The position numbers and the translations under genes were made by a program. The notes beneath the pieces are model-generated. The model made no database searches, was not told where the DNA came from, and saw only the letters and a list, made by a program, of their open reading frames with translations. 40,330 bases of DNA. Origin: an uncultured Geobacter sp. Lineage in GTDB: Bacteria; Desulfobacterota; Desulfuromonadia; Geobacterales; DSM-12255. Shown one piece after another: positions 1 through 40,330 of the stretch. The stretch covers positions 1-40,330 of the forward strand of contig CALMBF010000044.1 of assembly GCA_937860145.1 (NCBI GenBank), written 5' to 3'. Numbering within the stretch: position 1 is the first letter of the stretch; each line of letters begins with the position of its first letter.

Positions 1-54
1 AATTTGGACGCCGATTTAGGCTATAGGTGGGTCATTTTTGCATGCCGATTCACA
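1..54. mobile_element. terminal end of an IS21-like insertion sequence
   Basis: Read on the minus strand, the integrase coding sequence stops matching its family just after Glu-Trp at position 55. The DNA from 54 down to 1 starts with TG and holds two related direct copies: GCATGCAAAA near 37-46, and a similar CGCCTAAAT/GGCGTCCAAA stretch near the window edge. On the plus strand both read TTTG(G/C)A(C/T)GCCGATT, about 34 bp apart. Multiple terminal repeats of this kind beside a TG/CA terminus are typical of IS21-family ends. The transposase genes would lie outside the window, so the family call is an inference. Confidence 0.5.
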
Positions 55-855
55 CCATTCAGCATGACGTAGCTCGCCAGGACGGCAGAACAGCATCGGT
101 GCCAACTGCATGGCACACTTAACAATAAAGCTCCCGGAAAAGGAATCAATAGCCCGTAGCAGCTCTGAAACCTTCTTTGGGTTGGTGGGTGCAGCCATGT
201 GCTTCGGCTTGACGGCGGGCAATACTTCCCTAAAGTCAGTAGCGGGATTACTGGTGATATAACCGTGCATCATGGCATAACGGAAAGTGCCGTGAAAGGC
301 TATCTTCAGTCGATGAGCTGTTTCAAGGGTACGAATTGCAACTTTACGGAGTAGCTGAACGATATCAGTAAAACTCACCTCTGTTATGTGCCTGCTGCCG
401 ATCTCCGGGAAAACATCACGTTCTAACTGCCGCATGAGGCGATCAGAATGGCTTTCAGACCATTCGCTGACCCTGCTAGCGTGCCAGTCGCGTGCTACCT
501 TCTCAAATGTTCTGGCAGCATACTCAATCTGCTCCTGTTCTATAATTCTTCCATTTTCAGATTTCTGCTTTATGGCTTTTTTCCCGATACTAGCGCTAGG
601 ATCGGTACCATTAGACATATACTGCTTCGCTTCATCACGCTTTTTCCGTGCATCTGCGAGCGAAACTGTCGGGTATGAGCCTAACGACAGTTTATTCTCC
701 TTACCAGCGAAACTGTATTTGAGTTTCCACAGCTTGCCCCCGGAAGGTGTAACTAGTAAAAACAGTCCACCGCCATCGGATAACTTGTATTCCTTGCTAG
801 TAGGCTTTGCTTTTGAAACTTGGAGATCGGTGAGAGGAAGGGTACGCCTTGGCAT
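16..855 (-). pseudogene. P4-type tyrosine integrase, 3' half lost
   Basis: This is the N-terminal two thirds of a P4-like prophage/island integrase. It begins with the arm-binding DUF4102-type domain (LSDGGGLFLLVTPSGGKLWKL, early in the protein, then LGSYPTVSLADAR). A SAM-like core-binding domain follows around residues 105-215, and then the start of the catalytic domain. The first catalytic Arg is present in CRPGELRHAEW near residue 258. The HxxR, His and Tyr boxes are absent because the reading frame runs into foreign DNA after Glu-Trp and stops 12 residues later. Family members are about 400 residues long and this one is 279. The start chosen is the ATG at 855, with GGAGG 8 nt upstream. 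An ATG at 870 in the same frame is possible but has no clear ribosome-binding site. It points away from the tRNA-Leu fragment at 1045-1112, the usual layout of an island integrase beside its attachment site. It cannot be active as it stands. Confidence 0.85.
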
Positions 856-869
856 GGTCTTAACCTCCA

Positions 870-923
870 TTTTAGGGGCCGATTTCAAGAAGTTTTTGGG
901 GCTTATCAAAACGGCCCCTAAAA
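870..923. repeat. inverted repeats in the leader of the P4-type integrase
   Basis: A perfect 12-bp inverted pair, TTTTAGGGGCCG (870-881) and CGGCCCCTAAAA (912-923), spans the integrase leader. Further copies of the GCCCCTAAAAA word follow at 925-936, and TTTTTGGGGC occurs at 893-902. Such clusters beside an integrase start are usually arm-type integrase sites or an operator for the gene itself. The choice between the two is open. Confidence 0.5.
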
Positions 924-984
924 AAGCCCCTAAAAAACCTGTCCCTAGCTGGATTCAACTGGACGTGTCAAGACTGATGATAAC

Positions 985-1009
985 AAAAAAGCCTTGATTT
1001 CTCAAGGCT
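985..1009 (-). terminator. intrinsic terminator downstream of the tRNA-Leu fragment
   Basis: On the minus strand this reads as an 8-bp perfect stem, AGCCTTGA/TCAAGGCT, with a GAAA tetraloop and a run of six T. It lies just after the 3' end of the tRNA-Leu fragment, so it is probably the terminator that originally ended a tRNA-Leu transcript before the island separated the two. Confidence 0.75.
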
Positions 1010-1044
1010 TTCTGTACTGCGCCGGACTAGTCCGGACTTATGAT

Positions 1045-1112
1045 TGGTGCGTGGAATGGACTCGAACCATCACGAAGTTGCCCCCGCCAGCCCCTCAAGC
1101 TGGTGCGTCTAC
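1045..1112 (-). pseudogene. partial tRNA-Leu(GAG), island attachment-site copy
   Basis: This is a copy of the anticodon arm, variable arm, T arm and CCA end of the tRNA-Leu at 10789-10875. Two blocks are identical to the intact gene: 28 bp over the D-loop edge and anticodon arm (1085-1112, matching 10830-10857), and 23 bp over the T arm (1052-1074, matching 10797-10819). The variable arm between them differs, one G of the acceptor stem is missing, and the 5' quarter does not match. It cannot fold as a full tRNA. It is best read as the far attachment site left when the island entered the tRNA gene. Confidence 0.8.
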
Positions 1113-1214
1113 AACACGTCAGCAAAGGGCCGCCACATCGGGCTTTACACCAAATTAAAAGAACGAAGATAAAGCAGACTCCTGAAATCTTATACACCAA
1201 AAAGGGACTAATTT

Positions 1215-1238
1215 GTATCCCAAATTGTATCCCAAATT
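1215..1238. repeat. tandem 12-bp repeat GTATCCCAAATT x2
   Basis: Two exact head-to-tail copies of GTATCCCAAATT lie inside the left end of the island. The same GTATCCCA core occurs at 10721-10728, next to the integrase start at the other end. Matching short repeats at both ends suggest arm-type binding sites for the integrase or its directionality factor. Confidence 0.5.
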
Positions 1239-1318
1239 CTCAGATACCCTCAAAAATACCGTAAAAAAAGTTAAGTGAGAATTTCAATAAGTTACGTGTT
1301 CTGTGTGAATCCAGCTTT

Positions 1319-1335
1319 TGGACTCGAACCATCAC
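1319..1335. repeat. third copy of the tRNA-Leu T-arm sequence
   Basis: The 17 bp TGGACTCGAACCATCAC matches the T arm of tRNA-Leu exactly, in the same orientation as 1057-1073 and 10802-10818. The flanks do not continue the tRNA match. It lies 8 bp beyond the stop of the gene at 1344-1751 and may be the true recombination core or a remnant of an earlier insertion. Confidence 0.65.
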
Positions 1336-1343
1336 AGAGCGCC

Positions 1344-1751
1344 CTACTCTGTTCCCATCTCTGCCGGTGATAGGTCATAAATTAGGGATGCAAAGAAACC
1401 ATCACCGTATGAGTACAATTTTACTAGATTTAGCTTGCTCAATTGATGAATTGCTTTCATGAAATCGGAGTTAATCAATCCCGATGACTTTTCTACTTTC
1501 TTTAACTCAATTTCCGTATTGAGTTTTTGACCAGTTGCAGCCGTTGTGGGCATGGTACTGGTCATTGCCCAAATCATAATGTAGACCTTACAGCAATCAG
1601 GACTCATTTTCTTCCAGCTGCTATTGGAACTCTTCGGGGTTGCAGGGAGCACCATTCTGCGGAGACTCTTTGCCCACAGCAAATCAATGCTGTCAAGCTG
1701 CTCCTGTTTCTTTTCCGCCTCTGTCTTTGCTTTTACTATCGTAACCGCCAT
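1344..1751 (-). CDS. hypothetical protein at the far end of the island
   Basis: This is a 135-residue protein that I do not recognise. The start chosen is the ATG at 1751, which has a strong GGGGGAG site 5 nt upstream. A longer frame opens at 1820 but would overlap the recombinase gene by 50 bp. The first 25 residues are charged (VKAKTEAEKKQEQ) and likely helical. The last 55 residues (SGLINSDFMKAIHQL, then a beta-like LVKLYSYGDGFFASLIY) could form a small winged-helix-like unit, which is only a guess. There is no signal peptide or membrane segment. The gene follows the serine recombinase by 19 bp on the same strand, so the two are probably co-transcribed. It ends 8 bp from the T-arm repeat at the island edge. 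Confidence 0.6.
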   Translation of the reverse strand: MAVTIVKAKTEAEKKQEQLDSIDLLWAKSLRRMVLPATPKSSNSSWKKMSPDCCKVYIMIWAMTSTMPTTAATGQKLNTEIELKKVEKSSGLINSDFMKAIHQLSKLNLVKLYSYGDGFFASLIYDLSPAEMGTE

Positions 1752-1770
1752 AATGCTCCCCCTTTTGATT

Positions 1771-2427
1771 TTATCTTGCCAACACGTTTTTAACTGCTGT
1801 AGGGGTCCAAACGCCACCACGTGCAGTTTTTACCCCCAGTTTATCCAGTTCAGCAGCTACTCCCCTTAAGCTATTGCCCTGAGCAATCAAGGCTTCTATG
1901 GTAGGTTTCACCCTTGCTGCAAAATCATCTGCGTTCTGCTGCCGTACCTGAACCCCCTTTGCACTGGCATCTTTTACCAGTTCAGGTTTCAGGTTGTTTG
2001 TTCCCAGTTTTACTCCTCTTGCCTTTGCTGCTGCAAGCCCTGCCTTTGTCCGTGATGCTATCATTTCTCTTTCACGCTGAGCAAGTGAACCATAGATATT
2101 GATAGTGAAGGAGTCACACCCCGGCAGGTCCGACACTACGAAGTCAACACGGGACTTTTGCAGGGAGGTTATGAAATGAAGGTCACGGCTGAGACGGTCT
2201 AGCTTTCCTACCAGCAGACGGCCACCAACAAGGGAAGCGTGTTTCATGGCGTTCATGAGTTCAGGACGGCTATCATGCTTCCCGCTCTCTATTTCTGTGT
2301 ACTCTGCTACAATCTCCCCGCCGTTGATTGCTACGAAGTCAGTTACCATTTTTTTCTGTGCTTCCAAACCAAGACCGGACTTGCCTTGCTTTTGGGTAGA
2401 TACTCTGTAGTAAGCAACATATTTCAT
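1771..2427 (-). CDS. small serine recombinase (resolvase/invertase family)
   Basis: This 218-residue site-specific DNA recombinase has an N-terminal resolvase domain (about 1-140). The nucleophile serine is in YRVSTQ (Ser10), and the helix signature LVGKLDRLSRD and the AQREREMIASRTKAGLAAAKARG dimer-helix region follow. A C-terminal helix-turn-helix of the recombinase type covers about residues 170-218 (GNSLRGVAAELDKLG, then a TAVKNVL recognition helix). Length and layout fit Tn3-type resolvases and invertases rather than the large serine integrases. GGGAGG lies 7 nt before the ATG, and a near-perfect sigma-70 promoter lies upstream. Its neighbour to the right is a type III restriction-modification pair flanked by 16-bp inverted repeats, which makes it a candidate agent for inverting that segment. 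That link is inference. Confidence 0.9.
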   Translation of the reverse strand: MKYVAYYRVSTQKQGKSGLGLEAQKKMVTDFVAINGGEIVAEYTEIESGKHDSRPELMNAMKHASLVGGRLLVGKLDRLSRDLHFITSLQKSRVDFVVSDLPGCDSFTINIYGSLAQREREMIASRTKAGLAAAKARGVKLGTNNLKPELVKDASAKGVQVRQQNADDFAARVKPTIEALIAQGNSLRGVAAELDKLGVKTARGGVWTPTAVKNVLAR

Positions 2428-2471
2428 GGTAACAACCTCCCTGTATAATTACCTGTTGAACATTTAAGGTT

Positions 2472-2499
2472 ATTATACACTAGGTTTATGGTTTGTCAA
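2472..2499 (-). promoter_or_regulatory. sigma-70 promoter of the serine recombinase gene
   Basis: On the minus strand TTGACA (2494-2499) and TATAAT (2472-2477) are both exact consensus boxes, separated by 16 bp. They lie about 45 bp upstream of the recombinase start, so strong constitutive transcription is expected unless a repressor binds nearby. Confidence 0.8.
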
Positions 2500-2508
2500 T
2501 AAAGTATT

Positions 2509-2524
2509 TTGCAATCAATTGCAC
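2509..2524. repeat. 16-bp inverted repeat flanking mod-res, left copy
   Basis: TTGCAATCAATTGCAC occurs here, and its exact reverse complement occurs at 7033-7048. Each copy is itself two TGCAAT half-sites around an asymmetric central CA pair. That is the architecture of a small serine recombinase crossover site, but it also fits a dimeric operator. This copy sits between the divergent promoters of the recombinase and of mod. Confidence 0.7.
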
Positions 2525-2547
2525 TGAACCTCCCTCCCCCCTTTCGA

Positions 2548-2576
2548 TTGCAATTAATATCAATCAATCGTAATAT
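2548..2576 (+). promoter_or_regulatory. candidate promoter of mod-res
   Basis: TTGCAA (2548-2553) and TAATAT (2571-2576) are 17 bp apart, starting 31 bp before the mod ATG. The -10 match is imperfect. The -35 box itself contains the TTGCAAT word that is repeated in the nearby inverted repeat, so one protein could bind both. Confidence 0.45.
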
Positions 2577-2606
2577 CCCCCTTTGATTTTAATTGAAGGG
2601 GATACA

Positions 2607-4331
2607 ATGCCAACGCTTGACTGGATAGGTAAGAAAGCCGTTGTAGAACACCACAAACAAGTTCCGTTTCATCTTCTCCGTTGCAATGATGCTCTTTCGG
2701 TGGGGGAACCCGGAAGCGGTAACTTACTTGTGCAGGGTGATAATCTCTTAGCATTGAAAGCCCTGCTTCCCTACTATGCCGGACAGGTCAAGTGCATCTA
2801 CATAGACCCACCCTATAATACCGGAAATGAAGGGTGGGTTTATAACGATAACGTGAATAGTCCTGAAATGCGGGAGTGGCTTGGGAAGACTGTAGGAAAG
2901 GAGATAGAAGACCTTTCACGTCATGATAAGTGGCTGTGCATGATGTATCCACGCCTTGCCTTGCTCCGTGACTTCCTCCGGGATGACGGGGTAATCATGA
3001 TAAGCATTGATGACAATGAGCTTGCAAACCTTACTGTATTGGTCAATGAAATTTTTGGAACAAACAACGTCCTTGCAACTTTAGTATGGGAAAAAGGGAA
3101 GAAGGGGGATGCTAAATTTTTTTCTGTATCCCATGAATACATTGTTGTTGCTGCAAAGAACAAAGCGCACCTTATCGCTAATAACACTAAATGGAGAAGG
3201 AGTAAGCCGGGAGTTGACCAAGTTCTTACCTATTATAATGACTTGCGTGAACAGCACAAAGGGGACCATGACGCCATAAGAAAGGATATTATGGCTTGGT
3301 ATCGCTCCCTTCCTGCAAAACATCCCGCAAAGGCACATAAGCATTACAACTGTTCAGACGATAGAGGGCTATATTTTCCTGACAACTTTCACGGTCCCGA
3401 CGATGGAAGGGAAAACCGGCCACGTTACGACATTATTCACCCAATTACTGGCCAGCCCGTTAAGAAGCCTTCGACTGGCTGGCGGTGGGAAGAGGCAACA
3501 ACCCTGCAAGCTCTTGCAGAAGTTCCCCCAAGAATCCATTTCGGCCCAACTCACAACACAATCCCATGTCGCAAGAGCTATTTGTTTGAAATCGACAAAG
3601 AACCATTCCCTAGCGTCTTTTACAAAGACGGAAGAGCAGCAACCCTAGAGGTTGAACAGATGCTTGGACCCGGCAGTTTTGCCTTCCCAAAGGATTCAGA
3701 GGTGCTTGCAGACCTAATAGGCATGGTTACAGAGAAGAACGATACTATTCTTGACAGCTTTGGAGGCAGTGGAACAACAGGACATGCCGTTTTGAAGCTG
3801 AACCATGCAGATAGAGGGCAAAGAAAATTCATCCTTGTAGAGATGGACAAGGAAATATGCCAGACCAGAACAAGAGAAAGGCTCGCAAGCGTCATTAATG
3901 GCTATACCGTTGGCAAGAAAGAAAGCAAGTCCCTTGTTCCTGCTCTTGGGGGGGGCTTTCGCTTCTGTGAACTTGGTGAACCGCTCTTCAGTTCAGCAGG
4001 GACAATAGAGGATGATACCGTATCATTCAAAGACCTTGCCCACCATGTATTTTTCATTGCCACGGGTGAACCTCTATCCCATGAATCAGACCTTAAAACG
4101 CCCTTTCTAGGTGTATCTAAATGCGTTGCCGTGTACCTGCTCTATAACGGCATATTGGGTGACAAGTCAGTGAACGGTGGAAACATCCTTACCCGTGAAA
4201 TCCTGGCTTCACTCCCTCCCCACGACGGAACCCGGATTATCTACGGCAACGGTTGCAGGATAGGACCGGAAAGGCTCCGGCGTGAAAACATCATTTTTAG
4301 ACAAATCCCCTATGAAGTGAGGGTTTCATAA
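2607..4331 (+). CDS. mod: type III restriction-modification DNA N6-adenine methyltransferase (Mod)
   Basis: This 574-residue methyltransferase subunit moves a methyl group from S-adenosylmethionine to an adenine and also supplies sequence recognition for the Mod-Res complex. The catalytic motif IV, DPPYNTG, is at residues 67-73, and the SAM-binding motif FGGSGTTG is at 385-392. The catalytic-before-SAM order marks the beta class. The stretch of about 190-320 between them is the likely target-recognition domain. The start chosen is the ATG at 2607, with GAAGGGG 6 nt upstream; an in-frame TTG at 2583 is less likely. The stop overlaps the res start as TAATG, so the two are translationally coupled and made in balance. 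Both motifs are intact and no repeat tract suggesting phase variation is visible. An active enzyme is expected, with unknown recognition sequence. Confidence 0.95.
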   Translation: MPTLDWIGKKAVVEHHKQVPFHLLRCNDALSVGEPGSGNLLVQGDNLLALKALLPYYAGQVKCIYIDPPYNTGNEGWVYNDNVNSPEMREWLGKTVGKEIEDLSRHDKWLCMMYPRLALLRDFLRDDGVIMISIDDNELANLTVLVNEIFGTNNVLATLVWEKGKKGDAKFFSVSHEYIVVAAKNKAHLIANNTKWRRSKPGVDQVLTYYNDLREQHKGDHDAIRKDIMAWYRSLPAKHPAKAHKHYNCSDDRGLYFPDNFHGPDDGRENRPRYDIIHPITGQPVKKPSTGWRWEEATTLQALAEVPPRIHFGPTHNTIPCRKSYLFEIDKEPFPSVFYKDGRAATLEVEQMLGPGSFAFPKDSEVLADLIGMVTEKNDTILDSFGGSGTTGHAVLKLNHADRGQRKFILVEMDKEICQTRTRERLASVINGYTVGKKESKSLVPALGGGFRFCELGEPLFSSAGTIEDDTVSFKDLAHHVFFIATGEPLSHESDLKTPFLGVSKCVAVYLLYNGILGDKSVNGGNILTREILASLPPHDGTRIIYGNGCRIGPERLRRENIIFRQIPYEVRVS

Positions 4332-6943
4332 TGCTTGCTCCGAAAGAATATCAAACCCGTACCCTTGAAACCCTCCGGCAATACTTTGCTACCTGTCAGC
4401 GGGTAGGAGATGCAGACACCGCCTTTTACACTATGACAAAGCAGGTGTATGGAACCGGGATACCCTACAGGGAAGTTAAAGAGCTTCCCGGCCTCCCCTA
4501 TGTCTGTTTGCGTATCCCCACGGGTGGAGGTAAGACCCTTGTTGCCTGTCACTCCATAGTGATTGCGGCAAATGACCTACTCCATGCTGATAATCCGGTT
4601 GTTCTCTGGCTTGTTCCTTCAAACGCTATCATGGAACAAACCATTAACGCCCTAAAGGACAGAACCCACCCTTACCGGATGGCTCTTGATGAAACCTTGT
4701 CCTCCGTGTCGGTCCTTTCCATTCAAGAAGCCCTATACGTTACCCGCCCTACCCTTGCCACAGGAACAACGGTGATTGTCTCCACCATTCAGGCGTTCCG
4801 GGTAGATGCAACTGATGGGCGGAAGGTGTATGAACCTTCCGGGGCACTCATGGACCATTTCAACGGTCTTGACTCTGCCTTGATTGAATCCTTGGAGAAG
4901 TACGAAGACGGAAAGCCTGTGCAATCAGTTGCAAACCTTCTCCGTATTCACCGCCCCATTGTTATTGTTGATGAAGCCCACAATGCCCGGACAACCCTTT
5001 CCTTTGAAACCCTAGCCCGGTTCAATCCTTCCTGCATTATCGAGTTCACCGCCACTCCTGACACGGAAAACAGCCCTAGCAACGTGCTTCACTCTGTATC
5101 AGCGGCGGAACTGAAAGCGGATAACATGATTAAGCTACCTATCCGCCTTGAAACCCGCCCCAACTGGAAAGAGCTTGTAGGGGATGCAATCACCCTCCGC
5201 AAGAATCTTGAAGCCTTGGCAATAGCAGAGAAGAGGGCAACGGGTGAATATATCCGCCCTATCATCCTGCTACAGGCACAACCCAAGAGCCAAACACAAG
5301 AGACTTTGACGGTTGAAGTGGTTGAACAATGTCTATTGGAAGATTTCTCTATTCCGGCTGAAGAGATACGACGGGCAACGGGAACAGACAAGGGGCTTGA
5401 CGGGCTAGACCTGTCAGACCCTACCTGCCAAGTCCGGTATATCATAACCGTGCAAGCCCTCCGTGAAGGGTGGGATTGTCCGTTTGCCTATATTCTCTGT
5501 TCCGTCGCTGAAATGAGGTCTTCAACTGCTATCGAACAGATACTAGGGCGGATAATGAGGCTTCCCAAGGCACAACGGAAGCAGCATGAAGGGCTTAACA
5601 TGTCCTATGCCTTTGCTGCTTCCCGTGAGTTTATCGAGGCGGCAAACGCCCTTGAAAACGCTCTTGTTGAAAACGGGTTTAACCGGCAAGAGGCAAAAGA
5701 CCTTATCGGCAAGATTCCAGAAAAGCCGCAAGGTGGGCTTGAACTGCTTTGGACAAAAGCGACTGAGACAGTTGCAGAGGTCCCCAAACTGGAAAGCCTA
5801 CCGGCTGAGATAGCAAGCAAGGTGACGTATGATGAACAGAAGCAGGAGATAACCTTCAACGGGGTAATGGAAGAGCAAGAGAAGTTCGCCCTTCAGCACT
5901 GCTTTTCCACCCCGGAAGCAAAGGCCACCATTGAACGGGTTTTCAGGAAGTCCCGTGGGCTTGTTGCTGAACAGCCGAAATCACCCGCTGAACGTGGGGA
6001 AGCTTTCTCTATCCCCCTGCTATCCATCAAGCAAGGCAATCTATTTGAAGTCTTTGAACAAACCCACTTCCTTGAAATGCCGTGGGAACTTGCCAAGTGT
6101 GACCCCACCTTGACAGCAGCAGAATATGCAGAGAAACGTTTTGACGGCAACGTGGTTGAAATCGACTTGAACGACAAGGGGAAGGTTGCTCAAAAGTTCA
6201 TTTCAAATCTGCAAGACCAAATGACATTAATTGCACAGAACCAGACAGAGACGGTTGCAAATCTGGTTCACTGGCTTGATAGAACCATACCCCACCCGGA
6301 CATTCCACCGGCAGAGACAGGCCCCTTTTTAACGGCTCTAATTCACCGCCTGATAGACGAACGGGGCTTTACCCTTAGTCAGCTATTCCGGGACAAGTAC
6401 ACCCTGAGACAGAAGGTTACAGAGAAGATAGAGCAACACAGACAGCAAGCCCACGTCCGGGCATATCAGATGCTTTTACTTCCTGAGAGTGCAACACCCC
6501 TTGTAGTAACGCCGGAAGTCTGCTTTTCCTTCCCGCAACACGATTACCCATATAATACCCGTTATGACGGAAGTTACCCCTTCCAGAAGCACTATTATAA
6601 CGAAGTCGGAAACCTGAAGGACACCGGGGAAGAGTTCGATTGTGCAAAGTTCCTTGATACCTTGCCTGAAGTTAAGTTTTGGGTAAGGAACATTGAACGG
6701 CGGGAACGTCATTCATTCTGGCTACAGACAACCACAGACAGGTTCTACCCTGATTTTGTGTGTATGCTTAATGACGGGCGGTTTCTGGTTGTCGAGTACA
6801 AAGGGGAAAACCTCTGGACTAACGATGATTCAAAAGAAAAACGAACCCTTGGGGAATTGTGGGAGAAGCGAAGCGGCGGGAACTGCCTTTTTATCATGCC
6901 GAAGGGTAAGGATTTAGGAGCAATAGCGGCAAAGATACGCTAG
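4331..6943 (+). CDS. res: type III restriction enzyme, helicase-nuclease subunit (Res)
   Basis: This 870-residue ATP-dependent restriction subunit pairs with Mod. It has a superfamily 2 helicase core: Walker A PTGGGKT (63-69), DEAH box VDEAHN (213-218), motif III TATP (240-243) and motif VI QILGRIMR (403-410). The preceding REGWDCPF motif (379-385) is characteristic of type III Res proteins. A C-terminal PD-(D/E)xK nuclease is visible as PD at 807-808 and EYK at 822-824. All key residues are present. In the family, the complex cleaves DNA after two unmethylated sites meet through diffusion along DNA. Its ATG overlaps the mod stop by one base. It is followed by a convergent gene after 132 bp. 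It probably serves as anti-phage cargo of the island and as a maintenance module. Confidence 0.95.
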   Translation: MLAPKEYQTRTLETLRQYFATCQRVGDADTAFYTMTKQVYGTGIPYREVKELPGLPYVCLRIPTGGGKTLVACHSIVIAANDLLHADNPVVLWLVPSNAIMEQTINALKDRTHPYRMALDETLSSVSVLSIQEALYVTRPTLATGTTVIVSTIQAFRVDATDGRKVYEPSGALMDHFNGLDSALIESLEKYEDGKPVQSVANLLRIHRPIVIVDEAHNARTTLSFETLARFNPSCIIEFTATPDTENSPSNVLHSVSAAELKADNMIKLPIRLETRPNWKELVGDAITLRKNLEALAIAEKRATGEYIRPIILLQAQPKSQTQETLTVEVVEQCLLEDFSIPAEEIRRATGTDKGLDGLDLSDPTCQVRYIITVQALREGWDCPFAYILCSVAEMRSSTAIEQILGRIMRLPKAQRKQHEGLNMSYAFAASREFIEAANALENALVENGFNRQEAKDLIGKIPEKPQGGLELLWTKATETVAEVPKLESLPAEIASKVTYDEQKQEITFNGVMEEQEKFALQHCFSTPEAKATIERVFRKSRGLVAEQPKSPAERGEAFSIPLLSIKQGNLFEVFEQTHFLEMPWELAKCDPTLTAAEYAEKRFDGNVVEIDLNDKGKVAQKFISNLQDQMTLIAQNQTETVANLVHWLDRTIPHPDIPPAETGPFLTALIHRLIDERGFTLSQLFRDKYTLRQKVTEKIEQHRQQAHVRAYQMLLLPESATPLVVTPEVCFSFPQHDYPYNTRYDGSYPFQKHYYNEVGNLKDTGEEFDCAKFLDTLPEVKFWVRNIERRERHSFWLQTTTDRFYPDFVCMLNDGRFLVVEYKGENLWTNDDSKEKRTLGELWEKRSGGNCLFIMPKGKDLGAIAAKIR

Positions 6944-7032
6944 GGGCCCCCAGAAAAATTTTTCCCGGTGAAAAAGCCCCTATTTTCAGTGGGGGGGGCA
7001 TGAAATATCGCCGTGATTCGTGCACTCCCCCT

Positions 7033-7048
7033 GTGCAATTGATTGCAA
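7033..7048. repeat. 16-bp inverted repeat flanking mod-res, right copy
   Basis: This is the exact reverse complement of 2509-2524. It sits in the 132-bp gap between the end of res and the end of the convergent gene at 7076-7720, so mod, its promoter and res all lie between the two copies. Confidence 0.7.
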
Positions 7049-7075
7049 CCGAGTGAATATTCACTGTGTTCAAGT

Positions 7076-7720
7076 TTACCAACCAAGCGATTGCCTCATG
7101 TTCTCTATGAAGTTGTCAGGGTCTTCAGCGTACAAATCCCTGAAGATACTAAAGAACATGTCTGGCAGACAGAATTCTAACTGCTGTTGCTCCCTCTCTG
7201 CTATCTTCCTGAAGTCAGCAGCATAATGGTTCAGCAGTCCACACTTGAAAGCAATATCCCCATAATTCTTTAACAGCCGGTTAAGCAGTGAGGTTTGCTT
7301 GTCTACCATAGGGGACAAGACCCCGCTTTCAACTTCCTGCAAACGTACCTGCCGTAACCTCTCCATCTGCATTTCAATCAATGTTGACTGTTCGCTGATT
7401 ACGTTCACGTTCCGGCGGACTTGCTCGGTAAGCCTTGCTATCACATAGGGATTCATGAGCTGTTCTAAGGGGATTTTGGCAGCCCTGAAGCGTTCTAGCT
7501 GGTGGGCAAGGGTAAGTTCCGTTACATCAAGGCATTGCTCCCAATCCTGCTGAATCGTCTTTGCCACTGCATAGGGGCTGTGAGCCTTGAGCATGGAAAG
7601 GACAATTTCATACTGTTCTGGGGGCAAGTTGTTGATACGTTCAAAGGGGTCGTGATTGACGGCCTTAGATGCTTTCTGTGCTTTTTCGATACCACTGCCC
7701 TGTGGTTTGTCTTGGCTCAT
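7076..7720 (-). CDS. hypothetical helical protein, related to the next gene upstream
   Basis: This 214-residue protein of unknown function appears mostly alpha-helical. Residues 14-60 carry a motif shared with the 61-residue protein encoded just upstream: ASKAVN, PF-RI, LPPE and HSPY in the same order and spacing. After it, AVAKTIQQDWEQCLDVTELTLAHQ looks like a helix-turn-helix. Residues 95-140 (VISEQSTLIEMQMERLRQVR) are a likely coiled coil. There is no signal peptide or membrane segment. GAGG lies 5-6 nt before the ATG, and the upstream gene ends 8 bp away, so they form one operon with the winged-helix gene. An HTH followed by a helical oligomerisation region is how phage small terminase subunits are built, which would fit a satellite, but I see no specific family match and hold this weakly. 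Confidence 0.7.
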   Translation of the reverse strand: MSQDKPQGSGIEKAQKASKAVNHDPFERINNLPPEQYEIVLSMLKAHSPYAVAKTIQQDWEQCLDVTELTLAHQLERFRAAKIPLEQLMNPYVIARLTEQVRRNVNVISEQSTLIEMQMERLRQVRLQEVESGVLSPMVDKQTSLLNRLLKNYGDIAFKCGLLNHYAADFRKIAEREQQQLEFCLPDMFFSIFRDLYAEDPDNFIENMRQSLGW

Positions 7721-7728
7721 AATATCCT

Positions 7729-7914
7729 CTAAGCGGTGGGACTTACTGATAATCCAAGAATTCGGTACACCATATAAGGGGAATGTTCCCTTAGTAGGGC
7801 TGTAAGCAGTTTTTGTTCTTCCGGCGGTAATTTTTTGATGATTCGTGCAAAAGGACCATAATTAACAGCTTTGCTTGCTGCCTGTGTCTTTACGTCACGC
7901 TTCTTTTGCCTCAT
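7729..7914 (-). CDS. hypothetical 61-residue protein, short paralogue of its neighbour
   Basis: This small protein matches the first 60 residues of the product of 7076-7720: ASKAVN, then PF-RI, LPPE and HSPY. It then ends where the longer protein enters its putative helix-turn-helix. GGAGG lies 5 nt before the ATG, a strong site, and the coding frame is clean, so this looks like a real gene and not a decayed remnant. The DNA of the two copies has diverged strongly, so the duplication is old. It could compete with or cap the longer partner through the shared domain; this is a guess. It lies 19 bp after the winged-helix gene. Confidence 0.65.
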   Translation of the reverse strand: MRQKKRDVKTQAASKAVNYGPFARIIKKLPPEEQKLLTALLREHSPYMVYRILGLSVSPTA

Positions 7915-7933
7915 GACTTCCTCCGACGGCGAG

Positions 7934-9175
7934 TCAACTATTAAGAGGTTGCATTACCGTTTCCTTATAAAAATGGTAAGCAACGGTATGATGCGTACAA
8001 ATTAATTGAACCGATGGAAATATTGGTAAACCCTTAACATCAAGCTGTTCCTGAAGCAATGTACGAAACTTCCCCCAGTTCAGCAAACACGCCTTCAACA
8101 CATCAACTGGATTGTTTTTCTTGAATTTGCCAATGAATTCATTAACCCTATGTGTTTCATCACTACTGAAAACAACAGCATCAGGATTAAAATCATAATT
8201 GGTACTCATGATTTCACGCCATGCATTGAGCATTTCTTGGTATTTAATGTCTTTATCGCTAATTTTATCGGGTTTGTTGGTTGCAAATGAATCAATGTCA
8301 ACATTTGAAGTAGATTTTGAATCGCATTTAGTCAGGTAGAAATTTACTGCTGATTCTATGTATTTTGTTAAGTACGGCAAATCTGGCCTGAATGGACTTT
8401 TGAAAGCAGAGGTATTCTTTTCAGTATAGATAATGAATTCATTCCATTTACTAATAATAGTCCTTACTACACTTATCAATTCGTAAGGTTGTGTTTTTTC
8501 AGATAGGTATTTAATGATACCCTTTTCTTTTGAGGTGAATGGGTTTACGTACTTTATATCGGTATATTTATTTAGTATTTCTGTTTTCCACATAATCTCA
8601 AATGCATTTACGTTAAAGCTAGGTTTAGTATTTAGTTTCTCTCCTATCGAAACAGAAAGGCTTTTATGTGTTTCAGATTGCGTTGATTCATCAACGCTAG
8701 TATTTTCTTGTTTTGTTTTTTGGTTTGTTGTTTTTGGTTTGTATTCTTTGTGTAAATTGATTTTACAACCCGTTGTCAAATTATCTTGCAAGCTACTGTC
8801 ATTATTTTTAACACTGGTAGTCATTTTGTTTGACATGCTGTCAAGTGACTTAACATTGGCACTTTCTGAGTTTGATGTATTATTGCAGTTAATTGCAGTA
8901 TAATTTTTCGAGTTTTCAGTGTATTTGTCAGCCTTGAACCTGTAGATATGCGTTGTGTTAGGTCTACGTGTAATTTCTAACCACCCTTTATTTTCCAGAC
9001 TATCTACGACAGACATAACAGTTTGCCTACACAATTTGCTTTCACGAACAAGTGTGTTTTGACTTACATAACTTTCATCATCATAACGAATATGATAACG
9101 AAGTATAAACAACAATGCAATTTCACTTGTTTTTAAATTAGGGTCACTAATTATAGTTTTATCCTGAATGTACAT
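7934..9175 (-). CDS. winged-helix DNA-binding protein, possible island replication initiator
   Basis: This 413-residue protein has an N-terminal winged helix of the helix_36 type (about 10-75: SEIALLFILRYHIRYDDESYVSQNTLVRESKLCRQTVMSVV, written here only as the order helix, YVSQNTL, recognition helix, then the wing NKGWLEITRR). An Asn/Ser/Thr/Lys-rich linker (about 80-185) follows, then a C-terminal region without a motif I can name. Proteins with this N-terminal domain are common in phage and plasmid replication modules and as island regulators. The start at 9175 is supported by AGGGAGG 4 nt upstream. The gene is markedly AT-rich compared with everything around it, including mod-res, which suggests a separate origin. 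It lies 21 bp after the AlpA-like gene. The replication role is an inference from position. Confidence 0.7.
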   Translation of the reverse strand: MYIQDKTIISDPNLKTSEIALLFILRYHIRYDDESYVSQNTLVRESKLCRQTVMSVVDSLENKGWLEITRRPNTTHIYRFKADKYTENSKNYTAINCNNTSNSESANVKSLDSMSNKMTTSVKNNDSSLQDNLTTGCKINLHKEYKPKTTNQKTKQENTSVDESTQSETHKSLSVSIGEKLNTKPSFNVNAFEIMWKTEILNKYTDIKYVNPFTSKEKGIIKYLSEKTQPYELISVVRTIISKWNEFIIYTEKNTSAFKSPFRPDLPYLTKYIESAVNFYLTKCDSKSTSNVDIDSFATNKPDKISDKDIKYQEMLNAWREIMSTNYDFNPDAVVFSSDETHRVNEFIGKFKKNNPVDVLKACLLNWGKFRTLLQEQLDVKGLPIFPSVQLICTHHTVAYHFYKETVMQPLNS

Positions 9176-9196
9176 AAGACCTCCCTGTAGCAATGT

Positions 9197-9367
9197 TCAC
9201 TTTTGATATTTGCTTATGAATGCAATCACTTCGTCGTAGTTCCACATGTTACAACGATTTGACAGCTTTATTGGTTTGGGAAATTTCCCTAAATTTACCC
9301 AAGCCCACAATGTACACCTACAAATTGGTAATAGTTTTAATACATCTTTTGTCTTGATGAGATTCAT
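9197..9367 (-). CDS. AlpA-like excisionase/regulator
   Basis: This 56-residue protein was found by reading the gap between the integrase and the winged-helix gene. It begins MNLIKTKDVLKLLPICRCT, followed by LWAWVNLGKFPKPIKL and a C-terminal WNYDEVIAFI helix. This is the compact MerR-like winged helix of the AlpA/phage excisionase family: a helix-turn-helix at 5-25, the wing G-FPKPIKL at 27-35, and a closing helix at 42-54. AlpA proteins control integrase expression or act as directionality factors in P4-like islands and phage satellites. The upstream sequence has only a weak GGTGAAA site. It sits 21 bp before the winged-helix gene and after the integrase terminator, so it likely has its own promoter. 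Confidence 0.8.
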   Translation of the reverse strand: MNLIKTKDVLKLLPICRCTLWAWVNLGKFPKPIKLSNRCNMWNYDEVIAFISKYQK

Positions 9368-9376
9368 GTTTCACCA

Positions 9377-9430
9377 TAAAAAAAGCCCTAAAACACAAAG
9401 ATATTCCGCACTCCCTTGCGTTTTAAGGCT
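9377..9430 (-). terminator. intrinsic terminator after the integrase gene
   Basis: On the minus strand an 11-bp stem with one G-T pair (AGCCTTAAAAC/GTTTTAGGGCT) encloses a 32-base loop and ends in seven T. It separates integrase transcription from the alpA-led operon. The long loop lowers certainty a little. Confidence 0.65.
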
Positions 9431-9511
9431 TACTGCTATTAAGTTTATGCTACTATATCAACATACATTTACTATGTCAAACATTTTTAATTAATCATAA
9501 TAGGGTATATA

Positions 9512-10690
9512 TTATGTGTAAATTATTTTCTCTATTGCTGCAATCAATGTTTCAGGTAAATATTTTTTGCCATACCTATTAAACGTTATACCTCCTTGCT
9601 CATGTCCTAATAAATTTGCAACAACAGATTCGATTATCCCATTTTGTTTCAATGAATCTGCAACTGTATGTCGGAATGAGTGAAAAACCTTAAGCGGGTC
9701 TTGAGTAACATACTGTCTATTAAAGTAAATTGACCACCAATTGCCGAACTGCTTTCCCCAAGTAGTTTTCCACTGTCTAAACCCCCATAAATTACCAGTG
9801 CAATTAACTCCATCGACAAATTCCAGAAAACCAACTTCTTTCAATTTCGGGTGAATTGGTACTAGCCTATCACTTGATTTCGTCTTTAGTGATTTCCCTG
9901 CATTATCGTTTACATCGAAGCACCATATTCCGTTTACCTCCTTAATGTCTTCAACGTGTAGCTGGCAGATTTCTTCACGTCTCATGCCTGAATACATTGC
10001 TATCATCGGTATCCAGAACTTGAACGGCTCTTCCCCATCCTTTGCGGGTAGATGCTGGACAATCCGCCGTATGTCTTCAAGGTCATATGCTTTACGCTCT
10101 TCATCAGCTCTTTTCTTAAGGTCAAGCTGCAAACTTTCGGCGGGGTTTCGTGGAATATAGTTATGCTTGACTCCCCAGCGAAGAACTGACGAAAGAAGAG
10201 CCATATACTTGTTGACCGTCCTTACCGAAAGACGTTCAAGCAACTTCTCCCTACCAGCAATAAAGTCTGCCCTGTCGTACTCTTCAGCGGGACGATTACT
10301 CAAAACCTTGACTAGACCCGCAAACTGTCCGTTCAACTCTCCGGGAGTCCTACCAACCCAACTTGGGGACTTCTCGGCATAGTAGAGGTCATAAAGGTCG
10401 CTTAGACGTGTGGACTTCTTCTTAGTAGGTTTTGACCGCTTACAGGTGTACGCAGTTACTATGGTCTCTTCTTGGTCTTCAGTGAGGATTCCGGCACGTA
10501 ACAGGGTGAAGGAGGACTTAACCCTTGATGCCATATTCTCGGCAAGGATTTTTGCTTCTGGGGGGTGTTTGGTTTTAAGAGATTTGCGGATGAACTTTGA
10601 CTTGAACTTGTCTTGCAGGTCGGCAGGAACCCGTATCATAAAATACGGATGACCGTTACGGAATGTAACGTGGGGAGCTTGAAAAAACAT
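9512..10690 (-). CDS. tyrosine-type site-specific integrase of the island
   Basis: This 392-residue DNA recombinase catalyses entry and exit of the island at tRNA-Leu. A short N-terminal domain contains RNGHPYFMIRVPADLQ, as in DUF6538-type integrases. A SAM-like core-binding domain covers roughly 95-190, and the catalytic domain follows. All catalytic positions are visible: Arg237 in SGMRREE, Lys near 269 in LKTKSSD, His337 and Arg340 in HSFRH, His363 in LLGHEQ and the nucleophile Tyr373 in FNRYGKK. It therefore looks intact. The start chosen is the ATG at 10690 with GGAGAG upstream; an ATG at 10729 has no such site and would add 13 residues. The gene starts about 100 bp from the tRNA. Inverted repeats span its start and probably include integrase sites or an operator. 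Confidence 0.92.
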   Translation of the reverse strand: MFFQAPHVTFRNGHPYFMIRVPADLQDKFKSKFIRKSLKTKHPPEAKILAENMASRVKSSFTLLRAGILTEDQEETIVTAYTCKRSKPTKKKSTRLSDLYDLYYAEKSPSWVGRTPGELNGQFAGLVKVLSNRPAEEYDRADFIAGREKLLERLSVRTVNKYMALLSSVLRWGVKHNYIPRNPAESLQLDLKKRADEERKAYDLEDIRRIVQHLPAKDGEEPFKFWIPMIAMYSGMRREEICQLHVEDIKEVNGIWCFDVNDNAGKSLKTKSSDRLVPIHPKLKEVGFLEFVDGVNCTGNLWGFRQWKTTWGKQFGNWWSIYFNRQYVTQDPLKVFHSFRHTVADSLKQNGIIESVVANLLGHEQGGITFNRYGKKYLPETLIAAIEKIIYT

Positions 10691-10749
10691 AGGGCAGACT
10701 CTCCGACTGATACCCAAATGGTATCCCATGTCATTGAAGTCTGCCCTAT
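10689..10749. repeat. nested inverted repeats at the integrase start
   Basis: The outer arms are 12 bp and perfect (ATAGGGCAGACT at 10689-10700, AGTCTGCCCTAT at 10738-10749). The inner arms are GATACC (10709-10714) and GGTATC (10720-10725) around CAAAT. The inner part shares GTATCCCA with the tandem repeat at 1215-1238. The left outer arm covers the integrase ATG, so protein binding or an RNA hairpin here would affect expression. Confidence 0.6.
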
Positions 10750-10788
10750 CGTTTTCTAACCCCTTGATTTTAAAGAGGTTTTTTTAAT

Positions 10789-10875
10789 TGGTGCGGTGGA
10801 ATGGACTCGAACCATCACGCCCTTGCGAGCGCCAGCCCCTCAAGCTGGTGCGTCTACCAATTCCGCCACCACCGC
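10789..10875 (-). tRNA. tRNA-Leu (anticodon GAG)
   Basis: This is a complete 87-nt class II tRNA. The acceptor stem is GCGGTGG/CCACCGC with discriminator A and an encoded CCA. The D arm contains GGTAGACGC. The anticodon stem CCAGC/GCTGG holds the loop TTGAGGG with anticodon GAG, followed by a long variable arm and the T arm with GGTTCGAGTCC. It reads CUC and CUU codons. It follows secG on the same strand by 84 bp and serves as the island attachment site, with its 3' part supplied by the island. Confidence 0.95.
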
Positions 10876-10959
10876 AAAGCTGTTTTTCTGCAGCATTCTT
10901 GCGCTGCGATCAAAAGGACTTACTATTTACACCACACTCGCTGATGTGTCAACAAAAAA

Positions 10960-11340
10960 TTACTTGCCAGCAGGTGCCGCGGGAACATTACCCTGCGGAG
11001 CAGCGGGTGCGGCAGGAGCACCGGCAGGGACCTGTGCCGGAGCTGATTGCATCGGCTGGGGAGCAGGTTTTGCCGGAGCACTCTTTGACGACATGATCGA
11101 AGAGCTGTTGCCACCCGAGGAGAGGTGAGCCAGCAGCAGGGATGTGAGCATGAAGATGATTGCCGCACCGGTTGTCAGCTTGTTCATGAACGTATTGCCG
11201 CCGCTTGCTCCGAAAACGGTCTGGCTGCCGCCAGCACCGAAGGATGCGCCCATTTCGGCGCCTTTGCCTGACTGCAGGAGCACGATGCCAATCATGGCGA
11301 TACAGACAAAAACATGAAGAAAAATAAGGACATACATCAT
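10960..11340 (-). CDS. secG: preprotein translocase subunit SecG
   Basis: This is the small membrane subunit of the SecYEG protein-export channel. Two transmembrane segments are visible (about 3-22 and 55-75). The cytoplasmic loop between them carries the SecG signature GKGAEMGASFG followed by GGSQTVFG. A tail of about 45 residues rich in Ala, Pro and Gln (SAPAKPAPQ and similar) follows, longer than in Escherichia coli SecG. GAGGG lies about 8 nt before the first of two adjacent ATG codons, so the start could also be 11337. It follows tpiA by 69 bp and precedes tRNA-Leu, an arrangement common in related genomes. Confidence 0.93.
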   Translation of the reverse strand: MMYVLIFLHVFVCIAMIGIVLLQSGKGAEMGASFGAGGSQTVFGASGGNTFMNKLTTGAAIIFMLTSLLLAHLSSGGNSSSIMSSKSAPAKPAPQPMQSAPAQVPAGAPAAPAAPQGNVPAAPAGK

Positions 11341-11409
11341 GACTACTACCCTCTTTCGTGTGATGAATCTAAATTTTTAGCACATGGCGGATGAAATGAA
11401 AAGATATTT

Positions 11410-12162
11410 CTATGCCGCATTGACCAGGACAGCGAACGATTCGGCTTTCAGGCTTGCACCGCCAACAAGGGCACCGTCAATATCGTTCTGGGCGATCAAC
11501 CCCCCGATGTTCTCCGGCTTGACGCTGCCGCCGTACAGGATACGTGTCGCCGCAGCGGTGGCGGGACCGTAAAGGGAATGAAGCTCGCTGCGTATGAAGG
11601 CATGGGCTTCCTGGGCTTGCTCGTCACTTGCCGTCCTGCCGGTGCCGATTGCCCACACCGGTTCATAGGCGACGATGACCCGCTCCATGGCGGCAGTGCC
11701 GACACCGGCGAGACCACCGGCGATCTGCGTTCTCAGCACGTTGAAGGTATTGCCTGATTCACGCTCTTCTAGGGTCTCGCCGACACAGAAAAGCACCGTC
11801 AGTCCCGCTACGCCGGCAGCATGAATTTTCCTGTTGACCGTCGCATCGGTCTCTCCGAAATACTGCCGCCGCTCCGAGTGCCCGATGATCACATGGGTGC
11901 AGCCGGCATCGATGAGCATCTTCGGGGAGACTTCACCGGTAAAGGCCCCCTCCTCCTCCCAGAAGCAGTCCTGGGCAGCGAGGTGGATTCCGCTGCCGGC
12001 AATGGCCGAGCGAACCCGGTCAAGGACGGTGAACACAGGGGCGATCACTACCTCGACCCCCGATTTACCCGCGATGAGAGGCACAAGGCCGGTAACAAGG
12101 CCGATCGCCTCGGGAGCCGTCTTGAACAGTTTCCAGTTGCCTGCGATGACAGGTGTGCGCAT
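11410..12162 (-). CDS. tpiA: triosephosphate isomerase
   Basis: This 250-residue cytoplasmic enzyme interconverts dihydroxyacetone phosphate and glyceraldehyde 3-phosphate. The catalytic residues are all in place: Lys11 in GNWK, His95 in GHSERR and Glu167 in YEPVWAIGTG. The phosphate-binding YGGSVKPEN and GALVGGASL motifs lie near the C terminus. The length is normal for a TIM barrel. GGGGGAA precedes the ATG and the gene starts 9 bp after pgk, so pgk and tpiA are one transcript. Confidence 0.97.
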   Translation of the reverse strand: MRTPVIAGNWKLFKTAPEAIGLVTGLVPLIAGKSGVEVVIAPVFTVLDRVRSAIAGSGIHLAAQDCFWEEEGAFTGEVSPKMLIDAGCTHVIIGHSERRQYFGETDATVNRKIHAAGVAGLTVLFCVGETLEERESGNTFNVLRTQIAGGLAGVGTAAMERVIVAYEPVWAIGTGRTASDEQAQEAHAFIRSELHSLYGPATAAATRILYGGSVKPENIGGLIAQNDIDGALVGGASLKAESFAVLVNAA

Positions 12163-12171
12163 GGTTCCCCC

Positions 12172-13368
12172 TTATTTACCCTTGACGTCCAGGGCTTTGA
12201 CACCCGGAAGAATCTTCCCTTCAAGCAGTTCGAGAAAGGCACCGCCGCCGGTGGAGATGTAGCTGACCTTGCTGGCCACCCCTGCCTTGTTCACCGCGGC
12301 ATCAGTGTCCCCGCCACCGATGACGGTGGTAGCATAGCAGTTAGCGACGGATTCGGCCACGGCAAAGGTGCCGCGGGCAAAGGCATCCATCTCGAATACC
12401 CCCATGGGACCGTTCCAGATGACCGTCTTGGCATCCCGCAGGGTCTCGGCGAAGAGGGTTGCGGAAGCGGGGCCGATATCCAGAGCCATCCACCCCTCGG
12501 GTATCTCCTGCACCGTGGTGATGAAATTGGTTGCATTCGCTTCGAAGGCGTTGGCGACGATGCAGTCAACCGGCAGGTAGAAGGTAACGCCCTTCTTGCG
12601 TGCCTTGTCCATGATCTTTTTGGCGGTGGTGATCAACTCGTCCTCGACCAGCGATTTCCCGACAGAGTATCCCAGAGCCTTAAGAAAGGTGAAGGCCATC
12701 CCGCCGCCGATGACGATCTTGTCCACCTTGTTGACAAGGGTTTCCAGGACCTCCAGCTTGCCGGACACCTTGGCTCCGCCGAGAATGGCCACCAGCGGCC
12801 GTACCGGATTGCTCATGGCCTTGTCGAAGAAGGTCATCTCGTTCTTCATCAGGAAACCGGCGGCAATGGTTGGGATGATCCTGGTGATGGCCTCGACTGA
12901 GGCATGGGCGCGGTGGGAGACGGCAAACGCGTCATTTACATAGATCTCACAACCATTGGCCAGGCTGGCGGCAAACCCCTCGTCATTCTTCTCTTCACCC
13001 GGGTAGAAGCGGACATTTTCCAGCATGACGATGTCGCCCGGCTTCATTGCCTCGATCAGCTTGTCCACCTCGGGTCCGAAGCAGTCCGGTGCCTGGACAA
13101 CCTTCTTGCCAAGAAGCTGGGAGAGGCGTTTGGTCGCGGGCGCCATGGTGTACTTGGGCTTCTTCTCGCCTTTCGGACGGCCAAGATGGGAAGCGAGGAT
13201 CACCTTCGCACCCTGCTCGACGGCAAACTTGATTGTGGGCACGGCTCCGACGATACGGGTATCCTCGGTAATGTTCCCCTTTTCATCCTGGGGAACATTG
13301 AAGTCAACCCTGATGAATACTTTTTTCCCTTTGAGATCCTTAAGTTGATCGATATAACGAATCGGCAT
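12172..13368 (-). CDS. pgk: phosphoglycerate kinase
   Basis: This 398-residue enzyme interconverts 1,3-bisphosphoglycerate plus ADP and 3-phosphoglycerate plus ATP. The N-terminal signature RVDFNVP (21-27) and the substrate-binding HLGRP are present, as are the nucleotide-binding GGAKVSGK and, near the C terminus, GGGDTDAAV and STGGGA. The length is standard. GGGAGGAG lies 3 nt before the ATG. It is separated from gap by a strong hairpin, so it may be transcribed from its own promoter, by read-through, or both. Confidence 0.97.
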
Positions 13369-13410
13369 CTGCTCCTCCCTGCTAATTATTAATTGTAATG
13401 TGCATTACGC

Positions 13411-13440
13411 AAAAAAAGGGGGGATGGCTCCCCCCCCTTA
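13411..13440 (-). terminator. intrinsic terminator between gap and pgk
   Basis: On the minus strand a GGGGGG stem pairs with CCCCCC across a short loop and is followed by seven T. It would lower expression of pgk-tpiA-secG relative to gap, a common way to make more GapDH than its neighbours. Confidence 0.75.
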
Positions 13441-13455
13441 CGATTCCCGACGAAC

Positions 13456-14553
<1,098 letters not shown>

Positions 14554-14642
14554 TTATTAAGACTTTTATAACAATCTGCAAAACGCCCTAAAACGGTGAC
14601 CGGGAGCGGCACTGTCCCCCTCTCCTTCTCCCCCTTTTAATC

Positions 14643-14671
14643 TTGAACATAACCAGGAATTACGGTATAAA
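14643..14671 (+). promoter_or_regulatory. candidate promoter of the purine operon
   Basis: TTGAAC (14643-14648) and TATAAA (14666-14671) are exactly 17 bp apart, 84 bp upstream of the GTG of the first gene. It is divergent from the gap promoter. Confidence 0.6.
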
Positions 14672-14754
14672 AATTGTTTCTACCTGCCCTGATTTTCACT
14701 GTCACTAGGCACAGCAAACGGCAAGTAAAACGTAGTAAATCCCGGAGGAAAACG

Positions 14755-15525
14755 GTGAAGATCTCCCTGCTTGCAAGCGGCAGCAAAGGCAATGCCGTCT
14801 TTGTGGAGAGCGGAGATACCAGAGTGCTGATTGATGCCGGCCTTTCGGGGGTGGAAATCATCAAGCGACTGAACCGGATCGGTGTCGACGGAAAAGACCT
14901 GCATGCCATCCTGGTCAGTCATGATCACTCGGATCACACCAGGGGGGCCGGCACCCTGGGGAGGAAGCTTAAAATCCCTCTCCTGGTCAGTCATCCGACC
15001 CGTCAGGGGTGCGAAGGCCTCCTGAAGAAAACGGACGTCGTTGAATTCGAATCGGGCTCCTCATTCGTCTTCCGTGATCTGCTGATCGATCCCTTCCCCA
15101 TTACCCATGACGCCATAGACCCGGTCGGATTCACCATCGAAAGCAGAGAGGGACGGATCGGCTTTGCGACAGATCTCGGAATTGTTACCCGACTGGTGAC
15201 CGACAAGCTTGCGGGATGTCGCATGGTGGTGCTGGAAGCAAATCACGACGAGGAGATGCTGCTGAACGGCCCCTACCCCTGGCATCTGAAACAGCGGATC
15301 AAGTCAAAGCACGGCCATATTTCCAACAACGAATCGATGCAGCTGCTGGGTGACCTGCTCCACGAAGGACTGAAAGGGGTTCTGCTGGCCCACCTTTCCG
15401 AGGTTAACAACTCCCCCGACCTCCCCCACGCGGCGGCAACCGCCCTGCTGAGCAGCCAGACATGCTGTTCGCCGCGACTGGTAATCGGCAACCAGTATCA
15501 ACCGAGCGAAATGCTGGCCATATAA
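14755..15525 (+). CDS. metallo-beta-lactamase-fold hydrolase, WalJ/YycJ family
   Basis: This 256-residue protein of the metallo-beta-lactamase superfamily belongs, by its sequence, to the YycJ/WalJ branch, whose characterised members act on DNA ends as 5' exonucleases. The metal site HDHSDH is at 56-61, with a further His in SHPT, an Asp in FATDLG and a C-terminal His in LLAHLSEVNNSP. The branch-specific LEANHDEEML is present. The start is the GTG at 14755, preceded by GGAGG with 6 nt spacing. An upstream frame from 14674 is rich in Arg/Lys and lacks a ribosome site. It lies 20 bp before purB and is probably the first gene of its operon, though its role there is not obvious. Confidence 0.88.
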   Translation: MKISLLASGSKGNAVFVESGDTRVLIDAGLSGVEIIKRLNRIGVDGKDLHAILVSHDHSDHTRGAGTLGRKLKIPLLVSHPTRQGCEGLLKKTDVVEFESGSSFVFRDLLIDPFPITHDAIDPVGFTIESREGRIGFATDLGIVTRLVTDKLAGCRMVVLEANHDEEMLLNGPYPWHLKQRIKSKHGHISNNESMQLLGDLLHEGLKGVLLAHLSEVNNSPDLPHAAATALLSSQTCCSPRLVIGNQYQPSEMLAI

Positions 15526-15545
15526 AAACCGAAGGAGATGACATA

Positions 15546-16841
15546 ATGATTCCTCGCTACACCCGCCCCGACATGGCAAAAATCTGGGAACCGGAAAACC
15601 GCTTCCGCATCTGGCTGGAGATCGAGACCCTGGCATGTGAGGCCCAGGCGATCCTCGGCGTCATTCCGAAGGAGGCCGTTCCCGTTATTCGCGAGAAGGG
15701 GAATTTCAATATCGAGCGGATTGACGCCATCGAAGCGGAAGTAAAACACGACGTCATCGCGTTCCTCACGTCGGTCTCGGAGTTCGTCGGCCCCGAGGCA
15801 CGCTTCATTCACCAGGGGATGACATCCTCCGACGTCCTCGACACCTGCCTCTCCGTGCAGATGGTCCAGGCCGCTGACGAACTGCTGGCCGACCTGGACA
15901 TGCTCCTCGACTCGATCAAGGCTCGTGCCATGGAGCACCGGGAGACGGTCTGCATGGGTCGTTCCCACGGCATCCACGCCGAACCGGTCACCTTCGGCCT
16001 GAAGCTGGCCACATGGTATGCCGAAATGGACCGCAACCGCACCCGCCTCAGGACTGCCCGGGACAACATCGCCACCGGGGCGATCTCCGGCGCGGTTGGT
16101 ACCTTTGCCAATATCGACCCGTTCGTCGAAGAGTACGTCTGCGAGAAGATGGGGCTCAAACCCGAGCCGGTATCCACCCAGGTCATCCCCCGTGACCGCC
16201 ATGCCGAGTATTTCTGCACCCTCTCCATCATCGCCTCCTCCATGGAGCGGATCGCCATCGAGGTCCGTCACCTCCAGCGCACCGAGGTCCTGGAAGCCGA
16301 GGAGCAGTTCACCAAGGGGCAGAAAGGCTCCTCGGCGATGCCCCACAAACGCAACCCGATCCTCTCGGAAAACCTCACCGGCCAGGCCCGCTACGTCCGC
16401 TCATTCTGCATCCCGGCACTGGAGAACATCGCCCTCTGGCACGAGCGGGACATCTCCCACTCCTCGGTGGAGCGCTACATCGCCCCCGACGCAACCGTTG
16501 CCCTCGATTTCTCCCTCCGCCGGTTGAACGGCCTGGTCAGGAACCTGGTCGTCTACCCGGAAAACATGCTGAAGAACCTCAACCAGATGAAGGGCCTGGT
16601 CTTCTCCCAGAAGATTCTCCTCGACCTGACCCAGGCCGGCGTCTCCCGCGAAAATGCCTATCGCCTCGTACAACGTAACGCCATGAAAGTGTGGGAGGAA
16701 GGGAAGGATTTCCAGACCGAGCTCCTGGCTGACAGCGAAGTCGTCGGCGCCCTGGGTGAAGACAAGATTCGCGAATCATTCGACCTGAACTATCACCTGA
16801 AACACGTCAACACGATCTTCAAGAGGGTTTTCGGTGAATAG
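15546..16841 (+). CDS. purB: adenylosuccinate lyase
   Basis: This 431-residue cytoplasmic enzyme removes fumarate in two purine steps: SAICAR to AICAR, and adenylosuccinate to AMP. The fumarase/aspartase-family signature SSAMPHKRNP is near residues 262-271, TSSDVLDTC near 95, and GRSHG(I)HAEP near 140. The length matches the Bacillus type. AAGGAGATG lies just upstream of the ATG at 15546, in the 20-bp gap after the metallo-beta-lactamase-fold gene. The last 8 bp overlap the next gene, so translation of the channel gene probably depends on purB. Confidence 0.96.
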   Translation: MIPRYTRPDMAKIWEPENRFRIWLEIETLACEAQAILGVIPKEAVPVIREKGNFNIERIDAIEAEVKHDVIAFLTSVSEFVGPEARFIHQGMTSSDVLDTCLSVQMVQAADELLADLDMLLDSIKARAMEHRETVCMGRSHGIHAEPVTFGLKLATWYAEMDRNRTRLRTARDNIATGAISGAVGTFANIDPFVEEYVCEKMGLKPEPVSTQVIPRDRHAEYFCTLSIIASSMERIAIEVRHLQRTEVLEAEEQFTKGQKGSSAMPHKRNPILSENLTGQARYVRSFCIPALENIALWHERDISHSSVERYIAPDATVALDFSLRRLNGLVRNLVVYPENMLKNLNQMKGLVFSQKILLDLTQAGVSRENAYRLVQRNAMKVWEEGKDFQTELLADSEVVGALGEDKIRESFDLNYHLKHVNTIFKRVFGE

Positions 16842-17916
16842 CATCATCGATCTCTACCGCCTCCAGGAGAGCGACTCCCTCTACCTGTTCTGGACCAAGG
16901 AGCTGCTGGTGGCGCTCATCATCTTCGCCATCTTCTGGCTCCTGGCCAAGCTCCTCCGCTACATCCTCACCACCTGGGGGCCGAAGTTCACCTCGTTCAC
17001 CGCCACGGACCTGGATGACCGGATACTTGCCCGCATCACCCCGCCCGCCTCGCTCCTCGTCGTGTTCGGGGGGCTGTATCTTGCGATCAAGACACTCCCC
17101 CTCCCGGACAAGGCCCATGTCGCCGTCTCCGGCGCGGTGTTCATCATCACCATCGCCATCCTGACCAACATCGCCTGGCGGGCCATGGACGAGCTTCTCA
17201 GGTGGTACGCCGGAATCATGGCTGAAAACGGCCGTGGCGGACTTGATCGACAGCTGCTCCCCCTGGCCGAGAAACTCGGCACGATCTTCCTGGTCGGTAC
17301 GGCACTCATCATAGTTCTCAAGCATTTCAACTACGACATCCTCTCCCTCGTCACCGCCCTGGGGATCGGCTCCCTTGCCATCGGCATGGCGGCAAAGGAC
17401 ACCCTGGCGAACATGATCTCCGGTTTCACCCTGATGATCGACCGGCCGTTCCGCATCGGCGACCGGATCCAGCTCTCTGGCGGACAGTTGGGTGATGTCC
17501 AGGATATCGGCCTGCGCAGCACGAAGATCAAGACCATGGACAACCAGTTACTCATCATCCCCAACTCGGACCTGTGCAACACCATTCTCACCAACCAGGC
17601 ATTCCCCGACGTCCGCGCCAAGGGGCGCATCAACATCGGCGTTGCCTACGGCAGCGACGTGGAACAGGTCAAGGCCCTTCTGGTGACAACGGCACTGGAG
17701 GTCTCAGAGGTCCTGCGCGACCCGCCGCCGGAAGCGTACTTCACTGCATTCGGCGACAGCGCCCTGCAGATGGCCCTCTTCTTCTGGGTCGACGAATACA
17801 CCAAGGTTTTCCCGATAACGGACCGTATCAACACACTTCTGCTCAGGAGACTGGCGGAAAAGGGGATCACCATCCCCTACCCGACTACATCCGTCTACCT
17901 GCACAAGGAACATTGA
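16834..17916 (+). CDS. MscS-type mechanosensitive ion channel
   Basis: This 360-residue membrane channel of the MscS family opens under membrane tension and releases solutes. About four to five hydrophobic segments are visible (near 22-45, 68-85, 90-115, 147-170, 170-200). The last is the glycine/alanine-rich pore helix ALGIGSLAIGMAAKDTLAN. The MscS beta domain follows (RPFRIGDRIQL, then QDIGLRSTKIKTMDN, IPNSDL). It starts with GTG at 16834, overlapping purB by 8 bp, and its stop abuts the purL ATG with no gap. A membrane channel inside a purine operon is unusual; shared expression may link nucleotide synthesis to osmotic growth, or the position may be accidental. Confidence 0.9.
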   Translation: MNSIIDLYRLQESDSLYLFWTKELLVALIIFAIFWLLAKLLRYILTTWGPKFTSFTATDLDDRILARITPPASLLVVFGGLYLAIKTLPLPDKAHVAVSGAVFIITIAILTNIAWRAMDELLRWYAGIMAENGRGGLDRQLLPLAEKLGTIFLVGTALIIVLKHFNYDILSLVTALGIGSLAIGMAAKDTLANMISGFTLMIDRPFRIGDRIQLSGGQLGDVQDIGLRSTKIKTMDNQLLIIPNSDLCNTILTNQAFPDVRAKGRINIGVAYGSDVEQVKALLVTTALEVSEVLRDPPPEAYFTAFGDSALQMALFFWVDEYTKVFPITDRINTLLLRRLAEKGITIPYPTTSVYLHKEH

Positions 17917-20907
17917 ATGGCACACAGAATCGAAGTAAGCCTTAAGTCCGGCATCCGCGACGCACGGGGTGAACGGATCAGACGCGAGATCGAACACTTC
18001 CTCCATCTACCGGTATCCTCGGTGAGGACAATCGATGTCTATACCGTGGATGCATCCCTGACAGCGGACGAACTTGAGAGGGCCGCTTCCGGTCCGTTCA
18101 GCGATCCGGTCATGCAGCAGTGGTCACTGGACACCCCCTCGGCAGACGGTTTCGACTTTGCCGTGGAAGTCGGTTTCCGCCCCGGGGTAACCGATAACGT
18201 GGGCCGCACAGCCCGGGAAGCGGTCGAGTACCTCACCGGCCGCCCCTTCACTGACGGCGAAGGGGTCTACCACTCCGTGCAGTACCTGTTCGGGGGGATC
18301 ACACGCAGGGGAGACGTGGAGCGGATCGCCACCGAACTCCTCTGCAACACCCTCATCCAGCGCTACACCGTCCTCTCTTCAACCGACTTCAACGCCAGCA
18401 ACGGCTTCGCAGCCGTCGTGCCAAAGGTTCTGGTCGAAGCCAGCGGCGAAGTACGGGAGATCGACCTCGAGGTCTCCGACGAAGAGCTGATGCGCATCAG
18501 CAAGGACGGTGTCCTCGCCCTCACCCTGGAGGAGATGAAGATCATCCAGGCCCACTACCGCGACCCGGCCGTCCGTTCAGAACGTGCCAGGGTGGGTCTC
18601 GGCACCAGGCCGACGGATGTGGAACTGGAGTGCCTCGCCCAGACCTGGTCCGAGCACTGCAAGCACAAGATCTTCGCCGGCACGGTCCACTACGAGGACG
18701 AGCACGGCAACAAGCAGGAGATCAACTCCCTGTTCAAATCATTCATCCAGCGGACTACCAAGGATGTGCGGGAAAAGATGGGCGAGAGGGATTTCTGCCT
18801 CTCGGTTTTCAAGGACAATGCCGGTGTCATCAAATTCAACGACCGGCACTCCCTGGTGTTCAAGGTCGAGACCCACAACTCACCGTCAGCCCTCGACCCC
18901 TACGGCGGCGCGCTGACAGGTATCGTCGGCGTCAATCGCGACCCCTTCGGCACCGGCCAGGGGGCAAAGCTTATCTTCAACACCGATGTCTTCTGCTTCG
19001 CCGACCCGTTCTACGACAAACCGCTCCCGAAACGGCTGCTCCACCCCCGGCGCATCTTCGAGGGGGTCGTCGAAGGGGTTGAGCACGGCGGCAACAAGAG
19101 CGGCATACCGACGGTCAACGGTTCCATCGTCTTCGACGAAAGGTTCTGCGGCAAGCCCCTGGTCTTCTGCGGCACGGCCGGCATCATGCCGGCGGAACTC
19201 AACGGCCGGCCGGGACACGAGAAATCCATCGAGCCGGGTGACCTGATCGTCATGGCAGGGGGGAGGATCGGCAAGGACGGCATCCACGGCGCCACGTTCT
19301 CCTCAGAGGAGCTCAACGAGAACTCCCCGGTGACGGCCGTTCAGATCGGCGACCCCATAACCCAGAAACGGATGTTCGACTTCCTCATCCGGGCACGGGA
19401 CAAGGGTCTCTACCGTTTCATCACCGACAACGGCGCCGGAGGTCTCTCCTCCTCCATCGGCGAGATGTCCGGAGAGTGCGGCGGGTGCCGTATGGACCTC
19501 TCCAGGGCGCCGCTCAAGTACCCCGGCCTCAACCCGTGGGAAATCCTCATTTCCGAGGCCCAGGAACGGATGAGCCTGGCGGTGCCGCCGGACAAGATCG
19601 ACCAGTTCCTCGAGATGGCACAGCGGTTCAATGTCGAAGCCACCGTTCTCGGTGAATTCACCGACAACGGCGTGTTCCACATCCTCTACGGCGAGCGTAC
19701 CGTGGCGTGGCTCCCCATGGAGTTCATGCACGAAGGACTCCCCCCCATGCAGCTACCGGCCAAGTGGACCCCGCCGACCCACGCAGAACCGTCCCTTGCG
19801 CAAAAAAGCGACTATACGGTTGAGCTCGGACAGCTCCTCTCCTCCCTCAACATCTGCTCGAAGGAATCGGTAGTCCGGCGTTACGACCACGAGGTCCAGG
19901 GGGGATCGGTGGTCAAGCCGTTCATCGGTGTCTCCAATGACGGTCCTTCCGATGCCGCCGTCGTCCGGCCGATCCTCGACTCTTTCGAAGGGGTAGTCGT
20001 TGCCCACGGAATCTGCCCTCGCTTCTCCGACATCGACACCTACGACATGACAGCCAACGCCATCGACGAGGCGCTGCGCAACTACGTTGCCGTGGGCGGC
20101 TCGCTGGAACTGGTTGCCGGCCTGGACAACTTCTGCTGGTGCGACCCGGTCCTGTCGGAGAAGACCCCTGACGGCCCCTACAAGATGGCCCAGCTGGTAC
20201 GGTCCAACCAGGCCCTCTACGACGTCTGCATGGAGTACAACATCCCCCTCATCTCGGGCAAGGACTCCATGAAGAACGATTTTTACGACGGCGGGGTGAA
20301 GATCTCCATCCCCCCCACCCTTCTCTTCTCGGTCATCGGCAAGATCGAGGACACCCGCAAGGCGGTCACCATGGATGTCAAGCGACCCGGCGACATCGTC
20401 TATATCCTCGGTGCGACCGGTGCTGAACTGGGCGGATCGGAATACTACGCCCTCCACGGAGCCATCGGCACCAGGGTACCGAAGGTGAACGCGGCAGAGG
20501 CATATGCTTGTTACCAGGCATACCACCGTGCGGTCATGGCCGGCACCGTCGCTTCATGTCATGACCTTTCGGATGGCGGACTGGCCGTGGCCGTGGCAGA
20601 ATCGGCCTTTTCCGGCGGCTACGGGGTTGCGCTCTCCCTCGCCGACGTCCCCTGGAAAGGTGAACTGTCCGGTAAAAACGATGCGGCCCTGCTCTTTTCC
20701 GAATCAGCCTCCCGCCTCCTGGTGACGGTCAGGCCGGAACAACGAGCCGAGTTCGAAGCGCTCATGGCCAACAGCACGTTCGCCGCCATCGGCACGGTAA
20801 CCGTCGAGCCGACACTGAGCATAACCGGGCTGGCCGGGAATGCTGTCGTCGCATCGGGACTCGCCGAACTCAAGGAGTCATGGCAACGCCCCCTGCGGGA
20901 GCTTTAA
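17917..20907 (+). CDS. purL: phosphoribosylformylglycinamidine synthase, synthetase subunit
   Basis: This 996-residue ATP-dependent subunit converts FGAR to FGAM using ammonia delivered by PurQ. A PurS-like N-terminal region (about 1-170, including FAVEVGFRPGVTDNVGR) is fused to two tandem AIR-synthase-like halves. Signatures are TWSEHCKHK near 245, the HNSPSALDPYGGA ATP/substrate loop, and SGKDSMKND in the second half. It is longer than the small-type PurL of about 740 residues but lacks the C-terminal glutaminase of the large type of about 1,300, which is encoded separately by purQ. No separate purS is needed or seen. The ATG follows the channel stop immediately. Confidence 0.95.
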   Translation: MAHRIEVSLKSGIRDARGERIRREIEHFLHLPVSSVRTIDVYTVDASLTADELERAASGPFSDPVMQQWSLDTPSADGFDFAVEVGFRPGVTDNVGRTAREAVEYLTGRPFTDGEGVYHSVQYLFGGITRRGDVERIATELLCNTLIQRYTVLSSTDFNASNGFAAVVPKVLVEASGEVREIDLEVSDEELMRISKDGVLALTLEEMKIIQAHYRDPAVRSERARVGLGTRPTDVELECLAQTWSEHCKHKIFAGTVHYEDEHGNKQEINSLFKSFIQRTTKDVREKMGERDFCLSVFKDNAGVIKFNDRHSLVFKVETHNSPSALDPYGGALTGIVGVNRDPFGTGQGAKLIFNTDVFCFADPFYDKPLPKRLLHPRRIFEGVVEGVEHGGNKSGIPTVNGSIVFDERFCGKPLVFCGTAGIMPAELNGRPGHEKSIEPGDLIVMAGGRIGKDGIHGATFSSEELNENSPVTAVQIGDPITQKRMFDFLIRARDKGLYRFITDNGAGGLSSSIGEMSGECGGCRMDLSRAPLKYPGLNPWEILISEAQERMSLAVPPDKIDQFLEMAQRFNVEATVLGEFTDNGVFHILYGERTVAWLPMEFMHEGLPPMQLPAKWTPPTHAEPSLAQKSDYTVELGQLLSSLNICSKESVVRRYDHEVQGGSVVKPFIGVSNDGPSDAAVVRPILDSFEGVVVAHGICPRFSDIDTYDMTANAIDEALRNYVAVGGSLELVAGLDNFCWCDPVLSEKTPDGPYKMAQLVRSNQALYDVCMEYNIPLISGKDSMKNDFYDGGVKISIPPTLLFSVIGKIEDTRKAVTMDVKRPGDIVYILGATGAELGGSEYYALHGAIGTRVPKVNAAEAYACYQAYHRAVMAGTVASCHDLSDGGLAVAVAESAFSGGYGVALSLADVPWKGELSGKNDAALLFSESASRLLVTVRPEQRAEFEALMANSTFAAIGTVTVEPTLSITGLAGNAVVASGLAELKESWQRPLREL

Positions 20908-20985
20908 TACCCCTAGCCACTGAGCACTATCATCTGACTGTCACGGTTTCAGCAGCAACAAGCCGACATTACGGAGTTTTCACTC

Positions 20986-21810
20986 ATGTCCAAAACACGC
21001 GCAATAGTCATCACCGGCAACGGCACCAACTGCGAGATGGAAGCAGCCCACGCCTGCCGCCTCGGGGGCTTCGACGAAGCGGTCATCGCCCATATTGCCG
21101 ACATCCTCTCCGGGGAGATCCGCCTGGACGATTTCCACTTCCTCAACCTGACCGGCGGCTTCCTCGACGGCGACGACCTGGGGAGTGCCAAGGCACAGGC
21201 CAACCGGTTGAAATACGCCGGTATCAGCGGCAGCAGCGAAAGACTGGTCGAACAGTTCACCCGTTTCATACGGGACGGCAAACTGATCCTCGGCGTCTGC
21301 AACGGTTTCCAGTTGATAACCAAGATGGGGATGCTCCCCGGTTTCGACGGCAACTACCTGAACCAGACCGCCACCCTCACCTACAACGACTGCGGCCGCT
21401 TCCAGGACCGCTGGTGCTACCTGAAGTGCGATCCGGCGTCTCCGTCGGTCTTCACCAGGGGGATCGGACGGGGGATCTATCTGCCGGTCCGCCACGGGGA
21501 AGGGAAGTTCCTCTGCGACTCTGAGGCGACCCTGGCAAGGATCGAGCGGGATCACCTGGCTGTCCTGAAGTACTCGGACGCTGACTATACGTCTGGCACC
21601 ATGGAGTTCCCGGCAAACCCCAACGGGTCCGTCAATGCCATCGCAGGCATCTGCGACCCGACGGGCCGTATCATGGGGCTGATGCCCCACCCCGAGGCGT
21701 TCGTCCACTACACCCAGCATCCGCGCTGGACCAGGGAAGAACTTCCGGAGGACGGGGACGGCCTGGCCCTGTACAGGAATGCCGCCCAGTACGTGAAAAA
21801 CCACCTTTAG
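20986..21810 (+). CDS. purQ: phosphoribosylformylglycinamidine synthase, glutaminase subunit
   Basis: This 274-residue class I glutamine amidotransferase hydrolyses glutamine and passes ammonia to PurL. The nucleophile Cys lies in LGVCNGFQL near residue 104, and the catalytic His in MPHPEAF near 230. The early motif TGNGTNCE binds the partner subunit in this family. The length exceeds the small-type PurQ (about 225) and matches the glutaminase domain of large PurL, so the PurL-PurQ pair looks like a split large enzyme. A GGAG lies upstream of the ATG. The 78-bp gap after purL has no clear regulatory structure. Confidence 0.93.
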
Positions 21811-21844
21811 CCGGCTGTCGCAGCCACAAGGAGCTTGCGGAGAG

Positions 21845-23263
21845 ATGAAATTTAGCAGACCTGAAGAAGAATGCGGTATTTTCGGCATATTCAACCATCC
21901 CGAGGCTTCCAACCTGACCTACCTCGGCCTGTACGCCCTGCAGCACCGCGGCCAGGAGGCCTGCGGCATCGTCTCATCGGACGGCAAGACCCTCTACTCC
22001 CACAAGGCGATGGGGCTGGTTGCCGACGTTTTCGGCGACCAGAACACCTTCAAGAAACTCCCCGGGAATGCCGCCATCGGCCACGTCCGCTACTCCACCG
22101 CCGGTTCGTCGGTCATCAAGAACACCCAGCCGATCATGGTCGAGTACTCGCGGGGCGCCATCGCCGTGGCCCACAACGGCAACATAGTCAATGCCCAGCT
22201 CATCAGGGCCGAACTGGAGGCCTACGGCTCCATCTTCCAGACCTCCATGGATACGGAGATCATCGTCCACCTCCTGGCGACCGCCCGCAACGACTCCCTC
22301 GTTGAGCGCATCACCGCCGCGCTGGACCGGGTCGAAGGGGCCTACTGCCTCCTCTTCCTCACGGAAAGCAGGATGATCGCCGCTCGGGACCCCCACGGTT
22401 TCCGCCCCTTGTGCCTCGGTCGCCAGGGGGGTGCCTATGTCATCGCCTCGGAGAGCTGCGCCCTCGACCTGATCGAAGCCGAGTTCATCCGCGAGATCGA
22501 GCCGGGTGAAATGATCGTCATCGACAAGAGCGGCATGACCAGTTTCTTCCCCTGGAAGAAACAGACCCCCGCCCCCTGCATCTTCGAATTCGTCTACTTC
22601 GCCCGTCCCGACTCCTACATCTTCGGCAAGAACGTCTACATGGTGCGCAAGGAGATGGGACGCCAGCTCGCCCGTGAACACGGTGTCGATGCCGACCTGG
22701 TCATTGCCGTCCCCGACTCCGGCGTGCCTGCAGCCATGGGGTACGCCGAGGAGGCGGGTATCCCCTTCGAGCTCGGGCTGATCCGGAACCACTACGTCGG
22801 CCGCACCTTCATCGAGCCTCAGCAGTCCATCCGCCACTTCGGGGTGAAGATCAAGCTCAACCCGGTGCGGGACGTCCTCAAGGGGAAGAGGGTCGTGGTC
22901 ATCGACGATTCCATCGTCCGCGGCACCACGTCGCGCAAGATCGTCAAGATGGTCCGCAACGCGGGGGCCAGCGAAGTACACATGCGCATCTCCTCGCCGC
23001 CGACCAGCTACCCCTGCTATTACGGCATCGACACCCCCAACCGCAAGGAGCTGATCTCGGCATCCCACACCATCGACGAAATCCGCAAATACATTACGGC
23101 CGACACGCTCGGCTACCTTTCCCATGATGGGCTCATGGAATCGGTGGGAATGGACAACACCCCCTACTGCACTGCCTGCTTTGCCGGCGACTATCCCATC
23201 TGTTTCCCCAACATGGGGGGCGACCCGCAGATGGATCTCTTTGACAAGGAGTATCAGAAATGA
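21845..23263 (+). CDS. purF: amidophosphoribosyltransferase
   Basis: This 472-residue enzyme of the committed purine step forms phosphoribosylamine from PRPP and glutamine. Cys10, after a short propeptide ending in Glu-Glu-Glu, would become the N-terminal nucleophile (CGIFGIF). The phosphoribosyltransferase PRPP loop [14 protein letters not shown] lies in the second half. Cysteines in APCIFEF, YPCYYG and the pair CTACF near the C terminus match the positions that hold the [4Fe-4S] cluster in the Bacillus-type enzyme, which makes it oxygen-labile. AAGGAG is upstream, 34 bp after purQ. Its TGA overlaps the pyrE ATG in ATGA. Confidence 0.96.
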
Positions 23264-23811
23264 CGGACCGCGAACAACTGAAGCAGATCATTCTCCAGCT
23301 TTCCTACGAAAAGCGCCTTGTAACCCTGGCATCGGGCCGCCAGAGCGATTTTTATTTCGACGGCAAGCAGACCACCCTCCATGCATCGGGCGGCTACCTG
23401 GTGGGCAAGCTCTTCTACGAGGCCATCAAGGACGTGGAAGGGGTGCAGGCGGTCGGCGGCATCACCCTCGGCGCCGACCCGATCGCCACGGCTACCTCCA
23501 TCGCAGCACACCTGGACGGCAGGAGCATGCACGCCTTCATCATCCGCAAGGAACCCAAGGGGCATGGCACCGGCCAATGGCTCGAAGGGCGCAAGAACCT
23601 TCCCCCTGGCACCAGGGTGGTTATTGTCGAGGATGTCGTCACCACCGGCGGCTCGTCCATGAAAGCGGTCAACCGCGCCAAGGAAGAGGGTCTGGACGTT
23701 CTCGGGATTGTCACACTCGTTGACCGCGAAGAGGGTGGACGGGAAAACATCGAGGCCGAAGGGTACTGGCTGAGAACTATCTTCACCAAAAGCGAGCTTG
23801 TCGGCGGGTAA
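23260..23811 (+). CDS. pyrE: orotate phosphoribosyltransferase
   Basis: This 183-residue enzyme joins orotate and PRPP to give OMP in pyrimidine synthesis. The PRPP motif [14 protein letters not shown] (about 123-136) is typical. [14 protein letters not shown] near the start and [11 protein letters not shown] for the flexible loop fit OPRTase and not hypoxanthine or adenine transferases. The 4-bp ATGA overlap with purF means coupled translation. A pyrimidine gene thus closes a purine operon; both enzymes draw on PRPP. Confidence 0.92.
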
Positions 23812-23840
23812 CTGCCGTGAGCTTCTGAACTCTTCACCCG

Positions 23841-23868
23841 GCGGGGCAATGATTTCTCATTGCCCCGC
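23841..23868 (+). terminator. hairpin ending the purine operon
   Basis: A perfect 12-bp stem GCGGGGCAATGA/TCATTGCCCCGC with a TTTC loop lies 29 bp after pyrE. The following sequence has only a broken T stretch (GTCGTTTGTC), so termination may be partial. Confidence 0.6.
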
Positions 23869-23975
23869 GTCGTTTGTCACCTTATCCGTTGCGTTCCCGG
23901 CAGCTTATTTGCTTAAATATACCTAGACCCACTGCCTGCATATCGCGGGTACACCCTTGCCAGAGGACAACGGCC

Positions 23976-26378
23976 ATGAAACGGCCTTTCCCCATACTGT
24001 TCATGACAGCATTGATGGCGTTATCCACCGCTGACACCGTCACGGCCGTACCGGCTGCGCCATTCAGCCACCAGCTTCGGCAGGCGGACGGCAGTTCCTT
24101 CCCTGCGCGCAGGTGGGGAGATGAGAATCTTTCCGGGTGGGACACCGACGAGGGGTATGCCATCCTGTTTGACGACAATCTGAAAAGCTGGGTCTACGCC
24201 GTCCATGACAAGGATGAAAAGCTCGTCAGTTCGGGCCGGCAGGTGGGGAAGCAGCCGCCTCCCGGCCAGCTGCGCAAGAAGCTCCGCCCCGGCAAAAAGG
24301 CGACAGCCGGCATGCCTAAAAAAACCATGACCACCTCCCTTGCCCGTTCGGCAAGTCTGACCACCGGGCCGACCACCTCCCCGTCAGCGTCGCCCGCGAC
24401 CGGAGTAACCGGAAACATCCCGGTCATCCTCGTAATATTCAGTGACTCTCCCACCCCTGCCTATACCGCTGCGGATTTTCAGACACTCCTTTTCGGGACC
24501 GGCACCTGGTCGATGCAGGATTACTATACGGAAGTCTCCTACGGTGCCTTCACCGTCTCCCCCGGGCCGGCCGGCATCATCGGCTGGGTGAGCGCAGCGT
24601 CGCCCCACAACTACTACGGCCAGAACGACCCTTACGGCTGGGACAAGTGGCCGGGCGACCTTGTCTACGAGGCAGTAACGGCAGCGGACAGCACGGTGAA
24701 TTTCGCCCCCTACGACCTGGACGGAGACTGCTACGTGGACGTGGTCGACATCATCCACCAGGGAACCGGTGAAGAGTCAAGCCCGGATCCCAAGGACATC
24801 TGGTCCCACAGCTGGAGCCTCTCTGCAGCCAAGACCTTCGGCTACAGCCACAACGGCGTGTTCACCACTAACGACACCTGCCTGGCGGATCCGACTCAAT
24901 TCGTGAAAATCAACGAATATGTCATCCAGCCCGAAAAACTGGGGAACGGCATGACCACCATGGGGGTGTTTGCCCACGAGTTCGGCCATGCCCTCGGGCT
25001 TCCCGATCTCTACGACACCGATTATTCGTCGGAGGGGATCGGCTCCTGGAGCCTGATGGCCGGAGGTTCATGGAACGCTATCGATCAGGGAGGCGACAGG
25101 CCTGCCCACCTGGACCCCTGGAGCAGATACGTCCTCGGCTGGAGCAGCCCGGCCCTCATCGATGCCTCCGTAACGGCACAACCATTTGGCGCCGTGGAGA
25201 GCGCACGTGACTCCTACCGGTTGCTGGATGGCGGCAACGAATATTTTCTTCTCGAAAACCGGCAGAAAAGCGGCTTCGATGCGGGGCTGCCGGGTGAGGG
25301 GCTGCTGGTCTGGCACATCGACGAAACCATGACGGATAACAACTCCGCATGGTATCCCGGCTGTACCAGTTGCACCGGTCACTACATGGTTGCCCTCGTT
25401 CAGGCAGATGGCCTGTACAGCCTCGAGAAAAACGCCAACAGCGGCGACGGTGGTGACCCGTTTCCGGGAACAGGTAACAGACAAGCATTCAGCAGGGCCA
25501 CGACTCCCGGCAACAACCTCTACAGCGGCGTTTCAAGCGGATTCAGGATTACCGGCATAAGCCCGTCCGGCCCGACGATGACCGCGGATATCACGCTGAT
25601 TGAGACCACCATCACCTCTGCACCTGGTGCCCTGTCGAACGTTACGCAAGCGACGTTCACCTTCTGCTCCCCCACTCTCTCGGCAACCTTTGAATGCGCA
25701 CGGGATGCCGGTGCCTGGTCTGCCTGCACCTCACCTGCCACCTTCTCCGGACTGGCCGACGGAACCCATACGTTCCGCGTGCGTGCCGTGGATTCGGACG
25801 GGACCACCGACACTACCCCGGCGGGTCACACGTGGACTATAGACACCCTCCCGCCCGTCACCTCACTCGGCAGCACACCGGACAGCCTGACCGCCTCCAC
25901 AAGCGCCAGTTTCGGCTTCTCGGCTGACGACCCGACTGCTGCATACACCTGTCGCCTCGACGCCGGAGCCTGGTCACCCTGTACCTCCCCGGCTACCTAC
26001 GGCAATCTCTCTCCTGGTGCGCACATCTTCAGCGTCTACGCCCGTGACCTAGCCGGCAATGCCGATCTCTCCCCTTCCACCTGGGACTGGGTGATCTCCA
26101 CGGGGAGTGTCAAGCTTGCCGCCAGCGGTCAGACAACCGCCTTCCTGCCGACCATTGCAGCGGCGGTAAGTACGTTTCCTGCCGGCACCTCTCCCACCAT
26201 TTATCTCCAGTCCCTCACCTTTGCCGAAACCATCGACGTCAACCGCTGTGGCGAACAGTTGACCCTGACAGGTGGGTATAATTCCGATTTTACCGCCGTG
26301 ATCGGACAGACCAACGTGGCCGGTTCGCTCAGCGTCACCTGCGGCACCCTCATCGTCGAACATCTCGTGGTTATCTGA
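23976..26378 (+). CDS. secreted M6-type metalloprotease with C-terminal repeats
   Basis: This 800-residue exported protein has a signal peptide at 1-24 (hydrophobic ILFMTALMALS, cleavage after VTA). A propeptide-like region runs to about 145. The M6 (immune inhibitor A-like) peptidase domain has zinc motif HEFGH at 334-338, with GLPDLYD after it and the MAGGSW turn further on. Two tandem Ig-like repeats of about 85 residues each (near 545-630 and 636-715) hold a conserved DAGAWS-CTSPAT segment with paired cysteines that could form disulfides. The last 85 residues are beta-rich. AGAGGA lies upstream of the ATG at 23976. Its stop overlaps the next gene by one base. It probably digests external protein. 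Confidence 0.88.
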   Translation: MKRPFPILFMTALMALSTADTVTAVPAAPFSHQLRQADGSSFPARRWGDENLSGWDTDEGYAILFDDNLKSWVYAVHDKDEKLVSSGRQVGKQPPPGQLRKKLRPGKKATAGMPKKTMTTSLARSASLTTGPTTSPSASPATGVTGNIPVILVIFSDSPTPAYTAADFQTLLFGTGTWSMQDYYTEVSYGAFTVSPGPAGIIGWVSAASPHNYYGQNDPYGWDKWPGDLVYEAVTAADSTVNFAPYDLDGDCYVDVVDIIHQGTGEESSPDPKDIWSHSWSLSAAKTFGYSHNGVFTTNDTCLADPTQFVKINEYVIQPEKLGNGMTTMGVFAHEFGHALGLPDLYDTDYSSEGIGSWSLMAGGSWNAIDQGGDRPAHLDPWSRYVLGWSSPALIDASVTAQPFGAVESARDSYRLLDGGNEYFLLENRQKSGFDAGLPGEGLLVWHIDETMTDNNSAWYPGCTSCTGHYMVALVQADGLYSLEKNANSGDGGDPFPGTGNRQAFSRATTPGNNLYSGVSSGFRITGISPSGPTMTADITLIETTITSAPGALSNVTQATFTFCSPTLSATFECARDAGAWSACTSPATFSGLADGTHTFRVRAVDSDGTTDTTPAGHTWTIDTLPPVTSLGSTPDSLTASTSASFGFSADDPTAAYTCRLDAGAWSPCTSPATYGNLSPGAHIFSVYARDLAGNADLSPSTWDWVISTGSVKLAASGQTTAFLPTIAAAVSTFPAGTSPTIYLQSLTFAETIDVNRCGEQLTLTGGYNSDFTAVIGQTNVAGSLSVTCGTLIVEHLVVI

Positions 26379-27115
26379 TGACACAAACTGAACGATACGA
26401 TCATCCGGAAAACCGGACAGTTCTGGAAGCCTACGGGGAACTGCTGGCAGTAATCGACTCATGGTATGCCGGGGCCGCTACGGCATACCCGGAACATGTC
26501 CGCTGCGGCAAGGGGTGCAGCGGCTGCTGCCGGGGACTCTTCGACATCACCCTCCTGGATGCCGCTCTACTTCAGTATGGCTTCGCCCGCCTCCCGGAAA
26601 GCGTCCGTTGTACCGTGCTGGTCAAGGCAAAGCAGAGGCTCGAACAGCTGCAGCGCAGATGGCCCGAACTGTCACCTCCGTTCATCCTTAACCTCCGGCC
26701 GGAAACGGAGTGGGAGGAACTGATGCCCGACGATGATGAGACACCCTGTCCGTTGCTTGATGACAACGGTCACTGCCTGGTGTACGCTTACCGCCCCATG
26801 ACCTGCCGACTGCATGGGATGCCGCTGATTGACCGTTCCGGTGAAGTCATGCACGACGAATGGTGTACGGAAAACTTTACCACTGTCAATCCGCTGCAGC
26901 TGCCGTCACTGTCCGCCCCCTTTGCCGACATCTTCCGCCAGGAAGGGGCTCTTGACAGGCGATTCAGCCATGAGGTGCTGGGCCATGCGGTTTCAGAACT
27001 GGATACGTTCATTCCCCTTGCCCTGCTCTACGACATTACTCTGTTCGACTGGAAGCTTTGGTGGCAGAACAATCATGCCGCACTGATCGCGGCATGTTCA
27101 GATACCATGCGGTAA
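26378..27115 (+). CDS. YkgJ-like cysteine-cluster protein
   Basis: This 245-residue protein carries the Cys-rich motif CGKGCSGCC (43-51), further cysteines in TPCPLLDDNGHCLVY and YRPMTCRLHGMP, and later EWC. This is the zinc- or iron-chelating domain of the YkgJ/CxxCxxCC family, whose role is poorly known. There is no signal peptide, so it is cytoplasmic. The ATG shares one base with the protease stop (TGATG), which means coupled translation with a secreted protease. Confidence 0.82.
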   Translation: MTQTERYDHPENRTVLEAYGELLAVIDSWYAGAATAYPEHVRCGKGCSGCCRGLFDITLLDAALLQYGFARLPESVRCTVLVKAKQRLEQLQRRWPELSPPFILNLRPETEWEELMPDDDETPCPLLDDNGHCLVYAYRPMTCRLHGMPLIDRSGEVMHDEWCTENFTTVNPLQLPSLSAPFADIFRQEGALDRRFSHEVLGHAVSELDTFIPLALLYDITLFDWKLWWQNNHAALIAACSDTMR

Positions 27116-27129
27116 CTCAGGAGGATTCG

Positions 27130-27333
27130 ATGGAAGACCGTCTAACGGAACTCGAAATACGATTTACCCACCAGGAAAGGACGATTGAAGAGCTCAATGA
27201 AATCGTCTGCAGACAGGAACTAGCCCTGGAATCACTGGAAAGGGAGGTCAGACAGATCAGTGAGCAGGTGAAAATGCTGCTCCCCGCGTTTCTCAAGGAG
27301 CAGGACGAAGAGGAACCTCCACCGCACTATTGA
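27130..27333 (+). CDS. slyX: SlyX family protein
   Basis: This 67-residue protein is almost entirely coiled coil: MEDRLTELEIRFTHQE, then TIEELNEIVCRQE with heptad spacing, ending in the acidic EEEPPPHY tail typical of SlyX. The function of the family is unknown. AGGAGG lies 5 nt before the ATG at 27130, 14 bp after the YkgJ-like gene. It is the last gene of that three-gene unit. Confidence 0.85.
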   Translation: MEDRLTELEIRFTHQERTIEELNEIVCRQELALESLEREVRQISEQVKMLLPAFLKEQDEEEPPPHY

Positions 27334-27404
27334 AAAGCCCCCCTCATCTGTACGCCATAACGGATGGCCACGACCGGTGTATCAAACCTAGCGGCAACCC
27401 ACCG

Positions 27405-27695
27405 TCAATTTTCCCTGCTGCGCGGCTCGATTTTCTCCCACAACCCTTTCTCCGCGTTCTTCTCGTCTTGATGCGCGTGGGGAAAGGATGAAAACGATTT
27501 CCTCTTGTCGACCGGCATAGTTTTCACCTCCGCTGTAATACCTGCGTTCACCACCTGGCCAGGTTCAGCTTTATTCTCCCCGACACTGACACCGTCGGCA
27601 TGAAATTCCCTCATCGCAGCAGCTCCGATAATGCGAAGTTCACTACATCCAGTCAGGCAATAGATAAGGAGTATGAATACAAGCATACGTTTCAT
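27405..27695 (-). CDS. small putative lipoprotein
   Basis: This 96-residue protein has a signal peptide MKRMLVFILLIYC and lipobox LTGC (Cys at 17), so it should be lipid-anchored. The mature part is short, polar and without a motif I recognise. The start at 27695 puts a proper signal peptide at the N terminus and has GAGG about 8 nt upstream. A longer frame to 27803 would bury the signal. It is convergent with slyX. Confidence 0.65.
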   Translation of the reverse strand: MKRMLVFILLIYCLTGCSELRIIGAAAMREFHADGVSVGENKAEPGQVVNAGITAEVKTMPVDKRKSFSSFPHAHQDEKNAEKGLWEKIEPRSREN

Positions 27696-28158
27696 GACAC
27701 GCCTCGCATTGTTAGCTTTCACTAACATAAGTACGATAATCGTGCCAATACCCTCCTGCGGTAACTGTCGGACAGTACGCCCACTGCCTGGCTGATCAAC
27801 CAACTCCCTGTATCACTTCTGCACAGTCAATCAGTTGTGCTCCTGCCACCGCTCGCCACTTTCGATGCGCTTTCATTTTGCCACCCTCTCACCCGTCCCC
27901 TTCCGTTGCCACGTATGCATCAACTGAGCAAGAATTGAACAGCTGTGCAGGAGTTGCACCCAACTCAACAGCGGCATAAGAACCGTTCCGCGCGATACTG
28001 GTATCCGTCCCTGTTCGTTACTCATACAGGTGTTCCCATTCCTCCACCCAGTTCGCATAACAACCAATGTTTTCGGTAAGTTGGACACGCGAAACGACTC
28101 CATGTTTTGGCACACATCTGGGATTGGTTGAGTAAGCAGGGGAAAGGAGGGTGAGATC
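27696..28158. other. 463-bp intergenic region without a gene
   Basis: This region lies between the divergent lipoprotein and cytochrome genes. The only structure I see is a small ACTGTC-G-GACAGT palindrome at 27764-27776. Two TGGCAC words at about 27742 (minus) and 28109 (plus) lack the second half of a sigma-54 promoter. Frames here are short and have no ribosome sites. Confidence 0.5.
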
Positions 28159-28728
28159 ATGAAAACGAAAGGATCTGCCACCACCGTGGTACGACAAAAA
28201 GCATGCATGATCGTCACATTCCTTATCATCTTTCTTGTCATGCTTGTTCATACGTTGGTCGAAGGTGGCGAGTGCACGATGGCTCAACAGTTGCTGAACC
28301 CGACCGTGAGAGCGGATTATGAAGCAACCGTGGCAAGCGGCAAGATTCCGGACAATGGCTGGTCATGCGGAACCACACTACCTCCCGGCAACGGCGAGAA
28401 CAAGATTTTTGATCCAATCACGATGGAGTGCATCAACTGCCATGATGGAACCATTGCCTCTGCCATAGGCTACCGATTTGAAAAAAAAGAAACGCTGGGG
28501 ACAATATCCGTCGTGACACTGCAGGCTTCACATCCCATAGGAATGGATTACAGGCTGTTCAACTGCACGAATGGTTTCAATTACGGAGGGAGCCTGCCGG
28601 CGGAAATGGTCTTTATGAATGGCCAGGTAGGCTGCGCAAGTTGCCACAATCTGCTCGGCACGAGAAGGCTCTACCTTGCCGTCGACATGAACAGCAGTGG
28701 TTTGTGCTTTGCCTGCCACAGAAAATAA
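28159..28728 (+). CDS. triheme c-type cytochrome
   Basis: This 189-residue exported cytochrome has a hydrophobic signal or anchor at about 16-34 and three heme attachment motifs: CINCH (91-95), CASCH (159-163) and CFACH (183-187). SHPIGMDY (124-131) resembles the distal-ligand segment of doubled-CXXCH cytochromes. Two further cysteines (Cys70 and Cys136) are outside the motifs. GGAGG lies 7 nt before the ATG. Such small multiheme proteins carry electrons in the periplasm of metal-reducing bacteria. No partner membrane complex is encoded nearby. Confidence 0.88.
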   Translation: MKTKGSATTVVRQKACMIVTFLIIFLVMLVHTLVEGGECTMAQQLLNPTVRADYEATVASGKIPDNGWSCGTTLPPGNGENKIFDPITMECINCHDGTIASAIGYRFEKKETLGTISVVTLQASHPIGMDYRLFNCTNGFNYGGSLPAEMVFMNGQVGCASCHNLLGTRRLYLAVDMNSSGLCFACHRK

Positions 28729-28801
28729 TGAGGCCGCCCTCAAAGCAGAGTACGGCGCAAAGTCCGGCCCGTCATGGCACGGAAAAAAGGGTGGGAGCAC
28801 C

Positions 28802-29275
28802 ATGGGATCAGGTTCGTACAGGAAAAATGGTAACCCGGGCGTCGGATTCAGAGCCGTTGAACTGACCGGCAGAACGACTCAAGGCCACCAGACCATGAAT
28901 CACTGCAATCATGTTCTGCTCTTGAACAACGACCCGGAAACTCTCCGCTATGCGGAACAGTACCTGTCCAAGATCTGCAGGCTTGCTGTCATGGTCGGGA
29001 AACCGTCAGAAGACCTCAATCATTCCGCGCGCAATGATTCACTTGCATTGTCGAGAGACCTGGAATCTCTCCTCGACTCCCTGGTCAGTAACAGTGATCA
29101 TAATCTACTCGAGCGCATGACGTCGTCGTTGAAGACGGCAATTCTTTCCCTTGCCTGTGACAGGTACAAGTCGGACAGGAAATTAATCTGCAGGGCACTC
29201 GGGCTCACAGAAGAACAACTGGACCAGGAATTGAGAAAATACGGGGTGCTTCCTGGTGGCGACCCGAATCTGTAA
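28802..29275 (+). CDS. small protein with a degenerate receiver-like start and Fis-type helix-turn-helix
   Basis: This 157-residue protein from the ATG at 28802 has GGGAG 4 nt upstream. An internal ATG at 28895 fits the start of the folded part better, because the first 31 residues look unstructured. HVLLLNNDPETLRYAEQYL resembles the first strand and helix of a response-regulator receiver, but the rest of that domain and its phospho-Asp are missing. The last 45 residues (AILSLACDRYKSDRKLICRALGL, with LDQELRKYG as the recognition helix) match the Fis-type C-terminal domain of sigma-54 activators. No AAA+ domain is present. It may be a trimmed activator that binds DNA alone. It follows the cytochrome by 73 bp. 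Confidence 0.6.
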   Translation: MGSGSYRKNGNPGVGFRAVELTGRTTQGHQTMNHCNHVLLLNNDPETLRYAEQYLSKICRLAVMVGKPSEDLNHSARNDSLALSRDLESLLDSLVSNSDHNLLERMTSSLKTAILSLACDRYKSDRKLICRALGLTEEQLDQELRKYGVLPGGDPNL

Positions 29276-29443
29276 TTTCCCCACCATCAAACCAGGCTCA
29301 GAGCCGGTGCCTGCTGCTGAATGCAGCATGTGCACGATTTACGTTCAGTCGGTCCAGAAACGACGGCTCATTCCCGACAGAACAACAGACAGATATTATT
29401 GAATTTTTAACTGCGTCATCTTTGTGGCACACGTCATGTATAT
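29276..29443. other. non-coding stretch before the Mop fragment
   Basis: No frame with a ribosome site, no convincing promoter and no clear hairpin was seen here. Confidence 0.4.
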
Positions 29444-29620
29444 ATGATACCAAGCAGCAAGCTCGGAGCGGCTTACTATGGTACACTGACAGAGAGGGGT
29501 GGCGGCAATACGGTCAGCGCCGTCATTACCCACGACAGCGCCGTCCGGCTCGGGCTGAAGTCAGGCGGTCACGTCTGTGCCCTGTTCAAGGCATCCAGCG
29601 TCATCATCGGCGTCAATTAG
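29444..29620 (+). pseudogene. Mop/TOBE molybdate-binding domain fragment
   Basis: This 58-codon frame ends in GNTVSAVITHDSAVRLGL, KSGGHVCALFKASSVIIGV and a final Asn, the consensus of a molybdate-binding Mop domain (ITnESv-xLGL, G-xv-A-vIKASSVMigV). The first 15 residues do not match the usual N-ARN-lkG-v start. It is therefore either a diverged small molbindin or the last piece of a lost ModE or ModC. No ribosome site is evident before the ATG. It lies 154 bp upstream of modA on the same strand, which supports an origin from a molybdate-transport locus. Confidence 0.6.
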
Positions 29621-29647
29621 CAACCGCGCCTATACCATTCGCCATTC

Positions 29648-29683
29648 GCGGGAGCAAGGGGGCGACATCGCCCTTGCTCCCGC
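29648..29683 (+). terminator. strong hairpin between the Mop fragment and modA
   Basis: A perfect 13-bp stem GCGGGAGCAAGGG/CCCTTGCTCCCGC encloses a 10-base loop. No T run follows, so it may be a weak terminator or an RNA-stabilising hairpin. Confidence 0.45.
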
Positions 29684-29715
29684 ATCGACATGGCGGTCCG
29701 GTGGGAGGAATGCTT

Positions 29716-29737
29716 CGGCAAGCCGGCCGGCTTGCCG
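29716..29737. promoter_or_regulatory. 22-bp perfect palindrome upstream of modA
   Basis: CGGCAAGCCGG is followed directly by its own reverse complement, 37 bp before the modA ATG. With no loop it would make a poor RNA hairpin tip but a good site for a dimeric regulator. It does not resemble the known ModE site. Confidence 0.45.
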
Positions 29738-29774
29738 TTTCCTTGACACCATTTTCCGAAGGAGAATCACCCTC

Positions 29775-30527
29775 ATGAAAAGACTGTTATTCACAGGACT
29801 GACGGCCCTGGCAGCCATGCTCTGCCAGAACACGGAACTCTTCGCCGGCGACATCAACCTGTTCGTGGCTGCCAGCCTGAAGGAGGTGGTCAACGAACTG
29901 GCCGACGGATACGCCAAAGCCCACCCCGGGGTGACCTTCAAAAAGAACTACGGCGCCTCGGGCGCCCTGGCCAAGCAGATCGAGAACGGTGCGCCGGCCG
30001 ACATCTTCGTCTCTGCCAACACCGAGTGGATGGACTACCTGAAGGCGCAAAAGCTGGCCGACGTAAAGAGCATCGACACCCTGGCCTACAATGTGCTGGT
30101 CTTTGCCGGCAAGCCGGAGCTGAAGATAGGCAGCCTTCAGGAGGTGGTGAAGCTGGAAAAGATCGCCATCGGCAGCCCGAAGAGCGTGCCGGCCGGCGAG
30201 TATGCGATGGAGGCGTTCAAAAAGGCAGGAATCGACAAGCAGTTGGAGAAGAAACTGGTCATGGCGAAAGATGTGCGTGAATGCCTGATGTACGCAGAAA
30301 GGGGGGAGGTTGACGGCGCCTTCGTCTATGCCACCGATGCCCGTCTGGCGGGGAGAAAGGCAAAGATCCACTTTACCGTCCCCCAGCAGTATTATCCACG
30401 GATTACCTACCCCATGGCCCTGACCGTGGCCGGGGCGAAGAACAGGGATGCCGTCGCATTCTACACCGTCCTCACGTCGGCCGAGGCGCGGTCGGTCCTG
30501 AAGAAATACGGGTTCGTTGTCAGATGA
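29775..30527 (+). CDS. modA: molybdate/tungstate ABC transporter substrate-binding protein
   Basis: This 250-residue periplasmic protein binds molybdate or tungstate and hands it to a membrane permease. A signal peptide covers 1-24 (LLFTGLTALAAMLC, cleavage near LFAG-D). The mature protein starts INLFVAASLKEVVNEL, the ModA signature. GASGALAKQIENGAPADIFVSAN supplies oxyanion ligands, and GEVDGAFVYATDA follows later. GAAGGAGAA lies upstream of the ATG at 29775. No modB or modC follows; the next gene is on the other strand 25 bp away. It therefore depends on a permease encoded elsewhere or is a leftover. Confidence 0.92.
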   Translation: MKRLLFTGLTALAAMLCQNTELFAGDINLFVAASLKEVVNELADGYAKAHPGVTFKKNYGASGALAKQIENGAPADIFVSANTEWMDYLKAQKLADVKSIDTLAYNVLVFAGKPELKIGSLQEVVKLEKIAIGSPKSVPAGEYAMEAFKKAGIDKQLEKKLVMAKDVRECLMYAERGEVDGAFVYATDARLAGRKAKIHFTVPQQYYPRITYPMALTVAGAKNRDAVAFYTVLTSAEARSVLKKYGFVVR

Positions 30528-30552
30528 AGAAAAAGCGGGAATGAAGTTTCTG

Positions 30553-31998
30553 TCAATTATCCTGCAGCTTGTACTGATCGATACGTGCTCTCAATGTATT
30601 TCTGCTTATGCCAAGCATCTTTGATGCAAGCACCTGGTTGTGCTGACACTTGGAAAGAGCCATGCGGATCAGGGCCATTTCGAATCCGGCATTGACATGT
30701 TCGTAGACCTTCCCGTTATTTTTCCTGCAGATGGCATCAAACATGGGTTCAAGCAGCCGCCTGAACATTTCACTGTAATTCCCGCCCCCCCCTGCCGGTT
30801 CTACCGTGTCAGCCGCCTCTTCACTGATCAGCATGGCAAAATCGGCGGGTCCCAGAACATAGCCGCTGCTCAGTATGACTGCTGAATTGACGGCATTCTG
30901 GAGCTCTCTGATATTCCCGGGCCACTGAAGATTCAGCAGCATTTCTAGGGCTTCTGATGATATGTCATTGATTGGCTTGCCGACCTTGGCAGAATATCTA
31001 CGGATAAAATACCGTGCGAGCAAGGGGATGTCCGCTTTTCTCTCCCGAAGAGGCGGAAGATGAAAGCAGATCACCCTGAGACGACTGAACAGGTCAAGCC
31101 TGAACGTGTTATTCCTGACCGCATCGTGGAGGCAGCGGTTGGATGCCGCGATGAACCTGACATCCACCTTTATGGACTCATTCCCCCCCACCCTTTCAAA
31201 CTCCTGCATTTCGATGGCACGCAGCAACTTACCCTGATTGGCCAGGCTCATCTCACCGACCTCGTCAAGAAAGATGGTCCCGCCGTTACACTGCTCAAAC
31301 TTTCCTATCCTGCGACAATGGGCATCGGTAAACGCCCCTTTTTCATGCCCGAACAGTTCGCTTTCGAGGAGATGTTCCGGAATCGCGGCACAGTTGATTG
31401 CCAGGAATTGGCGGTTGCTCCGCTTCGAGTTGCTGTAAATTGCCCGTGCCAGAAGCTCCTTGCCCGTGCCGCTTTCACCGGTTATCAGAACGGACGCATC
31501 AGAGTCCGCAATTTTTCCTACCATTTTCCAGATTTCCATCAAATCCGGAGTGGAGCCTATCATGATATCGTCGTCATGCATGTCAAACTGTTCATGGGTG
31601 AATTGGCGGGTATAACGAACCTTCTTGTTGAGCAGGTTATTCTCAAGGGCTTTCTGAACGGCATTCTTGAGTGTCAGAAGATCAAACGGCTTTGACAGCA
31701 GGTCGAATGCGCCGTCCTTCATGACCTCGATTGCCGTCTGCATCGTCCCCATCCCGGTCGTCATGATGACTGCCAGGCCAGGGTCGACATGTTTTGCTTC
31801 CTTGAGAACCTCATGACCGCAGTTTTGCGAAATGCTGAAATCAAACAGGGCAACATTAGGGTGTTTCTGCCTGATGCAGCACAGGGCCGATTCCGCGTCA
31901 CCCCTCACCAGCAAGTCCATGCCGCTGTTTTCAAAGGCGTGTTTCAAGGTGGCGAGGGACATCTTGTCGTTATCCATAACAAGTATCTTCGCCTTCAT
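30553..31998 (-). CDS. sigma-54-dependent response regulator (NtrC family)
   Basis: This 481-residue transcription activator has a receiver domain at 1-118 with phospho-Asp53, Thr80/81 and Lys103. The usual acidic pair reads DND (9-11). The AAA+ domain has Walker A GESGTGKE (174-181), GAFTDA (221-226, in place of the commoner GAFTGA) and Walker B TIFLDE (241-246). The C-terminal Fis-type helix-turn-helix includes LASKMLGISRNTLRARI. The start at 31998 follows GGGGGTC; an ATG 7 codons upstream is possible. No sensor kinase is encoded beside it, so the signal is unknown. It is convergent with modA. Confidence 0.94.
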   Translation of the reverse strand: MKAKILVMDNDKMSLATLKHAFENSGMDLLVRGDAESALCCIRQKHPNVALFDFSISQNCGHEVLKEAKHVDPGLAVIMTTGMGTMQTAIEVMKDGAFDLLSKPFDLLTLKNAVQKALENNLLNKKVRYTRQFTHEQFDMHDDDIMIGSTPDLMEIWKMVGKIADSDASVLITGESGTGKELLARAIYSNSKRSNRQFLAINCAAIPEHLLESELFGHEKGAFTDAHCRRIGKFEQCNGGTIFLDEVGEMSLANQGKLLRAIEMQEFERVGGNESIKVDVRFIAASNRCLHDAVRNNTFRLDLFSRLRVICFHLPPLRERKADIPLLARYFIRRYSAKVGKPINDISSEALEMLLNLQWPGNIRELQNAVNSAVILSSGYVLGPADFAMLISEEAADTVEPAGGGGNYSEMFRRLLEPMFDAICRKNNGKVYEHVNAGFEMALIRMALSKCQHNQVLASKMLGISRNTLRARIDQYKLQDN

Positions 31999-32188
31999 AT
32001 GACCCCCAGCGTATCGCATTTCATGACAATTAGAATTACTTCATATTATCACAGTAGACCATAATTATTCTCATTTGCAAGACAGAACTCAGCCGGCAAT
32101 GAGGTGGTATCACGGGGATCAAAAGAAGCAAACAATGAAGAGCGGGAGTACCATCGAAGGAGGGAATGCTCGCAGAAAACACGAAGAG

Positions 32189-33289
32189 TCAGAACATGAA
32201 GCGTCGCATACTAATGTTGAGGAGAATGCCGGCACCGATCATCGATGTTATCATGGAGGTACCGCCGTAGGAGAAAAAAGGGAGAGGCACGCCGACAACC
32301 GGGAAAAGGCCTATGACCATCCCCATGTTGATGACAATGTGCCAGAAAAGCATGGCGGTAACGCCTACCGCCAGCAGGCTGCCGAACCGGTCGTTACATC
32401 GGCTGGCGACGTGCAGGCCCCACAGGATCAGGGAGAGATAGAGGAGGAGCATGGCCATGCAGATCCAGAAACCCCACTCTTCTGCGAACACGGAAAAAGC
32501 AAAATCCGTATGCTGCTCGGGGAGGAAACGGAGCTGGGACTGGGTCCCCTGGAGGAACCCCTTGCCGGTCAAGCCACCGGAACCAACGGCAATCTTGCTC
32601 TGTATGAGGTGATACCCGCTTTTCAGCGGGTCCCGCTCCGGGTTGAGGAAATTGAGCACCCTGTTCTTCTGGTAGCTCCTGAGCAGGTAATGCCAGGAGA
32701 CGTACAGCACCGGAATCGAAGCGAGAAGCATGGATATCAACACGTTCCAGCGGACGCCGACGGCCAGGGTGATGGTCCCGGCCACGAGGCAGACCATGAT
32801 GGCAGTCCCCAGGTCCGGCTGTTTCATGATAAGAAGCGCAGGAGCACTGAGAATTGCCATGGGGAGTGCGATTTCACGGAAGCCGAGTCCCCCCGGCGGC
32901 TGGCGACGGGCGAAGTAACGGGCAAAGGTAATGATAATGACGATTTTCATCGGCTCGGACGGCTGCATGGAAAAAAAACCGAGATGGAGCCAGCGGGTCG
33001 CCCCCATGGATGTTCTGCCGACAAGGAGGACTAGGAGAAGAAATACCAGGAGAATACCGTAGAACCAGTACGAAACATCCTCGAGGAGGTGGTAATCGAC
33101 ACTGCACACGACGAGCAGCAGTCCCAGGCCGATAATGATCCAGTAGAACTGCTTCACCGCGTAGGATGTCCCCGCGATGGAGTACGACGCTGAGGCGCTG
33201 TAGATGTTGAACACTCCAACGGAAGCGATGAAAATCACCAGGAGAAGTATTTTCCAGTCGAAGCTCGTCAGCAACCTTCTGTCAATCAC
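32189..33289 (-). CDS. rodA: rod-shape SEDS glycosyltransferase RodA
   Basis: This 366-residue polytopic membrane protein polymerises lipid II during cell elongation, working with PBP2. About ten hydrophobic segments are visible. SEDS signatures are GATRWLHLGFFSMQPSEPMK, QPDLGTAI in the middle (with the conserved acidic residue), and the end VIGLFPVVGVPLPFFSYGG. Its ATG overlaps the PBP2 stop by 4 bp, so both partners are made together. Confidence 0.95.
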   Translation of the reverse strand: MIDRRLLTSFDWKILLLVIFIASVGVFNIYSASASYSIAGTSYAVKQFYWIIIGLGLLLVVCSVDYHLLEDVSYWFYGILLVFLLLVLLVGRTSMGATRWLHLGFFSMQPSEPMKIVIIITFARYFARRQPPGGLGFREIALPMAILSAPALLIMKQPDLGTAIMVCLVAGTITLAVGVRWNVLISMLLASIPVLYVSWHYLLRSYQKNRVLNFLNPERDPLKSGYHLIQSKIAVGSGGLTGKGFLQGTQSQLRFLPEQHTDFAFSVFAEEWGFWICMAMLLLYLSLILWGLHVASRCNDRFGSLLAVGVTAMLFWHIVINMGMVIGLFPVVGVPLPFFSYGGTSMITSMIGAGILLNISMRRFMF

Positions 33290-35163
33290 TCGGCATCCCC
33301 CTCTTCATCCGCGGCATCAGCCCCTTCCTCGCTGCCCGACTTCCCCCTGATGACCCCTTTACCCTCGAAATAGCGGCGAAGGATCTGGCCGGCCACGGGT
33401 GCTGCTGCTCCGCCACCATGTTCACCATGTTCCACCACCACGGCTACGGCCACCTCCGGCTTGTCGTAGGGAGCAAACGCAACGAAGAGGGCGTGATCAC
33501 GGTGCTCATACGCTACCGGTCCCTTGGAATCCTTCATCTTCACAACCTGTGAAGTCCCGGTTTTTCCGGCCACCTTGACCTCGTACAGCCGAGCTGCCGC
33601 ACCGGTACCCCTCGGTTCGTTGACAACCGCCAGCAATCCGTCTTTCACCGCCTGGAAGTGCTCTGTCTTGAGATCGACACTCCTGAGGACTTCGGGCAGG
33701 AACTCCTTCACGGTTTTCCCGTCCCGGTCGAGTATCTTTTTGACCAGGTGCGGGCGATAGATTTTACCGTTTGTGGCAACGCCCGCGGTCATGGCAGCAA
33801 GCTGGATCGGGGTCATCAGCAGGTACCCCTGGCCGATGGAAACCGGCAGGGTTTCCCCCTTGAACCATTTCTTGCCGAACTTTTTCTCTTTCCATTCCGC
33901 AGTAGGCACAAAGCCGTTCTTTTCATTCTCCAGCCCGCACCCCATCGCCTCACCCAGGCCGAACATCCTGGCATACCGGGCAATCCTGTCGATACCGAGA
34001 CGTTCTCCCAGGATGTAGAAATAGACATCGCACGATTCACGCATGGCCCCCTTCAGGTTGACGTTGCCATGCCCCTTCTTGTTCCAGCAGCGGAACGTGG
34101 TGTTACCGAGCTTGTATTCACCCTTGCAGTTGACCGTGGTGTTTCCATCGATAAGGCCTTCCGACAGACCTGCCAGGGCAGTGATGATCTTGAACGTCGA
34201 CCCCGGTGGATACTGACCCTTGAGGGCCTTGTTTTCCAGGGGATGGCGCTTGTCGTTCAGGTAGGCTTCCCATTTTTCCGGGGGCATGCGACCCGAGAAC
34301 AGGGAAGGGTCGAACCCGGGGGCACTGGCGAAGGCGAGAATCTCCCCCGTGTTGATCTCCATCACGACCGCCGCGGCGGCCTTGTCACCCAAGGCTTTTT
34401 CAGCAGCTTTCTGCAACTCCTTGTCGATGGTGAGCATGACGCTGTTGCCGGCTATCGGGAGGGTTTCGCTGACCGTACGCAGGTAGCGGCCACGGGCATC
34501 GACCTCTATCTGCCGGCCTCCATCATCCCCGTGGAGAAATTTTTCATAACTCCGCTCAATACCACTCTTCCCCAGGTAATCACCGGGGTGATACTCGGCA
34601 AACTCGGGGAGATCGGACTCTTTCTCCGAGATCTCCCCAATGTAACCGAGCAGATGGGATGCAAATGCCCCCTCCGGGTACTCCCGTACCGGCTTGACCT
34701 CGATTTCGATACCGGTCAACCGCAGGGAGTTTTCCTCGAAGTATTCCAGCTGGTCGCGGTTTATGCCGGAAGCCAGAATAACGGGAAAATACTTTGCTTT
34801 CCCCTTCCCTTTCTCCCACTTGGAAACGAGTTCGCTGCGATCGATTTTCAGGACCTGTACCAGGGTATCGAGCAAGCCATCCCGGTCCTTGACCTCGTTG
34901 GGGATCACCGCAAGGCTGTACGACGGCGTGTTGTTGACGAGGACCTTGCCGTTCCGGTCAAGCAGTGAACCCCGCGAGGCAGCGACGGGAATGAAGCGAA
35001 GGCGGTTATTCTCCGACATCTCCTTCAGGACATCCTGTTCTATATACTGAAGGAACCAGAGTCTGCCGAGAAGAACGAGGAAAATGACGACAGCTGCAAT
35101 GGAGAGAGCGTAAATGCGACGGTACAGGTCCTGGCCACCACGCTTGGTAAGGTGGGATTTCAC
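33286..35163 (-). CDS. mrdA: penicillin-binding protein 2 (transpeptidase)
   Basis: This 625-residue cell-elongation transpeptidase is anchored by one N-terminal membrane helix (about 17-36). The pedestal domain includes RGSLLDRNGKVL, and the catalytic domain has Ser322 in STFK, SCD of the second motif and KTGTSQV of the third (near 548). The last 20 residues are acidic and Ala/Glu/Asp-rich, which is unusual but common in relatives. It overlaps mreD by 4 bp at its start and rodA by 4 bp at its end. Confidence 0.95.
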   Translation of the reverse strand: MKSHLTKRGGQDLYRRIYALSIAAVVIFLVLLGRLWFLQYIEQDVLKEMSENNRLRFIPVAASRGSLLDRNGKVLVNNTPSYSLAVIPNEVKDRDGLLDTLVQVLKIDRSELVSKWEKGKGKAKYFPVILASGINRDQLEYFEENSLRLTGIEIEVKPVREYPEGAFASHLLGYIGEISEKESDLPEFAEYHPGDYLGKSGIERSYEKFLHGDDGGRQIEVDARGRYLRTVSETLPIAGNSVMLTIDKELQKAAEKALGDKAAAAVVMEINTGEILAFASAPGFDPSLFSGRMPPEKWEAYLNDKRHPLENKALKGQYPPGSTFKIITALAGLSEGLIDGNTTVNCKGEYKLGNTTFRCWNKKGHGNVNLKGAMRESCDVYFYILGERLGIDRIARYARMFGLGEAMGCGLENEKNGFVPTAEWKEKKFGKKWFKGETLPVSIGQGYLLMTPIQLAAMTAGVATNGKIYRPHLVKKILDRDGKTVKEFLPEVLRSVDLKTEHFQAVKDGLLAVVNEPRGTGAAARLYEVKVAGKTGTSQVVKMKDSKGPVAYEHRDHALFVAFAPYDKPEVAVAVVVEHGEHGGGAAAPVAGQILRRYFEGKGVIRGKSGSEEGADAADEEGDAE

Positions 35164-35651
35164 AGACGGGCCCTCCTGCTGCTGAAGGAGGAGAAGCCGA
35201 CTACCAGCGACGCAACCAGGGCATTGACCACAGCCTGGGGGATCATGTTGGTCAGGAACGAATTGTAGATACCGGTCGACGAGGAGAACAGGAGGATGAA
35301 AACCATGGACGTTACCGCATCGACCAGGGTGGCGATAAACACTACCACGATCATCAAATGGTCGCTGTCGGTATACAGCTGATCGGCCACCTTTTCCAGC
35401 AGCAGGTAGATCAGGAGCATGGAGACACCGGCGAGGCCGAAATGGACACCGCTGAACGTCCCCTGCAGCAGGCCCAGCAGGTAGGCAAGCAGAGCGCCGA
35501 AATAGGAGAAATCTTCACGCAGGGCAAGATAGGAGACAAGGATGATCAACAGGTTGGGCTTGAACGGATCCTCCAGGTAGGCCGGCAGGACACAGACCTG
35601 AAGGATTACTGCCAGAACCAGAAAGAGGAATAGTTTGACCCACCTGAACAT
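35160..35651 (-). CDS. mreD: rod-shape-determining membrane protein MreD
   Basis: This 163-residue membrane protein has about five hydrophobic helices, starting FLFLVLAVILQVCVLPAYL. PNLLIILVSYLAL, LGLLQGTFSGVHFGLAG and the late FLTNMIPQAVVNAL fit MreD. It helps assemble the elongation complex. mreB and mreC, usually next door, are absent here. It starts 9 bp after gph. Confidence 0.85.
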   Translation of the reverse strand: MFRWVKLFLFLVLAVILQVCVLPAYLEDPFKPNLLIILVSYLALREDFSYFGALLAYLLGLLQGTFSGVHFGLAGVSMLLIYLLLEKVADQLYTDSDHLMIVVVFIATLVDAVTSMVFILLFSSSTGIYNSFLTNMIPQAVVNALVASLVVGFSSFSSRRARL

Positions 35652-35660
35652 AGGAACTCT

Positions 35661-36323
35661 TTATGACGGCTGGCCGGAGAGCGGCGGGAGAGAGAGCAGG
35701 TCGGGGAAGGAGTCGATCCGCCAGACGGCCCCGGCGAGTTCTGCGACGTCACCGTACCCCCAGCTGCAACCGACGGTAATAGCACCGGCACCATTACCGG
35801 CGGCAATGTCATTGATGCTGTCACCGACCATCAATGTCGAGTCCGGTGCGAACCCATGCTGCGTCATGACGTGCACCAACGGTTCCGGCGACGGTTTTTT
35901 CGCCGGCAGCGAGTCGGCCCCGTAGATGCCGTGAAAGAAACCACCCAGACCGAGTACATCCAGGAGGGTGCGGCTGAGGGCCTCGTGCTTGTTGGTCACG
36001 ACCACCATCGCGTGACCGGCCTGCTGCAGCCTCCTTAGGGTGGAAACAACCCCGGGAAAGGGTACGGTCAAGTCGGCCAGGTGCTGTTCATTATGAACGA
36101 GGAAAATCTCCAGGCCGCGCTGCACCTCGTCGACTCCGGCTCCGGGCAGCGCCCTCTCCACCAGGACCTGCGCCCCCTGCCCTACCATCCCCCGCACCGC
36201 ATCCCGGCTGACGGGAGTTCGACCCACTACGGCCAGCATGTGGTTCACCGACGCCGTCAGGTCATCCAGGGAGTCCACCAGAGTCCCGTCGAGATCGAAT
36301 ATGAGTAGTCTTTGTGGCGCCAT
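35661..36323 (-). CDS. gph: phosphoglycolate phosphatase-like HAD hydrolase
   Basis: This 220-residue cytoplasmic phosphatase of the haloacid dehalogenase superfamily has motif I FDLDGTLVDS with Asp10 and Asp12, motif II VVVTNK, the motif III Lys in KKPSPEP and motif IV MVGDSINDI. The small alpha-helical cap and length fit Gph, which removes phosphate from 2-phosphoglycolate; PpaX-like activity cannot be excluded. The ATG lies only 12 bp after the stem of the guaA terminator, and no Shine-Dalgarno sequence is present. Motif I begins so near the ATG that a later start is impossible. The gene heads the unit gph-mreD-mrdA-rodA. Confidence 0.88.
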   Translation of the reverse strand: MAPQRLLIFDLDGTLVDSLDDLTASVNHMLAVVGRTPVSRDAVRGMVGQGAQVLVERALPGAGVDEVQRGLEIFLVHNEQHLADLTVPFPGVVSTLRRLQQAGHAMVVVTNKHEALSRTLLDVLGLGGFFHGIYGADSLPAKKPSPEPLVHVMTQHGFAPDSTLMVGDSINDIAAGNGAGAITVGCSWGYGDVAELAGAVWRIDSFPDLLSLPPLSGQPS

Positions 36324-36356
36324 AGAAAGAAGAAAAGGGCAATCGTGAATTGCCCT
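36324..36356 (-). terminator. intrinsic terminator of guaA
   Basis: On the minus strand AGGGCAAT pairs with ATTGCCCT across a 5-base loop (36336-36356), followed by TTTTCTTCTTTCT. The T-rich tail runs straight into the gph start codon. Confidence 0.75.
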
Positions 36357-36418
36357 GAATGAGTCCGCTGCCGGTGTCCGCGCCTGTTACCGCGGAGAGT
36401 GCTAACACGGGGATGCCA

Positions 36419-37978
36419 TTACTCCCACTCTATGGTAGCCGGCGGCTTCGAGGATATGTCGTATACCACCCGGTTGATCCCCTTGACCTCGTTGATGATC
36501 CTGCCGCTGATCCGGGAGAGGTCCTCGTAGGGCATCGGATACCAGCCGGCGGTCATGAAATCCTTCGTCTCGACCGCCCTGAGAGCGACCACGTATTCGT
36601 AGGTGCGGCCATCCCCCATGACGCCGACACTCTTGACGGGGAGAAACACGGCGAATGCCTGGCTGATACGGTCGTAATGGCCGGCGGCGTAGAGCTCCTC
36701 GATGTAGATGGCATCGGCCTGACGAAGGATGTCGGCGTATTCCTTCTTCACTTCCCCGAGGATGCGCACCCCCAGGCCGGGGCCGGGAAACGGATGGCGC
36801 CATACCATCTGGTGCGGAAGGCCGAGCTCCTCGCCGATGGCCCGGACTTCGTCCTTGAAGAGCTCACGCAGCGGCTCGAGCAGTTTCAGCTTCATGTATT
36901 CCGGCAGGCCCCCCACGTTGTGATGGCTCTTGATGTTGTGAGCCTTGCCGGTCTTTGCCCCGGCCGACTCGATCACATCGGGGTAGATGGTCCCCTGGGC
37001 GAGCCACTTTGCATCCTCGATTTGAGCCGACTCCTCCTCGAAGATCTTTACGAAGAGATTGCCGATGATCTTGCGCTTCTTCTCAGGATCGGTCTCCCCG
37101 GCAAGCGCCGAGAGAAAGCGGTCCTCTGCGTCGACGCGGATGACCTTGACGCCGAGATTACTGGCAAAGGTAGCCATGACCTGGTCGCCTTCGCCGAGCC
37201 TGAGCAGGCCGTTGTCGACAAACACGCAGGTCAACTGGTCGCCGATGGCCCTGTGTATAAGGGCGGCGGCCACCGATGAATCGACCCCGCCGGAAAGTCC
37301 GAGGATGACCCTGTCGCTACTGACCTGAACGCGGATCCGGGCAATGGCGTCGTCGATGATGTGGCCCGGGGTCCACTGGCCGGAGCAGCCGCAGATGGCG
37401 CGGACAAAGGTATCGAGCAGCTGCTCACCCCGGGGAGTATGGTTGACCTCGGGATGGAACTGCACGCCGTACAGCGCACGGGACACATCCTGAATCGCGC
37501 AGACCGGGGCGTTGGCCGTGCCGGCCACGACCTCGAACCCTGCGGGTACTTTTGCCACATGGTCGCCATGGCTCATCCAGACGGGGCTTTTCCCCTCGAT
37601 AAAGAAGGAGTCGAACAGCGGCCCCGGCGTTCCGACGGCAAAAAGATCGGCGTGGCCGAACTCACGCTTCCCGGCCGGCACCACGTCCCCGCCGAAATGC
37701 CGGCTCATCAACTGCATGCCGTAGCAGATGCCGAGAACCGGTACCCCCAGTTCGAACAACTCTTCCGCCACTGCCGGGGCACCTTCTTCATAGACCGATT
37801 TGGGACCGCCGGAAAGGATGATCCCCTTGGGGCGGAACGCACGGATATCTTCCAGAGACATGTCGAAGGGGTGCAGTTCGCAGTATACGTGAGCCTCCCT
37901 CACCCGCCGGGCGATCAACTGGGTGTACTGGGATCCGAAGTCGAGGATGAGAATCTTTTCACTGTGTATGTCGGTCAT
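36419..37978 (-). CDS. guaA: GMP synthase (glutamine-hydrolysing)
   Basis: This 519-residue enzyme amidates XMP to GMP with glutamine and ATP. The N-terminal class I amidotransferase domain has Cys85 in GICYGMQ and the His/Glu pair in VQFHPEV near 173. The ATP pyrophosphatase domain has the loop LSGGVDSS near 230. The C-terminal dimerisation domain ends PPATIEWE, the typical terminus. The ribosome site is weak (GAAAGA). It follows guaB on the same strand after 153 bp, so the pair makes GMP from IMP. Confidence 0.97.
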
Positions 37979-38048
37979 GAATAATGTCTTTCAGTCTGGT
38001 TGAGAGTGGTCAGGAAGTGATCATTTTTCGTCCTGGCAAGGCTGTCAA

Positions 38049-38094
38049 GGAGGCACACGGAGGCGTAGCAGCGCTACGCCGCACACGTGCCTCC
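38049..38094. repeat. imperfect inverted repeat between guaB and guaA
   Basis: The outer arms are GGAGGCAC/GTGCCTCC (38049-38056, 38087-38094) and the inner arms GGCGTAGC/GCTACGCC (38062-38069, 38073-38080). It could be a dispersed palindromic repeat or an RNA hairpin that tunes guaA after guaB. No T run follows on either strand. Confidence 0.55.
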
Positions 38095-38131
38095 GCAGAC
38101 TTACGCCGCCAGGGCGGAAAAGGGACGCTTC

Positions 38132-39643
<1,512 letters not shown>

Positions 39644-39779
39644 TCAAACCGTATACAAACTGCTTGGGAATGGCGGATTAAGTTAACCGAAAAAGTTAGT
39701 GCACCGGAGCCTGCAAGTCAAGTTAAAATGGGTTTAAGGGCTGGGGCGGTTTGCGTGTATCGCGACTCGGGATGCCGTA

Positions 39780-40166
39780 CTATTCCGACAGTGTCTTCCT
39801 GACCAGTGCCAACACCTCTTCATCGTAAAAAGGCTTGTAGATGACCCCGCGGGCTCCGGCCTGGATGGCTGCTTCCAGGTCCTGGTCATACCCTACGCCA
39901 CTGCAGATAAGAATTTTTGCCCCGGGGTCGAGCGCCAGGATCTCACGGGTGGAATCGATGCCGCTCTTCTCGGGCATGTAAATATCCATGAGCACGATGG
40001 CGGGGGAATATTCACGGTACAGAGCAACGGCTTCCGTACCATCGGACGCCTCAGCCACTACGTGCAATCCGTCCCTGGCAAGAATGTCCCTCAACAACCC
40101 CCTGAAAAAGAGTTCATCGTCAACGACCATGACAGTATCGACCTGCTTTGTATGTCCGTTATCCAT
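39780..40166 (-). CDS. single-domain response regulator (CheY-like)
   Basis: This 128-residue protein consists of a receiver domain only. It has the acidic pair DDE at 16-18, phospho-Asp in VLMDIYMPEKSG near 60, the Ser/Thr switch in ICSGVG and the Lys in YKPF near 111. There is no output domain, so it acts by protein contact or in a phosphorelay. GAGAGGG lies about 4 nt before the ATG. No kinase is encoded in the visible neighbourhood. Confidence 0.92.
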   Translation of the reverse strand: MDNGHTKQVDTVMVVDDELFFRGLLRDILARDGLHVVAEASDGTEAVALYREYSPAIVLMDIYMPEKSGIDSTREILALDPGAKILICSGVGYDQDLEAAIQAGARGVIYKPFYDEEVLALVRKTLSE

Positions 40167-40263
40167 GCGACCCTCTCAAGTTGAGTAATGATGTATAATC
40201 AGGAAATATGACAGTATTCATGCAAATAATCCAGTAAAAACACGCAGTACCGGACACTTGCGC

Positions 40264-40300
40264 CGAAAGGGGCGCCCGGTTGAACCGGGCGCCCCTTTCG
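40264..40300. terminator. 37-nt perfect palindrome, likely bidirectional terminator
   Basis: Arms of 18 bp around a single G (CGAAAGGGGCGCCCGGTT and its complement) give a very stable hairpin with short T runs on both strands. It lies upstream of the response regulator and probably ends a neighbouring gene beyond the window. Confidence 0.65.
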
Positions 40301-40330
40301 TGTCGTACCTGCCTGCCGTGACTTACCCCT

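Follow-up and report, generated by a model that had tools for sequence, protein, structure and literature searches.

Gene content and boundaries of the island

The DNA analysed here (the window) is the whole 40,330-nt stretch from an uncultured Geobacter sp. Within it, an intact tRNA-Leu gene is followed by a group of genes with the features listed below.

1043-1112, minus strand: distal att copy (attR), a different tRNA-Leu 3' half (repeat and tRNA comparison)
1344-1820, minus strand: uncertain 158-aa ORF, very weak replication-initiation match (phrog_1408, E 0.0066)
1771-2427, minus strand: serine recombinase, 218 aa (family scans including NCBIfam)
2472-2499, minus strand: promoter-like site of the serine recombinase, TTGACA-16-TATAAT, 12/12 (promoter scan)
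2509-2524, no strand: palindrome copy, inverted relative to 7033-7048 (motif scan)
2548-2563, no strand: degenerate palindrome copy, 2 mismatches (motif scan)
2583-4331, plus strand: type III methyltransferase (Mod), 582 aa (PADLOC 6e-198)
4331-6943, plus strand: type III restriction subunit (Res), 870 aa (PADLOC 4e-148)
7033-7048, no strand: palindrome copy, 27 nt beyond the terS stop (motif scan)
7076-7720, minus strand: TerS-like protein, 214 aa (profile searches, hhalign, models)
7729-7914, minus strand: 61-aa paralogue of the N-terminal (HTH) part of the TerS-like protein (protein comparison; reading frames checked)
7934-9193, minus strand: HTH_36 winged-helix, replication-initiator-like protein, 419 aa (family scans)
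9197-9367, minus strand: AlpA regulator/excisionase, 56 aa (PF05930, 1.7e-8)
9376-9440, minus strand: stem-loop with T-run, terminator or attenuator (MFE -25, z -5.3)
9452-9480, minus strand: promoter-like site ahead of alpA, 11/12 (promoter scan)
9512-10729, minus strand: tyrosine integrase, DUF6538 and Phage_integrase (family scans)
10789-10875, minus strand: intact tRNA-Leu(GAG) gene, insertion site (attL; ARAGORN, Rfam)
10831-10857, minus strand: 27-bp crossover core, proximal copy (exact pair with 1086-1112)

The annotation confirmed the gene order proposed by a sequence-only reading of this DNA, running from the tRNA through integrase, terminator, AlpA, winged-helix protein and two related helical proteins to the restriction-modification genes and the serine recombinase. 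The size of about 9.7 kb given in that reading was borne out by the boundaries, since a 62-nt tRNA-Leu repeat (1051-1112 and 10796-10857, 90% identity) delimits a 9.7-kb island. The repeat contains an exact 27-bp core (1086-1112 and 10831-10857) found in only two copies in the 3.96-Mb genome, and a third fragment of the repeat, of 17 nt, lies at 1319-1335. The true start of the distal att copy is near 1043, and its acceptor arm has an additional gap of 1 nt. The variable arm of the intact tRNA, GCTCGCAAGGGC, is identical to that of G003 (L124) and differs from that of L117-L119, which is the one present in the distal att copy. At tRNA-Leu(GAG) the island forms a discrete insertion. The tRNA 3' halves at its two ends agree with different lineages, the distal one being presumably the former 3' half of the host. 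The single same-genus comparison genome is broken at the core, with the native tRNA half not directly readable, and our weighing of the explanations below is independent of it. The GC content is 33-50% for the island genes and 56-58% for the flank. A P4-type integrase fragment (16-909) was also observed beyond the distal boundary, beside the distal att; its element is truncated by the contig end.

The island integrase shares 66% identity with that of the related island L012 and 37% with that of L014, and the AlpA protein is 39% identical to L010 AlpA. A strong stem-loop with a T-run sits between the promoter-like site and alpA; the promoter scan as a whole returned 20 sites of all grades against 14.4 expected. 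The top PHROG of the 419-aa winged-helix protein was 'replication initiation O-like' (5e-8), and no match to it was obtained among named phages. The 61-aa and 214-aa proteins are similar across 45 N-terminal residues (49%, 1e-10). The mod and res genes are adjacent, as expected of a type III restriction-modification system. Capsid, tail, primase, relaxase and conjugation families were all absent from the nine island proteins scanned (Pfam and PHROGs, with NCBIfam for eight of the nine), in agreement with the earlier statement that the island lacks capsid, tail and conjugation genes.

The 214-aa protein family and its link to phage terminases

Homologues of the 214-aa protein were found, alongside integrases, in 6 of 277 genomes of the class (that of the window and five others), belonging to six genera. 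One genome with such an island, G121, consists of only 6 contigs and may come from an isolate. The related island L011 occupies a tRNA-Phe site with a 49-bp repeat and L014 a tmRNA site with a 347-bp repeat; L012 adjoins tRNA-Leu(CAA) and L013 tRNA-Phe, the far end being delimited in neither. The family protein is full-length in all five islands with a complete gene, and a serine recombinase is present in all four islands with sequence available beyond terS (87% identity between the window and L012, 58% with L011 and 57% with L014). The cargo varies, from the type III system of the window to a type II methyltransferase in L011 and an HNH/type IV-like gene in L012. Structural or conjugation genes in close relatives had been named in the sequence-only reading as evidence against it; none were seen in the five related neighbourhoods (read by eye; ten proteins scanned), where integrases were present. 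With the 214-aa protein as a single query, no homologue was obtained in plasmids, named phages, viral contigs or genome contigs. With the alignment as query, five loci were picked up in the genome contigs and none in the viral contigs. A broader TerS profile added one borderline genome only (G229, 9.8e-4).

A profile built from the six island proteins was then compared with the 3202 ORFs of 80 viral loci coding for the large terminase (TerL). It gave 38 matches (E<=0.0024, best 1e-20), all of them upstream of TerL and on the TerL strand, 33 directly and 5 further away. The next-best ORF had an E value of 0.22, and 20 column-shuffled profiles yielded 0 matches. The remaining 42 of the 80 loci showed no match to the profile; some of the viral loci are near-copies, which inflates these counts. 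In hhalign comparisons with proteins encoded just upstream of TerL, four of five matched the island family (L028, 2.6e-10; KarBoss, 2.1e-9; TM16, 3e-6; RcZahn, 3.1e-9). No match was obtained for LV6 (0.13) or for the annotated small terminase of TIN4 (0.031). The neighbouring gene is indeed that of TerL, with 360 matching phage records, many labelled terminase among the matches listed. The position upstream of TerL that is expected of a small terminase was thus found, including in the named phages KarBoss, TM16 and RcZahn. In the tree, a branch with a support of 98/97 sets the island TerS proteins apart from those of the phages.

No member of the family is named TerS in PHROGs, and sequence searches of the PDB returned chance matches only. 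A small terminase would be expected to have an HTH plus a coiled-coil oligomer fold. The deeper structure model of the 214-aa protein (pLDDT 83.5) shows helices at 34-82 followed by a hairpin at 91-159. Foldseek gave nothing at E<=0.001 for either of the two models. For the deeper, second model the list was dominated by helical hairpins from unrelated proteins and contained the G20c/P74-26 small terminase at ranks 2, 7, 8, 11, 18, 24 and 49 (E 0.87-5.9); for the first, shallow model the best BFVD row was an uncharacterised phage protein (E 3.7e-3). From the profile and hhalign matches, the most likely identity of the 214-aa protein is that of a homologue of the small terminase (TerS). The sequence-only reading had considered an unrelated function of the winged-helix and paired proteins as an argument against itself; the paired proteins are instead members of a family whose phage genes lie upstream of that for the large terminase.

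A 16-bp palindrome common to islands and phages

The islands and many phages of the TerL clade have in common a 16-bp palindrome, TTGCAAT-NN-ATTGCAA. In some cases, among islands and phages alike, it is coupled with a TTGACAAAC promoter; in host chromosomes it is rare. The 16-mer of the window occurs exactly twice in its own genome, as the inverted pair 2509-2524 and 7033-7048, the first copy and the -35 of the recombinase promoter being 9 nt apart. With up to 2 mismatches, 18 copies were counted in 41.2 kb of island DNA, compared to a Markov mean of 0.59 and a maximum of 2 in 100 runs; the motif was picked from the window pair, so the window copies are not independent, and the other five islands account for 13 of the 18. 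The 38 terS loci contain 33 copies (<=1 mismatch), against at most 3 for any of 419 other permuted half-sites. Among 21 phage records, 15 carry the palindrome, in up to 48 copies (V-YDF132, for instance, has 30), and 6 have none. The four island-bearing genomes searched hold 13 copies in total, 7 of which are inside the islands. Coupling to the promoter was seen for 3/19 copies in islands and 8/116 in phages (background 0.67%), and a scan for the motif-promoter module alone gave 13 viral contigs, 10 with genes of the clade and 3 without.

The idea that the palindrome is specific to TerS-bearing phages was weakened by 15 copies in 333 kb of TerL loci that have no TerS match. A ParB_N-type gene was present in 24/30 loci with the motif and in 17/50 without (p 8e-5), and in 21/26 versus 14/35 (p 0.0018) when the 61 of 80 loci with the upstream side available were considered; kinship is ignored in both values.

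Instead of a phage signal, the palindrome might be a site at which the serine recombinase of the island recombines or is regulated, and through which it would invert or exchange the cargo. A perfect inverted pair, unique in the genome, surrounds the restriction operon, three islands have the palindrome at the promoter of the recombinase, and the 7-2-7 layout of the palindrome resembles serine-recombinase core sites. We find this explanation unlikely, because the same palindrome is dispersed in the phage records, its central dinucleotides vary within and between islands, and no matching inverted (pairs of at least 9 nt) or direct repeats were found around the cargo of L011 and L012.

Five exact spellings of the palindrome were not encountered in the literature searched. 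Cluster O mycobacteriophages have a comparable arrangement, with more than 30 copies per genome of a 17-bp 7-3-7 palindrome, some near promoters, together with a ParB-like gene, the function being described as unknown in the accessible text of PMC4351075; that palindrome has another sequence, and satellites are not mentioned in the same text.

The island as a probable phage satellite

From the TerL-adjacent protein family and the palindrome held in common with the same phages, we conclude that the island is probably a phage satellite, as the sequence-only reading had proposed from the gene order. The island could also be a defence island in which the TerS-like protein serves as a decoy, poisoning the phage terminase or titrating the site of that enzyme, the island itself not being packaged. 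This we regard as rather improbable. Defence cargo is indeed carried in the window, L011 and L012, an HTH-only 61-aa paralogue adjoins the full-length protein, and no helper was seen in the 277 genomes of the class; but a mobile element is indicated by the integrase, the AlpA protein, the replication-initiator-like gene and the origin of the tRNA 3' halves from two lineages, and the TerS-like protein is preserved at full length in the five islands with a whole gene. The decoy and packaging roles are compatible and do not exclude each other. Descent from a prophage through loss of the structural genes, suggested by an integrase together with a terminase-type gene, is very improbable: islands in six genera keep a similar small gene set at different sites, the island TerS proteins are separated from the phage ones in the tree, the TerL of the clade, which would mark a candidate resident helper prophage, is absent from the 277 genomes, and the scanned proteins of the window include no structural remnants. 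Least probable is an integrative element, mobilizable or derived from a plasmid, that spreads by conjugation. The replication-initiator-like gene and the resolvase-like recombinase could speak for it, but relaxase and conjugation families are absent from the scanned proteins and the TerS-like protein had 0 matches in 72,556 plasmid records (single-sequence tblastn).

Under the satellite reading, infection by a phage of the TerL clade would lead AlpA and the integrase to excise the island, the HTH_36 protein would initiate its replication, and the island TerS would dock on the phage TerL so that island DNA is packaged. A DNA-binding protein of the phage, such as its regulator or the ParB-like protein whose gene adjoins the phage terS, probably acts on the island via the palindrome, and one possible outcome is that the serine recombinase is switched on. 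The restriction operon would be an exchangeable cargo shielding the host, and hence the island, from non-helper phages. In a more specific form, which we judge evenly poised between right and wrong, an undescribed satellite family of the Desulfuromonadia would live on a clade of phages with large genomes (70-135 kb in many records) by copying two identity marks of these phages: a TerS, in a lineage belonging to the satellites, and the dispersed palindrome of the phages with its promoter module. A phage protein (regulator or ParB-like protein) would read the palindrome, activate the island and mark it for packaging.

P4-like satellites are recognised by Psu, Delta, Sid and an alpha primase. The scans of the island proteins detected none of these families, and AlpA by itself does not place the island among the P4-like elements or the strict PICIs. 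The features expected of a PICI that were found are an integrase with a site-specific att, the alpA regulator of Gram-negatives, a terS homologue (by homology to TerL-adjacent phage proteins) and the absence of structural genes from the nine proteins scanned; from the replication module, given as a primase homologue plus initiator in the accessible part of PMC6092414, only the HTH_36 initiator-like protein was found. According to the same part, some Gram-negative PICIs with alpA also carry terS, and the available text of PMC13376191 allows accessory genes between terS and the island end. The island resembles the terS-carrying PICIs (SaPIs and some Gram-negative ones) in its specific att, integrase, regulator, replication gene, own TerS and lack of structural genes, and differs from them by having no detected primase, by the serine recombinase beyond terS and by a TerS family unnamed in the libraries used. 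It would work like these elements; it is not filed as a PICI because no primase was detected. The Gram-negative PICI EcCICFT073 is alike in int, alpA and replication gene. Unlike the island, it lacks a TerS, possesses pri-rep and bears cosN sequences from the inducing phage (PMC6092414, accessible part).

PICMI, whose known helper is a virulent Vibrio phage, is similar in small size, int, alpA and, for some members, restriction-modification cargo. Its model requires a primase and a fis site, whereas the island has no primase and uses a tRNA-Leu site; a terminase is not mentioned in the accessible text of PMC10803314, the source for these points. The I23/I44/I55 islands are comparable in their tmRNA site, tyrosine integrase, AlpA, restriction-modification cargo and satellite-like transfer, I55 being moved by a jumbo phage, but they are longer (common region of about 18 kb); the portions of PMC12595487 on which this is based do not mention terminase or terS.

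Among the papers listed in the literature searches, none describes satellites in Geobacter or Desulfuromonads; known satellites come mainly from few well-studied bacterial groups. The TerS profile and the palindrome provide two sequence handles by which, with no need of cultures, a satellite can be linked to a possible helper, a task still to be solved for environmental satellites. If the cis-signal is truly common to both, a satellite can borrow the DNA address system of its helper. This also points to a way in which restriction systems may pass from one of these bacteria to another.

Gene content of the island and its integration at tRNA-Leu

The island spans about 9.7 kb from a tRNA-Leu(GAG) gene to a partial copy of this tRNA, and its GC content is below that of the adjoining flank.

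10789-10875, minus strand: tRNA-Leu(GAG) gene
7729-7914: 61-aa protein
7076-7720, minus strand: 214-aa TerS-like (small terminase) protein
1043-1112: partial tRNA-Leu copy (distal)

Re-reading the island genes from the tRNA bore out the gene content and order of the sequence-only reading: after the tyrosine integrase come AlpA, a winged-helix protein resembling replication initiators, and the 61-aa and 214-aa proteins, which belong to one family; a type III Mod-Res pair follows on the opposite strand, and the serine recombinase and then a 158-aa ORF close the series. A strong terminator-like stem is located between a promoter-like site and alpA. The similarity of the 61-aa protein to the adjoining TerS-like protein is confined to the N-terminal (HTH) part of the latter, and the shorter protein may represent a remnant or a decoy.

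The att repeat is 62 nt long with 90% identity. Its six mismatches all fall in the part coding for the variable arm; one further 1-nt gap is present in the acceptor arm of the distal copy. An exact 27-bp core was found at two sites only in the whole genome, which are the two repeat copies. The tRNA-Leu genes of relatives were then compared (the DNA search matched 28 of 28 genomes, and 15 loci were scanned, 14 of them with a readable gene). The variable arm of the distal copy is that of three loci from one genus of the family (L117, L118 and L119), and the arm of the intact tRNA is that of a locus from another genus (L124). The two tRNA halves match different lineages, as would be expected if the element had carried in a foreign 3' half. 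Given how elements integrate into tRNA genes, the host's own half is presumably the distal one, the sole same-genus genome being cut at the core. In that genome (L116, at the end of C93 of G001), the contig stops one base beyond the crossover core of tRNA-Leu, which hints that this site may hold an insertion as well.

Directly past the distal att copy, positions 16-909 encode an integrase of P4 type (DUF4102), truncated close to the contig end, which probably belongs to a second island in tandem at the same tRNA-Leu. A third tRNA-Leu T-arm fragment of 17 nt (1319-1335) lies within the island and is perhaps the scar of an earlier insertion.

The 214-aa protein and phage small terminases

Homologues of the 214-aa protein were present in 3 of 395 phylum-drawn genomes, corresponding to the window's, an L014-type copy and a distant phage-like locus, L028 (E 8.6e-16). 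The L028 match is directly upstream of a large-terminase-type gene, and a T4-type portal comes next; homologues of the neighbour gene were found in 360 phage records, many labelled large terminase and a few with other labels. The portal frame of L028 (13025-16669) contains intein-splicing and HNH matches. In the same way, a matching protein occupies the equivalent place, directly upstream of the large terminase TerL, in phages KarBoss, RHph_TM16 (TM16) and RcZahn; no match to the island family was found at this place in phage LV6, nor for the annotated small terminase of TIN4.

A controlled test was performed on 80 viral loci picked by TerL alone (80/187 confirmed), with a profile of the six island proteins only searched against their 3202 six-frame ORFs. 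This led to 38 matches at E ≤ 0.0024 (best 1e-20), the next ORF being at 0.22, with some loci near-copies of each other. Thirty-three of these matches end directly before TerL and five lie farther upstream on the same strand. The profile gave no match in 42 of the 80 loci, and 20 column-shuffled profiles gave zero matches. A tree with 34 distinct proteins (matches at E ≤ 1e-6, L028, KarBoss and TM16) placed the six island proteins apart from the phage ones with branch support of 98/97. In the structure model of the 214-aa protein (pLDDT 83.5, pTM 0.44), the N-terminal part is HTH-like and a long hairpin of helices is present, both features being expected of TerS. Structural comparison of this model returned no significant match, and the libraries used gave no family name. 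We conclude, with high but not full confidence, that the 214-aa protein is a TerS homologue.

Related islands and known satellites

Within the class, 6 of 277 genomes carry homologues of the 214-aa protein, the window's genome included, and the five other neighbourhoods were examined.

Class loci with a homologue of the 214-aa protein
L010: 4.1-kb contig; P4-type integrase, AlpA and 214-aa protein; no tRNA found
L011: 8.8 kb at tRNA-Phe, with a 49-bp repeat; cargo includes a type II methyltransferase
L012: adjacent to tRNA-Leu(CAA), no distal boundary delimited; cargo of HNH and type IV-like kind
L013: adjacent to tRNA-Phe; truncated at the contig end
L014: at tmRNA; identical 347-bp repeats spaced 4.55 kb apart

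At least three kinds of integrase occur among the islands. A serine recombinase is present in all four islands with sequence past terS (window, L011, L012 and L014), the last three being 57-87% identical to the window's. No AlpA match was found in the L012 and L014 islands. The neighbour of the L011 methyltransferase resembles ApaLI only weakly. A 98-103-aa protein after terS is conserved (66%) between L011 (10225-10521) and L012 (10331-10642), with no match within the window's island. L011 also carries a HicA-HicB-like ORF pair past the serine recombinase (14163-14965, judged by eye), and a third tRNA-Phe att copy delimits a second insertion of 1.7 kb (15649-17420), in tandem with the satellite, which has a Fic-like ORF (Fic judged by eye).

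PICIs with terS are the closest by gene content; their replication module, as described in PMC6092414, includes a primase. As this primase was not found in the island, it was not filed under PICI. The island also differed from P4-like satellites and from PICMI in the criteria tested. The earlier satellite reading was supported: the island parts fit a satellite, with neither the PICI nor the P4-like class assigned. Literature searches, which took in few subscription papers, turned up no description of such islands, whether as satellites of Geobacter or Desulfuromonads or as satellites that carry a serine recombinase.

A palindrome shared with phages and a proposed life cycle

The exact 16-mer TTGCAATCAATTGCAC has two copies in the genome, inverted and flanking the restriction operon, and one in L012, at the equivalent place after terS. 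When the half-sites TTGCAAT / ATTGCAA were allowed ≤2 mismatches, the palindrome showed 18 copies in the 41.2 kb of the six islands, for a first-order Markov expectation of 0.59 (mean; maximum 2 in 100 runs), and 3 copies in 68.3 kb of flanks of the same loci. A copy lies 27, 28, 40 and 105 nt past the terS stop in the window, L011, L012 and L014, respectively, and copies are found ahead of terS in L010 and L011. A search of four of the six island-bearing host genomes counted 13 copies in total, 7 inside islands and one at an island edge. In phages, the 38 TerS-positive loci contained 33 copies (≤1 mismatch), against a maximum of 3 for any of 419 other permuted half-sites, and the 42 TerS-negative TerL loci contained 15. 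Of 21 whole phage records, 15 contained the palindrome, with a maximum of 48 copies in 93 kb, and 6 lacked it. The reversed control pattern gave zero copies across all 26 genomes and records.

In three islands, the serine recombinase has a TTGACAAACC promoter with the palindrome 9 nt before it; among the 116 copies in phage loci, 8 are ahead of TTGACA, compared to a background of 0.67%. When all viral contigs were searched for this motif-promoter module without reference to TerL or TerS, 15 stretches on 13 contigs were recovered; TerL itself is in three of the stretches. Ten of the 13 contigs have at least one gene in common with TerL-clade loci (a count without random-contig control, two of the ten being already in the TerL-locus set), and three have none.

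We infer the whole life cycle, transfer included, from genes and sequence signals. The island would integrate at the tRNA and stay silent through the terminator-like stem ahead of alpA. Upon phage entry, it would be excised by Int and AlpA, replicated by its own initiator, and packaged by the island TerS with the phage TerL. The shared palindrome suggests that a phage protein may act on the island through this site; the candidate reader could be a phage regulator, TerS itself, or the ParB_N protein (assigned by Pfam), which is encoded beside phage terS and co-occurs with the palindrome.
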